A stretch of 64,000 bases of DNA, taken from Chitinivibrionales bacterium. GTDB taxonomy: Bacteria; Fibrobacterota; Chitinivibrionia; Chitinivibrionales; WJKA01. The stretch is taken from positions 1 through 64,000 of the forward strand of contig WJLZ01000159.1 in assembly GCA_014728215.1 (NCBI GenBank). The letters run 5' to 3'. The notes under the pieces were generated by a model that worked only from the letters and a program-made list of their open reading frames with translations, was not told the origin of the DNA and made no database searches. Shown one piece after another: positions 1 to 64,000 of this stretch (the first letter of the stretch is position 1; the number at the start of each line of letters is the position of its first letter). The position numbers and the translations under genes are program-made.

Positions 1-905
1 ATGTTGCTACCAATGCCTCTATAAATATTTCCAATATCGATAATGATTCTGTTGCCGGTTATATCTACTCGGCTAAGAGTATGGACCATGATTTCGATTT
101 TATTCCCTCTCACCTCTCTTCTTTTAAGAAGCCTTTAGGGATACTGGATTTTACCGGCGAACTGGAATTGAGCAAAGCAGTTATCGGCATGCCCTTTTTT
201 CAGATGTTTCGTATGTCGGTTCTTGAGAAACCGGTCTATGAGGTTGCCCGGCATCTTATTGGATTAGGGCATAAAAATATCGCTTATATCTCGCCGATCC
301 ACGAAATGACATGGTCAAAAACACGCTTGAGGGCATTAGGTACCGTATATACTGCTGCCGGATATGCCGACGGGGTCGAAGGGTTTACAAAAAATTCATC
401 ACCAGTACAGGCAGCGACGCAAAAATCACTGGAACTTCACGAAGCAGATTCATATCCCGTCCAAGATTCTGAAGAATGGTGGGAAAAAATGCCTTTTGCT
501 TACCGAGAGCAGATGTATTTTCCGATCAAGCGGACTGCATGGATAACCCTGAAAAGCGCAATAATATTCGAAAATTGCATCCCTCTTATGGAAAAAGCCC
601 TTCAACAAAAAGATATCACGGCATGGATTTGTGCAAATGATCTGGTTGCATCCATGGCATTAAGTTATCTCTGGAGCAAAAACGTGCGTATCCCCCAGGA
701 TCTTTCGGTGGTTGGTTTCGATGATACGCTCGATGCCATGGGGGAGCGTATCACGAGTTATAATTTCAATTTTCAGGCTGTTACCGAAGCGATGATCAAT
801 TTTGTGCTCCGTCCGTACAGCTTTAAAAGGGTATGGCGAAAGAAAATTACCGATATCGAGGGTAATCTGGTTATCCGAAGTACCACTGGAAAACCAGCCC
901 GATAA
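1..905 (+). CDS. LacI/GalR-type transcriptional regulator, C-terminal part (5' truncated)
   Basis: The reading frame is open from base 3 to a stop at 903-905, so the gene begins upstream of the window. What remains is a sugar-binding (periplasmic-binding-protein-like) sensor domain. The clearest sign is SVVGFDDT near the C-terminus, the LacI-family strand-turn motif, preceded by 'AWICANDLVA', which matches the family's 'ai.aaND..A' segment. The tail LVIRSTTGKP resembles the usual end of LacI regulators. The DNA-binding head is not visible; it could be LacI- or GntR-type, as some GntR proteins carry this same sensor. The protein would bind an operator and release it on sensing a small carbohydrate. 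The ligand cannot be inferred. About 100 bases separate it from the helicase gene downstream, which is probably unrelated. Confidence 0.75.
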   Translation, partial: VATNASINISNIDNDSVAGYIYSAKSMDHDFDFIPSHLSSFKKPLGILDFTGELELSKAVIGMPFFQMFRMSVLEKPVYEVARHLIGLGHKNIAYISPIHEMTWSKTRLRALGTVYTAAGYADGVEGFTKNSSPVQAATQKSLELHEADSYPVQDSEEWWEKMPFAYREQMYFPIKRTAWITLKSAIIFENCIPLMEKALQQKDITAWICANDLVASMALSYLWSKNVRIPQDLSVVGFDDTLDAMGERITSYNFNFQAVTEAMINFVLRPYSFKRVWRKKITDIEGNLVIRSTTGKPAR

Positions 906-1004
906 ACCTCTGATTCTTTCCTGTAAAACGATCTTAGACTTTTTATCTGCATCAGTGTATTTTATCACGTTTTCGGCACCATTGATTCGCAGGAAGTTTT
1001 CGCC

Positions 1005-3050
1005 TTGAACAATTATCTCTCCGGATTGAATCCATCACAGAAACAGGCAGTCATGCATACCAAAGGTCCCCTCCTGGTTCTTGCCGGGGCCGGATCGGGC
1101 AAGACCCGTGTGCTGACTACCCGAATTACCCGTCTGGTTAAACAGAATGCCTGTAAGCCGTCCCAGATACTGGCGGTAACGTTCACCAATAAAGCCGCAA
1201 AAGAAATGAAAGAGAGAATTGCAAAAATTGTCTCTCCCAAAGCGGCGAAAACAATGACCATTTCAACTTTTCACAGCCTGGGTGCCCGGATCCTCAAGGA
1301 AGACGGGCATGCTATCGGAATCAACAGAAATTTTTCTATTATTAACGACTATGAGCGGACAGGGGTGATAAAAGGAGTAATGCGCACCATCGGAAAAGGG
1401 ATGAAAGATGAAAGCCACGATACCCATGCAAACGCAATCAGTCTGGCAAAGAATGCTTCATTAGATCCTGATGATTATAAAAAACTCGATGAAGCCAAGC
1501 AGAAAACCGGAAGAATCTATAATGCTTACCGGCAGATTTTATTCCATCGTAACAGCGTCGATTTCGACGATCTTCTTCTCCTGCCCCTTCGACTCTTCGA
1601 AAAACATCCCGATATTCTTAAAAAATATCAGGAACGGTATGTGTATGTGTCAATTGATGAGTTTCAGGATACCAACGCCGTCCAGATGAAACTGGCTAAA
1701 CTTCTTGCCGCACCCCAAAACAATATTATGGCGGTGGGGGACGATGATCAGAGTATTTATTCCTGGCGTGGTGCAATTATCGATAATATCCTCAATTTTA
1801 CCCGTACGTTCAAGGGATGTAAAAAGATTGTTTTAGACAGAAACTATCGGTCGACAAGTCAGATCCTCGATGCATCACTCGCTGTTGCTGCCCGGAATAA
1901 AAAGCGGATTGAAAAAGTAATTACTGCCGCTGCGGGTGCTGGAGAACAGATTATGCATTACCGGGGTGATGATGAGGAAGATGAAGCCGTCTGGATTGCC
2001 CAGAATGTTAAAACAGAGGCAAAGAAAAACAATTTCTGTCTTGGTGATAATGCACTTCTCTTTCGTACCAATGCAATGATGCGGCGGTTTGAAGAAGCTT
2101 TCCGGATGGAAAATGTCCCTTATAAAACAGTAGGCGCTGCAAGCTTTTTTGACCGCAGAGAGATCAGGGATGTTATAGCGTACATGAGGTTTTTTGCCAA
2201 TTGTGAAGATGAACTCAGTTTGATGCGGGTTATTAAGGTTCCGAATAAGGGGATCACAAAATCGACCCTTGAAGAACTTGACAGTTTTGCATCGGGCAAA
2301 AAATGCACCCTTTTCAAAGCTATTCGCAGTCATGAGCAGTGTACCACACTTAAACCTTCACAAAGCGAAACGCTGACTCATTTTGTCGACTTTGTCGATA
2401 AATACCTTCACAAATTCAAAAACGGTGGTTGTGCCGAAGCGTTGCATGAGCTGTTGAACGAATGTGGATATCTCGAGCTCCTTAAAAAGGCATCCACTCA
2501 GTCGGAGGCCGACCGAGAGCGAGTCGATAATGTCAAAGAAATAATTCATGGCCTAGAAACCTTCGAGAAAAAAAATAAGCGATCGAAGGATATTCTTTCC
2601 GAATATTTGAGAGAATTAAGTCTTGTCGCCAACGATAATGATGATAAGGCCGGTCGTTCCAGAAATAGAGTCACCTTCATGACCTTTCATAAGGCCAAGG
2701 GGCTGGAGTTTCCGGTAGTCTTTCTTGCAGGTCTCGACAATAGTGTTATGCCCTCACTCCGGTCGGTTGAAGAAGGGAAGATTGATGAAGAACGGCGGTT
2801 GTTTTATGTTGGTATGACACGGGCCCAAAAGCGTCTGGTACTTACCTATCCGGCAACAAAGGTGTATCGTGCAAAGATGGTGAAGGTGGTTCCCTCACAA
2901 TTTCTTCATGAAATCCCCGGAGAGTTTCTCGACGGCGCGCTGGGGGAGAAAGAAAAGGAAGATTATCAGTCCTATGTCACTGATTTTTTTGCAGGGATGC
3001 GGGCGAAGCTTGGCGGCGGGGAGGGAGAGAGCGACGCGACGACGCGGTGA
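1005..3050 (+). CDS. UvrD/Rep/PcrA-type superfamily 1A DNA helicase
   Basis: ATP-driven 3'-5' DNA helicase of repair and replication-fork restart, 681 residues, close to Rep/PcrA length. Visible motifs in order: Walker A GAGSGKT (residues 28-34), motif Ia 'AVTFTNKAAKEM', Walker B 'SIDEFQDTN', motif III 'VGDDDQSIYSWRGA', motif IV with NYRS, motif V 'MTFHKAKGLEFPVVFL' and motif VI 'RRLFYVGMTRAQKRL'. The start is a TTG at 1005 because AGGAAG at 991-996 lies 8 bases ahead and the Q-motif region (LNPSQKQAV) follows at once. No RecB/AddA nuclease domain is present. The gene converges on the HD-GYP gene, with 11 bases between the stops. Confidence 0.93.
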   Translation: MNNYLSGLNPSQKQAVMHTKGPLLVLAGAGSGKTRVLTTRITRLVKQNACKPSQILAVTFTNKAAKEMKERIAKIVSPKAAKTMTISTFHSLGARILKEDGHAIGINRNFSIINDYERTGVIKGVMRTIGKGMKDESHDTHANAISLAKNASLDPDDYKKLDEAKQKTGRIYNAYRQILFHRNSVDFDDLLLLPLRLFEKHPDILKKYQERYVYVSIDEFQDTNAVQMKLAKLLAAPQNNIMAVGDDDQSIYSWRGAIIDNILNFTRTFKGCKKIVLDRNYRSTSQILDASLAVAARNKKRIEKVITAAAGAGEQIMHYRGDDEEDEAVWIAQNVKTEAKKNNFCLGDNALLFRTNAMMRRFEEAFRMENVPYKTVGAASFFDRREIRDVIAYMRFFANCEDELSLMRVIKVPNKGITKSTLEELDSFASGKKCTLFKAIRSHEQCTTLKPSQSETLTHFVDFVDKYLHKFKNGGCAEALHELLNECGYLELLKKASTQSEADRERVDNVKEIIHGLETFEKKNKRSKDILSEYLRELSLVANDNDDKAGRSRNRVTFMTFHKAKGLEFPVVFLAGLDNSVMPSLRSVEEGKIDEERRLFYVGMTRAQKRLVLTYPATKVYRAKMVKVVPSQFLHEIPGEFLDGALGEKEKEDYQSYVTDFFAGMRAKLGGGEGESDATTR

Positions 3051-3061
3051 TGTGGTAGATT

Positions 3062-3952
3062 TCAGCTGCCAGCGATTTTGCCGTAGGAATTCATTTTCGG
3101 TGGTGCGCCGCGTTTTTCTTTTGAGATAACAACTTCGGTGTAATGTGGCTTATTTTGGCGGTTGTGTGCTATAAGCGATTTGACAACATCCCACCCGATT
3201 TTGCCTTCCTCTGCCATAATTGTAATTTCTTCGAGTGCTGTGCGGTTATCATAACATTCCTTCCGGTAGGGACGCATCGAAATGAGCGCATCGTAGACAT
3301 CACATGCGGCAACAATCTCCGCCATCCTGTCGATACCGTTGTACCCGCGCGGATATCCTGAGCCGTCCTTCCGTTCATGATGATTCAGGGCGACCTCGGC
3401 GGCAACTGATCCGGCATTGTAATAGTTGAGCAGGACATATCCGGCAACGGTGTGGTGCTGAAGGAATTTCCGCTCCTCTGAAGTCAAGGGGGTACTTTTT
3501 CTGAGGATAGACAGAGGCACACAAATCTTACCGATATCATGCGTCGGACCCGCGGCCGAACCGATAATGCGTTCATCACAATCATCAAGAAGATCACTGC
3601 CGATCAGCGTGGTGAGTGCAAAAACAGTGATAATATGACGATAGGTGTAGTAATCCTTTATCTTGAAATAATCCAGCGTGCCAAGAACAGGTGTGGAAAG
3701 ATATATTTCACCCATACTTCCATAGAGCGCCGTCATATCAATCTTATCGCTGAATATGACATCATAGGGATATATCTGCAAAAATTCTTTCAGATCCAGC
3801 TGAACCGCGGCATGTTTGAGAAGAGAATAGGTTTGTCTGGTCTCATCGGAGGGAGCATTCAGATCGTTGAGAATTTCCGGAGTGATTTCGTGCCCGGCAC
3901 CAAGCAACGGCCGATTATCAAGCGTATAGACAGGATAATTGATTGTGATCAT
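3062..3952 (-). CDS. HD-GYP domain protein, predicted cyclic-di-GMP phosphodiesterase
   Basis: 296 residues. The C-terminal half is an HD-GYP domain: a conserved His near 106, the metal-binding HD pair at 138-139 in THDIGK, HH at 166-167, then HHERKDGSGYP at 191-201, which contains the GYP signature. These residues match a catalytically competent HD-GYP enzyme that hydrolyses cyclic-di-GMP or related cyclic dinucleotides. The N-terminal 95 residues have no domain I recognise and no membrane segment, so the protein should be cytoplasmic. It is divergent from the Pycsar-effector-like gene at 4083, across about 130 AT-rich bases. The start lacks a clear ribosome-binding site. Confidence 0.88.
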   Translation of the reverse strand: MITINYPVYTLDNRPLLGAGHEITPEILNDLNAPSDETRQTYSLLKHAAVQLDLKEFLQIYPYDVIFSDKIDMTALYGSMGEIYLSTPVLGTLDYFKIKDYYTYRHIITVFALTTLIGSDLLDDCDERIIGSAAGPTHDIGKICVPLSILRKSTPLTSEERKFLQHHTVAGYVLLNYYNAGSVAAEVALNHHERKDGSGYPRGYNGIDRMAEIVAACDVYDALISMRPYRKECYDNRTALEEITIMAEEGKIGWDVVKSLIAHNRQNKPHYTEVVISKEKRGAPPKMNSYGKIAGS

Positions 3953-4082
3953 ATAGCATGCTCAGTATCAGTGAAATCGTTACAATAATTGAATTATCGT
4001 AATGAAATATGATATCATATAGGCTGTAGAAAATCAATAAATACAAAAATCATTAATCAATATCAGTAGACCCCTCTTTTGT

Positions 4083-4613
4083 ATGGAAGAAATCGAAGCA
4101 TTAAAGGATATTCAAGCCCGCAACAGTGTCGATATGATGCTGAGAAGTCTTCAATGGCATCATGTACAACTCAGCGCCATGGCTGATCAGAAAGCAAGTA
4201 TTCTCATGGGAACCGAAGCGGTTATCCTTACCCTTATTTTCAGGTATGTTCAGGAAGGTCAGGCCTCGCTGTGGCTGCTGGCCCTTGGAATTACCATGCT
4301 GATTTCTGCAGCCTTTGCGCTTCTGGCGATAATGCCTACCTATAAGGGGAAGGGCATGGCCAGACCGAACTGGCTTTTCTTTTCTTCCTTTTCCTCCCTC
4401 TCTGATGTTGAATTCATGAAAAAAATGGAAGAGATTATCAGCACCGATGAGAATGTGTATAAGGCGATCCTCAATGATACCCATCAGTTGGGGAACATAC
4501 TCTATCGTAAGAAATACCGGTTCTTAGGCTACAGCTACCGGGTGCTTCTGATTGGACTCATTGCCACATTTTTCATTGTAACGGCACAATGGGTGATTAC
4601 AAGCCTATTCTGA
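4083..4613 (+). CDS. DUF5706 (Pycsar-effector-like) three-helix membrane protein
   Basis: 176 residues. The N-terminal helix carries 'LSAMADQKASILMG', resembling the 'ADqKA..ll' signature of DUF5706, the membrane-effector family of Pycsar anti-phage systems. Three hydrophobic segments follow, near residues 37-55, 62-86 and 152-174. In Pycsar, a cyclase makes cCMP or cUMP on infection and the effector damages the membrane. No nucleotide cyclase is visible in this window, so the partner is missing or elsewhere. The adjacent divergent gene encodes an HD-GYP phosphodiesterase. DUF5706-type proteins also occur outside defence loci, so a defence role is inference. Family assignment is from the motif and topology only. 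Confidence 0.6.
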   Translation: MEEIEALKDIQARNSVDMMLRSLQWHHVQLSAMADQKASILMGTEAVILTLIFRYVQEGQASLWLLALGITMLISAAFALLAIMPTYKGKGMARPNWLFFSSFSSLSDVEFMKKMEEIISTDENVYKAILNDTHQLGNILYRKKYRFLGYSYRVLLIGLIATFFIVTAQWVITSLF

Positions 4614-4654
4614 TAACAGGCGGCGGTTGAATCATGCAGAGGCCCGATTTCTCA

Positions 4655-5365
4655 TCACCATGCCCATTCTGCTTCCTGCCCCTGTCGGTTCAGCCAGAGT
4701 GATGCTTTATCTATGTTTAAATTCAGGACCGTGGCGGTAATCGATTCGGCCGATTCCTGGGGAGAAATTGAAGCATTGGAACCACCCATATCGGTCTGGA
4801 CCCAACCGGGGGATACCGAAACAACTGTGATGCCGTATGCTTTCAAATCGCCGGCCATGCTTCTGGTCGCCATATTCATGGCTGCTTTTGAAATGGCATA
4901 CCCGTAAGAGGGGGCCGGCGCCATTAATTTCGATATTGATCCGGCACCGGAGCTGATATTGACAACACGGGGGTTGTCGCCTTTTTTCAGCAAGCCAAGG
5001 AAAGCTTTTGTCATGCGCATGGGGCCAATGGTGTTGGTGTTAATTGCATCGGTAATTTTTTTTAAAGCGATCTCTTCAAGTCGCTCCTCGTTGGGTTTGG
5101 GATAAATCGCTGCATTGTTGATCAGAATATCCAGCCCGGTTACATAAGAGCCCGCTTCTTTTGCACACGCAGAAACTGAATTGTCATCAGCAACATCACA
5201 GCAAACAATTTCAAGACTGCCTTCATGTTCTCTTTTTAATTTGATCAGTTCCCCCGTCTTTTCGGGATTTCTGCAGGCGGCAATTACCAATGCCTTTTCC
5301 TTGAGAAATGATTTGACCAGTGCAAGGCCGATACCTCGGTTCGAGCCGGTGATAAGAATATTCAT
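4655..5365 (-). CDS. Short-chain dehydrogenase/reductase (SDR), NAD(P)-dependent
   Basis: 236 residues, typical of classical SDR enzymes. The cofactor-binding TGSNRGIG lies at residues 6-13, NNAA is in the middle, and the catalytic set is the Ser in 'VVNISSGAG' with Tyr-x-x-x-Lys in 'YGYAISKAAM'. The sequence resembles the short 'C-factor/sniffer' type SDRs, but the substrate cannot be told. I start at the ATG at 5363-5365 because AGGAGG lies 9 bases ahead and the Rossmann strand 'MNILITG' begins there; an upstream in-frame ATG at 5419 would add an unlikely tail. A soluble cytoplasmic enzyme. Confidence 0.88.
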   Translation of the reverse strand: MNILITGSNRGIGLALVKSFLKEKALVIAACRNPEKTGELIKLKREHEGSLEIVCCDVADDNSVSACAKEAGSYVTGLDILINNAAIYPKPNEERLEEIALKKITDAINTNTIGPMRMTKAFLGLLKKGDNPRVVNISSGAGSISKLMAPAPSYGYAISKAAMNMATRSMAGDLKAYGITVVSVSPGWVQTDMGGSNASISPQESAESITATVLNLNIDKASLWLNRQGQEAEWAW

Positions 5366-5456
5366 ACAAACAGTCCTCCTTTTAGATATCATCAGTATAA
5401 GATAGTTTTTTCCATACATAGCGCAAATCTGAATTGTTCACAAGCATGGTATATTA

Positions 5457-5546
5457 TTAACGTTTAACAAAAAACAGAAGTGCACCGGTTGATACCACGG
5501 TAAACCAAGGCGATATTGTATGCAACAGTGTAATCGCTGCAGGCAT
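5457..5546 (-). CDS. Possible 29-residue single-span membrane peptide
   Basis: A short frame downstream of recQ starts at ATG 5544-5546 and encodes 29 residues with a hydrophobic stretch (TVVSTGALLFFV) ending in Lys-Arg. The frame is open further upstream, and a GGAGG sequence lies about 20 bases before the ATG, too far for an ideal ribosome-binding site. It could be a genuine small membrane protein, the tail of a decayed gene or chance. No homologue comes to mind. Confidence 0.2.
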   Translation of the reverse strand: MPAAITLLHTISPWFTVVSTGALLFFVKR

Positions 5547-5586
5547 GACGTTCCCGGCGCTCAGAAGTTCCTCCGTAATTATATTT

Positions 5587-8145
5587 TCAAGCAATATGGG
5601 CTTTGATTTCTTTCAAAAAGATCGTTCCATACATCTCAAGCTTTACATCACCGACACCGTTGACCATGCTCATCGCCCCTAATGAAGATGGCATCCTGGC
5701 GCACATGTCGTGAAGAGTTCTGTCGGAAAAGATGATATAGGGCGGAACTCCCTTTTCGCTTGCCAGGTGGCGGCGAAGGGCACGCAAACGATCGAAAAGC
5801 ACGATATCCCCGCCTGAGGCTTTTACAGGGCGAGATGGCTTTCCGGTCCTGGCGTTAGGCGCGGCATTTTTCGGTGTTTCAGCTTTGAGCGCCGTTTTCA
5901 ATGAGCGCTCGTTGCGAAGAATGCGGAATGCATCAACGCAAAGGGTAACAACAGGATAATTTCCAGCGGTGCGGTCGAGGATATCCTGTCCGATCATTTC
6001 GTCAATAAGTCCCTGCCAGTATTTCTTGGGTTTTTCCTTGCCTTTGCCGTAAAATTCGAGTTCATTATGGCCCTGTTCCCGGATACGTTTTGTATTGGCG
6101 CCCCGGATAATATCGATAATATGCAGGATACCGAACCGCTCGTGTGTTTGGTGGATTATTTTGATTATCAAACGTGCATCACCGGTGGCATCGTGCAGAA
6201 GGACACTTGATTCACAAATGTCGCAGGCATCGCATTTGTCACTTTCAGCCATTTCGCCAAAATAGGCGAGGATCTTTTTTCGGCGGCATATGGTCCGGTT
6301 CTGGGCATAGGTGACCATTTCATTCAGCGATGCCCCCAGCCGTCGGCGCTCTGTTGTGTCTTCGATTTTGTCGATAAAATACCGGATTTTAGGGACATCG
6401 CCCCATCCGAAAAAGAGCACGCATTCCGCCTTATCGCCGTCTCTTCCGGCACGGCCGGTCTCCTGGTAGTACGATTCCATGTTCTTGGGAAGATCGCCGT
6501 GGATGACAAACCGGACATTGGGTTTGTCGATTCCCATACCGAAGGCGATCGTCGCCACGACCACATCGACTTCATCACGATTAAAGGCCTCCTGATTTCG
6601 TTGCCGTATTTCATTGTCGAGACCGGCATGATAGGGGATCGCCCGGATGCCGCATTTGCAGAGATATTCGGCAGTGGATTCGACATTGTTGCGCGTTGTA
6701 CGATACACAATGCCGCTTCCGGCCTGTGTATTGATAATATACTCGGCAATCTGCTTTTCGATATCCGATTTCTGTTCTGTCCGGTAGTAAAGGTTTGGAC
6801 GGTTGAAGGATGCTCGTACAGTAAGTGGATTACGGAGTCCCAGCCGTGTGATAATATCATTCTGGACCCGGTGGGTTGCCGTTGCCGTGAATGCGGCAAC
6901 CGGTACTTCGGGAAATCGTTTGATAATTTCGGATAAGTACAAATACTCAGGCCTGAAATCGTGACCCCAGTCGGAAATGCAATGGGCTTCATCGACCGCA
7001 GCCATGCATAGGGGGACGTGCGAGAGATTATTCAGAAAGGTATCCATGGTGAAACGTTCGGGCGAAATATAAAGGAGATCAATAGCTCCATTGTAAAGAT
7101 CGCCGAAAACCTGGATGCGTTCCTGGTCACTTTGTGCCGAATTGATACAGGCGGCCCTGATTCCGTTGGTGCGCGCGGCATCCACCTGATCTTTCATCAG
7201 AGCAATAAGCGGGCTGATAACAAGGCAGGTTCCGTTCATCATCAATGAGGGCATCTGGAAGCAGAGCGATTTGCCGCCACCGGTGGGCATGACCGAAAAG
7301 CAGTCGCGTCCCGAAACGATCGCTTCGACAATCTCACGCTGATAGGGCCTGAATGTGTCGAAACCGAATACCGATTTCAGTGTATGGAGCATTCTCTGGT
7401 TGTTGATAGCCATTCCGGTTTTTGATGCTGTTTCCCTGCTGCTGGCAGCTGCAGCCGCACTCTGCGGCCATGTACCAGGTTCCAGTTCGACAACGCCCGC
7501 AATTAATTTCCAGCATGGAAGGCCTTCTTTTGTCCAGCTTTTCGGGGTATAGGGCATGCTCAGGGTGACTGTTATCAGGCAGTGTTGCCCGGGGACATAG
7601 CCCTTTTCGAGTTTTTCGATAAGTACCGGATCGGTAATCCGCGTGCACAACCGTCGCCCCGACAGCGAAACAAAGGAACCGTTCCATTTCTGTCCGCCCC
7701 GGGCACTCGGTCCCACGCTGAATGCTTCGAACTCGAATGCTTCGACAAGCTGCAGCGTGCGGCGCTGCTCTGTATCAAGTAAGGTAAGATACTCAACCGT
7801 CACGTAAATTTCACTGTTGTGAAGGATGTGTTTGTCCTTTGTGCAGTATCGAAACAACTGTTCGGGTTCGAGGCGGCCTTTTAGCTGCCACTTTCCGGGA
7901 AGCAGGGACAGGTTTTCCGATTCAAAGCCGAAATCGGGCCCCGCCGAACCGAGGGGTATTTCAATCATGTCGCCGAGTTGAGGTAATTGCCCGTCGATGG
8001 TCATAGTGCTCCGCTCAATCCGGCCGTCATCGAGATGCGACACAGGTCGGATCCATGTGCCCGATTCAGGATCGATTCCTGCAAAACAGAAAGCCACGTG
8101 TTTCCGGGAATTGGCAAGACAGATCACTTTTCTTACAGGTGGCAT
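5587..8145 (-). CDS. RecQ-family DNA helicase with N-terminal dual-OB-like domain
   Basis: 852 residues, about 240 longer than a standard RecQ because of an N-terminal extension. Residues 1-225 begin 'KVICLANSRKHVAFCFAGID' and continue with 'WIRPVS' and 'GDMIEIPL', resembling the stand-alone dual-OB-fold domain found in bacterial gene clusters and predicted to bind nucleic acid. Then come a RecQ core with Walker A MPTGGGKS (286-293) and DEAH (385-388), the arginine-finger motif 'QETGRAGRDG' (561-570), a zinc-binding set Cys620, 638, 641 and 644, a winged-helix region and a C-terminal HRDC domain (about 775-852). All helicase motifs look intact. The ATG at 8145 overlaps the end of the upstream DUF488 gene by 13 bases, so translation is probably coupled. 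The fusion plus DUF488 partners suggests a dedicated nucleic-acid processing or defence role rather than housekeeping RecQ. Confidence 0.88.
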   Translation of the reverse strand: MPPVRKVICLANSRKHVAFCFAGIDPESGTWIRPVSHLDDGRIERSTMTIDGQLPQLGDMIEIPLGSAGPDFGFESENLSLLPGKWQLKGRLEPEQLFRYCTKDKHILHNSEIYVTVEYLTLLDTEQRRTLQLVEAFEFEAFSVGPSARGGQKWNGSFVSLSGRRLCTRITDPVLIEKLEKGYVPGQHCLITVTLSMPYTPKSWTKEGLPCWKLIAGVVELEPGTWPQSAAAAASSRETASKTGMAINNQRMLHTLKSVFGFDTFRPYQREIVEAIVSGRDCFSVMPTGGGKSLCFQMPSLMMNGTCLVISPLIALMKDQVDAARTNGIRAACINSAQSDQERIQVFGDLYNGAIDLLYISPERFTMDTFLNNLSHVPLCMAAVDEAHCISDWGHDFRPEYLYLSEIIKRFPEVPVAAFTATATHRVQNDIITRLGLRNPLTVRASFNRPNLYYRTEQKSDIEKQIAEYIINTQAGSGIVYRTTRNNVESTAEYLCKCGIRAIPYHAGLDNEIRQRNQEAFNRDEVDVVVATIAFGMGIDKPNVRFVIHGDLPKNMESYYQETGRAGRDGDKAECVLFFGWGDVPKIRYFIDKIEDTTERRRLGASLNEMVTYAQNRTICRRKKILAYFGEMAESDKCDACDICESSVLLHDATGDARLIIKIIHQTHERFGILHIIDIIRGANTKRIREQGHNELEFYGKGKEKPKKYWQGLIDEMIGQDILDRTAGNYPVVTLCVDAFRILRNERSLKTALKAETPKNAAPNARTGKPSRPVKASGGDIVLFDRLRALRRHLASEKGVPPYIIFSDRTLHDMCARMPSSLGAMSMVNGVGDVKLEMYGTIFLKEIKAHIA

Positions 8146-8579
8146 ATCTCAAGGGCTCCACGTTTGGTTTGAAGATATTCGGCTACAAGCCGCCGGTGAC
8201 AGCATGTCCCCGCGGGTTCGGAACACAGAAGACAGGCGTGATCGAGCAAGGCCAAATCGATTTCCTTTTCAATCTGCCTTCTTTCGGTCAGCCGCAGGAA
8301 TTGTCGTCCAAATTCATCCCAGTCGATTTGGTTCTTTTTAAGAGAATCGAGCAACTCTTTTGTTGGCGCAAAGTCGGGACGATGGATATAATCGATACCG
8401 CACAGGGTTCTCAGAAAATAGGCCAGATCATCACGCTTGGCAAAACCCGCGAGCTGAGAAACATTGTTGAGCCGAATATCGATTACCCGCTTGACACCCG
8501 CACCTGCAAGTGACGAAAAGAAATGTTGTGCACTTTTCTGTGTAAATCCGATAGTGAACAATCTGGTTTTATTCACCAT
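8133..8579 (-). CDS. DUF488 family protein (second of a tandem pair)
   Basis: 148 residues from the ATG at 8577-8579, which overlaps the end of the upstream DUF488 gene by 11 bases. A longer frame exists, but the family starts at 'RLFTIGFTQKSAQHFF' (the 'tiGhs...f...L' start), and the extra residues look non-homologous. Family marks: 'VIDIRLN' (the 'vvDvR' strand) and, near the end, CLLCSEPAGTCCHRRLVA, the conserved Cys-Glu then Cys-His-Arg element. DUF488 has no established activity; the conserved Cys/His/Arg set suggests a small enzyme acting on nucleic acid or nucleotides. It shares only moderate similarity with its neighbour, so this is an old duplication. Confidence 0.85.
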   Translation of the reverse strand: MVNKTRLFTIGFTQKSAQHFFSSLAGAGVKRVIDIRLNNVSQLAGFAKRDDLAYFLRTLCGIDYIHRPDFAPTKELLDSLKKNQIDWDEFGRQFLRLTERRQIEKEIDLALLDHACLLCSEPAGTCCHRRLVAEYLQTKRGALEICHL

Positions 8580-9156
8580 TTTTCTCCGTGTATGCGACTT
8601 TTTCTCCCTGGAGGGCATATGCTTTTTCAATAAGTTCATCATCGGAGGCAAACAGATCGCTCTGGTCGATATGGTGTTCCCGCCGAAGGCGCATTTCTGT
8701 TTCCCGGTTGTCTTCAACCGAGCCGTTGTCGAGAATATGCTCTATCCGAAGGTCCTCTGAACGGAGATTACGGGACACCAGAACCATACGGTGGCAGCTA
8801 AGGGGGTCTTTTTCCGCGCACAGAAGACAACTGTTGCAGGAATCTATACCTGCTTTGAGGCGCTCGAGCCCCTTTCGAAACAAACCGGTTTTCGCGACAA
8901 GGTCAAACTGTACTTTACCGTTGATATAACATTCGGCAACCGGAGACCGTGCTCCCAGTTCCCGTCCCATAAACGCATATCCAATGTTTGCATTGCGCAA
9001 TGCATTTTGAAGCGGTTCCTTATTGAATTGCGGATTGAAACGGCTGTAGGGTGATGAGCGCACATCGACAACCGCCGAAATCGAATGCATTGTCAATAAT
9101 TCGATCAGGCGTTCGATCGAATGAGTTGAATGGCCAATGGTATGGATTGTTCGCAT
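8569..9156 (-). CDS. DUF488 family protein (first of a tandem pair)
   Basis: 195 residues. It begins 'MRTIHTIGHSTHSIERLIELL', then 'VVDVRSSPYSRFNPQFN', the classic DUF488 signature, and carries CLLCAEKDPLSCHR near residues 110-123. The C-terminal 60 residues are charged and extend beyond the core. It is first in the three-gene operon DUF488, DUF488, RecQ, in which each stop overlaps the next start, implying co-expression at fixed ratio. The biochemical role of the family is unknown. No promoter could be assigned. A hairpin-forming repeat lies 33 bases upstream. Confidence 0.88.
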   Translation of the reverse strand: MRTIHTIGHSTHSIERLIELLTMHSISAVVDVRSSPYSRFNPQFNKEPLQNALRNANIGYAFMGRELGARSPVAECYINGKVQFDLVAKTGLFRKGLERLKAGIDSCNSCLLCAEKDPLSCHRMVLVSRNLRSEDLRIEHILDNGSVEDNRETEMRLRREHHIDQSDLFASDDELIEKAYALQGEKVAYTEKNGE

Positions 9157-9188
9157 GGGATGGAATATAAATAATTGTGGAAGGTCGA

Positions 9189-9250
9189 AAGTTGAAGGTT
9201 AAGCGTTAAAAGTCAGGACTTTTGCTTAACCACAACCTCACCTTCAACTT
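9189..9250. repeat. Imperfect long inverted repeat (hairpin)
   Basis: AAGTTGAAGG at 9189-9198 pairs exactly with CCTTCAACTT at 9241-9250. Inside, GTTAAGC and AAAAGTC pair with GACTTTT and GCTTAAC around a three-base loop. The element lies between the DUF488 operon and a divergently unrelated gene and has no T-tract. It resembles a dispersed intergenic repeat more than a terminator. A second hairpin of similar style but different sequence lies at 45092-45154. Confidence 0.55.
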
Positions 9251-9338
9251 CTCACTTCGTTGTCTCTCTCCCGGTAGCACCTCGGGACAGGGCTTTTGTC
9301 TCAAATCGCTCTTAATTGGGCCCCCTCGTTCATCGTAA

Positions 9339-10136
9339 TCATTCTCGTAATTTTTCATCCCTTTTCCCCCTTATCGCTTTCCAGTAAAAATCTTTCATTG
9401 CCCTGGCACGGTTGAGAAAGGAATCTTTGGCTGTTTTCGGGCGGGGGGCGAAGTGGGGGATGACCGCAAGCATGACGATATAGTAAAGATAGCCGTTCTC
9501 GGTGGGAAAAAGACGTACATAGCGATAGACATCATCCGGGTAAATGAGAAATATTAAAAATCTGCGTACTGTATCGACATTGCTGATTTCAAAAATAAGA
9601 GAACTGTCCTGGAATGCTATTTTCGAATGATAGAATAATCCTCCCGAACGGTTATCTTTCTGGAAAAAACAGAAATCAAACTCCGGTACCTGCTCGGTGA
9701 ATTGATGGTTGGGGATCGGCTGAGAGAAATTGCTGTCGGTAATAGTATATGATTCTTCGATGAGTGGCAGAATTTTATCCTGCGTTACCGAGTAATAATG
9801 AATGCCTTTCATTGATGAAATATCCAAAAAGACATTGGCAATGGAAAGCAGTGACACATCGGTTTGAATTTCACCTTTGAGAAAGACGGCATAATCGAAA
9901 GAGCGATTTTTAAGCGGGGGCGGGAGAGCTTCTGATGAAATTTCTTTGGACGTATATACGGTTTCTATTGCAGTTCCTGCCTGTATGCGTGCCCGTTCGC
10001 TCGGGCTGAAATAGTCTCCTGTTTTTGCAGCATGAGCCCTTCCCGGAATCAGGAACGAAACCACGGCTCCAGCAATCAGCGCCATGGAATGCAGCGATGA
10101 TGTACCTTTTTGATTGTGTGAATAACCATTTGTCAT
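9339..10136 (-). CDS. Exported protein of unknown function
   Basis: 265 residues from the ATG at 10134-10136; an in-frame TTG three codons upstream is also possible and neither has a clear ribosome-binding site. A Sec-type signal peptide is evident: a hydrophobic run 'MALIAGAVVSFLIPG' followed by AHA-AKT as a likely cleavage site near residue 37. The mature part is mixed alpha/beta with 'YYSVTQDKILPLIEESY' and an aromatic-rich segment, ending in a basic tail (KAIRGKRDEK). It resembles uncharacterised exported proteins of spirochaetes (DUF6675-like), but I am not certain. Probably periplasmic or membrane-attached. Confidence 0.6.
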   Translation of the reverse strand: MTNGYSHNQKGTSSLHSMALIAGAVVSFLIPGRAHAAKTGDYFSPSERARIQAGTAIETVYTSKEISSEALPPPLKNRSFDYAVFLKGEIQTDVSLLSIANVFLDISSMKGIHYYSVTQDKILPLIEESYTITDSNFSQPIPNHQFTEQVPEFDFCFFQKDNRSGGLFYHSKIAFQDSSLIFEISNVDTVRRFLIFLIYPDDVYRYVRLFPTENGYLYYIVMLAVIPHFAPRPKTAKDSFLNRARAMKDFYWKAIRGKRDEKLRE

Positions 10137-10355
10137 GATAATCAATTTAAATTATGCCGATTCGGAATGCATACATTGCTTCAGTTTATGAAAATTACAA
10201 GAAGATTAGATTTAAAAACGATCTTTCGTGACCCCGTGCCTGAAAAAGGCTTGAACCTTCTGGAAAATTAGGTTATTTTGTAAAAAGGGGCGACTCTTTA
10301 AGTACAGGCCGCATTCACAGGACAGCACTGGAAGGGCGATAAGAGAGGAAAAAGT

Positions 10356-10757
10356 ATGCTGCAGATTTCCGGAACACGTGTGTTTGCCATATGCGCCACC
10401 GCCCTCTTTCTGACGTGCGGCGGTTCCAATCCATCCAGTAATTCGAACCCTCCGGCAAAGCAGGACGGCCCTCCTGAAATGCGGTTCCTCAATTCCAATC
10501 GTGTGACCACTATCGGTGGCGACACAATCCGCTATCATATACGCAACCTCTCTGCTCTGGATTCTACGTGGGATGAAGTTATCACTTTCGGCGAGTATTC
10601 TATATATAAATTGATTACTCCCAGCAGTACTCCTTTTACCGTTGTAGGCGAAATCCGGCCGGATACGGGGGGCGAATGGCGGGAGATGAGATGGAACGAT
10701 CAGTCTATTGACCCCGATACCGGTGGACCATTTACCCTGGAGCTGTCTTTTGAATAA
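10356..10757 (+). CDS. Small lipoprotein of unknown function
   Basis: 133 residues. The signal sequence ends at a lipobox-like 'LFLTC', so Cys21 would be lipidated, followed by a Ser/Asn/Pro-rich linker (GGSNPSSNSNPPAK). The remaining 90 residues look like a single beta-sandwich domain with alternating hydrophobic strands. The ribosome-binding site is AGAGGAAAAAG just before the ATG. Its stop overlaps the start of the VWA gene by 8 bases, so the two are an operon, and the proteins may act together at the outer membrane. Confidence 0.7.
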   Translation: MLQISGTRVFAICATALFLTCGGSNPSSNSNPPAKQDGPPEMRFLNSNRVTTIGGDTIRYHIRNLSALDSTWDEVITFGEYSIYKLITPSSTPFTVVGEIRPDTGGEWREMRWNDQSIDPDTGGPFTLELSFE

Positions 10758-13110
10758 CAGAGCATCAGGAAAATCTATCAATGTTCTCTTGTGGCCGGGG
10801 AAGCTTTTTTTTCTTATCCTCTTATCGGGGATGATTGCCCGGGCCGAGCAGATATGCGAATTCCGCCTGACCAAATGTCCTGAGACGTACGATGGCGATA
10901 CCATTATCGTGCCCGAATACGTGGCAGCACTGTCATCAAATATTCGCGCATGTTTGTCATCGGTGATGTTTCTGGATACATCCAATCAAAGCCATACGCC
11001 GTCGATTATGTTTGTTATCGATAATTCCGGGAGTATGACCGGTGTCGGAGCTGATGATGCCAATGATCAGTTCGGCTCTCGTTTTACCGTGACACGCGCA
11101 CTCCTTGACACGATCCACAAAACCCAGCCCAATGCAGAAGTGGGTATTGCGGTTTTTACCAATCACCTTAATTTCGATCCCCGAACTAACGAATATTTCA
11201 GCCAGTATTTCCAGCGCATGCCGAAAACGTATGATGATGAGCCCGATCAGGCCTATCTGTCGTTTATCGAGCTTAACGAGCAATACGGCAGCAGGAAAGG
11301 AATTGATATCATCAAAGATGTCCTCGCAACCGATACGGTGGATACGACGAAGAATAACAATCCATACAGCTATGTTGATCTGGTGTATAAACCCGATTTT
11401 GAAATAAATCGTTCGACCAATATCAATATGGGTTTTGAAGCTGTCAAGGATGCCATGAATGGTGCTTCAAATCCTCCTGAGCGGCAATTTGTTATCTTTC
11501 TTTCCGACGGCGATGCACGAGGAAATGAGATGGCCGGTTATGATGACCGCTATTACTTCAGTAAAGGTGAGAATGTTCCCACCACATTTACGGTGTTTTT
11601 TACCTCCAGTGGCGATGCGCCATCGAGTCTGGAAACAATGGCCGATAATGTCAAGCAAAATGGCTATTCGGTAACCAATCCTAAAAGTGCTTTATGGACC
11701 ATACAAACATCGCATGATGACCTTATGGATCTTTTTATGGAAAAAATCCTCACCAATATTCTTATCCCCGGCAATCCTACCCGGATTATGATCAACGAGC
11801 GGTCATCCACCGCCTATATGGACAGCTCCTTTATCTTTGCCGGTGGTTTTTCTCTGAGCGACACGCTGACGCCCTTTTCATTAGATATCAATTACCGATA
11901 TCGTGATACGACCGATAATATTATTAACGATTCGACCATTACTTCACAATTTTTTGTCAAGCGTGTAGCAGGGGCATCCGTGCCCGATAATATCGAATTG
12001 TATTGTGAAGAAGTTATTACTCCCGACAGCATTCCGGTAACCGCAGCGCTTCTCGATACCAATGGTGACGGCCACCTCGACCGGATCGATTTGACCTGGT
12101 CGGACAACCGCGCGTTGCGGGATTCGATGCCCACGGTATCCGAGCTTGTCACCCTGTTGCAGATCGCAACCCGTGAGGGAAAAACCGTAGCGCTTAGTGC
12201 AGATACCATGGAAGTGGATACGGCAAATCAGACAATACGGGTGATTCTTGAAGAAAACACCGTAGAGACACTTGAGACCGGATGGGATTCGGCGCAGGTG
12301 CAGCTCGCTCCGGTTCCTGTGGCAGGGGACGGCAGCTATTTTTACATAGCGGATATTGTCGATCGGGCCGGACCGGTAATAAAAACCGCGCGCTATTATC
12401 GCGACCCGCAAACAGGACGGGATTCGCTAATTGTAGAGTTCAGCGAACCGGTGATATGGCAGTCGTCGAGTGTAATACCCCCGGAGGTATTCAATTACTA
12501 TCGGCTGGATACGCTTAAAGATGAGGCATTTTCAGAAACCGATGCATCGGATCTTGGTCAAATACCAGCGGGAGCGATCGTTATGATGACCGGCGATTTC
12601 CTGCCGGTGGGCGGTATTGACAGTCTTCAGTTGGACGACAACAGCCGGATAGTCGACAGCTCAGGCACTGCCCCGCCCGAAAATGGCCGTAAAGCGCCGG
12701 TCCTGTATGCCGGAGGTGAACCCTGGGCTGGAGCGATTGTCAACCCCTTTACACCGGGGGTGGATGACATTCCTTACCAGGTTCGCAATTTTTACGACAA
12801 TGTCATCTATTCGCAATCGGGCAGTAATTCAACATCCGGCACGATTATCGGCATTCAGTCTCAAGGCCCCCTGGAGCGTCAATCCGACGGCTCCTATGGA
12901 AAAGCGGTTGTTTACGATGCTGTCGCCAATATGGTTCGTAAAAACCTGCGCGTCTATCAGGAAACCACCACCGACTACGGTGTCTTCTGGGATGGCCTCA
13001 ATGCAAACGGACGGCGAGTAGGCGGAGGTGCTTACCTCCTGGTTATCTCAACAACCGACATCAACGGCGATACTCAGACAACCAGGGTGAAACTGGGTGT
13101 CAAGCGGTAG
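10750..13110 (+). CDS. Secreted von Willebrand factor A domain protein with FlgD-like C-terminus
   Basis: 786 residues from TTG at 10750, chosen because GGAG lies 8 bases ahead and the product then starts with a proper signal peptide ('LLWPGKLFFLILLSGMIARA', cleavage before EQ). A VWA domain begins near residue 85, with the metal-ion-dependent adhesion site DNSGSM in 'IMFVIDNSGSM' and a later 'VIFLSDGDARG'. The middle region has repeated beta-sandwich-type segments with 'DTNGDGHLDRIDLTWSD', a calcium-binding-like DxNGDGxxD loop. The last 90 residues ('VFWDGLNANGRRVGGGAYL') match the FlgD Ig-like domain, common at the C-terminus of Fibrobacterota secreted proteins. Likely a surface adhesion or complex-assembly protein. 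Confidence 0.82.
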   Translation: MNNRASGKSINVLLWPGKLFFLILLSGMIARAEQICEFRLTKCPETYDGDTIIVPEYVAALSSNIRACLSSVMFLDTSNQSHTPSIMFVIDNSGSMTGVGADDANDQFGSRFTVTRALLDTIHKTQPNAEVGIAVFTNHLNFDPRTNEYFSQYFQRMPKTYDDEPDQAYLSFIELNEQYGSRKGIDIIKDVLATDTVDTTKNNNPYSYVDLVYKPDFEINRSTNINMGFEAVKDAMNGASNPPERQFVIFLSDGDARGNEMAGYDDRYYFSKGENVPTTFTVFFTSSGDAPSSLETMADNVKQNGYSVTNPKSALWTIQTSHDDLMDLFMEKILTNILIPGNPTRIMINERSSTAYMDSSFIFAGGFSLSDTLTPFSLDINYRYRDTTDNIINDSTITSQFFVKRVAGASVPDNIELYCEEVITPDSIPVTAALLDTNGDGHLDRIDLTWSDNRALRDSMPTVSELVTLLQIATREGKTVALSADTMEVDTANQTIRVILEENTVETLETGWDSAQVQLAPVPVAGDGSYFYIADIVDRAGPVIKTARYYRDPQTGRDSLIVEFSEPVIWQSSSVIPPEVFNYYRLDTLKDEAFSETDASDLGQIPAGAIVMMTGDFLPVGGIDSLQLDDNSRIVDSSGTAPPENGRKAPVLYAGGEPWAGAIVNPFTPGVDDIPYQVRNFYDNVIYSQSGSNSTSGTIIGIQSQGPLERQSDGSYGKAVVYDAVANMVRKNLRVYQETTTDYGVFWDGLNANGRRVGGGAYLLVISTTDINGDTQTTRVKLGVKR

Positions 13111-13177
13111 TATTTTCTCCGCATTGTCGTGAGTGAGGATTTTCAGGGTTGGGGAATCGAAAAACATTCCCACCTCT

Positions 13178-13384
13178 TCAACGCCACATCTCGAATGCCT
13201 TCTCAGAATTTGAAGTATATCCTGAGTGAGCAGTATAAACCGTTTGGATATTATCCATTCCGGCAATTTTACGAATCGATACCGAATCCATTGCCATATC
13301 TTCGGTAAATATTTTCACCATCGGGCAGATTTTTTCATCCACAATAATACACAGATCCCCGGCAAAAAGCGACTCATCCTGCCG
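13178..13384 (-). pseudogene. C-terminal remnant of a metallo-beta-lactamase-fold hydrolase
   Basis: On the minus strand a 68-codon stretch reads QDESLFAGDLCIIV, then 'KIAGMDNIQTVYTAHSGYTS' and ends 'FEMWR' followed by a stop. FAGD...(T/Y)AHSG is the typical second half of MBL-fold hydrolases, with the metal-bridging Asp and last His. In-frame stops lie immediately upstream and the N-terminal HxHxDH half is absent, so this is the tail of a deleted gene. Confidence 0.6.
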
Positions 13385-13460
13385 GCTATTGCAGCAAAGC
13401 TGCCCGCAATGGTACTATAAAGGTGGACAAACAAATTTTACTCTGCACCGGGGGTCTGCC

Positions 13461-14321
13461 ATGGAAAAAAAATCATCACCTAATCGATCCTTTCAATTCA
13501 ATATTTCGTCGCACTTTAAATTAACAATAGTTATCATTTTTATCTGTTTAATTGTTTTTAAAATCCTCAATGTAACCCGGTTTCCCGGTGAAATGGTTAT
13601 TCCCGACAGTGTTCTTCTTGGTTCGGCGTTGGCATTTTGTATCTATTTGTGGGTTCAGGAAATACGGGATCGCGATAAACTTTTCAGAATGAATGTTGAG
13701 CTGATAGGATTGCGGGATAAAATCAAAACAACCGAAATGCTTCTCTACGAAAAAATTGAGAATACCCTGGAACAGAAGCATCCCCATCTGCGAGGTCATG
13801 CCCGCCATGTTTCGTTGCTATCGAAGGAAATCGGCAAAAAGATGAACATGACACATCAGGAACTCGAAATTCTCTCCGCCGCGGCGCTATTGCACGATAT
13901 CGGCATGATGAGTGTTCCGGATTCGATCATCCAAAAACCTCAGGCTCTGGATGATCTGGAATGGGTTGAAATCAAGAAGCACCCGGTTTCGTCATTTAAT
14001 TTTTTTTCACCCCTCAAGCATTTCGGTGCAGAAAGCCGGATTGTGCGTCAGCACCATGAGCGTTTCGACGGCAAGGGGTATCCCGGACAACTGAAGGGAA
14101 AATCTATCGAACTGGGCGCGCGGATTATTGCTGTCGCCGATGCCTTCGATGCAATGAATTCGCAACGGATCTATCGGGGAACAATGCTTCCCAGAAAATT
14201 CATCGTGCGGGAGCTGCGCGCCAATGTCGGGACCCAGTTCGATCCACAAATCATTACCGCATTTTTACAGGTGCTCAACGAACAGCCCTTTCTCTGGGAC
14301 CAGAATCTGCAACCAGCATGA
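13461..14321 (+). CDS. Membrane-anchored HD-GYP protein, predicted c-di-GMP phosphodiesterase
   Basis: 286 residues from the ATG at 13461; an upstream in-frame ATG at 13389 overlaps the MBL remnant and adds no recognisable sequence. Two hydrophobic helices (about residues 20-39 and 47-64) anchor the protein, followed by a short helix linker and a complete HD-GYP domain: 'HLRGHARHV', LLHDIG with the metal-binding HD, and HHERFDGKGYPG with the GYP motif. It should hydrolyse cyclic-di-GMP at the inner membrane, controlling motility or surface attachment. It is the second HD-GYP protein in the window, distinct from that at 3062. Confidence 0.9.
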   Translation: MEKKSSPNRSFQFNISSHFKLTIVIIFICLIVFKILNVTRFPGEMVIPDSVLLGSALAFCIYLWVQEIRDRDKLFRMNVELIGLRDKIKTTEMLLYEKIENTLEQKHPHLRGHARHVSLLSKEIGKKMNMTHQELEILSAAALLHDIGMMSVPDSIIQKPQALDDLEWVEIKKHPVSSFNFFSPLKHFGAESRIVRQHHERFDGKGYPGQLKGKSIELGARIIAVADAFDAMNSQRIYRGTMLPRKFIVRELRANVGTQFDPQIITAFLQVLNEQPFLWDQNLQPA

Positions 14322-14386
14322 AATAACCGGTGTTGTAACCGGATATAAATCGCCGGTCGAACCGGGAGGGGGGTTCTGAGACATGC

Positions 14387-14555
14387 TCTAAAAGCCATTT
14401 CACACGTGCTCCCATCAACCGATCGGGCGCGACGAGCCCATCTGCTTCGTTGCTCAATCGTTGCATACGCCCGGTATGCGTCGATCTTGCGCCTCACATA
14501 TGGTCACCTCGCGCTTCGACATCCTCGGTCCGTATTTATCAAAAGGCTTCTAAGA
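14387..14555. repeat. About 169-bp intergenic repeat element with near-inverted ends
   Basis: The element starts TCTAAAAGCC (14387-14396) and ends GGCTTCTAAGA (14545-14555), near-inverted copies of each other. It contains an inner hairpin GCATAC-GCCCG-GTATGC and GC-rich segments of the type 'CATCTGCTTCGTTGCTCA'. I recognise this as the style of dispersed REP/MITE-like repeats in many environmental genomes. It covers the last bases of the OsmC gene. Copy number elsewhere cannot be judged from one window. Confidence 0.5.
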
Positions 14556-14960
14556 ACTTTTTACAACCAGATTATGCTCCAACGAAATTCCGGCCTGTTC
14601 GAAGAGTTTTTCCACAGGGCAGGCATTCAGCGTTTTGTCAAATATTCTCTTTACCTTTTCTTCGGGTTCCGATGAGATTACCGTGACATCCGCCACCGCC
14701 TTGGTGATAGTCGGAGCCCCCTGTGGTTGATCGGCATCGATAACAGCCGTTATGCCGTCAAATTCCAGCTTGGAATTAGTGGCCACAACAGAGAATATTG
14801 TGGTGATACAACCGGAAAGACCCATCACACACAATTCAAGAGCGGTCGGCCCAAGATCCGTACCATTTTTTGCCGGGGGCAGGTCAATAACGAGACCGTG
14901 ATTGCGGCTATTGTCAACAATCGATTTATATCCTTCAACCAGTTTTGACGTTGATTTCAT
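14550..14960 (-). CDS. OsmC-family protein, predicted thiol peroxidase-like
   Basis: 136 residues, normal OsmC/Ohr length. The two conserved cysteines are present: one in 'MGLSGCITTIFSVVA' and one in 'LNACPVEKLF', the pair that reduces organic hydroperoxides in the family. 'PTALELCVMGLSGC' matches the OsmC helix start. The subfamily (OsmC, Ohr or YhfA-like) is unclear; the C-terminal 'CPVEKLFEQAG' resembles the YhfA-like group, whose substrates are uncertain. The 3' end runs into the repeat element, which supplies the last codons and stop. Confidence 0.85.
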   Translation of the reverse strand: MKSTSKLVEGYKSIVDNSRNHGLVIDLPPAKNGTDLGPTALELCVMGLSGCITTIFSVVATNSKLEFDGITAVIDADQPQGAPTITKAVADVTVISSEPEEKVKRIFDKTLNACPVEKLFEQAGISLEHNLVVKSS

Positions 14961-14996
14961 GATACCTTCTTACTAAATGGTTTAGAATATTTAAAG

Positions 14997-15581
14997 TTAT
15001 TCATCATCGGGTTTAAGCTGACCAAAGACATTTTTCAGCAATGACTGGGCTTTGGCAAGATTTTCCCGGGCCCCGAGGATGTCACCCCCATTGAGTGATG
15101 CCATTCCCACGGTAATCGCGCTCTCAGCAGTGTCAACATCCGCGGCCATTTGCACAACAGCTTTTCTTCCCAGAGATCGTGGTGCCCGTTTGACCGCGGC
15201 CCGTGTGTCTTTTATCATTCCCTCCGCGGAAGTCAATCCCGCTTCAACCTGGGCCTTTAGTTCCACTTTCGCTTTGGGTGCCTCGTTCTTGAGATCTTCG
15301 GCAAGCACTGATACATTTTCCAACATCGCATCGGCCCTGGCAAAGCTTCTTGCCAGAAAAAACTTCTTTTTCTGCAATGAAATCTCTGTCTCAACGGCCT
15401 GTAGTGCTTTTTGCACATTTTGATAATTATTCGGCAGGTATTTTTCCGCTTCGGCCTCTTCTGCCGCTTGAAATGCGGCTTTTGCCGAGGCAAGTTCCTC
15501 TTCCGGCGCCTGGGCACAGCCGGTAAAAATCCCTGTCATGCATACAACAGCAACAGACATCAGGCCAATAACTTTATGCAT
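14997..15581 (-). CDS. Helical lipoprotein (DUF4398-like)
   Basis: 194 residues. The signal peptide ends in a lipobox FTGC (Cys22), so the protein is lipid-anchored. The rest is almost entirely alpha-helical with Ala, Glu and Lys predominating ('ASAKAAFQAAEEAEAEKYLP', 'LAKAQSLLKNV'), resembling DUF4398, a periplasmic helical-hairpin lipoprotein domain. The ribosome-binding site AGGAGGT immediately precedes the start. Function unknown; such proteins often sit between membrane and cell wall. Confidence 0.75.
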   Translation of the reverse strand: MHKVIGLMSVAVVCMTGIFTGCAQAPEEELASAKAAFQAAEEAEAEKYLPNNYQNVQKALQAVETEISLQKKKFFLARSFARADAMLENVSVLAEDLKNEAPKAKVELKAQVEAGLTSAEGMIKDTRAAVKRAPRSLGRKAVVQMAADVDTAESAITVGMASLNGGDILGARENLAKAQSLLKNVFGQLKPDDE

Positions 15582-15927
15582 AGGTGACCTCCTGCAAAAA
15601 GATGAATAGATGAGTGTTCAATAAATATCCGATTTTGCTCTTTAAATATACATAAATAATCATAATAAGTGGGAGCGGAATTTTATTAGTTTTTGTGTCC
15701 CTTCTCTTTATCCCCAAAAAAAACAAAATGCCGTAGCAGAAATGAGGTTTATTAAACAGATGAATGTTTGTTCCATAAACCGGTCTCTATCACCCGCGTA
15801 ATCCGATATTTACTGTTAGATTCTGTAAAGCTCTGAAAATACCGGCCAAAATTTATGTAACAAATTCTCATGGCCACTCGTTTATAATCAGGAATGCGGT
15901 TTCTTGGTCGTAAAAAAGGAGGGCGAT
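15582..15927. other. Intergenic region without a recognised gene
   Basis: AT-rich spacer between two divergent genes. A TATAAT at 15883-15888 could be a -10 element for the ExbD-like gene, but no matching -35 is evident. Nothing else was recognised. Confidence 0.4.
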
Positions 15928-16485
15928 ATGAGAGAGAAGAGGTTTACCTATGTTTCTGAGGCAAAGGATCTTGATCTTGCTCCGTTCCTAAACTTAATGA
16001 TTGTTCTGGTGCCGGTCCTCCTGCTGTCGGTAGAATTTGCCCGCATTTCAATCATCGATGCCGCTCTCCTCAGTTGTGCCGGGTCGAATACAAAAGAGGC
16101 AGATACTGTTAGCGACAACAGGGAAGAGGTAGAAAAACTTCTTCTTACGGCAATCATTTCCGATTCTTCACTGGTACTTGCATCCAGACAAGGGGTCCTT
16201 CCGGATATTATGTACCGTGAATATCATGAATATATTGCTCAGGATGATGGTCAAGTCGTAATAACCGAATATTATCCGGATAAAAAAGTTGTACATCCGG
16301 TAACAAAAAGGGAAATGAAACTCGTAGAGAGAAACGAGATACGACTTTACAGTATTGATGAAAAAGGCAACATTATCCGGGCACTCTATACCGGCGATAA
16401 TGACCTGGTTACCGATAAGGAGGGAAATATCATTCACCATCCAATGAAATCGAGAGATACCTCGAAAAATACGGTTGATGCATAA
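15928..16485 (+). CDS. ExbD/TolR-like biopolymer transport protein
   Basis: 185 residues from the ATG at 15928, preceded by a strong AAGGAGG. The N-terminus 'DLDLAPFLNLMIVLVPVLLL' is the ExbD/TolR transmembrane helix with its conserved Asp-Leu-x-Pro-Asn-like start; the proton-carrying Asp is normally in 'D.Mf.ll'. In E. coli ExbD or TolR the helix has 'PFIDVMLVLL'; here the position is Asn ('PFLNLMIVL'), so proton coupling may be altered. The periplasmic part has an unusual tail with 'DEKGNIIRALYTGD' repeats. No ExbB/TolQ partner is nearby, so the motor partner must lie elsewhere. The gene precedes a secreted protein by 28 bases and probably shares its transcript. Confidence 0.65.
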   Translation: MREKRFTYVSEAKDLDLAPFLNLMIVLVPVLLLSVEFARISIIDAALLSCAGSNTKEADTVSDNREEVEKLLLTAIISDSSLVLASRQGVLPDIMYREYHEYIAQDDGQVVITEYYPDKKVVHPVTKREMKLVERNEIRLYSIDEKGNIIRALYTGDNDLVTDKEGNIIHHPMKSRDTSKNTVDA

Positions 16486-16513
16486 CCATTCTAAGTCCTT
16501 AAAGGAGGAATAA

Positions 16514-17647
16514 ATGGACCGGCTCTTTTACTATGTACGGTATTGCTTTCTGATGGGACTTCTTGTATCGATCTGCTATTCACAGGGAGAAATTGTTGTT
16601 GATCATTCCTGTACAGATATCGATGCCATACCTTTGTCGTGGGTCGATTCTGCAAAGAGCATGTTGCATATCGGATATGGACATACCTCCCATGGGAGTC
16701 AGCTTGCCACCGGTATGAATGCGTTGGAGAATTACTATTCCGACGGCCGGTTCGACTGGAGCCACAGCGGGGTAACAGGGGAGTTGCACCTTTTTGAAGG
16801 TGACGGATATGGCGATGGCCTTTTAGATCATGATTGCGGTTATACCGGGTGGGATGATGAAACACGAGAATATTTGGATTCTCACCCGGAATGCAATGTT
16901 ATCATCTGGTCATGGTGTGGCCAGGTGAATAATGTCGATAATCTGAATGCGCACTATCTTACGCCCATGTCGCAACTGGAAACCGAATATCCTTCCGTTA
17001 CCTTTGTATATATGACCGGGCATCTCGAAGGACTGGGGCCGGACGGCTCTTTGTATGCGGCGAATCAGACGATCAGGGAGTATTGCAGCACAAATAACAA
17101 GGTGTGTTACGATTTTGCGGATATTGAAAAGTATGATCCCGACGGCGACGTTAACTATCAACAGTATCATGCCGATGATGAATGCGACTATACACCGCAG
17201 GGCGGGGGAAGTGCTAACTGGGCTGATGGGTGGATTGAAGAAAACCCGTCTCATACTCTGACGGAAATCACCCAAGAATGCGGTGGGTGTGCCCATTCCC
17301 GCAGACTTAACTGTGTACAAAAAGGTGTCGCGGCATGGTGGCTCTGGGCCCGGCTTGCAGGATGGGATAATAATATCGATGTACTTCAAAGAGGTACGCC
17401 GGAGGGTATGAACCCCGGGGTAAAATTGTTCGGAATTTTAGATGATGCGCTCAGGGTAACCCCTGCCTCATCACTGTATCCGTATACTGTTAGGATATCC
17501 ACGGTCAATGGTGCGGTCCGGTACCTTTCCGGCCCCAGGCAGGAGCCGACGGTAGTGCCTTTCCATAAGGAATATGCACGGGGCGTTTATGTGGTTTACT
17601 TTCGGTCGGCACAATTCTCACAATCCCGAATTATTACCATTCAGTGA
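16514..17647 (+). CDS. Secreted protein of an uncharacterised family, possibly hydrolase
   Basis: 377 residues with AAGGAGG ahead of the ATG. A signal peptide is clear ('RYCFLMGLLVSICYSQG'). The core contains 'IGYGHTSHGSQLATGM', 'NVIIWSWCGQVNN' and 'FVYMTGHLEGLG', short conserved blocks with Ser/Cys/His that resemble an SGNH-like arrangement, though I cannot assign a family. Several cysteines, including a CGGC-like motif ('QECGGCAHS'), suggest disulphides. The C-terminal 80 residues look like a beta-sandwich secretion or sorting tail ending in 'SRIITIQ', as in T9SS-type tails. Likely exported to the surface; enzymatic role unproven. Confidence 0.6.
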   Translation: MDRLFYYVRYCFLMGLLVSICYSQGEIVVDHSCTDIDAIPLSWVDSAKSMLHIGYGHTSHGSQLATGMNALENYYSDGRFDWSHSGVTGELHLFEGDGYGDGLLDHDCGYTGWDDETREYLDSHPECNVIIWSWCGQVNNVDNLNAHYLTPMSQLETEYPSVTFVYMTGHLEGLGPDGSLYAANQTIREYCSTNNKVCYDFADIEKYDPDGDVNYQQYHADDECDYTPQGGGSANWADGWIEENPSHTLTEITQECGGCAHSRRLNCVQKGVAAWWLWARLAGWDNNIDVLQRGTPEGMNPGVKLFGILDDALRVTPASSLYPYTVRISTVNGAVRYLSGPRQEPTVVPFHKEYARGVYVVYFRSAQFSQSRIITIQ

Positions 17648-17705
17648 TTTCCCTTTCCGTATCTGCATGTATGGCTTCAAAAAACGTTTTTCAAATGTGA
17701 TAAAA

Positions 17706-17957
17706 TCACAACACAAATTTCACTGAGGGATCTTTTTTCAGGCATTCAAAGATGTGGAGTCTTTCGCGTTCGTCACTCACCTGAATATCCAGAATCAGGG
17801 AATGGTATTTCCCGCCCGAGCTGGTATGTGAATTGATAAGATCGAATTCTTTGTTGTCCTCAACCACTGTATCCACCGCTTTGCGCATGAGTTCTTTGTC
17901 TTGGCCTACTATCCGGTACGACCAGTTACATGGATATTCTATTTCCGGTTTTTTCAT
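17706..17957 (-). CDS. DUF493/YbeD-like small protein
   Basis: 83 residues starting at ATG 17955-17957, preceded by AAGGAC. 'EYPCNWSYRIVGQDKE', 'GGKYHSLILDIQV' and 'DPSVKFVL' match YbeD/DUF493, a ferredoxin-like (ACT-type) fold protein. In E. coli, ybeD lies beside lipoate genes; no such neighbour is seen here. A longer in-frame start at 18005 is less likely, since family members start just before the CxWxY block. Cytoplasmic; function unclear. Confidence 0.82.
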   Translation of the reverse strand: MKKPEIEYPCNWSYRIVGQDKELMRKAVDTVVEDNKEFDLINSHTSSGGKYHSLILDIQVSDERERLHIFECLKKDPSVKFVL

Positions 17958-18365
17958 GAAGTCCTTTTTTTCAGATGATGTCCATAAATAAATCGGTATA
18001 AGCATAAAAACTATTGCGTGAGACTCAATGCAAAATTGTATGGAGTGAAATTTTTTGCAACAACTCTGTTTTTTATTTTTGTAGCAGGCCTTTCTGTTGA
18101 ATTACCGGCTAAGATTAATGTAACCATTCCCGAATCACATGCATGCATCGTTTCCGGGTACGGTTCTGGATTTGGCGATTAGCGTGTCGATGAGCGAATT
18201 GGTAATGAGAGAAAGCTCCGGCATTGTTTTTGAGAATAAAAATAATTACTGCATCGATCCCTTGGAACACTAAAAAACTGTAAAGAATTCCGACAAACAG
18301 GGGGTGGATTTTACACTTTCCTTATTAAAATGCCCCAAAGCAGCGGTTTTAAGGCGGTTTTGAGC
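17958..18365. other. Intergenic region without a recognised gene
   Basis: AT-rich spacer of about 400 bases between the YbeD-like gene and the sigma-54 site of the PEP-CTERM gene. No open frame of convincing composition and no RNA signature was seen. Confidence 0.4.
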
Positions 18366-18381
18366 CGGCATGGATTTTGCA
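18366..18381 (+). promoter_or_regulatory. Predicted sigma-54 promoter of the PEP-CTERM gene
   Basis: CGGCATGGATTTTGCA fits the -24/-12 pattern (GG, ten bases, GC, with GGCA and TTGCA intact), ending about 50 bases before the ATG. PEP-CTERM genes are often under RpoN control via PrsK/PrsR in other bacteria, which supports the call. Confidence 0.55.
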
Positions 18382-18431
18382 ATGTATAAGGGCAAATGAA
18401 ATTGAACAATATTTTAAGAGGAGGGCGTATT

Positions 18432-19052
18432 ATGAAAAAGGGAACATTGATACTGATGAGTAGTCTCGTTATCGGCAGCATGGCATTTTCTGCTATGGCT
18501 GATGCTATCAGCTGGACATGGACCGATGATAATTATGTTCATACCTATGAGGTGTATCAAGGGGACCTTACCTGGGATCAGGCAAAGGCGGAAGTGAAAA
18601 GTGACTGGCATCTTGCCACGATCACCAGCCAGGAAGAGCAGCAGACCCTGTTCGATGCCATGATGGATGCGTCGGCGGCCGGTGATGAATACTGGCTTGG
18701 TGCAACGCAGGCTCCACAAACCGATGAAGAGAGGATCGCGGATCCGGATGCAGGATGGAGCTGGGAGCTGGACAATTTTGGTAATCAGGAAGAGTGGAAT
18801 TATACCAACTGGGCTGTCGGCGAACCCAATGAATGGAATGGCACATTGGAGAATCACCTGGGTATCCGAAAAGGCGCCGACAATGAATCATTTACCGGAT
18901 GGGCTTGGAATGATGAGCACGGCAGTTCCAATATCCGCGGCTATGTCGTTGAAAAAGAGACTCCGGTCAGTGTTCCGGAACCTTCGGTAATCTCTCTTCT
19001 TGCCATGGGAATTTTCTGCCTGGGACTCTACGGACGGAAAAAAAGAAAATAA
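18432..19052 (+). CDS. PEP-CTERM protein with C-type lectin-like domain
   Basis: 206 residues from the ATG at 18432 with GAGGAGG upstream; an in-frame ATG at 18396 is less likely. Order: signal peptide ('LILMSSLVIGSMAFSAMA'), a C-type lectin-like domain with 'LTWDQAKAEV', 'HLATITSQEEQ', 'YWLGATQ' and 'NWAVGEPNEWN' (the EPN/WND-type sugar-site residues), then the PEP-CTERM signal VPEP, a hydrophobic helix 'SVISLLAMGIFCLGLYG' and a basic end RKKRK. The tail is cut by an exosortase, which anchors or releases the protein at the cell surface. No exosortase is in the window. A terminator follows immediately. Confidence 0.88.
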   Translation: MKKGTLILMSSLVIGSMAFSAMADAISWTWTDDNYVHTYEVYQGDLTWDQAKAEVKSDWHLATITSQEEQQTLFDAMMDASAAGDEYWLGATQAPQTDEERIADPDAGWSWELDNFGNQEEWNYTNWAVGEPNEWNGTLENHLGIRKGADNESFTGWAWNDEHGSSNIRGYVVEKETPVSVPEPSVISLLAMGIFCLGLYGRKKRK

Positions 19053-19081
19053 AGCATCTCTACCTATCGCCAGCCTTAAGA

Positions 19082-19109
19082 GCCGCCTGCAACGGGCGGC
19101 TTTTTTTTT
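19082..19109 (+). terminator. Intrinsic terminator after the PEP-CTERM gene
   Basis: GCCGCC (19082-19087) pairs with GGCGGC (19095-19100) and is followed by nine T residues. It lies 30 bases after the stop. Confidence 0.9.
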
Positions 19110-19227
19110 ATTCCCCTTAATGATATTTAACGCAAAGTAGGATAATCCAGTCATCATTCAGGTTTCTGATATTTATATTAATGTATGATGGTTTCATTTA
19201 TCCTCAGAATGTATTGGAAACAGATGT

Positions 19228-20811
19228 ATGCACAGCTATCGAAATCCAATCCTGCCCGGTTTTTATCCTGATCCATCACTCTGCAGAGTCGGTCGTGATT
19301 TTTATCTGGTGACTTCATCATTCGAGTATTTCCCCGGGGTGCCGATTTTTACGAGCAAGGATCTTGTCAACTGGAAACAGATCGGTCATGTACTCGACCG
19401 GCCATCCCAGCTCGATCTGGACAATTCGCCCTGTTCACGGGGAATCTGGGCGCCCACGATCCGGTTTCATGATGGTGTTTTTTATATGTGCACGACGAAC
19501 ATGCTGCGAAAGCCCCGGGGGGAATCGGATGTCGGCGGCCATTTTATTGTGACTGCAACCGATCCGGCCGGACCATGGTCGGAGCCATACCGGCTCGATG
19601 ATGCCCCCGGGATCGATCCTTCACTTTTTTTTGATGATGACGGCAAAGCATATTTCATGGCCACCTGCTATCCGCACCAGGGCTCACAGTATAAAGGGAA
19701 CAATGAGATCTGGTGCCGGGAGATGGATATACAAGAAATGCGGCTTATTGGTGAGCGTTACTATCTCTGGCAGGGAGCGCTGGACGGTGCGGCATTGCAC
19801 ACTGAGGCGCCCCATATCTATACAATTAATGGATGGTACTATCTGATGGTTGCCGAAGGCGGCACCGGGTATAAGCATTCGGTGACTATTGCACGAAGTA
19901 AATCAGTTACCGGGCCCTATGAGAATAATCCACGTAATCCGCTGATTACGCATCGGAACATGGGAAATAACTATCCCATCACCAATGTGGGGCATGCCGA
20001 TCTGGTGCAAACGCAGAATGGGGAATGGTGGATGGTTCTTTTAGGGTCCCGTCCCTACGGCGGACTGTTCAGGAATCTTGGAAGAGAAACCTTTCTGGTT
20101 CGGGTTGTCTGGGAAAACGGCTGGCCGATTGTCAGCCCGGGCTGTGGAAGAGTTGAGTTTGAGCATGCTGTGCCGGATCTGGAGCCTCACCCGTGGAACA
20201 GGGTTTATTCACGTGATAATTTTGATGCGGAAAGGCTTGATTTCTGCTGGAATTTTCTGAGGACGCCAAGGGAATCATTCTGGAGCCTGAGCGAACGCAC
20301 AGGATGTCTCCGTCTGAAACTCCGGCCGGAGAAGCTCTCCGAGTGTGTCAACCCGAGCTTTATCGGGAGGAGGCAGCAGCATATGAATTTCTCAGCCTCC
20401 TGCGCAATTGAATTCGATCCTGCAAGGGAATTTGAAACCGCCGGCCTGGTGTTGTTGCAAAACAATAATTTTCATTTCCGGCTGGAAGTCGGATTCAGGG
20501 ATGGCCGGCGGATTGTCATGCTGACAAAAAGGGAAGCCGGCGACGAGCAGGTCCTGTCATGCAAAGAAATCGATTCGACAATCCTGGTCCTCACAGCGTC
20601 AGCCCGGGGCCAGGAGTACGGCTTTTATTATGGTTCCGATGAAACCGCAAAAATTCCGCTGGCCGAGAAGGTCGATGGCCGTGTTCTCAGCACCGAGATC
20701 GCCGGCGGATTCACCGGCATCTATATCGGCATGTATGCAAGCAGCAACGGAGCCCAAAGCGGTAACCATGCCGATTTCCACTGGTTTGAATACCGGGGGG
20801 AAGAGGGGTAG
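19228..20811 (+). CDS. Glycoside hydrolase family 43 (beta-xylosidase/arabinofuranosidase-like)
   Basis: 527 residues. The five-bladed propeller starts 'YRNPILPGFYPDPS', whose Asp is the general base of GH43, continues with 'GIWAPTIRFHDGVFYM', 'PGIDPSLFFDDDGKAY' (pKa-modulating Asp) and 'TEAPHIYTINGWYYLM' (general-acid Glu). The C-terminal 190 residues form the usual beta-sandwich of GH43 subfamilies 11/12-type enzymes ('FVRFHDF'-like segments are replaced by 'NFDAERLDFCWNFLR'). No signal peptide is present, so it probably cleaves imported xylo- or arabino-oligosaccharides in the cytoplasm. The next gene is a convergent pseudogene. No transporter is adjacent. Confidence 0.9.
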   Translation: MHSYRNPILPGFYPDPSLCRVGRDFYLVTSSFEYFPGVPIFTSKDLVNWKQIGHVLDRPSQLDLDNSPCSRGIWAPTIRFHDGVFYMCTTNMLRKPRGESDVGGHFIVTATDPAGPWSEPYRLDDAPGIDPSLFFDDDGKAYFMATCYPHQGSQYKGNNEIWCREMDIQEMRLIGERYYLWQGALDGAALHTEAPHIYTINGWYYLMVAEGGTGYKHSVTIARSKSVTGPYENNPRNPLITHRNMGNNYPITNVGHADLVQTQNGEWWMVLLGSRPYGGLFRNLGRETFLVRVVWENGWPIVSPGCGRVEFEHAVPDLEPHPWNRVYSRDNFDAERLDFCWNFLRTPRESFWSLSERTGCLRLKLRPEKLSECVNPSFIGRRQQHMNFSASCAIEFDPAREFETAGLVLLQNNNFHFRLEVGFRDGRRIVMLTKREAGDEQVLSCKEIDSTILVLTASARGQEYGFYYGSDETAKIPLAEKVDGRVLSTEIAGGFTGIYIGMYASSNGAQSGNHADFHWFEYRGEEG

Positions 20812-20857
20812 CATGCGGATAACGCGGGTCCCGGCAGATTATCGCGGATCTGAGAAC

Positions 20858-22495
20858 TCAATGCATAATTGCAATCGGAATAGTGCGTGACCATCCCGGC
20901 GAATCGACCCTGATATAATAAATGCCTGCAGTAGGATAGCAAATGTCAAGCTTTGCAGTGCGTCGACCTTTGCTGCTCGCGGCCGCTTTTCCAGATACCA
21001 TCCTGCCGCTTGCCGAATAAAGCCTGATATCGAGATTCTCTTTTGCATGGTATGCGGATTCAATCGGAAAGGTGAGCAACTATGTGCCCCGGCTGCTTTG
21101 CAGGCTGAGCGTATAGTACTGCAAAGAACGAGTGGCAGATTCTTTGTTGCTTCGGGTACCATTAACGGTAAACACGGCAAACACCAGCTTATCGGCATCC
21201 ATGGTCAGGCTCAGCGGATTTTCGATTCCGGCAGGTCCGCGCAGTCCATCCATACTTCAGGCCAGTCCCACTCCTCTGCGCCGGCCTGGAGCCGCGTGCC
21301 GACAAAGCTCATCGAAGGCGACTGCTCGGTTTCATCGGTGTAATACACAGCAAGCATATCGCCTTTGTCAAGTATTTCAAGGCCGGGACTGTGATTGCGT
21401 ACATGCTCGAAACTGTAGAATCCCGCACTGCGGATAACGTCAAATTCGCCGGCAGGTCCGGTATGCTGGCCGTCACGGTCATCCGGCGGCATGGGAAGAA
21501 TCGGACGGGCTCTGAACCAGGGTTGCTGCATGTCGGGACCTTTGGCGATGTGCTCATCGGTGCTTTGTTTGACACAATTGCCCGGCATAGGAGCGACATA
21601 CCGCGATGGCTGGGTTGACGGCAATGGGCCTTGGACAATACGAAATCCCACAAGGGTTCCGTAATAAGTACATTTGGGATTAAGATCGGTAATACCATCG
21701 GGCACCGAGGGGTAGGAGGGCGCCATGGCCCCGCGATTTGCCGTGCGGATATAATAGTCGGTCCAATGCAACTCGGCGTCACGGGAATGGCTGCTTACCC
21801 TCGAGCCGCGGACTACCTTTACATGACCCCATGAGGGTCCCACCGGATCGGTAACATTTTCCTCCGGATAGACATCGTACCAGTCATGACACCATTCTGC
21901 CGGAAGGTGAAACATGCCTTTGAGGCCCCAGGGGTTTGCGATATCGTGACCCGAGGGCGGGGTATTTCCCGTTGGCCAGAGGGTTTCGGTCCCTGCGCGG
22001 GCTGCGTACTCCCACTCGGCTTCGGTGGGAAGACGGTACTGCTTACCCGGCTCCTGTGAATTCAGCCATTCGCAGAACGCAACCGATTCGTACCAGTTTG
22101 TCAATGCATAAACATCCGAGGAGCCGTCATCGGTGCGCCGTCCCCACCCGGTCGACAATCGCTTTGCATGATCGTATGACGGATCGAACTGCTTGAACTG
22201 ATTGATCGTGACTTCGGTTTCGGAAAGAAAAAAATCCGTGCTGATCGTGACCGTATGCACCGGGTGTTCATCGGGTTCACCTTTGCCGGTGTTGGCTTTG
22301 GATACCTGGCGGTCGGTGAGTTGCGGCATATCGGATGTCGTGGTGCCGTTATATTCACCCATTCTGAAAGAACCGGAAACAATTGGTTTCATGACCAGGT
22401 TCACCGAATTGGTATACTCGGTTTGTGCTGAAGCCAAGAGAGAGAGTAAGCCAGAAAAAGCCTGCGGCGAGAAAAAGACGGTGGAAATTCTGCAT
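20858..22495 (-). pseudogene. Broken SUMF1/FGE-domain secreted protein gene
   Basis: The parts of one gene lie in two frames. ATG at 22493-22495 with AAGGAG ahead encodes a signal peptide ('FHRLFLAAGFFWLTLSL'). At a (CT)5 run (22437-22446) the frame changes; adding one CT unit would join it to 'LASAQTEYTNS', completing a normal cleavage site. The 400-codon middle part (22437-21211) carries a sulfatase-modifying-factor domain: 'ETEVTINQFKQFD', 'YRLPTEAEWEYAARAG' and 'VVRGS'. Near 21250 a missing C shifts the frame back ('DLRGPAGIENPLSLTMDADK' reads in the tail frame). A TAG at 21080-21082 then interrupts before a T9SS-like sorting tail ('LDIRLYSASGRMV', 'AGIYYIRVDS'). Three lesions indicate decay or, less likely, assembly errors. 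Confidence 0.75.
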
Positions 22496-22699
22496 GGATA
22501 GCTCCTTGATAGATTGCTGAACGAAGGCTGTATAAGTATATTTTAATAATATACTCAAATATTTGCTTTAAAAAATGAATGAAAAATTGCATTAATTGAA
22601 GGTTTTTGTGGGTAATTAGAGTTGTTGTAATCCTTGCCGGTCGAAGAAAATGCAAGGCATGAAAAGAAAAAACGATCACGAGAATGAGCATGAGGATGC

Positions 22700-22741
22700 G
22701 ATGATGATGACGAGATGATGATGACGAGATGATGATGAGGA
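22700..22741. repeat. Three tandem 14-bp repeats in the deacetylase leader
   Basis: GATGATGATGACGA occurs at 22700-22713 and 22714-22727, with a third copy differing at its last bases at 22728-22741. It ends just before the ribosome-binding site of the deacetylase gene. Such short tandem repeats may expand or contract. Confidence 0.75.
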
Positions 22742-22762
22742 CGAGGACGAAGGAGGATAATT

Positions 22763-23461
22763 ATGCACTTTGATTTCACCTGGCCCGGCGGCAAGTCCGG
22801 GGCATGCGCGACCAGTTGGGATGATGGCACTGTTTATGATTTCAGGCTGGTCGAGATACTTAACAGATATGGATTAAAGGGGACATTTAATCTCAACAGT
22901 GGCAAGCTGGGATTGACTGCTGAGCAGTCGGGCTGGAAAGCGTATGTGCGCCCGGATGACATTCCCAAATTGTATGTGGGGCATGAGGTTGCCTCGCACA
23001 CGGTGACACATCCTCGCCTTGACAGGCTGCCGGATGACCGGGTTCTGTCGGAGATCATTGACGATTGCGCAACGCTTGAAAGAATCGTGGGTTATCCAAT
23101 TCGAGGATTTGCCCTGCCTTATGGACGCTCCAATGATCGTGTGGCTTCTCTGATACAAAAAACCGGCATTGCTTACGTCAGGCCCGTTGAAGAATGCCGG
23201 GATTTTTCATTGCCCGACAATTTTCATTACTGGCGGCCAACTTGTCATCACAATGCCGACATTACCGGCCTGTGGAGCCGGTTTATCGAGAATAAATCAC
23301 CAGCGAAGCTCTTTGACCTCTGGGGACACAGCTATGAGTTCGAAGACAACCGTAATTGGAGTCATATCGAAGAATTTGCGCGGATTGCCGGAGGTTCCGA
23401 TTCGATCTGGTTTGCGACCAATGATGAGATTTGTGACTATGTTGTAAATTTTCCGGAATAG
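22763..23461 (+). CDS. Polysaccharide deacetylase (NodB-like, carbohydrate esterase 4)
   Basis: 232 residues with GAAGGAGG ahead of the ATG. NodB-fold motifs: 'CATSWDDG' (motif 1, with SWDDG in place of TFDDG and the catalytic Asp pair), 'VASHTVTHPRLDRL' (motif 2, H-T-x-x-H zinc ligands), 'GFALPYGRSND' (motif 3) and late 'DLWGHSYEFED' (motif 4/5-type His). There is no signal peptide, so the substrate would be intracellular or export non-classical. It would remove N- or O-acetyl groups from a sugar polymer or oligosaccharide. It converges on the kinase gene with no spacing. Confidence 0.88.
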   Translation: MHFDFTWPGGKSGACATSWDDGTVYDFRLVEILNRYGLKGTFNLNSGKLGLTAEQSGWKAYVRPDDIPKLYVGHEVASHTVTHPRLDRLPDDRVLSEIIDDCATLERIVGYPIRGFALPYGRSNDRVASLIQKTGIAYVRPVEECRDFSLPDNFHYWRPTCHHNADITGLWSRFIENKSPAKLFDLWGHSYEFEDNRNWSHIEEFARIAGGSDSIWFATNDEICDYVVNFPE

Positions 23462-26400
23462 CTATTTGTTAATATTTTCGAATATATCTTCCCGCCATTC
23501 AATTACAAAGCATTCTTGTGAAATATTATCCGGAGCAAGCCAGCCGGCATAATGGGAGTTTGGCATAAAATAAGCAGCTCCCTTTTTCCGGATCATCTCT
23601 TTGTCCCAGGTACTTTCAAATTCCTGATAATTGTTTTTTGCCCCAGAATCCCATCCCAGCTCATTTCCAGGAGGTGTGCGGACAAGGCCAAGGAAAAACT
23701 GCGCATTCTGGGTACATTTTGTACCAAGCCAGGTTTTGAGATTATTATATATTGCATTGTTAGTCGGTGAGACAAGAGATCCCTTGTGCATTTTACAAAA
23801 GGTTTGGGCCTTTTTGATATCAAATGGTGTCGGAACAGGCAGATAATATCGATCGCCTACTCGCTCGGCAAAAGCCATCAAGCTGCAAGTAGCGCCGCTT
23901 TTACCGGAAAGAGCATCAAACACTGCCGGCATAATTTTGAATACATATTCTTTTTTTAAGCCATTAATATATTTGATCGTTTGACACTTTTTTATATACT
24001 TAAGACGTGTATGATTGGTGATATCAATAGATAATCCGATAAGAGGAAGTGACGCGACGATTTCTAAGGCGGAACTGTCGAGTTTCAATCCCTGTATGTT
24101 CAGGCTAAGAAGGTCCTTGTTTTTGATAGGAGATAAATCAGTGACATCTGTGTAGCTTATGTCGAGGGTTGAAAGCGGGGTATTTTTAAGGGACGACAAA
24201 TCCTTGACCGGTGTGTCCTTCAAGATTAGATCTGATAGTTTCAGGTTTTCTATTGTGTGTAAATCGTAAAAGTCGGTAGATGTAAGATCGGCATAGAAGA
24301 GGTCCATTGTTGCCAGAGGCGAGAAATCTCCAATAGAGCATCCTTCAACTTTAAGTGTCTTCAGTGGAATGTCTCTAAGTGGCTCAATTGAAGAAATCAT
24401 CATTCCGGAGGCATCGAGAAATTTCAACTCAGGTTGTGCCACTGCTGCACAATTGTTGGTTGGGACATTATTCAGATAGACGATTTCAAGCGGTGCTCCT
24501 TTTAGTGCTGAAATGTCGGAGACATGGATACAGTTCTGAATATTAATGCTGTTCAGTGGCATACCTTTAAGGGCAGAAAGATCATTGATAGAAGTTCCAT
24601 AGGCATAAAATGTTGTGAGTTGAGCATGACGCAGGGGATTGATAGATGAAATATTTTTGCAATAATTCATGTTGAGAAAAACAAGCGGCATTCCTCTGAG
24701 GGGTGAAATATCGTTAATTGAAGTGCATTTGCTTATATTCAGCCAGCGAAGATCCATGGAGGTAAGCGGAGAAAGGGTTTTGATACTGCTCCAGTTGTGA
24801 ATATCCAGTCGGGAAAGCGGCATATATCTCAGGGGGGAAAGGGAGGTTATACTGTGACGGATATTTTGATTCCCTATTTCAAAACTTAATCCGTTTTCAA
24901 TCATTGCGAGGGTGAAATCGGTATTGGGCCAGACTTTTTGCAGAAGTGATTTGTAGTATGGAAGTTTATTTTGTACCATAATCAGATATTCGGAATTCTC
25001 CATTCCCTTAAATGCCGACATTTTTCTTGTGGGATCTATGGCGCCATCATAAATTTCTCGATAAATATCATAGGCGGTCGTAAAATTACCTTTGTGGAGT
25101 TGACGTCCGGCAAGTTCAAGTGCATCTTCTTTAAGAGGAGTGCCCATTTTGAATATTTTAACATTATCGATCCATAATTCCGATCCCCAACCCGTGATTC
25201 CGACCGTATTGCGGTCTTTGCCGTGCAGCCCCTTATCGTCGACAATATCGATTACAACTTTTCCATTAACAGTCATGGTAAGATGATTGCCCACCCGCTC
25301 GGCTCTGATATGATAATGTTTGCCTTTTACCACGGGCGACTCATATTTCTGCCATAATATGGCATTCGCTCGCAGGGCTCTGATACTGGTGTTATCCTGA
25401 CTGCCATATTGTAGAAGGTATCCGTTGGAGTAAACCCTTTTTAACTGGGTCGACCGGGTAACGTCAAAAAGACAGGATATATCATTCAGGTAATTGCTCT
25501 CCTGATGACAATCGAATTCAATGGCAATGTCACCGGTCATCGGCTGCTTCAGCAGGAGTGTTTGCGGTGTACCGCCTTTTATACAAAACTCACCATTGAT
25601 GACTTTACAGTCAGGCTTTACAGGAACGAAACTTCTGCTTCCATTAATAACTTTATACTGGCCGTAAATGATGTCCCAGTGTTTAAGGAAATCAGGATCG
25701 GAAAAGTTGTCTTCGAAAACAAGCACCCACTCACGTTCCCTTTCTTTTATGTCCTTTTGTATAAGCGCCATTTTTTCTTTTTGTTCCTGCCTATAGCTTC
25801 TGAGCGCCTGCTCGGCCTTTTCCCGTTCCTGAATATTCAGATAGGTAAAGAATATACCAGAAAAAAGCAGAATAATCAGAGCGATTCCAGTTGAGATACT
25901 CACCGCTTTGCTCCGCTTTATGAGCTTGACAATAGTTTCCCAGGTAGAATCTTCTTTAGCGCTTACCGGCTTATTTCCCAGATAAAGATCTATATCATGT
26001 TTCAATTCGTCGACATTCTGGTATCGATCGCATTTACTTTCCGATAAAGCTTTTGTGGCAATGGCGGAGAGCTCTCCGGGGATATGCCTCGATGGCGGAA
26101 CACAGGTATCGATAGGGACAATGTCGGCGGTGCGGGCTTTTTCGATCATTTCTTTTGGAGTGTTGCCCTGTATAGGTGGATTAAGGGTCAATAGTTCATA
26201 CAGGATCGCACCGAGGGCGAAAATATCCGAGCGTTCATCAATATCGTGCAGGGCTCCTTTTGCCTGCTCCGGCGGCATATAGGCAATGGTTCCCCATATT
26301 TTGCCGTCAATGTCATCCTCGTTCATATCTTCCTCGAGCACAAGGAGACCTGTTGATGTCTCTGAAAGGTTTCTGTCTGTCCGGCATAGCGACGAATCAT

Positions 26401-27013
26401 GACTGATGCTTTTTGCCAGCCCCCAATCCATAACCTGAACCTCGCCGTAATCACCTATCATGATATTTGCAGGTTTTAGGTCGCGGTGTATAATACTTTT
26501 TGAATGGGCATATGCAACGGCGTTGCATATGTCAATGAATATATCGATGAGTTGCGCCAGCGTTTTTTCCGAGAAAAAATCATCCGGATTGTTCCGGTAC
26601 TCCTGAAGGATATCTTTGAGGCTCCTCCCTTTCACCAGTTTCATGGTAAAATAGAGAAGACCGTCTTTATTGATTGAAAAGTCATGGAGCGGAACGATAT
26701 TGGGATGCTCAAGGCGCCCGGTAATACGGGCCTCATTGATAAACCGGATACACCGTTCTTTATCTTCCTCGGCACCGATTGTTTTAAGGGCGACTTCACG
26801 GCCGATATCCTGATCATCGGCGCGATAAATAACCCCCATACCACCTTCGGCAAGATTCTCATGAATTGTGTATTTGTCGCTTTTAAGCGGACGGCCGAAT
26901 AATTCGTAGACTGTTGAATGATATAAAGGCAGGCTGGATGCGGACTGATTGGTTTCCGGCTCTGAATGTGCGGACCCTGGATTTTTATTTTGATTATTCC
27001 CGGCCAATTTCAT
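23462..27013 (-). CDS. Membrane Ser/Thr protein kinase with LRR repeats and C-type lectin tail
   Basis: 1183 residues. Residues 47-345 form a Hanks-type kinase: glycine loop NLAEGGMGVIYR (53-64), the ATP-anchoring Lys in VALK (77), HRDLKPANI (176-184), a DWG metal motif in 'VMDWGLAKS' (195-202) in place of DFG, and PPEQ (247-250). A membrane helix follows at 371-392, then a coiled stretch, an LamG/DUF1080-type beta-sandwich ('NFSDPDFLKHWDIIYGQYKV'), about twelve leucine-rich repeats ('ISPLRGMPLVFLNMNYCKNI') and a C-terminal C-type lectin-like domain with 'WLGTKCTQNAQFFLGL'. The kinase is cytoplasmic, the rest extracytoplasmic: a receptor-like layout sensing sugar or protein ligands. VMDWGLAK is common in Planctomycete kinases. 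The substrate is unknown. Confidence 0.9.
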   Translation of the reverse strand: MKLAGNNQNKNPGSAHSEPETNQSASSLPLYHSTVYELFGRPLKSDKYTIHENLAEGGMGVIYRADDQDIGREVALKTIGAEEDKERCIRFINEARITGRLEHPNIVPLHDFSINKDGLLYFTMKLVKGRSLKDILQEYRNNPDDFFSEKTLAQLIDIFIDICNAVAYAHSKSIIHRDLKPANIMIGDYGEVQVMDWGLAKSISHDSSLCRTDRNLSETSTGLLVLEEDMNEDDIDGKIWGTIAYMPPEQAKGALHDIDERSDIFALGAILYELLTLNPPIQGNTPKEMIEKARTADIVPIDTCVPPSRHIPGELSAIATKALSESKCDRYQNVDELKHDIDLYLGNKPVSAKEDSTWETIVKLIKRSKAVSISTGIALIILLFSGIFFTYLNIQEREKAEQALRSYRQEQKEKMALIQKDIKEREREWVLVFEDNFSDPDFLKHWDIIYGQYKVINGSRSFVPVKPDCKVINGEFCIKGGTPQTLLLKQPMTGDIAIEFDCHQESNYLNDISCLFDVTRSTQLKRVYSNGYLLQYGSQDNTSIRALRANAILWQKYESPVVKGKHYHIRAERVGNHLTMTVNGKVVIDIVDDKGLHGKDRNTVGITGWGSELWIDNVKIFKMGTPLKEDALELAGRQLHKGNFTTAYDIYREIYDGAIDPTRKMSAFKGMENSEYLIMVQNKLPYYKSLLQKVWPNTDFTLAMIENGLSFEIGNQNIRHSITSLSPLRYMPLSRLDIHNWSSIKTLSPLTSMDLRWLNISKCTSINDISPLRGMPLVFLNMNYCKNISSINPLRHAQLTTFYAYGTSINDLSALKGMPLNSINIQNCIHVSDISALKGAPLEIVYLNNVPTNNCAAVAQPELKFLDASGMMISSIEPLRDIPLKTLKVEGCSIGDFSPLATMDLFYADLTSTDFYDLHTIENLKLSDLILKDTPVKDLSSLKNTPLSTLDISYTDVTDLSPIKNKDLLSLNIQGLKLDSSALEIVASLPLIGLSIDITNHTRLKYIKKCQTIKYINGLKKEYVFKIMPAVFDALSGKSGATCSLMAFAERVGDRYYLPVPTPFDIKKAQTFCKMHKGSLVSPTNNAIYNNLKTWLGTKCTQNAQFFLGLVRTPPGNELGWDSGAKNNYQEFESTWDKEMIRKKGAAYFMPNSHYAGWLAPDNISQECFVIEWREDIFENINK

Positions 27014-27336
27014 ATTTCCAGCTCAGACTTCATCGGGCACCCGGGAATAATCCCTGCCGGCACCCTACGGCATGATTTCAAATTTCGATATACATATTAT
27101 ACACAAAAATTAAGCGATTAACAACCATCTCCTTGCTTGTGTGGATCTGATGTCCACTACCCTGGCAAGGGACCTTGAAGAAATAATAATGATGCCATCA
27201 GGATATATTTTCAGGCCGCTTTTCGGGCCAAAGAGCTGCAGGTATTGCTGGAGGATACTTCAATCCGGGTAGCTTGTTATATACTATTTTGGAAAAACCG
27301 GTATGACATGCAGTCGATAGGTGAAAGGATAACTCA
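27014..27336. other. Intergenic region between kinase and CDF transporter genes
   Basis: AT-rich, divergent spacer of 323 bases. It holds a possible short coding remnant around 27145-27275, which is too short to assign. The sequence TTGTTATATACTATTTT at 27276-27292 contains a possible -10 (TATACT) for the CDF gene, but the -35 is weak. Confidence 0.35.
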
Positions 27337-28278
27337 ATGAGAGTCGGAAACTTGCATCTGCCATATTTTCGCGATCATGATCATCAGACATTTAAAATGG
27401 TAGCACGGAAAAAACTTCTTTGGGCCATGGTAATTACCTTTGCAGCAATGATTGTGGAAATTATTGGAGGATATCTTTCCAACAGTATTGCTCTTTTAAG
27501 TGATGCCGGGCATATGTTTACCCACTTTTTTGCACTTTTAATCAGCTATATCGCCATTCGTCTGGCATCCGTGGATCCCTGTCATCACCGGACATTTGGG
27601 ATGTTCAGGGCTGAAGTGCTGGGTGCTCTGTTCAATGGGATTTTTCTTCTTGGTGTTTCAGGGTTGATTATCTATGAATCTGTTAAACGTCTGATTTCTC
27701 CTGCCGAGGTGGCATCGGTCGAGATGCTGATTATTGCGATTATCGGTCTGATTGTCAACCTTCTCACGCTTCGTATTCTTGGCGGTCACCATCATGAAGA
27801 CCGGAATATCAAAGCCGCTTTTCTGCATATGGTCGGTGATGCACTCTCATCGGTGGGGGTTGTTGCCGGCGCAGTCATTATCCATTTCACCGGTTTTGTG
27901 ATGATCGATCCGTTCCTGGGCATAATGATTTCACTACTGATTCTGGTATGGGCGCTGGGAGTAACGCGGGATTCGGTACGGGTCCTCCTTGAGTTTGCCC
28001 CCCGGGGGCTCGATACGGAGACCATCGCCAAAGTTCTCAGGGAGAACGACGAGCGTATTTACAGTGTGGAAGATATGCATGTGACGGAAATTACTGAAAA
28101 CATGTATAATTTTTCGGCAATCATTACCTTAACAACAGATTCTCTTTCCGAAGCGGCTCATATTATCGACAAGGCAAAACACCTCCTGGGAGAAAAGTAT
28201 TCAATTTTTCATGCTACCATCGAAGCCGTTCCCCGGAAGTATGTAGAGCAACAGGAAAAAGCAGAGGAACAGAAATAA
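27337..28278 (+). CDS. Cation diffusion facilitator (CzcD/ZitB-type) metal efflux transporter
   Basis: 313 residues, six membrane helices and a cytoplasmic C-terminal domain, normal for CDF proteins. The metal sites are visible: 'SDAGHMFTH' in helix 2 (H/D set) and 'AAFLHMVGDALSS' in helix 5 (HxxxD), the Zn-binding tetrad of the CzcD group. The loop between helices 4 and 5 has GGHHHED, a His-rich metal-sensing segment. It should export Zn2+, and perhaps Co2+ or Cd2+, in exchange for protons. It lies immediately upstream of a cupin gene that has its own predicted promoter. Confidence 0.93.
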   Translation: MRVGNLHLPYFRDHDHQTFKMVARKKLLWAMVITFAAMIVEIIGGYLSNSIALLSDAGHMFTHFFALLISYIAIRLASVDPCHHRTFGMFRAEVLGALFNGIFLLGVSGLIIYESVKRLISPAEVASVEMLIIAIIGLIVNLLTLRILGGHHHEDRNIKAAFLHMVGDALSSVGVVAGAVIIHFTGFVMIDPFLGIMISLLILVWALGVTRDSVRVLLEFAPRGLDTETIAKVLRENDERIYSVEDMHVTEITENMYNFSAIITLTTDSLSEAAHIIDKAKHLLGEKYSIFHATIEAVPRKYVEQQEKAEEQK

Positions 28279-28284
28279 TAATTC

Positions 28285-28300
28285 CGGCATAAAATTTGCC
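28285..28300 (+). promoter_or_regulatory. Predicted sigma-54 promoter of the cupin gene
   Basis: CGGCATAAAATTTGCC keeps the GG-N10-GC spacing with GGCA and TTTGC blocks. It lies between the CDF stop and the cupin ATG at 28353. Confidence 0.45.
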
Positions 28301-28352
28301 TTTTAATGCGGGTAAGGAGATACTTTCCAGCACTTAAAAGAGGTTTTTTATT

Positions 28353-28886
28353 ATGAATCCGGTATCACCAACAAAAGAAATTTTAGTGAAAATGATAAAA
28401 GATGACGGTGTTTTTCCCAATAATGACAAATTGCCGCTGATTATTTATATCGGAGCAATCGAATTGTCATCTTCTGACCCCTCCGATACGATCAGGGCCC
28501 TTTTTCAAACTAATGGATGGGAAAATTCGTGGGTCGACGGCATCTATTCATTCGATCATTATCACAGCAATACCCATGAAGTACTGGGAATTGCCCGCGG
28601 CAATGCAACAGTATTACTGGGAGGACCCAGGAGCGGCATTACAGCACCGGTTGGTGCAGGTGATGTTATTCTGATTCCTGCTGGAGTTGCCCACAAAAAA
28701 GTGGAGTCAACCAGGGATTTTACCGTTGTCGGCGCCTATCCAAAGGGGGATGATTTTGACATGTTTTATGGCAAAAAAGAAGAACGCCCCCGGGCGGATA
28801 AGCGTATTCATGATGTTTCGCTTCCCCCCAACGACCCTGTCTATGGTGATTCCGGGCCTGTTTTTGAGCAGTGGCTACATTCCTAG
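28353..28886 (+). CDS. Cupin-fold protein (YjlB-like)
   Basis: 177 residues. One cupin barrel: 'FDHYHSNTHEVLGIARG' gives the first metal-binding motif (G/D-x-x-H-x-H...E...G) and 'AGDVILIPAGVAHKKV' the second (G-D-x-x-x-I/P-x-G-x-x-H). These positions would bind Fe, Mn or Zn. The family (YjlB-type cupins) lacks a proven activity. Cytoplasmic. It may respond to the same conditions as the neighbouring dodecin gene, since both have sigma-54-like sites. Confidence 0.85.
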   Translation: MNPVSPTKEILVKMIKDDGVFPNNDKLPLIIYIGAIELSSSDPSDTIRALFQTNGWENSWVDGIYSFDHYHSNTHEVLGIARGNATVLLGGPRSGITAPVGAGDVILIPAGVAHKKVESTRDFTVVGAYPKGDDFDMFYGKKEERPRADKRIHDVSLPPNDPVYGDSGPVFEQWLHS

Positions 28887-28951
28887 CCACTGCCTGGGAT
28901 TTTCCGGGTATAGAGAATGCAGAATAGGTACAGATTAAGGCTGACGGTATC

Positions 28952-29161
28952 TTATTCTTCAACATCAAAGCCGATACGGATTGTTACCTGCCAGTGTTTA
29001 ACCTTGTTATCTTCTATATGACCCCGCGTTTCGACAATCTCAAACCACCGCATGTTCCGGACTGTCTTTGATACCCGTGCAATTGCATGTTCAATAGCAT
29101 CCTGGATCCCCTTTTCTGATGAACCGGTGATATCAATGTGTTTGTAGACATGATCAGCCAT
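28952..29161 (-). CDS. Dodecin flavin-binding protein
   Basis: 69 residues, the usual dodecin length. 'MADHVYKHIDITGSS', 'ARVSKTVRNMRWFEIVETRG' and 'WQVTIRIGFDVEE' match the family end to end; the Trp in MRWFEI is the flavin-stacking residue. Dodecins form hollow 12-mers that store riboflavin, FMN or lumichrome and protect against light and oxidative stress. AAAGGAGG lies ahead of the start. It is divergent from the BCAM0308-family operon; each has its own sigma-54-like site. Confidence 0.95.
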   Translation of the reverse strand: MADHVYKHIDITGSSEKGIQDAIEHAIARVSKTVRNMRWFEIVETRGHIEDNKVKHWQVTIRIGFDVEE

Positions 29162-29207
29162 TGATGGCCTCCTTTAATTTGGGTTGAGACGTTTATTTGC
29201 TTTTTGG

Positions 29208-29223
29208 CGCAAATCGTATACCA
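29208..29223 (-). promoter_or_regulatory. Predicted sigma-54 promoter of the dodecin gene
   Basis: Read on the minus strand the site is TGGTATACGATTTGCG: TGG at -24, TTTGC at -12 and exactly ten bases between GG and GC. It lies about 50 bases before the dodecin start. Confidence 0.5.
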
Positions 29224-29294
29224 AAAAATAATGTATTTCCGGCGTGCCATATATGATAAGAAAGAAAGGGGATAGTGACCTGCAAATAATAGAA

Positions 29295-29310
29295 TGGCAC
29301 GCATTTTGAT
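29295..29310 (+). promoter_or_regulatory. Sigma-54-like promoter of the BCAM0308-msrA operon (imperfect)
   Basis: TGGCACGCATTTTGAT has a perfect -24 block (TGGCACG) but TTGAT instead of TTGCT at -12. It lies about 50 bases before the ATG at 29360. Confidence 0.4.
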
Positions 29311-29359
29311 TCCAACTATTAATAAAGTGCACCGTAGTATTATTATGAGGAGGATTTTT

Positions 29360-29845
29360 ATGGCTGATGCGCATTCGAGACAAGATCAACGAACCGGAAA
29401 AACCGTTGAAAAAAATATAAAAAAGAAACCTGCATTGGTAGACAAAACTGTCTGTTCGGAATGCGGCGGTATCTATTTAAACGGCGAATGGATATGGGAC
29501 AGGACCGATGATGAGGAGGCGGAAGCATATGCATTGTGCCCTGCATGCAGCAAAGAGGAAGAGGAGATGCTGGCCGGACAGATCGAGTTGAAGGGTGATT
29601 TTTACCGGACTCACGCAGAAGAGGTCGAGCGAAAAATTCGCGATATCGAGAATGAAGAGCGGGAGTTGCATCCTCTTGAAAGAATAGTCGCCTATGATGT
29701 TGAAGATGGGCATGCTTTTATCGCTACTTCCGGGATTCGTCTGGCTCAAAAGATCGGCGAGGGATTATATAGATCATTCAAGGGAGATCTGATCCTGGAT
29801 TATGGACCTGATGACACAAAAATTGCACTACGATGGGAGCGATGA
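29360..29845 (+). CDS. BCAM0308-family zinc-ribbon protein
   Basis: 161 residues from the ATG at 29360 with GAGGAGG ahead; longer in-frame starts lack a ribosome-binding site. 'VCSECGGIYLNGEWIW' and 'LCPACSKE' form a two-CxxC zinc ribbon, followed by 'GDFYRTHAEEVERKIRDIE', 'HPLERIVAYDVEDG', 'ATSGIRLAQKIGEGLYRSFK' and an ending ALRWER. This order matches the BCAM0308 family of small proteins, named after a Burkholderia low-oxygen-activated locus; function unproven. First gene of an operon with the GemA-like, msrA and rseC-like genes. Confidence 0.8.
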   Translation: MADAHSRQDQRTGKTVEKNIKKKPALVDKTVCSECGGIYLNGEWIWDRTDDEEAEAYALCPACSKEEEEMLAGQIELKGDFYRTHAEEVERKIRDIENEERELHPLERIVAYDVEDGHAFIATSGIRLAQKIGEGLYRSFKGDLILDYGPDDTKIALRWER

Positions 29846-29855
29846 GTACCCAGCT

Positions 29856-30275
29856 ATGGCAACGGTCGAACAAATAAAAAAGATCCACGCTTTGAAAAAC
29901 GATCTGGGCCTTGAGGATGATGTTTATCATAGTATGGTGCAATCATTTAGGGTAATACCGGGAAGACCTGCTAAGATGAGTAGTGAATTGTCTCGAGATC
30001 AGGCTTCTGAATTGATTGAACAGCTGGAACAATTAATTGAAAAAACACCGGGGCTGTATGATAAAATTTATGCCTCTTCCCGGCAACTTCGATTCATTCA
30101 ATATCTATGGAACAGAGTAACCCGGGCTCCTGACAGGGAAAGTAAAAATAAGGCGCTTGATTCTTTTATATGGCGGCGATTTCATGTCCGTAATTTGAAT
30201 CGATTGCCAAAGAAAAAGGCCTCCAAAATAATTGCGTCGCTCAGGGCAATGGAAAAAAGAGAACATCAAACGTGA
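29856..30275 (+). CDS. GemA/DUF1018-like protein (Mu gp16-type)
   Basis: 139 residues from the ATG at 29856; an earlier in-frame start at 29802 would overlap the upstream gene. 'EQIKKIHALKNDLGLEDDVYHSMV' and 'RDQASELIEQLEQLIE' match the N-terminal DUF1018 domain of phage Mu GemA, and 'FIQYLWNRVTR' with 'LDSFIWRRFHVRNL' its C-terminal half. In Mu, GemA modulates host gene expression and DNA supercoiling. No other Mu-like gene is nearby; this copy lies inside a stress operon, 10 bases after the BCAM0308-family gene. It may be a domesticated phage regulator; the role is inference. Confidence 0.7.
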   Translation: MATVEQIKKIHALKNDLGLEDDVYHSMVQSFRVIPGRPAKMSSELSRDQASELIEQLEQLIEKTPGLYDKIYASSRQLRFIQYLWNRVTRAPDRESKNKALDSFIWRRFHVRNLNRLPKKKASKIIASLRAMEKREHQT

Positions 30276-30301
30276 AGTATATAAAGGAAGGAGTATTACG
30301 T

Positions 30302-30868
30302 ATGGTTTTTGGATTTATGGGTGTCTCCTTTTCAGGGGAACACTATGAGAAAGCCACTTTTGCGGGAGGGTGTTTCTGGTGTATGGAACCGCCCTTTGAG
30401 CAGTTTGATGGCGTTGTTTCGGTTGAAGCCGGTTATACGGGCGGTCAAACCCCCAATCCGAGCTATGAAGAAGTTTGTTCGGGAAAGACAGGGCATCGAG
30501 AAGTCGTTCAGCTAACCTACGATCCGGGTAAGGTAAGCTATGAAGAACTTCTTGAGGTGTTCTGGAGAAATATCGATCCTACCGATGCCGGTGGTCAATT
30601 TGCCGACAGGGGACCGCAGTATGAGACGGCTGTTTTTTATCATAACGAAACACAAAAAGCAGCGGCGGAAAGGTCGAAACAAAAGCTTGAGGAATCGGGA
30701 AAGTATGAGAGCCCGATAGTTACCAGGATAGAAAAAGCCGGTGAGTTTTATCCTGCAGAAGAATATCATCAAGACTACTATAAAAAATCTCCTTTCCGTT
30801 ATAAAATGTACAAAAAAGGATCGGGGAGAGAAGGATATCTGGAGCGTACCTGGAGTAGTCATGAATAA
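30302..30868 (+). CDS. msrA: Peptide methionine sulfoxide reductase MsrA
   Basis: 188 residues from the ATG at 30302, chosen because AAGGAAGGAG lies ahead; a GTG at 30272 overlapping the previous stop is an alternative. The catalytic GCFWCMEPPFE is intact, with the nucleophilic Cys in GCFW. 'GYTGGQTPNPSYEEVCSGKTGH', split here as GYTGGQ and NPSYEEVCSG with TGHREVV, and 'QYETAVFYHN' complete the fold. The enzyme reduces methionine-S-sulfoxide in proteins, using thioredoxin. No MsrB is fused. The stop overlaps the rseC-like start by 8 bases. Confidence 0.95.
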   Translation: MVFGFMGVSFSGEHYEKATFAGGCFWCMEPPFEQFDGVVSVEAGYTGGQTPNPSYEEVCSGKTGHREVVQLTYDPGKVSYEELLEVFWRNIDPTDAGGQFADRGPQYETAVFYHNETQKAAAERSKQKLEESGKYESPIVTRIEKAGEFYPAEEYHQDYYKKSPFRYKMYKKGSGREGYLERTWSSHE

Positions 30869-31325
30869 AATTGTCGCCGCAATTGCGAACGAATGCACCG
30901 AAAATGGGGTCGTGGCGAAAATCTCGGAGAATTATCTTGTTGTTCATGTCAATCCCGGATGTTCAGTTTCTACGGCGTGTGCAACTTGTGGAAAATCCTC
31001 AGGATGCGGTCAGGAGAAAAACCCTGAACGAATTACTGTCCCTCTCCAGAATCCTCAACAGTTTTCCGAAGGTGAACATGTGAGAATCCGCTTTTACCGA
31101 CTGAGCCGCTCCTTTGCATCACTTCTGGTCTTCGGTTTACCTATCGCAGGACTTGTTGCGGCGTTAGTGCTATGGAACAGTCTTCTGGGGCTGCCCGTTG
31201 AAGGCGGCGGGGCGGTTATTGTCGGGATAGGCGGGTTTCTTCTGGGTTTTGCCGGTGCCTTCATAGCGGACAAGGTAATCGATTCGGCTTTACCGCCACC
31301 TTCAATTGAAGGGAAATATCCCTGA
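30861..31325 (+). CDS. RseC/MucC-family membrane protein
   Basis: 154 residues. The N-terminal 75 residues hold a cysteine cluster ('CSVSTACATCGKSSGC') typical of RseC, the SoxR-reducing or sigma-E-regulating protein family; two membrane helices follow (about 82-103 and 112-134) and the protein ends 'PPPSIEGKYP'. In E. coli, RseC links to Rsx/Rnf electron transfer to SoxR. Start at 30861 overlaps the end of msrA, suggesting translational coupling and a shared oxidative-stress role. No Rnf genes are visible here. Confidence 0.85.
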   Translation: MNKIVAAIANECTENGVVAKISENYLVVHVNPGCSVSTACATCGKSSGCGQEKNPERITVPLQNPQQFSEGEHVRIRFYRLSRSFASLLVFGLPIAGLVAALVLWNSLLGLPVEGGGAVIVGIGGFLLGFAGAFIADKVIDSALPPPSIEGKYP

Positions 31326-31328
31326 TTC

Positions 31329-31466
31329 TCATAAAGCGAAATAGCCGGGTTCATTCCCCGGTTTCCATTTGATATTACATCCGATACTGGGCTTCTGATC
31401 GGGAGAAACCGGTTTGCCCTCTAAAAGAGCATCAAGGGCATTGCGCAAGTCTTTTCCGCTTCTCAA
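31329..31466 (-). pseudogene. C-terminal remnant of a thioredoxin-like (peroxiredoxin-type) protein
   Basis: A minus-strand stretch reads LRSGKDLRNALDALLEGK, then 'KPSIGCNIKWKPGNEPGYF' and stops. 'GKDL..AldA.L.GK...PSiGCnIKWk' is the conserved tail of the thioredoxin/AhpC-like family. A TAA codon lies directly before it in frame and no N-terminal CxxC half exists upstream, so the gene was truncated. Confidence 0.65.
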
Positions 31467-31592
31467 TTAACAGCAACTATTTTCTTGTTGGTGCAAACGT
31501 TATGCCAATACACATAATTGTAGTAATAAAACATTTTGGAAAATATCAGCAAGTCATGCGTCTTTCTCTCGCTCCCATTTTGTATGTTATAG

Positions 31593-31608
31593 TGGTACAG
31601 AATTTGCT
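31593..31608 (+). promoter_or_regulatory. Predicted sigma-54 promoter of the flavodiiron gene
   Basis: TGGTACAGAATTTGCT matches TGGCACG-N4-TTGCT at ten of twelve informative positions, with exact GG-N10-GC spacing, 35 bases before the flavodiiron ATG. The E. coli counterpart norV is also sigma-54 dependent. Confidence 0.6.
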
Positions 31609-31642
31609 GATCCATTAATCGGTTTATAGGAAAGGGATAGAT

Positions 31643-32842
31643 ATGAGTTCAATAAAAGTGTCTTCCGATATTTACTGGATTGGAGTCAATGACCGCACTA
31701 CAGATCTCTTTGAGGGCTTATGGCCCATTACCCAGGAAGGGGTTTCATATAATGCCTACCTTATCAACGATGAGAAAAAGGCGATTATCGATCTGGCCAA
31801 GGCTTTTAAATCCGATGATTTCTTTGATCAGATTGACGATATTGTTCCGTTGAGTGAGATCGATTATGTCATCATAAATCATATGGAACCCGATCATACA
31901 GGCGTATTAAAATCATTGAAACGGATGGCTCCTTCGATCCAGTTTCTTGGTTCACCCAAAACCCGGAAGATGCTGGAAGACTTTTATGGTATTACCGAAA
32001 ATATCAAAGAGGTATCCGACGGCGAAACATTGTCGCTGGGAAAGCATACGCTCAAGTTTTTCTCGACCCCCTTTGTTCACTGGCCCGAGACCATGATGAC
32101 CTACGAGGAGACCGGCAAAATACTGTTTTCCTGTGATGGATTCGGAGGGTATGGTGCGCTCAGAGGTTCGATATTTGACGATCAGTGTCCGGATTGCGCT
32201 TTTTATGAACAGGAAGCGCTCCGGTATTATTCAAATATTGTGTCGAAATATTTTATGCCGGTACTCAAGGCGATTAATAAACTGTCGGATCTTCCCATTG
32301 AAGCAATAGCTCCTTCTCACGGGCTGGTATGGAGAAAACGTCCGGAGCGGATTATCGAACTTTATCAGAAATGGTCGCAATACGGCAAAGACGGCGGTGA
32401 GACTGCCATAACCCTCATTTATGCTTCGATGTACGGGAACACCGAAAAAATGATGAATGCGATGGGGCAGGGGATTTCGCAGGAAGGTGTCAATGTGGAA
32501 ATATTTGATGCTGCCCGTATACATCCGAGCTACATTTTACCATCCCTCTGGGCGAAAAAAGGAGTGATAGTCGGGACGCCGACCTATGAGGCTGCTTTGT
32601 TTCCGCCCGTTGCCGATCTACTCGAGCTTGCGGCACGTAAAGCGGTGAAAAATAAGGAAGCTGCGCTGTTCGGCAGTTTTGGATGGTCCGGGGGCGCTCT
32701 GGCTCATCTCAAGAAAATTGTCGAGCCCCTCAAATGGAATATCTTCAGGTCCTATGAATTTCCGGGCGGAGCAACAAAAGAGGACCTGAAAAATGCAGAG
32801 GAACTGGGAGCTGCTTTTGCCCGGCATATGAAATCATTATAG
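31643..32842 (+). CDS. Flavodiiron protein (FprA-type O2/NO reductase)
   Basis: 399 residues, standard class A flavodiiron length. The N-terminal metallo-beta-lactamase-like domain binds two irons: 'INHMEPDHTG' supplies HxExDH, and later His and Asp residues occur in 'TPFVHWPET', 'CDGFGG' and 'APSHGLVW'. The C-terminal flavodoxin domain has the FMN loop 'YASMYGNTEKM' near residue 260. It reduces O2 to water or NO to N2O, protecting anaerobic metabolism. There is no rubredoxin or reductase domain, so electrons come from a separate donor. AGGAAAGGG lies ahead of the start. Confidence 0.95.
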   Translation: MSSIKVSSDIYWIGVNDRTTDLFEGLWPITQEGVSYNAYLINDEKKAIIDLAKAFKSDDFFDQIDDIVPLSEIDYVIINHMEPDHTGVLKSLKRMAPSIQFLGSPKTRKMLEDFYGITENIKEVSDGETLSLGKHTLKFFSTPFVHWPETMMTYEETGKILFSCDGFGGYGALRGSIFDDQCPDCAFYEQEALRYYSNIVSKYFMPVLKAINKLSDLPIEAIAPSHGLVWRKRPERIIELYQKWSQYGKDGGETAITLIYASMYGNTEKMMNAMGQGISQEGVNVEIFDAARIHPSYILPSLWAKKGVIVGTPTYEAALFPPVADLLELAARKAVKNKEAALFGSFGWSGGALAHLKKIVEPLKWNIFRSYEFPGGATKEDLKNAEELGAAFARHMKSL

Positions 32843-32892
32843 TTTTGTATGCTGTCTAAAGGGGTGATCTTGATTCAATTTCAAGACATTTA

Positions 32893-32919
32893 GGGTGTAT
32901 AGATAGACACGCCTTTTTT
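32893..32919 (+). terminator. Intrinsic terminator after the flavodiiron gene
   Basis: GGGTGT (32893-32898) pairs with ACACGCC (32907-32913) with one bulged base, followed by six T residues. It also lies at the 3' end of the convergent fumarase gene. Confidence 0.5.
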
Positions 32920-32949
32920 CCGGCTTGGGCACAGCTACCAAGTGTACAT

Positions 32950-34350
32950 TTATTCTGCGCCGGGGCGTGTCATCCTGGCTGGCACAACGGTCCGGTCGAA
33001 TTCTTCTGCGGTCAGATATCCCGAAGCAACCGCCGCTTTTTTGAGGCTGGTATTTTCTTTGTGCGCTCTTTTTGCAATCTCTGCTGCCTTGTCATACCCG
33101 ATATGAGGATTGAGCGCAGTAACGGTCATTAGTGAATTATCGACATACCTTTTAAGCGCATGCTCATCCGGTTCAATGCCTGCAACACATTTGTCGTTGA
33201 AATTCGTGCAGCCGTCGGCAAGAAGCCGTATTGACTGAAGCAAATTATGGGTAATTACCGGTTTAAACACATTGAGCTCGAAATTTCCCGATGCTCCCGC
33301 TATGCCTATGGTCGTATCGTTTCCCATCACCTGCGCGGCGATCATGGTAACCGCCTCGGCCTGCGTGGGGTTGACCTTGCCGGGCATGATTGATGATCCC
33401 GGTTCGTTTGCCGGGATGTGTAATTCACCGAGCCCGCAACGCGGCCCGGAAGCCATCCATCGGATATCATTGGCGAATTTCATCAGTGCCGCGGCGAGGG
33501 TCTTCAGTGTCCCGCTCATCTGGACACAGGCGTCGTGCGCGGCAAGTGCCGCGAATTTGTTTGGGGCGCTGACAAAAGGATAGCCGGTGAGTTCGGCGAG
33601 TTTCTGAGCGGTTTTGACGGCAAATTCGGGATGCGTATTCAAACCGGTGCCGACCGCAGTGCCGCCCAGGGCAAGCTCATAGAGAGGGGAGAGGCTGCGG
33701 TTGATCGATTCCTGCGCGCTCTCTATCTGTGATGCATACCCCGAGAATTCCTGGCCCAGGGTCAGGGGAACAGCATCCATGAGATGGGTCCGGCCGATCT
33801 TGACAATAGAATCGAATTGCCTGCTTTTAGACTCGAGTGTTGCCCGCATTTTTTCCAGCGAGGGAAGCAACCGTTTATGAATTTCATCAACCGCGGCAAT
33901 ATGCATTGCCGTGGGGAAGGTATCGTTGGATGACTGGGATTTGTTGACATGGTCGTTGGGATGAACCGGATCTTTGCTGCCTACTATACCGCCATGGATT
34001 TCGATTGCCCGGTTGGCGATGACCTCATTGACATTCATGTTACTCTGCGTCCCGCTTCCGGTCTGCCAGACCCGCAGGGGGAAATGGGAGTCGAGTTTCC
34101 CCGTTATTACTTCATCTGCCGCTTTGATAATCAGCTCTTTTGTGAGATTGTCAAGCAGGCCCAATTCATTATTGACCAGCGCGGCGGCTTTTTTGATACT
34201 GCCGAAGGCCCTGATCACTTCAATGGGCATGCCTTCGGTGCCGATCGAGAAATTTTTGAGTGACCGTGCGGTCTGCGCACCCCAGTAACAGTTGGCGGGT
34301 ACTTCCATTGCGCCGAGGGTGTCGTGTTCTGTACGATAGTCCTGATTCAT
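32950..34350 (-). CDS. fumC: Class II fumarate hydratase (FumC)
   Basis: 466 residues from the ATG at 34348-34350; an upstream in-frame start at 34368 adds six residues. Family marks: '[12 protein letters not shown]', '[17 protein letters not shown]', '[13 protein letters not shown]', '[12 protein letters not shown]' and the superfamily signature '[13 protein letters not shown]'. The GTGTSNMN-like block and the [10 protein letters not shown] wording favour fumarase over aspartase. It interconverts fumarate and malate in the TCA cycle, cytoplasmic and iron-independent, so resistant to oxidative damage, in keeping with the redox-stress neighbours. GGAAGACC lies ahead of the start. Confidence 0.93.
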
Positions 34351-34757
34351 AGAGGTCTTCCTTTTCACGCAGGGTGATATTATAACAAAATAATTTTTGA
34401 GGGCGGGTGATGAATGAAGGACGTTGATTTTGCTTCCCGGAAGAGACCTGAGGCTGGAGGGGCCTGCTTGAGGAAAGACCCCATGGGATGTACAACAAAA
34501 AGGAAATCTACAGCATGATTGCCAGCGACGCTATTTCACTATAATTCTCCGGCAGACCGAGGTATGGGCGGTACGGACGGCAAAATAGATTTCCCGGGAA
34601 AAATGGGCCGGAACGGCCGGACAGGGAAGGCTCTATCTGCGATATTGTTTGTTCCATCAACATCGCAGAGTTTGTGGGGGCGAAAACATAATGCCGTCCC
34701 CATCCCCGTCCCGCTCCCGTTCAAGCGATCGTTTTTTGCCAAGGGGACCAATATTCA
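34351..34757. other. Intergenic region with a weak hairpin
   Basis: Spacer of about 400 bases. TATAAT near the fumarase end (34378-34383, minus strand) may be a -10 for fumC. GGCCG-GAA-CGGCC at 34606-34618, followed on the minus strand by CATTTTTC, may end the upstream lipoprotein transcript, but the stem is short. No gene was recognised. Confidence 0.35.
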
Positions 34758-36833
34758 CTACGGCGCAGCCGGAGCGAATACCGCCAGTACCTGAGCGGCC
34801 CATCCGCCGTGGCCAATGTCGAAAGTCCAGCCAAGGGTTGATGGTCCGGACGATATGACCGGTTTTGTGCTCATGGCCACACCGCCGTTTGCATTTGCAA
34901 CGTCAAGACGTTCGAATTGTCCTTTTTCTGTCGGCACGAGAGGAGAATATGCCCCGAACCCGGGTTTGTTGGTAACTGCGTCGATAACCCAGGCGCCGTC
35001 GGTCAGCGTGGTCACATCAGTGCTTATCACATTGTCCCATTGTCCTCGTATTACCGATGAGTCAATGGCTTCCGGAGCAGCTTGGGCTACATTGTACAGG
35101 CTGATTCCCCCGCAGGCCCCGTCATCGATCGTGCTGTCAAAAGTAACTTCAACGGTATAGCTCCCTGTCGCAGGAAGGTCGGCGTCAAGCGCATACCACA
35201 ACGAGACGTCGGCGTCGTGGCCCCAACCAAGCTCGCCTTCATTTGCCACCCGGGTGAGATTCACACCATTGTAGGTGACACTGACGGCGATATTGGCGGT
35301 GCTGCTCTCTACGACGGTATTGGCGCCGATACCGATAAGCAGAACTCTGTTACTTTCTCCACCAATCCTATGTTCCCAGGAGAACGTCGAGTCCCCGGAA
35401 ATTCTCTGAGATGATGAAGTATCAAAGGCAATTACGGTCACGAACACGGAAGCCGTGTCATAGGACATATTATTGTCGTCGTCGGTGACTCTCAGAATGC
35501 ATTCCCATTCCGTTGTCGAAGTGGGGGCGACTACCGAGGTATCGCCGTCGCCAACAACCACCCAGTTGTTGGTGCCGCATTTCCATGCGTATTCAGTGAT
35601 CGATGTTTCATCGCTGCTGCCGCTGCCGGTCAGATGAACGGTTTCGCCCCTAGCAACCAGCGTATCTGTTCCTGCGTCGGCAACAGGGGCACGTGTCTCG
35701 ACCGTGACGGTTACGGCGTCATAGGAGAAGGTGTTGTCGTCATCCATGACCCGGAGACTGCAGATAAGTGTCTGTGCCGTGGACGGTGCCGTAAGTGTCG
35801 TATCGCCGTCATTGTCCGGTGACCAGTCGCCGTTGCCGATTTTCCATGCATACGCGACCAAAGCACCTTCGTCACTGCTGCCGCTCCCGATAAGCTCGTA
35901 GGAGTCGTTGATTCCCACGGTCTTGTCCGTTCCGGCATCGGCGACCGGCGCACGAGTTTCCACCGTTACTGCGACGGTATCGTAAACCATGTTGCCGTCG
36001 TCGTCGGTTACCCTGAGGCTGCACGTCCATGTCTGTGCTGTTGCTGGTGCGGCAAGTGATGTGTCGCCGTCATCAACCACAATCCAATCACCGTTTCCGC
36101 ATTTCCATGCATATTCAGTCACCATGGTTTCATCGGTCCCGGTTCCCTTGAGATGGACCATATCGTTGATACCGACCGTTGTATCGTTTCCGGCGTCGGC
36201 GGTAGGGATCCGCGACTCGATTGTAATTGTCTTTGTATCGTAAACCATGTTGCCGTCGTCGTCGGTTACCCTGAGGCTGCACGTCCATGTCTGTGCTGTT
36301 GCTGGTGCGGCAAGTGATGTGTCGCCGTCGGGAACCACGATCCAGTCGCCGTTTCCGCATTTCCATGCATACTCGGCAACCGTGGTTTCATCGGCGCCGG
36401 TAGCGTTGAAATAGACCGTGTCGTTGATACCGACCGTTGTATCGTTTCCGGCGTCGGCAGTCGGCGCTCGTGTTTCGACCGTTATGGTTATCGCACCTTT
36501 GACACTTTTACCGTCATCATCGGTCGCTCTGAGGCTGCAGACAAGGGTTTGGGCCGTTGAAGGAGCGATAATGGTCGTATCACCCCCACTGTCGGTCGTA
36601 ATCCATGATCCATCACCGATTTTCCATTCATAGCTCACGATTGCTCCGGTATAGGTGTCTTTGGCCTTGGCGTGAAGGTGGACCGAATCATTAATTCCAA
36701 CACTGGTGTTTTCCACAGAGAGCGTACGAATTATCGGGTCGCTCGGTTTGACGCTGGTTGGATTGCTACAATACAATCCTGCAATAAGGGTGAGTATCGC
36801 TACAATACCACGACTGCAATGAGTGAATTTCAT
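34758..36833 (-). CDS. Lipoprotein with five PKD/Ig-like repeats and a C-terminal beta-sandwich
   Basis: 691 residues from the ATG at 36831-36833 with TTGGAGGAAT ahead. The signal peptide ends 'IAGLYC', so Cys22 would be lipidated, though Tyr before the Cys is unusual. Five repeats of about 86 residues each follow, with 'ADAGNDTTVGINDTV', 'EYAWKCGNGDWIVV' and 'CSLRVTDDDGN', typical of PKD-like domains. The last 230 residues form a separate beta-sandwich ('RVLLIGIGAN', 'ISLYNVAQ'). It is a surface scaffold or ligand-binding protein, and a co-regulated partner of the SGNH protein upstream. The repeats are almost identical at the DNA level in two neighbouring units, evidence of recent duplication. 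Confidence 0.85.
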   Translation of the reverse strand: MKFTHCSRGIVAILTLIAGLYCSNPTSVKPSDPIIRTLSVENTSVGINDSVHLHAKAKDTYTGAIVSYEWKIGDGSWITTDSGGDTTIIAPSTAQTLVCSLRATDDDGKSVKGAITITVETRAPTADAGNDTTVGINDTVYFNATGADETTVAEYAWKCGNGDWIVVPDGDTSLAAPATAQTWTCSLRVTDDDGNMVYDTKTITIESRIPTADAGNDTTVGINDMVHLKGTGTDETMVTEYAWKCGNGDWIVVDDGDTSLAAPATAQTWTCSLRVTDDDGNMVYDTVAVTVETRAPVADAGTDKTVGINDSYELIGSGSSDEGALVAYAWKIGNGDWSPDNDGDTTLTAPSTAQTLICSLRVMDDDNTFSYDAVTVTVETRAPVADAGTDTLVARGETVHLTGSGSSDETSITEYAWKCGTNNWVVVGDGDTSVVAPTSTTEWECILRVTDDDNNMSYDTASVFVTVIAFDTSSSQRISGDSTFSWEHRIGGESNRVLLIGIGANTVVESSTANIAVSVTYNGVNLTRVANEGELGWGHDADVSLWYALDADLPATGSYTVEVTFDSTIDDGACGGISLYNVAQAAPEAIDSSVIRGQWDNVISTDVTTLTDGAWVIDAVTNKPGFGAYSPLVPTEKGQFERLDVANANGGVAMSTKPVISSGPSTLGWTFDIGHGGWAAQVLAVFAPAAP
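35977..36329. repeat. 258-bp tandem duplication inside the PKD gene
   Basis: Bases 35977-36071 are identical to 36235-36329, and 36163-36200 to 36421-36458, both at a spacing of 258 bases (86 codons, one PKD repeat). Exact identity over 95 bases means the duplication or gene conversion is recent. Confidence 0.85.
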
Positions 36834-37143
36834 ATATTCCTCCAAGGGGGGAAATTGTGTGAGATTTGCCGAAAAAATTCATCCTTTTCGGCGTTCTGCC
36901 GACGGGCAAACGTATTATTGCCTGTACGATGGGGGGAGCGCATAGGTAAACAGTGCTCCCATACCATCATAAATCCAGCTATATGAAAATATTAAAACCC
37001 ATACCCTGGAGCAAGGGAATGTCGCTATGGTAGACCAATCCGAATTAAAATGGGGAATAGCAGGTTTCAGGACAGGGGCTTCGTGGTTCGAACAGGGACA
37101 TAAAAAAAAGGAGTATGTTCTTTGCAAACAGGCAGGACCGGCT
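36834..37143. other. Intergenic region with a perfect hairpin in the lipoprotein leader
   Basis: Spacer of about 310 bases between two minus-strand genes. GCCGAAAA at 36868-36875 pairs with TTTTCGGC at 36885-36892 across nine bases, a strong stem about 35 bases before the lipoprotein start. No gene or terminator with a T-tract was recognised. Confidence 0.4.
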
Positions 37144-39657
37144 TTAGTATATGGTTAGCAGTTTTTGAACGGTTGTTATGCCGTTATATTCTAACTGCAA
37201 TATAAAGAAGTTCTGCACCTTATAACTCGAGTGCGGCAGATAGATTGTCGCAGGAGCTTTACCTCGGGACCGGTAAACAGTTTGTCCGGCAAGCGTATTC
37301 AGCGTGATGCGAAAAGAACCTTTCCCTCCGATATGGAGCGATGCTTTGCGATCCGATATGGTAGTCCTTATATGAGCGGGAAAAGAATACGATCCGGTAC
37401 GGGGGTGTGCATCGGCAAAGGAAGGCGATACATAAAATTGATCATCTGCAACAATTTTGTAGATCTTATCATAATCGGTAATTCTCACCGAACATGTTTT
37501 ACCCGCAATCGTATCACCTTCGATTACCGGGAGTATTGCCCAGGCAAAGTTTTCCCATGATGAATCGAGGTCGGATATAGAGCCGGGCGAAATTTCGTGC
37601 CATGTTATACCGAAATCCGGGGAAATCCACAATCGGGCCTCATTTACCAGACCTTCATTGGTTTTCCAGTTGATTTGCACAGTGTCGTATGCTTCAGCGG
37701 TGTCGTGTGTCAAGGGTTCAATGCGATATGCCGGGGCCTGCTCAATAATGAATCCCGAACAGACAGGAGAATATGATGAGTTCGGGGTTCGTCTGAATGA
37801 AATGTCGATTGTGGTATTCTGTACCCGAATTTCTCGCACCAATTTCAATGCAGCATCGGCTCCTGCGCTGTCGAAAATGTCAACGGGGCATCCGTCAATA
37901 ACGGTGTTGTTGAAGCTGACGTCGAAAAGCCGCGATCCGCTACTTTTCCCGGCAAAGCTTTCGGCCAGGAGAAGGGATATGATATAATCTCCCCGCGGGA
38001 CACTGATCGTATAATCAAAATCGCCGTAACGGATACTCTGATACACAGCATCATCATCAGTCCCGTCGATTGCAGCTTCTGTGGAGGTGGTTCTTCCTTC
38101 GGTTACATAGCCGTAATATACCTCTTCGGTATAGGGTTGGTCTGCTTTGTAATTGTTGAAAGCCGCTCCTCCCAGATTAATTTTCAAGGGAAAAGAGTCG
38201 GCACAGATATTCTTTGTAGTAACAGTCAGCGTTTCACTCGGGACCGAATAATTGCCCACATTATCGACTGCTCTTACAAAGAAAGCATAGAATGTTGCAG
38301 GGGTAAGGTTAACGATTTTTGTCGTAGTATCGGATGTGCTGTCGACAAGACGTCCATTTTGGTAAATATGATAAGTGTGGATGCTCATATTATCGTTTGA
38401 GGCTTTCCATAAAAGGGTAATTGAACGGGAGGCCGTATCGGTCGCGTAAAGGGAGGGCGGGGGTGACGGCGGAATAGTATCGGAGGTGCAATTTGATTCG
38501 AAGATCAGGGGATTACTCGGTCCGGATATATTTCCTGAAAAATCGAATGCTTTCACCGAAAATGTATAGGTATGACATTGAGTAGTATTTTCAACAAGAT
38601 ACGATATACCTCCGGTACTTCCTGCCGAATCGCCGTCAATGAAGACAGCATATTTCTCAACAGCATCGTTATCGCTTGATGCACTCCATGAAACACGAAT
38701 GCTGTTGGCGGATTCGTTTTCGGCAACAAGACCCTCTGGAGCGGAGGGGGGCTCGGTATCAGACAACGGCACGGGGCCAAGATTGTTGTTCTTGATAACC
38801 GCAACCAGTTCTTCGGCCCACCGTATATATCCCGTGAGATTATAATGATGATCATCCTGCATATACACCTGTTGGTTCGACCATTCATTGGTAGGGATCA
38901 GATAGCAATGGTCCAGTTCATTGGGTAATTCCTGATTGGCCTGGATGACAATTTGCGCTCCCGGTTCGTCGGGGTGGCGTGGTCCGGTCGAGCCGTATTC
39001 ATAATCTGAAATAAATACCGGGAGCTGAGGCAGATCCAGATCGTTTCTGAGCATTGCCACAAGGTCCTTAACATTCTGTTTGTAAGTGTCGGGGTGACGG
39101 AGCCCGTCGGCAAGGCAGAGCATCATGACCACTCCACCGATTGTTGTATTCTGATTTATTTCAGTTGCCGCGGCAAGTATCTGGGAATACAGAGGGGGGC
39201 CGTCGCTCTTGTTGGTATCGTTACGATATTTCCATACTGACGCCGCAGATTCGGCATTCTGAGTAACACCGAAATAGTAATCGGAATATTCGGTGGCCAT
39301 CTGTTTTAAAAAAGCCATTGCCGGACCGCATTGGACTTGGCTGGAACTGCTGTTCATGTCTTGATGGATCTGTGCCTGTGCCGGAATCCACTGGTGGTGA
39401 TAATCGTTGAGTGCAGGATCGGTGAAATCATCGACAATATTGAAATTCCAGCAGCGGGAATGGGGCTGGTGGAAAACCGGGCGTAAATCTTCTGGATCGT
39501 TGGTCCGCCCGGCCATATTCGAATGACCAATAAAAAGATAGGTAATCATCCGCTCGCGCGGCACCGTTGTTTCGGAACCGGTGGAACTGAGAGTAACCTG
39601 CGTATGGGCTGGAATGACAAGTGCAAGGCACAATATCCCTCGTGCTGCTTCCCTCAC
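37144..39657 (-). CDS. Secreted SGNH carbohydrate esterase-like protein with FN3 and malectin-like domains
   Basis: 837 residues from the GTG at 39655-39657, chosen because AAGGAG (39666-39671) lies 8 bases ahead and a signal peptide ('ARGILCLALVIPAHT') starts there; an upstream ATG at 39717 lacks a ribosome-binding site. The N-terminal third is a sialate-O-acetylesterase-type (SASA) SGNH domain: 'FIGHSNMAGR' (GxSNM nucleophile Ser) and 'DDHHYNLTGY' (His). Then two fibronectin type III domains ('DTEPPSAPEGLVAENE' onward), a malectin-like carbohydrate-binding domain ('KINLGGAAFNNYKADQPY'), and a C-terminal T9SS-like tail ('SFRITLNTLAGQTVYRS'). A secreted enzyme that removes acetyl groups from polysaccharides, likely surface-attached. 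Confidence 0.85.
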   Translation of the reverse strand: MREAARGILCLALVIPAHTQVTLSSTGSETTVPRERMITYLFIGHSNMAGRTNDPEDLRPVFHQPHSRCWNFNIVDDFTDPALNDYHHQWIPAQAQIHQDMNSSSSQVQCGPAMAFLKQMATEYSDYYFGVTQNAESAASVWKYRNDTNKSDGPPLYSQILAAATEINQNTTIGGVVMMLCLADGLRHPDTYKQNVKDLVAMLRNDLDLPQLPVFISDYEYGSTGPRHPDEPGAQIVIQANQELPNELDHCYLIPTNEWSNQQVYMQDDHHYNLTGYIRWAEELVAVIKNNNLGPVPLSDTEPPSAPEGLVAENESANSIRVSWSASSDNDAVEKYAVFIDGDSAGSTGGISYLVENTTQCHTYTFSVKAFDFSGNISGPSNPLIFESNCTSDTIPPSPPPSLYATDTASRSITLLWKASNDNMSIHTYHIYQNGRLVDSTSDTTTKIVNLTPATFYAFFVRAVDNVGNYSVPSETLTVTTKNICADSFPLKINLGGAAFNNYKADQPYTEEVYYGYVTEGRTTSTEAAIDGTDDDAVYQSIRYGDFDYTISVPRGDYIISLLLAESFAGKSSGSRLFDVSFNNTVIDGCPVDIFDSAGADAALKLVREIRVQNTTIDISFRRTPNSSYSPVCSGFIIEQAPAYRIEPLTHDTAEAYDTVQINWKTNEGLVNEARLWISPDFGITWHEISPGSISDLDSSWENFAWAILPVIEGDTIAGKTCSVRITDYDKIYKIVADDQFYVSPSFADAHPRTGSYSFPAHIRTTISDRKASLHIGGKGSFRITLNTLAGQTVYRSRGKAPATIYLPHSSYKVQNFFILQLEYNGITTVQKLLTIY

Positions 39658-39910
39658 GTGGTAGACTCCTTTTTGCTGAATCCCCAAATTCTCGATTTTG
39701 AACCGGGAGGGTTTCATATAATAGTATTTATTATAATATACCCATATTATCCCGGTTTTTCACGGAAAAGATTCCCTAAAGGGAATGGTGCGATAATACC
39801 CGCAGTCGGAAGCGGTCGATGAAGAGGGGTGAGGATATGGTTTTAGCATGACGATAGCGGTTTTACACGGCTTTTAATAGATCTGAGCGGGGAGCTTATC
39901 AATGGTAAAT

Positions 39911-39939
39911 TTGTGCATCTCCCTGCGATCTTGTATATT
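39911..39939 (+). promoter_or_regulatory. Predicted sigma-70 promoter for the structured RNA
   Basis: TTGTGC (39911-39916) and TATATT (39934-39939) are separated by exactly 17 bases, giving transcription from about 39946. Confidence 0.5.
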
Positions 39940-39945
39940 ACCCTT

Positions 39946-40141
39946 TCATTACATCAAGAAAAAAAAATCATGATTTACTCGTGTGCACATATCACCAATT
40001 GGCAGTGGCTCAGAACAGTAGCCGTAAAAGCGCGCGCCTTTAAGGCCGACCGGCATTGCCAATGGTGGGTGACCTAGTGCACAGAGTAATACAACGAATA
40101 TGCAAGCCCGCCGTTGGTAGAGTCCGACGGCGGGCTTTTTT
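39946..40141 (+). ncRNA. Structured leader or small RNA ahead of the EamA gene (class unknown)
   Basis: About 196 bases from a predicted start to an intrinsic terminator. Core folding seen by eye: GTGCAC at 39983-39988 pairs with GTGCAC at 40077-40082. CACC (39993-39996) with GGTG (40064-40067) and ATTGGCA (39998-40004) with TGCCAAT (40057-40063), leaving A39997 bulged, form an 11-bp stem. Inside, GGCT (40007-40010) can pair with AGCC (40020-40023), GCC (40036-40038) with GGC (40044-40046), and GCCG (40021-40024) with CGGC (40051-40054) as an alternative. A terminator then lies 23 bases before the EamA start codon. This resembles a riboswitch with attenuation, or a stand-alone small RNA. I do not recognise any known riboswitch core. 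Confidence 0.6.
40104..40141 (+). terminator. Strong intrinsic terminator before the EamA gene
   Basis: GCCCGCCGT (40106-40114) pairs with ACGGCGGGC (40127-40135), followed by seven T residues. The next gene starts 28 bases later, so it can act as an attenuator. Confidence 0.9.
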
Positions 40142-40168
40142 TATTTAACGGCTCTGAGGGAGGGACGT

Positions 40169-41029
40169 ATGATCGAGAGTCGAACAATCAAAGGAGTAGC
40201 CCTGCTCTGTGCGGGAAATCTGGCTTTCTGTACAATGGTGTGCCTTGTTGGATATGTAGCGGAATTTAATTCGTACACGACAACCATGTTCCGATTTCTG
40301 ATCGGCATAGCATTGCTGAGTACTCTTGCCGTGGCAGGTAAAATAAAACTCGAATTTGTTGCAAAAAGGACGCTGTTTTTGCGGGGGCTGTTCGGAGGAG
40401 TAGCAATCATTTTTGCCTTTTCTTCCATTACCCATCTGGGAGTGATCAAAGGGTCGGTCGTATTGTATGCCTATCCGATCTTTGCCGCCCTGTTCAGCGG
40501 GTTGTTTCTGAAAGAACGTATCAGTATTCTGAAATGGTGTGCTATTGCCGCCGCCTTTGCAGGACTCATAATGATTATAACAAGAGGCGATGGTTCCCGG
40601 GGCCTGTTGGGTATCGGGAAATATGAAATCCTTGCGATTGTCGGGGCCGTTTCCGGAGGAATCGCCGTCGTTCTGGTCAAGAAACTGCATGCTACCGACA
40701 ATTCTTCATCGATCTACTTTTCTCAATGTATTGTTGGTTTATGGCTTGTTCTGATTCCTGCGTTTTCTTCGCAATCACCCATGGTTATGGGAATGAAGAC
40801 GGGGGTAATTGTTCTGATAATCGGAATACTGGCTGCAATCGGTCAATTGGTATTTACCGAAGGATATCGGTATATATCAGTAGCAACCGGAGCGCTTTTT
40901 ATCATGACTGCCCCGGTGCTCAACGTAACGGCGGGCGTACTCTTTTTCAATGAATCGCTTACCGTTTCCATGATAATCGGCGCCGGAATAGTTCTTGGTG
41001 CATGCGCCGTTATTATACGTGAGACGTAA
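40169..41029 (+). CDS. EamA-family drug/metabolite transporter (DMT superfamily)
   Basis: 286 residues with ten predicted membrane helices in two similar halves, the EamA fold. 'KGSVVLYAYPIFAALFSGLFL' (split: SVVLYAYPIFAAL) and 'ATGALFIMTAPVLNV' are the conserved half-repeat segments, each followed by an acidic 'KERIS'/'NESLT'. Such proteins export amino acids, nucleobases or other metabolites. GAGGGAGGG lies before the start. The terminated, structured leader upstream suggests its expression is tuned by a ligand or RNA-level signal. Confidence 0.92.
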   Translation: MIESRTIKGVALLCAGNLAFCTMVCLVGYVAEFNSYTTTMFRFLIGIALLSTLAVAGKIKLEFVAKRTLFLRGLFGGVAIIFAFSSITHLGVIKGSVVLYAYPIFAALFSGLFLKERISILKWCAIAAAFAGLIMIITRGDGSRGLLGIGKYEILAIVGAVSGGIAVVLVKKLHATDNSSSIYFSQCIVGLWLVLIPAFSSQSPMVMGMKTGVIVLIIGILAAIGQLVFTEGYRYISVATGALFIMTAPVLNVTAGVLFFNESLTVSMIIGAGIVLGACAVIIRET

Positions 41030-41304
41030 CTTTTTATTTCTTTATTGAAGATTTAGTCACCATGGAATATTTTTAAAGAGTTTCAATTCCAATCATGATT
41101 CGCACAATTCAGATAGAGACTGGAGACGGCGAAACAAGAGAATATAGTTTCTTTATATTCATTATGACTCTTTAGGGCGATTCATAGTCCGCATTCCTTT
41201 GTTGCTTACATTTGATTCTCTGATACAGACGGTGATATCGCTGTTACCTCGATAAACCTGGTATGGTCGTACGAAACCTTAACAAGAGATGGTGAGACAT
41301 ATTC

Positions 41305-43584
41305 ATGGAAAAAATCAGAACAGTTGCGGTAATTGGGAATTATCTGCCCCGTATGTGCGGAATTGCGACATTTACCACGGATCTTGTTTCTGCATTGTCA
41401 AAAGCGGGAAACGATATCGATTGCTGGGCGGTGGCAATGAACGACAGGCTTGAAGGCTATCGCTATCCCGATAAGGTACACTTCGAGATCAATCAGAGCC
41501 GTCTCAGCGAATACCGTCTTGCAGGAGACTACCTCAATATCAGTCAGGTGGATGTAGTTTTGGTCCAGCATGAGTATGGGATTTTTGGCGGTGAAGCGGG
41601 GAGTTATGTCAATTCACTCCTGCGGAGCTTGCGGATGCCGGTGGTGACTACCCTCCATACCGTTTTAAAGGATCCCACTGCGGAGCAGAGAAAAGCGCTT
41701 GATGAAATCAGCTCCCTTTCTACTCGTCTGGTGGTGATGTCGGAAAAGGCAAAACATTTTTTAAAAGAGATTTATAACATCCCCTCTGAGAAAATTGCTC
41801 TTGTTCATCATGGAATTCCGGATATGCCTTTTGTGGATCCTAATTATTATAAAGACAAATTTGGGGTGGAAGGGAAAAAGGTTGTGTTGACTTTTGGACT
41901 TATTTCGCCCAATAAGGGTATCGAATACATGATTGAGGCACTTCCCATGATTGTAAACCATCATCCTGATGTTGTCTATATCGTTGTTGGTGCAACACAT
42001 CCTCATATCAAGAAGACACAGGGTGAAGAGTATCGTCAGTACCTCGAGCGATTAGCCATGTCCAAAGGTGTCTATGGCAATATAAAGTTTTTTAATCGTT
42101 TTGTGGATATCAAAGAATTATGTGAATTCCTTGGGGCCTGTGATGTCTACGTCACTCCCTATCTTTCGGAAGCGCAAATTGTATCGGGGACCCTTGCCTA
42201 TGCAATGGGGGTGGGGAAAGCTACCGTTTCGACGCCGTACTGGTATGCACAGGAGATGATTGCCGATGATCGCGGGGTGATTGTCGATTTCAGAGATTCC
42301 CGTGCCCTGGCCTGTGCGGTAAGGGAGCTTCTTGATGATGAAGTACAGCGGAATGCTATCAGGAAACGGGCGTACACCTTTTCCCGCAGAGCTGTCTGGA
42401 ATCAGGTGGCGGCGGATTACATGATGGTATTGGGTGAAGCAAAGGCCGAGCGCGCCAGCAGGTCCCGAATCGTATTTGATCATAAAATCCCGGACCAGGA
42501 AAAAACCAGCCTGCCGGAAATTAACCTCGATCATTGTTTTGCTATGACCGATGATACCGGAATGACCCAGCATGCATCCTTTACCGTGCCCGATTATGAC
42601 CATGGTTACTGTATTGACGACAATACGCGGGCGTTGATCGTCATGGTGATGGCTCACAATTTGATGCCTGATGATATCCGGCTTGTTCGTTTTCAGAAGA
42701 AATATCTCGCCTTTATCAAGCATGCATTTAACGGTAACAACGGGTGGTTTCGAAATTTTATGTCCTACGACAGGCGGTGGCTCGAATCAAAAGGTGGTGA
42801 AGACAGTCAGGGAAGAGCCATTTGGGGTCTGGGAGTATGCGCGGCTCTTTCGCGGGACCGGGGATGCACGGCGCTGAGTACCACCATGTTTCATAAGGGC
42901 ATTAAGGTTGTGGAAAAATTGAAACATGTCCGGGCACTTGCCTTTGCCCTGGTAGGGATTCATGCTTATCTTGCGCGCTTTTCCGGTGACAGTGAAGTTC
43001 GGAGAATCCGGGAGAAGCTTGCAAATACCCTGTCCAGTCAGTTTAATTCCCATCTTGATGATGAATGGCCGTGGTTCGAGGATGAAATTGTTACCTATGC
43101 TAATGCCAAAATTCCTCAGGCACTGCTTCTTTCCGGTCAATGGCTGCAACGGGACGACATGATCGAGACCGGATTCAAGACGCTCGACTGGCTTATTAAT
43201 ATTCAGAAAGGAAACGACCGGTTCTCTCCCATCGGCAACCATGGATGGCTGAAAAAGGGAGAAACCAAGCCGCTGTTCGATCAGCAGCCCATTGAAGCGC
43301 AGGCGATGGTAGAAACATGCATTCTTGCCTATAACATGACCGGTAACGATCATTACAGCACCATGGCGCAAATGGTATTCAACTGGTTTTTAGGGCATAA
43401 CGATCTCAACGAACCTCTCTACGATTATACAACCGGTGGTTGCCGGGACGGTTTGACCCCCGACGGGCCGAATTTGAATCAGGGAGCCGAATCGACCCTT
43501 GCCTGGCTGCTTTCACTTCTGGCAATGCATGGTTTTTGTGCAGAACAAAAACGATTACAATATATTAATCCAATCGAACATTAA
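41305..43584 (+). CDS. GT4-family glycosyltransferase fused to an alpha/alpha-toroid-like domain
   Basis: 759 residues. The N-terminal 395 residues are a GT-B glycosyltransferase of family 4: 'GIATFTTDLVSALSKAGND', 'QHEYGIFGGEAG', 'TLHTVLKDPTAEQ' and 'LTFGLISPNKGIEYMIEAL', with 'VSGTLAYAMGVGKATVSTPYW' in the donor-binding half. The C-terminal 355 residues ('FAMTDDTGMTQHASFTVPD', 'CIDDNTRALIV', 'WPWFEDEIVTYANAKIPQAL') look like an all-helical toroid found in glycosidases and phosphorylases. It is the first gene of a four-gene glycan cluster with GH130 enzymes. Likely donors are GDP-mannose or UDP-glucose. The cytoplasmic enzyme would build a mannoside or related glycan. Confidence 0.85.
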   Translation: MEKIRTVAVIGNYLPRMCGIATFTTDLVSALSKAGNDIDCWAVAMNDRLEGYRYPDKVHFEINQSRLSEYRLAGDYLNISQVDVVLVQHEYGIFGGEAGSYVNSLLRSLRMPVVTTLHTVLKDPTAEQRKALDEISSLSTRLVVMSEKAKHFLKEIYNIPSEKIALVHHGIPDMPFVDPNYYKDKFGVEGKKVVLTFGLISPNKGIEYMIEALPMIVNHHPDVVYIVVGATHPHIKKTQGEEYRQYLERLAMSKGVYGNIKFFNRFVDIKELCEFLGACDVYVTPYLSEAQIVSGTLAYAMGVGKATVSTPYWYAQEMIADDRGVIVDFRDSRALACAVRELLDDEVQRNAIRKRAYTFSRRAVWNQVAADYMMVLGEAKAERASRSRIVFDHKIPDQEKTSLPEINLDHCFAMTDDTGMTQHASFTVPDYDHGYCIDDNTRALIVMVMAHNLMPDDIRLVRFQKKYLAFIKHAFNGNNGWFRNFMSYDRRWLESKGGEDSQGRAIWGLGVCAALSRDRGCTALSTTMFHKGIKVVEKLKHVRALAFALVGIHAYLARFSGDSEVRRIREKLANTLSSQFNSHLDDEWPWFEDEIVTYANAKIPQALLLSGQWLQRDDMIETGFKTLDWLINIQKGNDRFSPIGNHGWLKKGETKPLFDQQPIEAQAMVETCILAYNMTGNDHYSTMAQMVFNWFLGHNDLNEPLYDYTTGGCRDGLTPDGPNLNQGAESTLAWLLSLLAMHGFCAEQKRLQYINPIEH

Positions 43585-43607
43585 GCTGAACCAATAACAA
43601 GGCAAAG

Positions 43608-45080
43608 ATGAGTAATACTATGAAAAAGAAAATTTCATTACAACGGCTCGAGGCTATACTCAAACCCTCGCAGGAACGTGTGCTGGTCCGTCCCTTTATT
43701 CCTCTGGATGAAAACAAACGTTCGAGGATAATTGCCCGGGTCATGACATTAACCGAAGAGCAGGTTCGTCATTATCTCAAAAATGTAATCACCGACTTTA
43801 CTCAAAGGCATCAGAATATCAAAGATGTGCTTCTTCAACATTTTGAAAAGGTGGAGAAATGGACGGTAACCGATACCCCCTTGTCCGAAGAACGCCGACT
43901 ACTTATCGGCGCCTATTTCACGCAGGAGTATTCGCTTGAATCGGCCGCTCTTTTTAATCCGTCAATTGTTCTCCATCCCGATCAATCGGATCTTCCTTCG
44001 GGTGCTATACGGTTTATCATGAGTTTGCGGGCTACCGGTGAAGGGCATATTTCTTCGATTGTTTTCCGGGAAGGAATAATTACCGATAATTTTAAAGTAA
44101 AACTCAGACGGCCGACGACTTTTGTAACGGAGCCGGTGAAAATTCCGAATAAAACGTACGACAAAGATGTTTTTGCCCGGAAACTGGGGGAACTCGAATT
44201 CGAAAATTATTTCAGCAGGCACGCACTCTCCACACTCCCTGAAAATTTCACGCTCAATGAATTGAAAGAGGTCACCAATAATATTCGGCGGGAAAATCCG
44301 GGCTCCGGAGAGGCTGAGCATACGGTTGAAGGCATGCTCTCACTGGCCTATTCGAATTATGAAGTCACCTTCGAGGCCTATCAACGAACTTCGGAAAAAA
44401 CGATCTTTCCATCAACAGCAACGCAACGAAACGGTATTGAAGATGCCCGGTTTGTACGCTTTGTGGACGATGACGGCTCAACGTGTTACTATGGTACCTT
44501 TACCGCCTTTGACGGTAAGACCGTTATCCCCGAACTTCTGAGGACCGAAGATTTCGTCTCATTCAGATTCATTACACTCAACGGACCAGCGGTCAAGAAC
44601 AAAGGAATGGCCCTGTTTCCCAGAAAAATCAACGGTAACTATGCGATGCTTTCCCGGCAGGACAATGAAAACCTCTTTATCATGTATTCCGACAATATCC
44701 ATTTCTGGTACGATCCACACCAGATTGCTAAACCGACCTTTCCCTGGGAGTATGTTCAGCTGGGAAATTGCGGTTCACCGGTTGAGATCGATGAGGGATG
44801 GCTGGTGCTCAGTCATGGCGTCGGGCCGATGAGAGAATATTGTATCGGCGCCTTTCTTCTTGATAAGAACATTCCATCCAATATTATCGGACGACTCCGG
44901 GAGCCGCTTCTGGCGCCCAACGAAAATGAACGGGCAGGATACGTTCCCAATGTTGTGTACACTTGCGGTGCATTACTGCATAAGGGTAAACTCATCATCC
45001 CTTATGCCATGTCTGATTATGCAACCAGTTTCGCACTTGCCGATATTAAGGAAATAGTTGGCGCCATGGAATGGAAATAA
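43608..45080 (+). CDS. GH130 family protein with N-terminal extension (glycoside phosphorylase-like)
   Basis: 490 residues. The five-bladed GH130 propeller carries 'NGIEDARFVRFVDDDG', in which the Asp of EDAR is the general acid of the family, and 'EGWLVLSHGVGPMREY' and 'AGYVPNVVYTCGALLHKGKL'. GH130 enzymes phosphorolyse beta-mannosidic linkages to give mannose-1-phosphate, and some may act in reverse. The first 175 residues are an extension of unknown fold. It starts 24 bases after the glycosyltransferase gene, indicating an operon. A second GH130 gene follows two genes later. Confidence 0.85.
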   Translation: MSNTMKKKISLQRLEAILKPSQERVLVRPFIPLDENKRSRIIARVMTLTEEQVRHYLKNVITDFTQRHQNIKDVLLQHFEKVEKWTVTDTPLSEERRLLIGAYFTQEYSLESAALFNPSIVLHPDQSDLPSGAIRFIMSLRATGEGHISSIVFREGIITDNFKVKLRRPTTFVTEPVKIPNKTYDKDVFARKLGELEFENYFSRHALSTLPENFTLNELKEVTNNIRRENPGSGEAEHTVEGMLSLAYSNYEVTFEAYQRTSEKTIFPSTATQRNGIEDARFVRFVDDDGSTCYYGTFTAFDGKTVIPELLRTEDFVSFRFITLNGPAVKNKGMALFPRKINGNYAMLSRQDNENLFIMYSDNIHFWYDPHQIAKPTFPWEYVQLGNCGSPVEIDEGWLVLSHGVGPMREYCIGAFLLDKNIPSNIIGRLREPLLAPNENERAGYVPNVVYTCGALLHKGKLIIPYAMSDYATSFALADIKEIVGAMEWK

Positions 45081-45091
45081 CGAATTGAGGA

Positions 45092-45154
45092 ATGGAGTAA
45101 CGGAGTTCGGAATCAAGGAATTGCATTCACTGTCCCATTACTCCACTACTCCAT
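45092..45154. repeat. Intergenic inverted repeat in the glycan operon
   Basis: ATGGAGTAACGGAG (45092-45105) pairs with CTCCACTACTCCAT (45141-45154) with two mismatches. The arms are about 35 bases apart, so this is a dispersed-repeat-like hairpin rather than a terminator; no T-tract follows. Confidence 0.5.
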
Positions 45155-45181
45155 CACCCCTATTCTTATAAAGGTAATCAC

Positions 45182-46201
45182 ATGAGAATTGCCATGCTTG
45201 CTCCGATTGCCTGGAGGACACCCCCCCGGCATTATGGTCCCTGGGAACTGGTGACCTCGCTTCTCACCGAAGAACTTGTACGGATTGGTATTGATGTCAC
45301 GTTGTTCGCTACGGAGGATTCAATCACCACGGCACAACTTAAAGCCGTCTGTCCCCGCGGCTACGAAGATGATCCGGAAATCGAGCCGAAAGTATGGGAG
45401 TGTCTTCATATCGCTCATTGTTTTGAAAATGCTGAAAAATTCGATCTGGTTCACAATCAGTTTGATTTCCTTCCTCTTTCCTACAGCAATTTACTTTCAA
45501 CCCCGATACTCACGACCATCCACGGGTTTTCATCACCGAAAATCCTAACGGTTTACAAAAGGTATAACGGTCTTTCCCATTATGTTTCCATCAGTAATGC
45601 CGATCGGTCTCCTGATTTGACCTACAAAGCCACGATATATCACGGTGTCGATATCGGTACCATAAAATTTCATCCCAGTCCGGAAAGCGATTATCTGGTC
45701 TATTTCGGAAGGTTTCATCCCGACAAGGGAGCAAAGGAAGCGATAGAAATTGCACGGCTTTGCGGCAAAGAATTGATTATGGCAGGGGTTATTCAGGATA
45801 CGCGCTATTTTGAGCGTTATGTTGAGCCGGCGGTAAAATCCGGTGAAGTCCGCTATATCGGCAGCGTAGGCCCGGATAAGCGGGACGATATACTCGGTCG
45901 TGCAGTGGCACTGCTCCACCCAATCAATTTCAATGAACCCTTTGGTCTGTCGGTCGTCGAATCCATGGCATGCGGAACACCGGTTATCGCTTTTTCCAGG
46001 GGAAGTATGCCCGAACTGATCGATCACAATAAAACGGGCTTTCTGGTTCAGACGGTTTCCGAAGCAGTGGAATGTGTGGGAAGAATTGGTGAAATCGATC
46101 GAAGCACATGCCGTGACGTTGTCGAGCAGCGGTTTACAAAAGAACGGATGGCCCGAGAATATGTCCGCGTTTACCGCGAGATCCTTTCCCGGTCTTCATA
46201 G
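45182..46201 (+). CDS. GT4-family glycosyltransferase
   Basis: 339 residues. GT-B fold motifs: 'MRIAMLAPIAWRTPPRHYGP' at the start, 'DLVHNQFDFLPLSY', 'TIHGFSSPKI', 'VYFGRFHPDKGAKEAIEIA' and 'NEPFGLSVVESMACGTPVIAF', where the Glu-rich EPFGLSVVE is the donor-binding signature of family 4. A further family member, shorter than and lacking the helical fusion of its neighbour. It would add a sugar, probably mannose or glucose, from a nucleotide donor. Third gene of the cluster. Confidence 0.92.
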   Translation: MRIAMLAPIAWRTPPRHYGPWELVTSLLTEELVRIGIDVTLFATEDSITTAQLKAVCPRGYEDDPEIEPKVWECLHIAHCFENAEKFDLVHNQFDFLPLSYSNLLSTPILTTIHGFSSPKILTVYKRYNGLSHYVSISNADRSPDLTYKATIYHGVDIGTIKFHPSPESDYLVYFGRFHPDKGAKEAIEIARLCGKELIMAGVIQDTRYFERYVEPAVKSGEVRYIGSVGPDKRDDILGRAVALLHPINFNEPFGLSVVESMACGTPVIAFSRGSMPELIDHNKTGFLVQTVSEAVECVGRIGEIDRSTCRDVVEQRFTKERMAREYVRVYREILSRSS

Positions 46202-46334
46202 ATTCGGGTTCCCCGTTAAGAAACATAGAATGATATGTGGCATGGTCATCCCGGCCATGCGAATTACATTCGATTAACCGTCACATGAGATTTAAAACCA
46301 CAAAAAGGGAGCATTCATAAGAGGGGGATATAGT

Positions 46335-47270
46335 ATGAAAAAAGAAATTGTTCGCCGATATTCAGGTAATCCGATCCTTACAAAAGAAGATGTGCCTTAT
46401 CCGGTTGAAACGGTGCATAATGCCGGCATGGCAAAATTTAATGACAGGTATATCATGCTGTTCAGATCTCACCGGCGCAATGGCCGCTCGGTTATCGGTC
46501 TTGCTGAGAGCAGTGACGGTTTTCATTTTGACGTTCGTCCGGAACCTTTTCTGATCCCCGCCCGGTCGGGAATTTTTGCCGAATACGAAGAGTATGGCGT
46601 TGAGGATTGCCGTGTTTGCGCTTTAGGAGATGAATATCTGCTTACCTACAGCGCCTATTCCCGTCATGGAGTCAGAATTGCTCTGGCAAAAACAACCGAT
46701 TTTTCATCGGCTAAGCGGGTGGCCTTGATCACCGAAGCTGATTACCGTAATGTGGTGATTTTCCCCCGGAAAATTGACGGCAGATATGTTCGGCTGGACC
46801 GTCCTCATTCGGAGATTTCACCATGGTCGATATGGATATCATATTCACCCGACCTGGTCCATTGGGGTGATTCCCGCGTGGTAATGAAACCGGTCACCTA
46901 TCACTGGGATGAAATGAAAATCGGTCCTGGTGCAACACCGATTGAGACCGATAAAGGATGGCTTCACATTTACCATGGTGTTTTTCCTACCATGGCTGGC
47001 GCCGTGTATCGGCTGGGTGTTGCATTGCACGATCTCAATGATCCCTCACAGATTATCGGTGTCGGTGATGAATGGATTCTCCAACCTCAAGATCCCTGGG
47101 AGGTGACCGGTTATGTGCATAACGTGGTTTTTACCTGCGGTGCACTACCGGAGCATGATGGTACCGTTAAAATATACTGGGGTGGTGCGGATACGGTCAT
47201 GTGTGCCGGAGAGGCAAATATCGATGATCTGACGGCGTTATGTCTAAAGAATTCCCGTCCGCCCAAATAG
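46335..47270 (+). CDS. GH130 family phosphorylase or hydrolase
   Basis: 311 residues, the short core size of GH130 enzymes. 'RRYSGNPILTKEDVPYPVE', 'HNAGMAKFNDRYIMLFRSH', 'EYGVEDCRVCAL' (catalytic Asp in EDCR), 'FPRKIDGRYVRLDRPHSE' and 'GYVHNVVFTCGALPEHDG' match beta-mannoside phosphorylases. AGGGGGATATAGT lies ahead of the start. Together with the other GH130 protein and two glycosyltransferases, the cluster could make and recycle a beta-mannoside store; related enzymes in Leishmania build mannogen. Donor and linkage need biochemical proof. Confidence 0.88.
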   Translation: MKKEIVRRYSGNPILTKEDVPYPVETVHNAGMAKFNDRYIMLFRSHRRNGRSVIGLAESSDGFHFDVRPEPFLIPARSGIFAEYEEYGVEDCRVCALGDEYLLTYSAYSRHGVRIALAKTTDFSSAKRVALITEADYRNVVIFPRKIDGRYVRLDRPHSEISPWSIWISYSPDLVHWGDSRVVMKPVTYHWDEMKIGPGATPIETDKGWLHIYHGVFPTMAGAVYRLGVALHDLNDPSQIIGVGDEWILQPQDPWEVTGYVHNVVFTCGALPEHDGTVKIYWGGADTVMCAGEANIDDLTALCLKNSRPPK

Positions 47271-47288
47271 GGGATATCTGCAAAGACC

Positions 47289-47792
47289 TTAATCATTTCC
47301 TCCGCCGAAAATACCTGCCCGCATTAGATAGTACAGGAGCGTCAACACCGAACTGACCGTCGCAGCCACATAGGTTAAAAACGCGGCATTCAGTACCTTT
47401 GCCGCATACACCGATTCTTTAGAGGAGACTATTCCCGTACTGACCATCAGCTTTTTAGCCCGCCAGCCGGCATCCCATTCTACCGGAAGAGTGATCAACG
47501 AAAAAAGTACGGCAGCGCTGAAAATCAATGCACCCAGTAAGATGAACTGTTGTGAGGAAAAGAGGAATCCAAGCATAATGACTATATAGGAGAGCCAGCT
47601 CGAGGCATTGGTAGCGGGGACAAGCGCGGTGCGAAGGTGAAGTGGCGCGAATCCGGTGGAATGCTGGATCGCATGACCTGCTTCATGACAGGCAACACCG
47701 ATTGCCGCAAGGCTGTGACTTCGATACACCGCCGGTGAAAGACGCAGGGTACGGGAGACCGGGCCGTAATGGTCGGATAAAAATCCGGAGCG
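47289..47792 (-). pseudogene. 5'-truncated YugP-family zinc metallopeptidase gene
   Basis: From 47792 the frame encodes 'GFLSDHYGP', 'SRTLRLSPAVYRSHSLAAIG' and the zinc site HEAGHAIQ, then three membrane helices ending 'GGGND'. This is the YugP/PF04298 family, but its first membrane helix and about 60 residues are missing; a TGA at 47793-47795 lies in frame just upstream. A GTG at 47729 could still start a 146-residue product that keeps HEAGH. Most likely decayed. It lies after the GH130 gene, convergent to it. Confidence 0.65.
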
Positions 47793-47841
47793 TCAAACTG
47801 ACACGAGGCAGCGTATGACACTCCGGGTGTTATTGAGTCGA

Positions 47842-49812
47842 TTAAAACTCCTTCAGGTCGATATCTTCGTCAAAGGGAATAGCCTCCTGGGGCCTTACTT
47901 CTTTGGCCTGTGCTGTTGCCGGACGATGTCCGTTGCCGTCGTTCTTGTTCAGATTTCCATTCTTTTTCGCATGGAATTGCAGTGATCCGCTGTCTCTGGA
48001 TGAATGCAAAGCCTGAAAACCCCGTTTTCTTTTTGCGGGCGACAATGAACCGCCGCTGTTTGAGTGATCAGAGATCCGGGATGATGAATGGGTTATTATC
48101 GATGATCCCTGAACAATTCTGGTCAACTCCCCCACCATGGAATTCAACTGCTGGGCCTGACTGGAGAGTTCTTCACTTGCAGAGGCCGACTCTTCAGAAT
48201 TGGCGGCATTCTGCTGAGTGACCGTATCCATCTGGGCAATGGCGGTGTTAATCTGGTCGATACCCTGCGATTGTTCATCACTGGCGGCCGACACTTCGGC
48301 GATGAGCTGATCGACTTTTTTCACTTTCTCGGTAATATCTTCCAGGATATCATTGACATCCTTTGATGATTCAACGCCGTCTTCAGCATTTTTCTGCGAT
48401 TCCGCAATGAGGTTTGCCGTATTTTTAGCAGCATCAGCCGACCGTTGAGCAAGGTTGCGCACCTCCTCGGCAACGACGGCAAATCCTCGTCCTGCTTCAC
48501 CGGCTCGAGCCGCTTCAACCGCAGCATTGAGTGCAAGGAGGTTTGTCTGCATGGCGATTTCATCGATTGTCTTGACTATTTTTGCGGTTTCATCAGACGA
48601 AACCTTGATACGGTTGATAACATCACTCATCCGGCCCATTCGTTCTTTGCCCTGGGAGACGGACCCGGAAGCCTCTCCGGCCATGGAGGTTGCCTGGCGG
48701 CTGTTGCCGGTATTCTGTTTTGTCATGGATGACATCTCTTCCAAACTGCTGGAAACTTCTTCGAGACTTGATGCCTGTTCGCTGGCGCCTTCCGACATCT
48801 GCTGGCTCGATGATGACAATTGTTCTGATGCCGATGCCACTTGCTCGGAGCCACTCGACAGACTGTCGATAACCGCATTGATAGGACGCACAATACTCCG
48901 GGTGATAAAAAAGGAGAGTGCGCCGCCGATAATAATGGCAATTATCGTAATAATGATTACCATCCCGGTCGTCTGGGCAGCCATCGATTTCATGTCTTTT
49001 TCGAGACCCTCCCGAATCGAAGTGATATCACCGAGGATATGAGATGCTTCCGCGGCCATAAGCTGATCGGCTTTCTCTTTCTTCTTGACTGCATCCCAGT
49101 ATTGATCGCCGGCCTGACCATATCGCTCGATATAGGAACTCAGTTTTGCATATATCTCAGCTGTTTCATTCATTTGGGCAGCGCCCCGCCGCCACTCTTC
49201 AAGCCCATCTTTAACCTTTATAATCTGATTGGAAAATGATTCCCATTGTTCCTCACCGTCGGTGGCAAGCAAATAGACCGCGGTCACTCGAAGAAGCAGG
49301 AAGGGCTCGACAAAATCCTGTCGAAGTGTGCCGATATTTTGATTGTCGAGATGTTCGAAATAATCGGTGACTTCCCAGCCAATCTTGCCCCATTCAGAAA
49401 AGGCATCATCTTTACTGGTGCGCGATTCTTTTTGTTGCTCGAATGCATCCTTGTAGCGTTCGCCGCTCTTCTGGGCCTGCATGGCCTTATCCCTGTATAC
49501 CATTTTCAGACCTTTAAGGGTTCCCAGATGGGAGAGTTTTTTATTGAAGTTGTCGTATGACGCCGCCCATTTTTCCGCGGCGTTTTTGGTTTCGCCTTTT
49601 TGTACATCAAAACCATAAATGGCAAATTCTCTGCGCAAACTTCCGGTTTGATTCAGCACGTTAAGACATTCGTTGCCGGCATCGGTCCTGGCGAAATTGT
49701 CCGACATACCCTTTACACTCATCCAGCCGGCAATACCCAGAACAAGAGCAACAACAATCAATGCTCCAAATCCCAGCGTTATTTTCGTGGCAAGCTTCAT
49801 ATCCTTAAACAT
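47842..49812 (-). CDS. Methyl-accepting chemotaxis protein
   Basis: 656 residues from the ATG at 49810-49812 with AAAGGAGG ahead; a longer upstream frame lacks a ribosome-binding site. A first membrane helix ('[19 protein letters not shown]') is followed by a helical periplasmic sensor of about 270 residues, a second helix ('[20 protein letters not shown]'), and a cytoplasmic coil with the hairpin tip '[20 protein letters not shown]', '[18 protein letters not shown]'. A HAMP is not obvious. The tail ends '[10 protein letters not shown]' and lacks the CheR-binding NWETF. The gene overlaps the receiver-kinase gene by 8 bases, so it is the last gene of that operon, under the sigma-54 promoter. 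Confidence 0.92.
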
Positions 49813-51001
49813 CCGCACCTCCTTTAACTGGTGGTTGTAATACATGGTTGTTTTCACTTGTTTCATCGACAGCACACCTCCTGTTATCGAGCGGAATAGA
49901 CAGGATAAAAACGGCGCCATTCTCCCCGTTACTCGATCGCTCGATCCATCCGCCGTGCTTTTCGATTATGTTTTTGACAATTGGGAGGCCCATACCGTTA
50001 CCGTCCTTTTTTGTCGTGAATCTATCCTCAAATATTATATCCCCGATATCTTTTGAAATTCCCGTTCCGGTATCACCGACTACTATTTGAACATAACCAA
50101 AATCGTTGTCGCTCTGTTTTGGAGGGACAGGGGCGTGCTGTAGTTTTATATGTAAAGCTCCTCCACCGGGCATAGCATCGAGGGCATTGAGTGCAAGGTT
50201 CAGTATTGCCCGTTGGAGGAGCAGAGAATCCCCTTTGATCCACACCGGATGGTTTAGTGTTTCTGCGGAGACGGTAATATTCGATGGTGCGATTCCGGCG
50301 ATCGCTGCGGTTGCACGTTCGACTATCGCACCGGCTTCGGTTCGTACCATAAAGGATTCCGTTGAAGAACCGGTTTTGTCTATTGCCAGAAGGGATTTGC
50401 ACACTTGGGCGGCTATGGTTGTCGACTTGAGCATTTTTCTGATATAATCATCGGAACGACCAGCATCGTTGCAATGCTCCAGCGCCATATCGGCGTAGCC
50501 CAGGGCGCCACCTAACAGATTGTTGAGATCATGGGCGACGGATCTGAAATTTTTTCCCAGACGGGCAAGGCGATTTTTTTTCTTGAGGGCTGCCGATTTG
50601 AACCTGAGTTCTGATAAGAGCTTTTCAACACGGGTTTCTATTTCTTCCGGTTCAAAGGGCTTGTCCATAAAATCATGACATCCGTTACGCATGAGGCGAA
50701 TTACCAGGTCTTTGTCGCCATATCCCGAGATTGCAAGGATCGGTATCTCAATACCGGCGGTTTGCAATTTGGCAATCAATTCTTCACCGTTCATGGATGG
50801 CATCTGGATATCACAGATAAAAAGATCATAGGGGCGGTCACTTTCCTCGCTTTCGATGATTTTCTTCAGCGCCGTTATACCATCGGCAACACATTCGACA
50901 TCATACCCTTTCATCTTGAGGGCAAGATTGATGCAGAATCGGATTTTTTCCTCATCATCGGCAACAAGTATTCGTGAAGCTTGTTGTGTGGCTGTTTTCA
51001 T
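49805..51001 (-). CDS. Hybrid response regulator-histidine kinase (REC-HisKA-like-HATPase)
   Basis: 398 residues from the ATG at 50999-51001. The N-terminal receiver has DDEE acidic site, 'ICDIQMP' with the phosphorylated Asp, and Lys in 'DKPFEPEE'. Then a phospho-acceptor helix with '[12 protein letters not shown]' (His-Asp-Leu-Asn-Asn, a HisKA-type H-box) and an ATPase domain with 'LALNALDAM' (N-box), 'VGDTGTGI' (G1) and 'GNGMGLPIV' (G2). The kinase is soluble and pairs a receiver at its front. It precedes the chemoreceptor gene in an operon. Its promoter is a near-perfect sigma-54 site; if used, the mRNA would begin only about three bases before the ATG, a nearly leaderless message. Confidence 0.9.
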
Positions 51002-51014
51002 GGCCAAATATCAA

Positions 51015-51030
51015 TGCAATGGTTGTGCCA
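51015..51030 (-). promoter_or_regulatory. Predicted sigma-54 promoter of the receiver-kinase/chemoreceptor operon
   Basis: On the minus strand TGGCAC-AACCA-TTGCA matches the consensus TGGCACG-N4-TTGCW at eleven of twelve positions. It lies at the 5' edge of the receiver-kinase gene. Confidence 0.75.
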
Positions 51031-51109
51031 GAGGATACTTGTTGGGGCTAATTTCTTTAAAACCATATACTTACAGTGTGGAATGTTTTTCCGGAAAGAC
51101 TATGGGGGT

Positions 51110-51123
51110 GCAGATATTTCTGC
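51110..51123. promoter_or_regulatory. Predicted activator binding site, proximal
   Basis: GCAGATATTTCTGC, an inverted repeat with GCAGA/TCTGC arms, centred about 100 bases upstream of the -12 element. A second copy lies about 87 bases further out. Confidence 0.55.
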
Positions 51124-51196
51124 GTCGGGGCAGGGAGATGGGTGTCTATATTTCAGGGAATCAAAGGGTTATGGGAGGGCAGAAAAATGTGCGGTG

Positions 51197-51210
51197 TCAG
51201 ATATTTCTGC
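51197..51210. promoter_or_regulatory. Predicted activator binding site, distal
   Basis: TCAGATATTTCTGC, identical to the proximal site in thirteen of fourteen bases, and next to the 3' end of the sigma-54 activator gene. Two such upstream sites are typical of NtrC-type enhancers. Confidence 0.5.
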
Positions 51211-51216
51211 AGGCCT

Positions 51217-52641
51217 TCACTGCTTTTTCATGTTTTTAAGGCGATAACTGAGGGATTGGCGTGTGATTCCCAGCAGTTGGGCGGCAAGGGATTGGTTGCC
51301 ATTCGAACGGTCGAACGCTTCTTGAACCAGTGCATCCTGGACTTGTGAGAGGGTTGGAAGGGCAGTATGGAAAGTAACACGTGTTTCTTTTTCTGAGTCT
51401 GCGGATGTCTGACCGGCAGTGGTTTCAGGGCATATTGTTTTGCGGAACGATTCTGTCGACAGGGTACCCGAAGTATGCATGGAAACCGCATCCCTGACCA
51501 TTGCCTGCATTTCCCGTACATTGCCGGGAAATGAATAGGTTGCGAGGAGGTCGATCAGTTCCCGGGGGTATGGAGGCTTTTTTTTCTTCAGCTCCTCTGC
51601 TGCTTCTTCGATAAAGTAATCGAGCAGTACCGGAAGGTCGTCTTTACGTTCGCGGAGCGGTGGGATGGCGATATGATGGGTTCTGAGCCGATAGTAAAGG
51701 TCGTTTCGGAAGGACTTCGATGCCGCCAGTTCATCGATGCTTTTGTTGGTAGCGGCAATCAATCGGCATGAACTTTTTTTCGGCGAGTCACAGCCCAGAG
51801 GATAGTATTCGTGCTCCTGTAAAAGGCGGAGCAGTTTAATCTGCGATTGAGGGCTGAGGTCGCCGATTTCATCCAGAAGCAGGGTTCCGTTGGATGCTGT
51901 AACAATAATTCCGGCGCGATCCGAATCCGCACCGGTAAAAGCACCCTTGACATGACCAAAAAGTGTGTCGGTAAAGGTATTGTCATCGAGGCCGGCAACA
52001 TTAACCGCAATAAAATCGCCGGCAACACCGCTCGACAAATGGATTGCGCGCGCCAAAAGCTCTTTGCCGCATCCTGTTTCGCCGGTGATCAGAATAGGGT
52101 AGTGGGTCGCCGCCACGGCTTCAATATAGCGGAAAATCGACAGAATCCGTGGGTTTTTAGTACGGATAGGGGCAAAAACTTCCGGATTTCGAAGGTCCTC
52201 GGCCAGGATTGTTTTCGTTAACTGCAGGTAGTCCCGCTGAAGCCGGCGTAATTTTACGGCATTGGCGACACTCGAAACAAACCTCTCGCTTTCAAGTGGT
52301 TTAACAATGTAATCATGCGCTCCTTTTTTCATGCATCCGATTGCCGTATTCATCTCGTTAACGCCGGTAGCCATGATTACCGGAACATCGGGTTGATTCT
52401 TTTTTAATGTGTCAAGAGTGTCTACACCGGATTCTCCCGGCATAACAATATCCAGAACCACGGTGTCAAATTCATTTTGCTCCGTCCACCTCAGCGCTTT
52501 TGTGCTGCGGTCAAAAATAATAATGTTATTAAACCCGGCTGCCTGGAGTGTCATATTCATGAGGTGAAGGGAATTACGGTCGTCGTCTATGATGACTATG
52601 GGATTTTCGGGTTTTAAAATTTTTTGAATGTTCCCGGTCAT
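51217..52641 (-). CDS. NtrC-family sigma-54-dependent response regulator
   Basis: 474 residues. Order: receiver domain with DDD acidic pocket, 'VVLDIVMPGESG' (phospho-Asp) and 'IVKPLESERFV'; an AAA+ domain with Walker A GETGCGKE, 'GHVKGAFTGADSDRAG' (GAFTGA, the sigma-54 contact loop) and 'GTLLLDEIGDLSPQ' (Walker B); and a Fis-type helix-turn-helix 'GNQSLAAQLLGITRQSLSYR' (split at 20 residues). It would activate RpoN promoters when phosphorylated, most likely by the PAS kinase encoded just upstream, whose stop overlaps its start by four bases. The nearby GCAGATATTTCTGC sites are plausible targets. Confidence 0.95.
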   Translation of the reverse strand: MTGNIQKILKPENPIVIIDDDRNSLHLMNMTLQAAGFNNIIIFDRSTKALRWTEQNEFDTVVLDIVMPGESGVDTLDTLKKNQPDVPVIMATGVNEMNTAIGCMKKGAHDYIVKPLESERFVSSVANAVKLRRLQRDYLQLTKTILAEDLRNPEVFAPIRTKNPRILSIFRYIEAVAATHYPILITGETGCGKELLARAIHLSSGVAGDFIAVNVAGLDDNTFTDTLFGHVKGAFTGADSDRAGIIVTASNGTLLLDEIGDLSPQSQIKLLRLLQEHEYYPLGCDSPKKSSCRLIAATNKSIDELAASKSFRNDLYYRLRTHHIAIPPLRERKDDLPVLLDYFIEEAAEELKKKKPPYPRELIDLLATYSFPGNVREMQAMVRDAVSMHTSGTLSTESFRKTICPETTAGQTSADSEKETRVTFHTALPTLSQVQDALVQEAFDRSNGNQSLAAQLLGITRQSLSYRLKNMKKQ

Positions 52642-54392
52642 GGTTCCGTGCTCCTGGGAAATATGACCGTAACCCTGGTTCCCTTACCGGGAGTGGAGTC
52701 GAAATCGATAACGCCATTGTGATCGCGCACGATGCCGGCGGTAACGGAGAGTCCGAGTCCTGTGCCGCCATTGTCGCGTTTTGTGGTAAAAAAGGGATCC
52801 AGTATTTTCCCGATCGCCTCTTCAGGAATGCCGCATCCCTGATCCTGAACAATCAATGCCACTTCTTTATCGGATAGTATTTTGGTTGACACCTGGATTG
52901 TCTGTGAGGTGTCTGTTAAGGCGTCGCAGGCATTCTGGATTAGGTTGATGACTACCTGTTCGAGGCGTTGAAATCTTCCGGTAATAAACACATTGCCTTC
53001 TGTAAAGTTCGTCGAAAATGCGGTAGTGTGCTTTTTGATATAGCTCTTTACAAGATGAACTGCCGCTTCGGCAACCACATTGAGATCGACTTTCATACCC
53101 TTGCCCGACATATCTGTTTTGGCATATTCTTTCAGGTCTGAAACGATATTTTTGATTCGTTCGGCCCCTTCTTCGATGCTGGTCAGCAGGTAGTTGATAT
53201 TGTTCCGGAATTCTTCAAAATTTGCTGCTCCGAGCGGCGGTGCTATACCGGTTTTGTAGTGAGATTCGAGAATCGGCGCGACAGCATCGCAGGCTTTGCG
53301 CAGCAGAGGAATACTGAGCGTGATATAATTGTTCGGATTATTGATTTCATGAGCAACACCCGATACCAGAATCCCCAGGCTGGCCATTTTGTCGGCCTGG
53401 ACGAGCTGTTGCTGATGAAGTTTTGCATTTTCTTCGGCTTCTTTATAGATGGTAATATCTGAAGCGATTCCTGCGACTCGCACGGTTTTCCCGGTTTCAT
53501 CATTGACAAGAAATGTGCGTACTCTGAGCCAGGCTGTCGTGCCATCGGGGCGGACAATCCGGAATTCCTCGTTAATTGGTGATGTATACCGTATTTCCGG
53601 ATCTGCAAAGCGGCAAGTGTCACGGTCGTCGGGATGGATTATGGAAAAAAGCTCTTGACCCATTTGCATTGCCCGGGGAGGGGGGATCCCGAGAATCTGC
53701 TGCGCTGCCGGGCTGATATAGAGAAAAGATCTGGTTTCTTTATCGAGAAGAAAAAATATTTCATTGATATTGTTCGCCAACTGCTGAAATCGTTCTTCAC
53801 TCTCCTTCAGTGAATCTAAAAGCAGGCGCAACTCCGAAACATCCCGTACCACTTCGATAGCGCCGACTCGGTTTCCCTGCGAATCGAAAAGGGGAGAGGC
53901 GGCAATCCAGATGTAGGCACCCTTATTGTCGTTGAAATGGGGTATGTAGGTCTCGGCATTGATAACGTGACCGTTCCGGCGAACATATTCATATTTGCTT
54001 TTTATGACCTCATCATCGGCATCGAGCAGATCGACAACGATCGTTCTCCGTTTTTTATAAAACGGGATTGAATAGTCGTGCGATCCCAGAACTTTTTCTT
54101 TCGGAACCCCGGTCATTTTCTCAGCCGCCTTGTTCCAGTGTGTGACACGGTGCTCATGATCGAGCACAAAGGCGGCATCGGGAAGGAATTCTATAATATC
54201 CCACAGTTTGACGTTTTCCTTCTGCAGAGTGTTAATTTCTGCAATGCATTCCTCAATGGTGTGACACTTTTTGAGATCGTGATCGTTCATTTCTACTATG
54301 GATAATGCACCTTTTGTGCACTGGAGTTTATGTAATGAGGGAGAAAGTATACTGCCCTTATTGTATAGCTTCTGAATTTGATTATCAATCAT
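52638..54392 (-). CDS. PAS-PAS sensor histidine kinase
   Basis: 584 residues if the ATG at 54392 is used; an internal ATG at 54288-54290 is a possible alternative (neither has a clear ribosome-binding site). Two PAS domains follow ('IIEFLPDAAFVLDHEHRVTHW' split: PDAAFVLDHEHRVTHW; and 'EIFFLLDKETRSFLYIS'), then a HisKA-type dimerisation helix 'GVAHEINNPNNYIT' with the phospho-His, and an ATPase domain with 'NLIQNACDAL' (N-box), 'VQDQGCGIPEEAIG' (G1) and 'GGTGLGLSVTAGI' (G2). No membrane segments, so it is a cytoplasmic sensor, possibly redox- or ligand-responsive through PAS. It pairs with the NtrC-type regulator: their genes overlap by ATGA. Confidence 0.93.
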   Translation of the reverse strand: MIDNQIQKLYNKGSILSPSLHKLQCTKGALSIVEMNDHDLKKCHTIEECIAEINTLQKENVKLWDIIEFLPDAAFVLDHEHRVTHWNKAAEKMTGVPKEKVLGSHDYSIPFYKKRRTIVVDLLDADDEVIKSKYEYVRRNGHVINAETYIPHFNDNKGAYIWIAASPLFDSQGNRVGAIEVVRDVSELRLLLDSLKESEERFQQLANNINEIFFLLDKETRSFLYISPAAQQILGIPPPRAMQMGQELFSIIHPDDRDTCRFADPEIRYTSPINEEFRIVRPDGTTAWLRVRTFLVNDETGKTVRVAGIASDITIYKEAEENAKLHQQQLVQADKMASLGILVSGVAHEINNPNNYITLSIPLLRKACDAVAPILESHYKTGIAPPLGAANFEEFRNNINYLLTSIEEGAERIKNIVSDLKEYAKTDMSGKGMKVDLNVVAEAAVHLVKSYIKKHTTAFSTNFTEGNVFITGRFQRLEQVVINLIQNACDALTDTSQTIQVSTKILSDKEVALIVQDQGCGIPEEAIGKILDPFFTTKRDNGGTGLGLSVTAGIVRDHNGVIDFDSTPGKGTRVTVIFPRSTEP

Positions 54393-54498
54393 TTAATACA
54401 ATAGTATTAGATTTTTTATATTCTCAAAATCATTAATACCAATTCTCACTTTTGCGAAAAACGGCTGTGCAGCAGTATTTTTCTGTATGTGCCATCTC

Positions 54499-54514
54499 AG
54501 GCATGCTTCTTGCA
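54499..54514 (+). promoter_or_regulatory. Predicted sigma-54 promoter of the ferritin-like gene
   Basis: AGGCATGCTTCTTGCA has GG-N10-GC spacing with GGCA and TTGCA intact. A GCAG-TATTTT-TCTG sequence (54472-54485), resembling the two sites near the NtrC-type gene, lies just upstream. Confidence 0.5.
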
Positions 54515-54578
54515 CCTTCTTCATCAAAGAACAATTATACATTTAAAGTGTTACATTTTTTATGGAAAGGGTTATGTA

Positions 54579-55082
54579 ATGGATATTCTGGATTATGCCA
54601 AAGAGATTGAATCGCAAGGTATCGAGCATTATTCAAATCTGGCTAAAGAGGTGGAGCTTAAAGAGCTTGAGAGTATTTTCGAGTTTCTGGTACGGGAGGA
54701 AAAACGGCATTATGAAATATTCGATTCCTGGCAAAAAGAAAGCGCTGTTCCTTCAGTAGACAATACCGGTATTCTAACACAGGCAAAAGGGGCATTTCAG
54801 AAATTGTCGGACCATTTCAAGACCGCAAGCTTTGTCGCAATTGATCGGGATGAGGCATACAACAAAGCCCTCGAATTTGAAAATAAAAGTATTTCCCTGT
54901 ACACCGATGCCCTGGATAAGCTTGGGGACGGTATGAACGATGGTAAGTATCGTGATACACTGAAAAGCATTATCGACCAGGAAAAGAAACATGCTCGCTT
55001 GATTACTTCCTTAAAAGAGTTTCAGCGTCACCCGGGTGAATGGCTCGAAAATGCAGAGTGGTATCATTTCGATCAGTACTGA
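54579..55082 (+). CDS. Ferritin-like (rubrerythrin-type) diiron protein
   Basis: 167 residues from the ATG at 54579 with GGAAAGGG ahead; an earlier in-frame start is less likely. Four-helix bundle with 'EIESQGIEHYSNLAKEVE', 'FLVREEKRHYEIFDS' (EE..H), 'ALEFENKSISLYTDAL' (E) and 'IIDQEKKHARLITSL' (E..H): the carboxylate/His set of a diiron centre. The rubredoxin domain of true rubrerythrin is missing, making it erythrin-like. It likely reduces peroxide or handles iron under oxidative stress. Its sigma-54-like site would couple it to the adjacent regulator. Confidence 0.88.
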   Translation: MDILDYAKEIESQGIEHYSNLAKEVELKELESIFEFLVREEKRHYEIFDSWQKESAVPSVDNTGILTQAKGAFQKLSDHFKTASFVAIDRDEAYNKALEFENKSISLYTDALDKLGDGMNDGKYRDTLKSIIDQEKKHARLITSLKEFQRHPGEWLENAEWYHFDQY

Positions 55083-55108
55083 GAGAAAAATCGGTATCCA
55101 AAAAACAC

Positions 55109-56977
55109 TCAAAATGCGTTTCCCACACTCAGGTGCCAAGCATAGGATGACTTGTCATCAAGCGATTTGTCGAGCTGATGTCCTACTTCAAAACGGATAA
55201 TAACAAGGGGTGTTTTTACTCGCAATCCAGCTCCTGCGTTAAAACTCAGATCATTAAAGGAAAGTGAACTGAGTGTTTGATCGAGTGATGTACTCTGGAC
55301 ATTTTTCAGAATACCGGCGTCCAGGAAAAGGGTTCCGCCAAGTATTCGATAGATAGGATACCGGAGTTCCGCCACATTCATGGCAAAATAGGCTGTTCCG
55401 CCGATTGGTACCAGTTTGCCGTCAACAGAATCGAGTTCTCCAAACTGCTTTTCCTCGAAGCCGCGCATGACATTTGGTCCGCCGAGGTAAAAACGTTCCT
55501 GTGAAGGAACGATTTCACTGGCGCCGTAGGGAAGCGCCAGGCCGAATCGGAGTGCTGATGAGAGGACACTGGATCCCAGAACAGGCATATATCCCCTCGA
55601 TACGGTTTCGCCTTTTATGAACTGATTACCCCGGGCTCCGCCTAATCCGGCGATTTCGATATCCATTGTCGTGAAGACGCCCTTTTCCGGGTCGATTATA
55701 TCCGAACGGGAATCGTAACTGAATCCCCATCCGATACTATGTGTCGTTTTATCTTCAACCGAATCGGGGTCCGCCGATTCATAGGTATTACTCTTTTCCC
55801 ACCGATGGATAATGTGGGTTTCTGAATTTATTGCCGGTCTGTATTCAAACCGTTGCTTGAGTTCAACTCTGGTACGAGCAAAATTAATGGGCTTTTCATT
55901 ATCATGCCCCCACAGAACGCGGCCATCCCAATCAACAGGTAATCCGAAAATCCAGGGGATAACAAGACCACCCTCGATTTCCTGATTGATAAAACTTGCC
56001 TTTCCTCTGAGAAGCCCCTTGATTCCCAGACCAAGAAAATTGCTGTAGCTTGATTCGACACTGCCCCGGAACTGCTGCCAGAATTTATAGCTCGAACCCA
56101 GCGTATAATATCCCAGACCGAATTCGGCCGTAAAAAAATGCCGTTTTCGCACATCAATATTTACAATCCGCAGTGAAGAATCGACAGGCGATATGTCGGC
56201 AAGCGAATCGTAATTGAGCGTAACAAAAGAAAATAAACCGGTCGAATAAAGATCGTTGACGGATCGTCGTATCGACTTCCTGGTCAAGGTGTCTTCCCTG
56301 TCGAATTTCAGCTCCCGTTCGACCACCAGGGGCTTTACCGATTCCGGATGACTGATATAAATGCTGTCTATTCGGATTCGAGGGCCGCTTTTAAATGTGT
56401 AGGAGAGTGAGGATTCCAGGGAGTCGTTATTGAGTCCGATTTTACAATCCGCCGATGACTCCAGATATCCGCGATTCCCGAGCCAGGTTTCAATTCGTTG
56501 TATGTCGCTGTTGATTATAGAGAAAGAGAGTGCCTTGCCGGGATTTGCCTGAAGCTCCTTTTTCAAAGGCGATTCATAGTCCTCGATATTCCCCGAAATA
56601 TCAACCGAGTCGATCTCTGTCTGTGGACCTTCATCAACCAGAAAAACGATACGCACTCTCCTGTCCGAACTGTCGTGTACAATGGTATCGATGGTAATTG
56701 TGGCTCTCAAAAATCCATGACTGCGGTAGATCTGATAAAGGGTCGTACTGTCTTTCTGCAATGTCCGCCGGCTGTATTTCTTCTGATCGAAAAGTGAGGG
56801 TGTAAGACGGAGGGCGGGAAGAATATTTCGTTTATTCAGCTTTTTTGTGCCCTTAATTTTAAGGCGCGACACTTTCCAGACTTCACGATCGTTCCACCTT
56901 CCGGCTTGCTCATTTTGAGAAAACAGCGGTGCTGTAAAAAGTGAAAATACTGCTAAAGATAATATATAATGTCTCAT
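55109..56977 (-). CDS. tamA: TamA-like outer-membrane assembly protein (Omp85/BamA superfamily)
   Basis: 622 residues. A signal peptide ('ILSLAVFSLFTAPLFSQ'), then three POTRA-type repeats (first begins 'VWKVSRLKIKGTKKLNKRNI') and a C-terminal 16-stranded barrel with the conserved loop motif 'LGGPNVMRGF' (VRGF-like) and final strand 'SYAWHLSVGNAF', ending in aromatic Phe as in outer-membrane proteins. It forms a complex with TamB, whose gene starts upstream and ends one base before. The order tamB then tamA is opposite to E. coli. It inserts outer-membrane proteins or supports lipid transport. Confidence 0.9.
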   Translation of the reverse strand: MRHYILSLAVFSLFTAPLFSQNEQAGRWNDREVWKVSRLKIKGTKKLNKRNILPALRLTPSLFDQKKYSRRTLQKDSTTLYQIYRSHGFLRATITIDTIVHDSSDRRVRIVFLVDEGPQTEIDSVDISGNIEDYESPLKKELQANPGKALSFSIINSDIQRIETWLGNRGYLESSADCKIGLNNDSLESSLSYTFKSGPRIRIDSIYISHPESVKPLVVERELKFDREDTLTRKSIRRSVNDLYSTGLFSFVTLNYDSLADISPVDSSLRIVNIDVRKRHFFTAEFGLGYYTLGSSYKFWQQFRGSVESSYSNFLGLGIKGLLRGKASFINQEIEGGLVIPWIFGLPVDWDGRVLWGHDNEKPINFARTRVELKQRFEYRPAINSETHIIHRWEKSNTYESADPDSVEDKTTHSIGWGFSYDSRSDIIDPEKGVFTTMDIEIAGLGGARGNQFIKGETVSRGYMPVLGSSVLSSALRFGLALPYGASEIVPSQERFYLGGPNVMRGFEEKQFGELDSVDGKLVPIGGTAYFAMNVAELRYPIYRILGGTLFLDAGILKNVQSTSLDQTLSSLSFNDLSFNAGAGLRVKTPLVIIRFEVGHQLDKSLDDKSSYAWHLSVGNAF

Positions 56978-56978
56978 A

Positions 56979-59900
56979 TTATTTTCGTATCTTGTATTTC
57001 AGTTCAACACTGGCATTACCTTCGGTATCGGTCTCACCTTCAACAAAGAGATTCTTATAGACTTTCCATGAAACAATCGCCTTCTGATCTTCAGGGTCGC
57101 CAAGCGTTCCGGAATAGGTAATGGTGATATTTTCATTTTTACCGATTTTTTTACTGACTGTTAAAGATGTCCCTTCATCGGAAATGTTTGCGGATGAGAT
57201 ACGCTCTATTTCAACTCTGTCGATATTGAAAAACTCCCGGGCTGCTCTGGTAGCATAGCGGGAAGCGATTGACGAGAGGGATTGGCTGGCCAGGGCCGAC
57301 GCGCGGCTTTTTGCCAGCTCCTGACGATTCACTCCAACGGGGTTGACCGTTCCAAAGGTAAGCAAACTGACAATTCTGGGTTCGGGAAGCGGTGGATTGG
57401 AGCGAAGGCGTATTGTCTGGCTGTCAAGGTCTCCTGAAAAGTTGAGAAAGACTTCATATTTTTCATCGGTAGAAATATCAGTTGCTTCTGTTTGGGCATT
57501 TACCGATAAAAGTGGGTTAATGTTTTCGCTGGATGGCTGGCGGGCATAACCCTCGGTGATGGCAAATCTTCTGTCGAGATAGGTAGCGCTGCCTTCCACG
57601 ACCGATAACTGTCCCGAATACATTGGGTTAAGCAGCGTACCGCCAAGGTAGAACTCCCCTCCCAGGACTACGTCGATTCTACTCGACGCCTGATTTATAC
57701 CGCCCTCGATATCGACGGTTACATTGAGATTGTCTGGTACTTTGAGTGTGATTGCAAGGGATGGTGAAAATTTGTTCTGTCGCTGTGATGAATCGAGTTG
57801 GGTCACCGATGCTGCGAGCAACGAAATCTCCTGATAGATGTTCGACTTTCCCAGTTGTAATGTTCCGGAGATACGCGAGGAATCCGGTGGACCCTTGTAG
57901 GATGCCCGGAGGGTATCGAATAAAAGATTGATACCCTCTCCTAAAGAAAGAGGAATATCGTTGCCTTTACATACGATACTGGTCTGCCAATTTGATCCCA
58001 GACGGACACCTCCTGCGGCTTTGAGCGAACCGGAACCCCACGAAGAAAAAACTTTCCGTATCATGAGGGTATCGCTGCTGATATCGGCTTCGGCAAACAG
58101 GGGGCCGAGAGGGGGATACATATCTTCAATGGCAACCACGGCGCTGTCGATACTGCATGAACCTTTCAGATTTGGTGATGACGATCCTGGAATAACATTT
58201 AATTTTGCCGAAATTATTCCCTTCCTGAATTCGGCCCCCTTGATCGCTGCATTTAACAGTTTGAGCGGGAATTTTGAAAGTGAAATACGGAATGATGCCT
58301 GTGGATTTTTCAGAAGCGAATCGATATTATCGAGCGGGACCATGCCCCTAGCCCATGCTGTACCCGCGGGATAGGAAATATACGCCGAATCCAGAACTGC
58401 TTCAGCAGGAGTAATTGTACCTTTAAGGGCTGCACCGTCAAGCTTGATTCCGGAATAGTCTATTGCTCCTGCGGTAAGAGAAAGGTCGAGCATAAACGGC
58501 TCTTGCGATTCCGAAGGGAGTTCGGTTGTTTTTCCAGTAAAATTGATATGGTCTATTTTAATATTCTGAGCGGGGTAGGTCAGCGATGAACTGTCGATTT
58601 CCAGCATGCCCTCAGGAATCCATGCCTTGCCGTTGTATCGAGCAGTAATATCGGTATGAAGGATTCCGGCAAAGGTAACTGTTTTAACATACATTTCAGA
58701 AAATATCGAGAGGTCTGTCTGCTTTGCCTGTACAGAGATGCGAGGCGGAGTTTCCCGGTCTGTGTCGAGCCTCCAGTTGGCGCCGGGCTTAAAGGGTAGT
58801 GAAGCGGAAATGATCAGGGGAGCTTTAACCTTTTCAACGCCGATCGAACAGACTACGGTTACAAGGCTGTCGACCAATCGAGAGGCGCCTTGTATGCGGC
58901 CCCGGCGACGGCCGGAGTGGTAGCCTAGTTTGAAGAGATCGAATGCTATATCGACTTCCGGATTTGCAAAACGCTGTGACAATTCGCAGTATACATCCAT
59001 GTATCCCCGAGGATAGGCGGAAAGGGGGAACCAGGGGTGCAGCGTCGACAACGGGAGACTGTCACATATCGCTGTTCCGTCCAGAGAGTCGGGATCGAGC
59101 GATAAATTGAATCGTATTTTCCCCTGTTCTTTCTCCTGGGTTACCGAGTCACGGCTGTGTGCCGAAAAGGAGCTTGTGAGTGACATGTTTCTAACGCTGT
59201 ACCGGGCGTCACCAGTCAGCGATACGTTCTTTTCTTTCATTCGAAGGGTGGATACGGTAACCTGTTCACCATTATACTCCGCATCCATCCATACCGTATC
59301 CGCCTGGAATCCTCCCACACCTAAATTACCGACTGCAACCCGAGCACTGGACATAAGAGAGTCGAAGGGGCCGTGAGCCGCAACTTGGATATTCACATCC
59401 CCTCCGCCGGGAGAAAGCCCCAGAAAGGCAAAAAGCGAATCCAGAGGTCCCTCTGCCGATATAAAACTTTTCGTGACCCTGCCTGTACCGTTCTGGTAAT
59501 CCACCGAAGCATAGAGCGTGTCACCAACCAGATTGAGCCACCAGAGAGAATCACTTCGAAGGGAGGCGCTAATGCGGGGGGAGTCGAAGGGGCCGGTAAC
59601 AGAACCTTCAGCCCGAATGGAGCCTTGCAGTTGAGAAGGCAGAAAGTAATGCGAAAGCACGCCAGGCTCTTTTATTTCTGCCCTTACGCTACCGTCGACA
59701 CCCTTCCCCGTATAGCTTCCCGAACCCGACAAGGTGAAGCTCTTACCCATATCACCATCCACCGATATTGAACGGTCGGCAATAGTTCCGGTGAGAGAAA
59801 GGGGAGGAAACGTTCCTTTTGAATTGCGGAACGAATCCAGGTGAAGTTCAAAATCACCTCTTGAGGGAAGCGTTGTCAGAGAATTTCCCGATGCTGACAA

Positions 59901-61079
59901 ACTGATTCTTCCTTTCCCTTGCGAAAGTGGTAAGGTGATATCCATCGATTCTAATAAAGGAACAGCCTCATGTATGTTCACCTCGGAGTTAAGAGAATAT
60001 TTGTGAAGGTGCGGCTTGGAAAGAAGCCCGGGGATGGAGGCTGAAACTTCTGCAGAACCATCATACAGCGAACCATCCAGATCAAGATTGATCGCGAGTT
60101 TTCCGGAGGTATCATATTCAGTTTGTACATTGATCTCCTTGAGCGAGATAGTCGTATACCTTGGGCGACGAATAACTGTTTGGAGCTCGATTACAGGTTT
60201 CGATAACGGGCCATCGAGCTTTCCCTTTAGTTTGATGCCCTTTCCGGCTGAAATTTCGGGGGGAATCCATGGAAGAGTTGCGATAAATGCACTGTCTGCA
60301 TTCAGATCCACTGCTGCATGCCATGCGCTCTCCTGCTGATAGGGAATAACAAGTTCGGTAGTGATTTTGCCGCCTGCGGAAAAAGAGAGTGCCGCATTGT
60401 GGATGGTGGTTGTACTCTCGGTCACCGTAGTTACACCTTCCAGCGAATCACCGGTAAACTCGAGAGTATCGATCTTCACTTCGGCAAAACGACTCGATAC
60501 CCTAGCTTTGATTGTTGAGTTATTTTTCAAGCTTCCGTCTATCCAGATCCCGTCAACGCTGATGTCGATATTCGATACGGTATCTTTGAATGTGAATGAA
60601 CTTGAATCGATGTAAATATTATTGACAAAAACATGAAATTGCGGCGTTTCCTGTGGCGTGTGCTCCTGAGAGGCGGAATCGGGCGGTACAAAAAGAGTGA
60701 CCAGATTCGAATCCCGGCTTATGTTGAGATACACCCGGGCATTAGTCGCTGATGCGAAGGGAAGGACAATTCGATTATATAACAGGGGAATGGGGGCCAG
60801 CGAAGCTGTAAGTTTTTCGCAGACTATCTCAGGCTCGGGGGAGCCGGGATGATACATTTTCAGGCCATACACAGTCACACGGGGGGGGATAGCTATATCG
60901 ATACTATCGAAATCAACCTTTCCATGAATAACTTCAGGAAGCCTCTTCCTTGCTATATCCGCAGCCAGATTGCCGAAATGATCGGTTCGTACATACAACG
61001 CTGCAGCAATAACTACTATGATAAAGCAGAGAATGAGTATTGAAACTATTTTCCCAAGAAGTGCAATAATCTTTTTCAC
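56979..61079 (-). CDS. tamB: TamB-like envelope protein (DUF490)
   Basis: 1366 residues. One N-terminal signal-anchor helix ('ILILCFIIVVIAAALYV'), then a very long beta-rich region typical of AsmA/TamB-type proteins, and the C-terminal DUF490 domain, recognised by 'PGSSSPNLKGSCSIDSA', 'LYDGSAEVSASIPG', 'YLGGTLLNPMYSGQLSVVEG' and 'PLPEPRIVSLLTFG' near the end. TamB spans the periplasm as a hydrophobic channel and works with TamA in outer-membrane biogenesis and phospholipid movement. The ATG at 61079 has no strong ribosome-binding site. It lies in a minus-strand operon with tamA. Confidence 0.9.
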   Translation of the reverse strand: MKKIIALLGKIVSILILCFIIVVIAAALYVRTDHFGNLAADIARKRLPEVIHGKVDFDSIDIAIPPRVTVYGLKMYHPGSPEPEIVCEKLTASLAPIPLLYNRIVLPFASATNARVYLNISRDSNLVTLFVPPDSASQEHTPQETPQFHVFVNNIYIDSSSFTFKDTVSNIDISVDGIWIDGSLKNNSTIKARVSSRFAEVKIDTLEFTGDSLEGVTTVTESTTTIHNAALSFSAGGKITTELVIPYQQESAWHAAVDLNADSAFIATLPWIPPEISAGKGIKLKGKLDGPLSKPVIELQTVIRRPRYTTISLKEINVQTEYDTSGKLAINLDLDGSLYDGSAEVSASIPGLLSKPHLHKYSLNSEVNIHEAVPLLESMDITLPLSQGKGRISLSASGNSLTTLPSRGDFELHLDSFRNSKGTFPPLSLTGTIADRSISVDGDMGKSFTLSGSGSYTGKGVDGSVRAEIKEPGVLSHYFLPSQLQGSIRAEGSVTGPFDSPRISASLRSDSLWWLNLVGDTLYASVDYQNGTGRVTKSFISAEGPLDSLFAFLGLSPGGGDVNIQVAAHGPFDSLMSSARVAVGNLGVGGFQADTVWMDAEYNGEQVTVSTLRMKEKNVSLTGDARYSVRNMSLTSSFSAHSRDSVTQEKEQGKIRFNLSLDPDSLDGTAICDSLPLSTLHPWFPLSAYPRGYMDVYCELSQRFANPEVDIAFDLFKLGYHSGRRRGRIQGASRLVDSLVTVVCSIGVEKVKAPLIISASLPFKPGANWRLDTDRETPPRISVQAKQTDLSIFSEMYVKTVTFAGILHTDITARYNGKAWIPEGMLEIDSSSLTYPAQNIKIDHINFTGKTTELPSESQEPFMLDLSLTAGAIDYSGIKLDGAALKGTITPAEAVLDSAYISYPAGTAWARGMVPLDNIDSLLKNPQASFRISLSKFPLKLLNAAIKGAEFRKGIISAKLNVIPGSSSPNLKGSCSIDSAVVAIEDMYPPLGPLFAEADISSDTLMIRKVFSSWGSGSLKAAGGVRLGSNWQTSIVCKGNDIPLSLGEGINLLFDTLRASYKGPPDSSRISGTLQLGKSNIYQEISLLAASVTQLDSSQRQNKFSPSLAITLKVPDNLNVTVDIEGGINQASSRIDVVLGGEFYLGGTLLNPMYSGQLSVVEGSATYLDRRFAITEGYARQPSSENINPLLSVNAQTEATDISTDEKYEVFLNFSGDLDSQTIRLRSNPPLPEPRIVSLLTFGTVNPVGVNRQELAKSRASALASQSLSSIASRYATRAAREFFNIDRVEIERISSANISDEGTSLTVSKKIGKNENITITYSGTLGDPEDQKAIVSWKVYKNLFVEGETDTEGNASVELKYKIRK

Positions 61080-61204
61080 ATCAATTCAATATGATAGCTG
61101 GTGTAGATAAAACAACAGTGGAGCCGGACTCCGTTTTCCTTCATTACTAATATAGTATTTATGGAGCATAGTATATTACATGCCGGTTTAACGGGGTTGG
61201 GAGT

Positions 61205-62470
61205 ATGAAAACGAAGTCACGCAATGAAATAATTCAGCATTTGTATTCTCTTACCGCAAGGGGAGTCAAATTTGGGCTTGAGAAGATCAGTGATGCTTCG
61301 GCACGTCTGGGGAACCCCCATCTTGCCTGTCCTTCAGTACATGTAGCGGGTACGAACGGCAAAGGAACTACCTGCGCGTGTATCGAATCGATTCTCCGTC
61401 ATTACGGCAAAAAGACAGGTCTTTTTCTTTCGCCGCATCTTGTGGAATTCGAAGAGCGCTTTCTGATAAACGGAAAACCTGTTCCACCCGAATCATGGCT
61501 CGATATCTACAGGGGCATTGAAGACTGCATCGAAGAGCTTGACCTTACCTTTTTCGAAGTGACTACATTGATTGCTTTTGAGCTGTTCAGGCGTGAAAAT
61601 GTAGACTGGGCCATTTATGAGGTTGGTATGGGGGGACGTCTGGATGCCACCAATATTATTAAACCCCGTATATCAGCAATTACGCATATCGATCTCGATC
61701 ATGAAGCATTTCTGGGCACGGATCTGGTTTCCATCGCCGCAGAAAAGCTTGGCATCGTTAAGCCCGAAACGCCGGTTGTTATGCTTGATTCGGGTAATAG
61801 CGATGTTATCAGGGTTGCTCAAAAACGGTGCAGGGAGAATTTGGCTCCTCTCACGCTGATAAGTCCCTCATCGGCCCATGCTGTAACCGATTCGAATACA
61901 AGCACCTTATTTGTTTATAAATGCCAGCCCTATTCGATTCAACTCAAAGGAAAACATCAGGTAAGCAATGCAATGCTTGCTCTTGAAACAGCTCATCTGC
62001 TTGGATTTTCTGAAAATGTAATAATCGCAGAAGCCCTGAAGAATGTATTCATGCCCGCTCGATTCCAGATTGTGAAATATAAGGGCAAAACGTTAGTTTT
62101 CGATGCAGCTCATAATCCGGGTGCAATACATGCGCTGGTTTCCACGCTTAAAAGCAAATTTGAAAACAGAGGCATCTGTATTGTCGCGGGCATATTGAGC
62201 GATAAGAATTTTGTAGCGATGATTACAGCCCTCTGTACTATTGCCGTACAACTGATTTTAACAAGTCCCCACACCGATCGGGGGGCGGGTATAGCAGCGT
62301 TGAAAGAGTCACTTCCCGATGAATGGAAGGAAAAGGCTATCGAAAGGGAGACGGTTGCCCGGGCGATGGATGAAGCTTTGAGCAGCAGTGCACCGGTGGT
62401 ATGTTGTACCGGTTCATTTTACACGGTCGGTGAGGCCATGCAGCATCTGGGGATACAACCGTATGGGTAA
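61205..62470 (+). CDS. folC: Folylpolyglutamate synthase / dihydrofolate synthase
   Basis: 421 residues. The Mur-ligase-type ATP site is 'HVAGTNGKGTTCACIES', followed by 'SPHLVEFEERFLINGK', 'EVGMGGRLDATNII', 'ITHIDLDHEAFLGTD' and 'AHNPGAIHALVSTL': all FolC signatures. It adds glutamate to folates or to dihydropteroate, retaining folate cofactors. GTTGGGAGT lies ahead of the ATG. Divergent from tamB and convergent with nifU. Confidence 0.95.
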   Translation: MKTKSRNEIIQHLYSLTARGVKFGLEKISDASARLGNPHLACPSVHVAGTNGKGTTCACIESILRHYGKKTGLFLSPHLVEFEERFLINGKPVPPESWLDIYRGIEDCIEELDLTFFEVTTLIAFELFRRENVDWAIYEVGMGGRLDATNIIKPRISAITHIDLDHEAFLGTDLVSIAAEKLGIVKPETPVVMLDSGNSDVIRVAQKRCRENLAPLTLISPSSAHAVTDSNTSTLFVYKCQPYSIQLKGKHQVSNAMLALETAHLLGFSENVIIAEALKNVFMPARFQIVKYKGKTLVFDAAHNPGAIHALVSTLKSKFENRGICIVAGILSDKNFVAMITALCTIAVQLILTSPHTDRGAGIAALKESLPDEWKEKAIERETVARAMDEALSSSAPVVCCTGSFYTVGEAMQHLGIQPYG

Positions 62471-62478
62471 TACAGGTG

Positions 62479-62523
62479 TACAGGAGGGGCGTTCAGTTGA
62501 ACGTCTCTACTGAGCCTCCTGTA
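62479..62523. repeat. Inverted repeat between convergent folC and nifU genes
   Basis: TACAGGAGG (62479-62487) pairs with CCTCCTGTA (62515-62523), with GTTCA/TGAAC palindrome in the loop. It may act as a bidirectional transcription barrier, though no T-tract is present and the second arm lies inside the nifU coding end. Confidence 0.4.
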
Positions 62524-63349
62524 CCGTAAGATCTTCTGAAACTCGTTCCTGCAGTTTCTTTTCCACAACCGACTTGAGGGTCATCGATGAAAAGGCACAT
62601 CCGGCACAATGGCCTTTGAACTGGATATAGACATTGTTGCCTTCAACATCAACCAATTCGCAATCGCCGCCGTCTTTTACAAGGGTAGGTTTAATCTCCT
62701 TTTGGATGACCTCTCGAATTTTATCGATCTTCTGTATGGTTGTCATTCGTCCGGAACGAGATTGAGCCCTGCTTTTTTTCTCGCCTGCAACACGGTTCAG
62801 TATCTCCTGGATCTGGGGATGGCATCCGCCACAACCGCCGCCGGCTTTGGTATAACTGGTAACATCTTCAACCGTCGAAAGGTTATTCTCTTTGATTGCC
62901 CGTTCAACCTCTTTGTCGGTAATACCAAAGCATGTACAGATAACAGTACCTTCCTTTTCCTTTGGGGTGGTTGTTTTTCCACCTGTCTTGTAATAATCAA
63001 TTGCCGCTTCAAGAGCTTCCTGCCCCATGACACTGCAGTGCATTTTTGCTTTTGGAAGACCGCCAAGAGCTTCGGCTATCTGTTTGTTGGTAATAGTGGA
63101 AGCTTCCTCGATAGATTTTCCTTTAACCAGTTCGGTTAAAGCACTTGCAGAAGCAATAGCGCTTCCACACCCGAACGTTTTGAATTTGATATCGGTAATT
63201 TTTCCCTCAGAATCCAGTTTGAAAGTCAACCGAAGCGCATCTCCGCAGGTTATGTTACCGACTTCGCCAACGCCGTCCGGCGCTTCGACTTCTCCTACAT
63301 TCCGGGGATTGAGATAATGATCTCTGACTTTTTCGGTATAATCCCACAT
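62507..63349 (-). CDS. nifU: NifU iron-sulfur scaffold protein
   Basis: 280 residues with the full three-part NifU layout: an IscU-like N-terminal scaffold ('DHYLNPRNVGE', 'NITCGDALRL', 'FGCGSAIASASA', 'KMHCSVMGQEAL' with three cluster Cys), a central [2Fe-2S] bfd-like domain ('VICTCFGIT', 'GGGCGGCHPQIQ'), and a C-terminal NifU domain ('FKGHCAGCAFSSMTLK' with CxxC). It assembles [4Fe-4S] clusters, normally with NifS, which is not in the window. About 40 bases after the DHH gene stop, so probably co-transcribed. Confidence 0.95.
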   Translation of the reverse strand: MWDYTEKVRDHYLNPRNVGEVEAPDGVGEVGNITCGDALRLTFKLDSEGKITDIKFKTFGCGSAIASASALTELVKGKSIEEASTITNKQIAEALGGLPKAKMHCSVMGQEALEAAIDYYKTGGKTTTPKEKEGTVICTCFGITDKEVERAIKENNLSTVEDVTSYTKAGGGCGGCHPQIQEILNRVAGEKKSRAQSRSGRMTTIQKIDKIREVIQKEIKPTLVKDGGDCELVDVEGNNVYIQFKGHCAGCAFSSMTLKSVVEKKLQERVSEDLTVQEAQ

Positions 63350-63388
63350 ATTTTCATCCTCTATAGTATAAATTTACAATTCTATTTG

Positions 63389-64000
63389 TTATTCCCTCTC
63401 CAAAATAGGAACTCCATCACTATTTTGAATACGAAAAACCTTTTTAAAAGTTGCAATGAATCGGCTCAACTGTTCTTCAGCGGAAACGCCGTTGAGCGGG
63501 ATACGGCCTGCTGCAAGTCTTCCGTGGCCTCCGGCATTTCCACCCAGCTTTTTTGCTATTGTCACAGCCTTTTTGCCTGCGCCGGAGACATTTTTTGAGC
63601 GAAGCGAGAAAAAGATACTTTTTTTGAAAATGCCCGAACAAATCATCCATTCCATTCTCTCGAGACTGTGAAAAAAATCGGCCATCTCTGCAATATAGTC
63701 CGGTGCGGTAACTTCGCCAAGATGAGTATATCCCACATGATTGAATTCAATCGCAGCTTCGGAACCGCGGTGGATGGTTTTGAAAAATTCTATATCCCGT
63801 TCCGGATTTTCGATATGGGCAAGTTTGGTGTGATTGACCGTACAGAAAAGTTTGACATAACACTCCTCGTCTTCAGGATGAGCATCCCGTCCTAAACCGC
63901 TGGTATCGGTTTTGATACCATAAAACAGCGCAGTGGAAATTTCGCGACTGAAATGGACTTTTGCCTTATCGAGATACTGCGCAACCAGGGTTGATGTAGC
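63389..64000 (-). CDS. DHH/DHHA1 phosphoesterase (NrnA-like), N-terminus beyond the window
   Basis: The frame is open to the right end of the window, so the gene begins outside. Visible C-terminal half: 'ATSTLVAQYL' and 'GIKTDTSGLGRDAH' end the DHH part, and 'GGNAGGHGRLAAG' is the DHHA1 motif (GGH) that holds substrate. DHH/DHHA1 proteins degrade nanoRNA, pAp or cyclic dinucleotides (NrnA, GdpP). With HD-GYP proteins elsewhere in the window, a c-di-nucleotide role is possible, but nanoRNA or pAp turnover is more common. Catalytic DHH itself lies outside the window. Confidence 0.85.
   Translation of the reverse strand, partial: ATSTLVAQYLDKAKVHFSREISTALFYGIKTDTSGLGRDAHPEDEECYVKLFCTVNHTKLAHIENPERDIEFFKTIHRGSEAAIEFNHVGYTHLGEVTAPDYIAEMADFFHSLERMEWMICSGIFKKSIFFSLRSKNVSGAGKKAVTIAKKLGGNAGGHGRLAAGRIPLNGVSAEEQLSRFIATFKKVFRIQNSDGVPILERE

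Follow-up and report, generated by a model that had tools for sequence, protein, structure and literature searches.

The window (the whole 64,000-nucleotide stretch of DNA that was analyzed) carries a three-gene operon for two DUF488 proteins and a RecQ helicase joined to a dual-OB (DuOB) domain. On a finely balanced judgment, this operon represents the DuOB-DUF488 system, listed by PADLOC as the phage-defence candidate PDC-M45, in a form fused to RecQ. What looks new is the RecQ fusion, not the type of system: as a candidate, the class has its catalogue entry already, and the surprising and useful element of the finding is the independent fusions to a helicase.

Operon Layout

Three open reading frames were located on the minus strand between positions 5587 and 9156 of the window, in the order DUF488A, DUF488B, DuOB-RecQ:

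9156-8569, minus strand: DUF488A, PDC-M45B-like, operon gene 1; 195 aa, ATG start (open reading frame, Pfam and PADLOC)
8569-8579, minus strand: DUF488A/DUF488B overlap, 11 nt (sequence)
8579-8133, minus strand: DUF488B, PDC-M45C-like, operon gene 2; 148 aa from the ATG at 8579 (MVNKTRLFTIG)
8133-8145, minus strand: DUF488B/DuOB-RecQ overlap, 13 nt (sequence)
8145-5587, minus strand: DuOB-RecQ fusion, operon gene 3; 852 aa, ATG start (open reading frame, Pfam domains and NCBIfam recQ)

These parts and their linkage are certain. An earlier note on this DNA had described three overlapping genes, which lie as it placed them; its overlaps of 8-13 bases were corrected to 11 and 13 nt, as counted from the ATG starts. 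An alternative start for DUF488B, a GTG at 8576, would yield the 8-nt overlap of that first reading. The operon is set off by gaps of ~180 nt upstream (to a DUF6675 gene) and ~170 nt downstream (to an SDR oxidoreductase gene), and a promoter scan returned 8 sites vs. 4.6 expected, an uninformative excess. The same operon was found at 56-61% protein identity at locus L018 of G035, a genome that belongs to the same order but a different family, and also in two genomes of another phylum (L068 and L069). Because it recurs in these three loci, the arrangement is not due to chance.

The DUF488 Proteins

Both small proteins were assigned by profile searches. DUF488A scored 82.1 bits against Pfam DUF488 (cut-off 22.2) and matched PADLOC PDC-M45B with E=5.8e-76; the corresponding values for DUF488B were 74.9 bits (cut-off 22.2) and, for PDC-M45C, E=1.5e-62, with an additional 35.9 bits against DUF488-N3a. 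The Cys/His/Arg motif that had been claimed for both copies is present in each, and its full form is Cys-x-Glu...Cys-His-Arg:

8788-8820, minus strand: DUF488A active-site motif C113-x-E115...C121-H122-R123, invariant in 24/24 relatives
8193-8225, minus strand: DUF488B active-site motif C119-x-E121...C127-H128-R129, invariant in two alignments, one with 20 and one with 26 relatives

The model of DUF488B (pLDDT 87.9) had archaeal and human PTP-type phosphatases as its nearest structures, with a weak match (SsoPTP, E=0.017). C119 is modeled at the end of a strand and R129 at the start of a helix, which is a PTP-like loop layout. With a cysteine heading the loop and an arginine at the helix start, DUF488B as modeled fits the rhodanese/PTP-like superfamily. 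Burroughs and Aravind, in 2023, reportedly described a rhodanese-phosphatase superfamily with a RapZ-C-DUF488-DUF4326 clade; they are also said to have predicted that DUF488 and DUF4326 enzymes process DNA ends in conflict systems.

The DuOB-RecQ Protein

The following domains were delineated in the product of the third gene:

7492-8130, minus strand: DuOB domain, PDC-M45A-like, residues 6-218 (Pfam PF22557, PADLOC PDC-M45A, model)
6436-7350, minus strand: RecQ helicase core, comprising DEAD (266-428) and Helicase_C (467-570) (Pfam; motifs)
6211-6402, minus strand: RecQ_Zn_bind, residues 582-645 (Pfam; four-cysteine pattern)
5875-6192, minus strand: RQC domain, residues 652-757 (Pfam)
5605-5799, minus strand: HRDC domain, residues 783-847 (Pfam)

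The N-terminal domain matched Pfam DuOB (PF22557) over its full length (profile positions 2-210 of 210; E=7.6e-34; 118 bits vs. a cut-off of 27) and PADLOC PDC-M45A with E=1.2e-22. From among the conserved positions of the DuOB alignment, 20 residues were checked, and the window copy retains all of them. An alignment of the window DuOB, that of L013 and viral-contig relatives was used as input for AlphaFold2, and the resulting model had a pLDDT of 91.5 and a pTM of 0.89. Its top PDB match was the tandem-OB protein p202 HIN2 (E=3.1e-4, probability 0.99), and POT1, Teb1, RPA and SSB were also among the first matches. An OB-type fold is supported by this model; with whole-length TM-scores of only ~0.3 against tandem-OB structures, a close or specific relationship to one OB protein is not implied. 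Such low scores would be expected if the two barrels of DuOB sit at another angle. A profile search for PDB sequence relatives of DuOB, DUF488A and DUF488B gave none that was credible. The earlier proposal that the first ~225 residues resemble a dual-OB domain was thus borne out both by profile search (Pfam DuOB) and by structure prediction.

The helicase, which had likewise been taken to be intact, proved so: the NCBIfam recQ model TIGR01389 was passed (701.8 bits vs. a cut-off of 640.2), and helicase motifs 0, I, II, III, V and VI and the zinc cysteines are present.

Comparison with Known Systems

All three parts of PDC-M45 are shared by the window operon, with DUF488A corresponding to M45B, DUF488B to M45C and the N-terminal domain of the fusion to M45A; loci with a free DuOB match PDC-M45 as well. 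The M45A profiles, however, are of stand-alone size (188-318 positions), whereas in the window the domain forms one protein with a complete RecQ, and its gene is the last of the operon, unlike the PDC-M45 form. Usually the system consists of a stand-alone DuOB gene (~230 aa) accompanied either by two DUF488 genes or by a DUF488 and an mSLOG-DUF4326 gene. A defence-island or mobile location is the usual setting of PDC-M45 relatives, not a defining part. The PDC systems stem from a guilt-by-embedding screen and are mostly unvalidated (PMC12988326). For any DuOB-DUF488 member, no tested phenotype was found in the literature.

Related sets composed of DuOB, DUF488 and an mSLOG-DUF4326 protein occur in E. 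coli islands and viral contigs. They have in common with the window operon the side-by-side DuOB and DUF488B, the number of genes (three) and the mobile setting of the kind; they differ in that the third enzyme is a DUF4326 with an mSLOG domain, replacing DUF488A, and none of those read has a RecQ fusion. Compared to RecQ helicases (RecQ-RQC-HRDC, with or without HTH_40), the window protein shares the core, zinc site, RQC and HRDC, but has the extra N-terminal DuOB and is without the HTH_40 of its near relatives L017 and L018. DpdF-labelled PADLOC models also matched the helicase part strongly. Membership in the Dpd 7-deazaguanine DNA modification system was rejected: the NCBIfam DpdF score was 195 bits vs. 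a cut-off of 550, the recQ cut-off was passed, and no other Dpd genes were seen beside the window operon.

That others had noticed the general association is clear from the Pfam names DuOB, DUF488-N3a and mSLOG; the source is reportedly the 2023 work of Burroughs and Aravind. The literature searched on PDC-M45, and on DuOB or DUF488 with RecQ, yielded no description of a RecQ fusion, and one may exist elsewhere. The earlier note knew of no experimental description of this exact set; the kind of system was already catalogued (as PDC-M45, and with the dual-OB named by Pfam and NCBI).

Distribution and Co-occurrence

DuOB is rare. It was detected in 3/168 genomes of the window's phylum and in 18/395 genomes sampled from Thermodesulfobacteriota, the phylum of the L013 genome. 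Neighborhoods were read for 23 DuOB hits from searches that took no account of DUF488; an additional hit, which scored below the cut-off, was left aside. DUF488 genes adjoined DuOB in 20 of the 23, so that in this survey, which the earlier note had suggested, the two were together almost always. The exceptions were two DuOB fragments at contig ends and G020, a genome (95% complete) that has a DuOB-RecQ and no DUF488 anywhere.

Three layouts were distinguished: a free DuOB of ~230 aa with DUF488A and DUF488B; RecQ-HTH_40-DuOB followed by DUF488A and DUF488B; and DUF488A and DUF488B followed by DuOB-RecQ, as in the window, L018, L068 and L069. RecQ fusions account for ten of the 23 DuOB domains. 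In three genomes that carry a free system (G467, G279 and G254), no RecQ match reached E <= 1e-60, and RecQ is therefore not needed by the general system. Conversely, the fused RecQ is the sole RecQ at this threshold in G000, G168, G539, G333, G218 and G313. Since the window genome has no other RecQ, the fused protein may double as the cell's general RecQ.

Repeated Origin of the Fusion

A tree of 70 RecQ sequences was examined for the history of the fusion. The five DuOB-RecQ proteins grouped together (support 100/96), and their sister was an unfused RecQ, that of G037, which belongs to the same family as the window genome (100/98). For the RecQ-DuOB of L013, the sister was an unfused RecQ from the phylum of L013 itself (100/98), and the remaining four RecQ-DuOB proteins fell in a third clade together with the unfused RecQ L233 (98/93). 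DuOB is joined at the N-terminus of RecQ in one of these clades and at the C-terminus in the others. A smaller DuOB tree agreed on the N-terminal clade (100/99) and was elsewhere poorly resolved, with long branches. Because the RecQ branches are separate and the domain orders opposite, the sequences point to at least two, and probably three, separate captures. The G037 RecQ is not at a syntenic place relative to the window operon, and none of the compared genomes from the same genus or family has the DUF6675 gene that flanks it.

These data bear on a distinctly unlikely account, in which the window protein is an ordinary housekeeping RecQ that acquired DuOB as an additional tail for binding DNA, next to DUF488 genes that are remnants or only loosely linked to it, in a genome without a dedicated system. 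The protein's standing as the only RecQ of its genome, the same-family G037 RecQ as its nearest unfused relative and the retention of DuOB-RecQ without DUF488 in G020 would all suit this account. However, the window, L018, L068 and L069 all have the two DUF488 genes in intact form, their sites conserved and their overlaps tight; RecQ joins arose more than once next to DUF488; and the window DuOB kept 20/20 of its checked conserved residues.

RecQ helicases act on DNA. The repeated joining of DuOB to such a helicase suggests DNA as the substrate and is the main support for it. Very unlikely, by comparison, is an RNA-directed system, with RNA or free nucleotides as the target of the OB folds and DUF488 enzymes and with RecQ adding only general nucleic-acid tracking. 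OB folds bind RNA too, ribosomal OB proteins (S12) appeared lower in the structure list, and the sister systems carry mSLOG, a fold associated with nucleotide ligands; but the first structure matches of DuOB are DNA binders, and the partner to which DuOB was repeatedly joined is DNA-acting.

Proposed Mechanism

The reading that we favor, to which we give about an even chance, is that DuOB-RecQ engages and unwinds DNA, which the two cysteine enzymes modify or trim, most likely against invaders. The tandem-OB module would bind DNA as a single strand, at an end or at a junction, and the fused RecQ motor would unwind the adjoining duplex, exposing strands or termini. DUF488A and DUF488B, as cysteine-based rhodanese/PTP-like enzymes, would then act on the exposed nucleotide by transfer or removal at the sugar-phosphate or terminus, and the invading DNA would be blocked or degraded. 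What can be read from the sequences is the set of parts with their intact active sites, their linkage, the repeated fusions and the mobile or defence setting of relatives; we infer the DNA substrate, the order of these steps, the chemistry and a role against invaders. A more specific version is rather improbable: helicase-coupled immunity, in which the RecQ motor feeds DNA ends to the DUF488 pair for an undescribed terminus modification or removal, resident RecQs having been recruited several times independently.

That DuOB became joined to a DNA helicase independently, and in both orders, counts as natural evidence for an action of the DuOB partner on DNA, at sites that are unwound or broken, in the widespread DuOB-DUF488 systems. 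The fusion also provides a single polypeptide with a measurable motor activity, with which the action of the DUF488 enzymes could be probed, and it illustrates how a core repair enzyme may be drawn into a mobile module that is a candidate for defence.

Genomic Setting of Relatives

Free systems were found adjoining type I RM genes (L059, L066 and L067), IetAS and BrxL (L060), PglX (L073), type III CRISPR (L020) and CBASS (L021), surroundings that are typical of defence. No recognized defence system or mobile element was found around the window copy; a UvrD-family helicase and a kinase lie near the operon, both matching only broad paralogue models.

Members of the DuOB-DUF488 system were also found on plasmids. 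In E. coli, the DuOB-DUF488-DUF4326 set is part of elements integrated at icd and at ffs/ybaA; DUF488 and DUF4326 are also present on a mobilizable plasmid of 4.2 kb. A scan of viral contigs with a single DuOB sequence had given no match, and the whole DuOB alignment was too diverse to serve as the query. With a DUF488B profile, 33 good loci were obtained from viral contigs, most of which have a DuOB neighbor and, as the third gene, DUF488A or an mSLOG-DUF4326 protein. Because DuOB is absent from sequenced phage records, these loci are probably prophages or islands. A two-gene DuOB-DUF488B form in viral contigs was considered and dropped, DUF4326 having been found beside most. The three-component nucleic-acid-processing layout proposed in the earlier note fits these observations, with relatives in defence islands and on mobile elements.

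Plasmids also bear on an alternative that we consider unlikely, though less so than the housekeeping account: a system that repairs DNA whose ends are chemically damaged or blocked, in which DuOB-RecQ opens the site, the DUF488 enzymes remove the blocking groups, and mobile spread reflects stress resistance, not immunity. RecQ belongs to a family of repair helicases, and the fused RecQ is the sole one in the six genomes named above. Stand-alone DUF488B relatives lie beside uvrA and frmR on an IncC plasmid, and beside uvrB and a formaldehyde-sensitive repressor on an Acinetobacter plasmid; the repair reading is kept alive by these neighbors. The patchy distribution of DuOB and its repeated placement next to restriction, BREX, CRISPR and CBASS genes are, on the other hand, typical of defence. 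Against the favored reading of DNA processing directed at invaders stand the location of the window copy outside a defence island, the lack of DUF488 in G020, the DUF488B relatives near uvrA, uvrB and formaldehyde-response genes, the weakness of the DUF488B fold match and the three genomes whose free system goes without RecQ. Because of the first two of these points, a repair or a housekeeping role may apply instead. Some of the E. coli and plasmid matches of DUF488 alone lie in unrelated contexts.

Related loci and additional observations

The DuOB-RecQ fusion (dual-OB domain plus RecQ helicase) also occurs in genome G020:

L017, 9552-12458: DuOB-RecQ

No DUF488 gene was found anywhere in this genome, which is 95% complete and has retained DuOB-RecQ. 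Either the DUF488 enzymes were lost or the fusion was put to independent use. Relatives of DUF488B were located on plasmids at loci from which DuOB is absent:

L210, 6004-6435: DUF488B relative, plasmid NZ_KY887594.1
L212, 6004-6444: DUF488B relative, plasmid NZ_CP026129.1

Both are adjoined by uvrA or uvrB and by genes for formaldehyde-responsive regulators, neighbors that hint at a role for some DUF488 proteins in DNA-adduct repair. In the sister systems, the DUF4326 proteins (L206, 10162-10752, and relatives) carry an N-terminal minimal SLOG domain; these systems may therefore sense or use a nucleotide ligand.

The window RecQ was matched over almost the full model length by the DpdF-labelled PADLOC-DB models PDLC02861 and PDLC02864 (E=2.9e-222); these models could cause RecQ proteins to be wrongly labelled as Dpd system members.

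Elsewhere in the window, an unusual mixture of domains was encountered:

23462-27013, minus strand: 1183-residue protein, Ser/Thr kinase domain at the N-terminus

In this protein, leucine-rich repeats were matched as well, as were domains of the 3-keto-disaccharide hydrolase and C-type lectin types.
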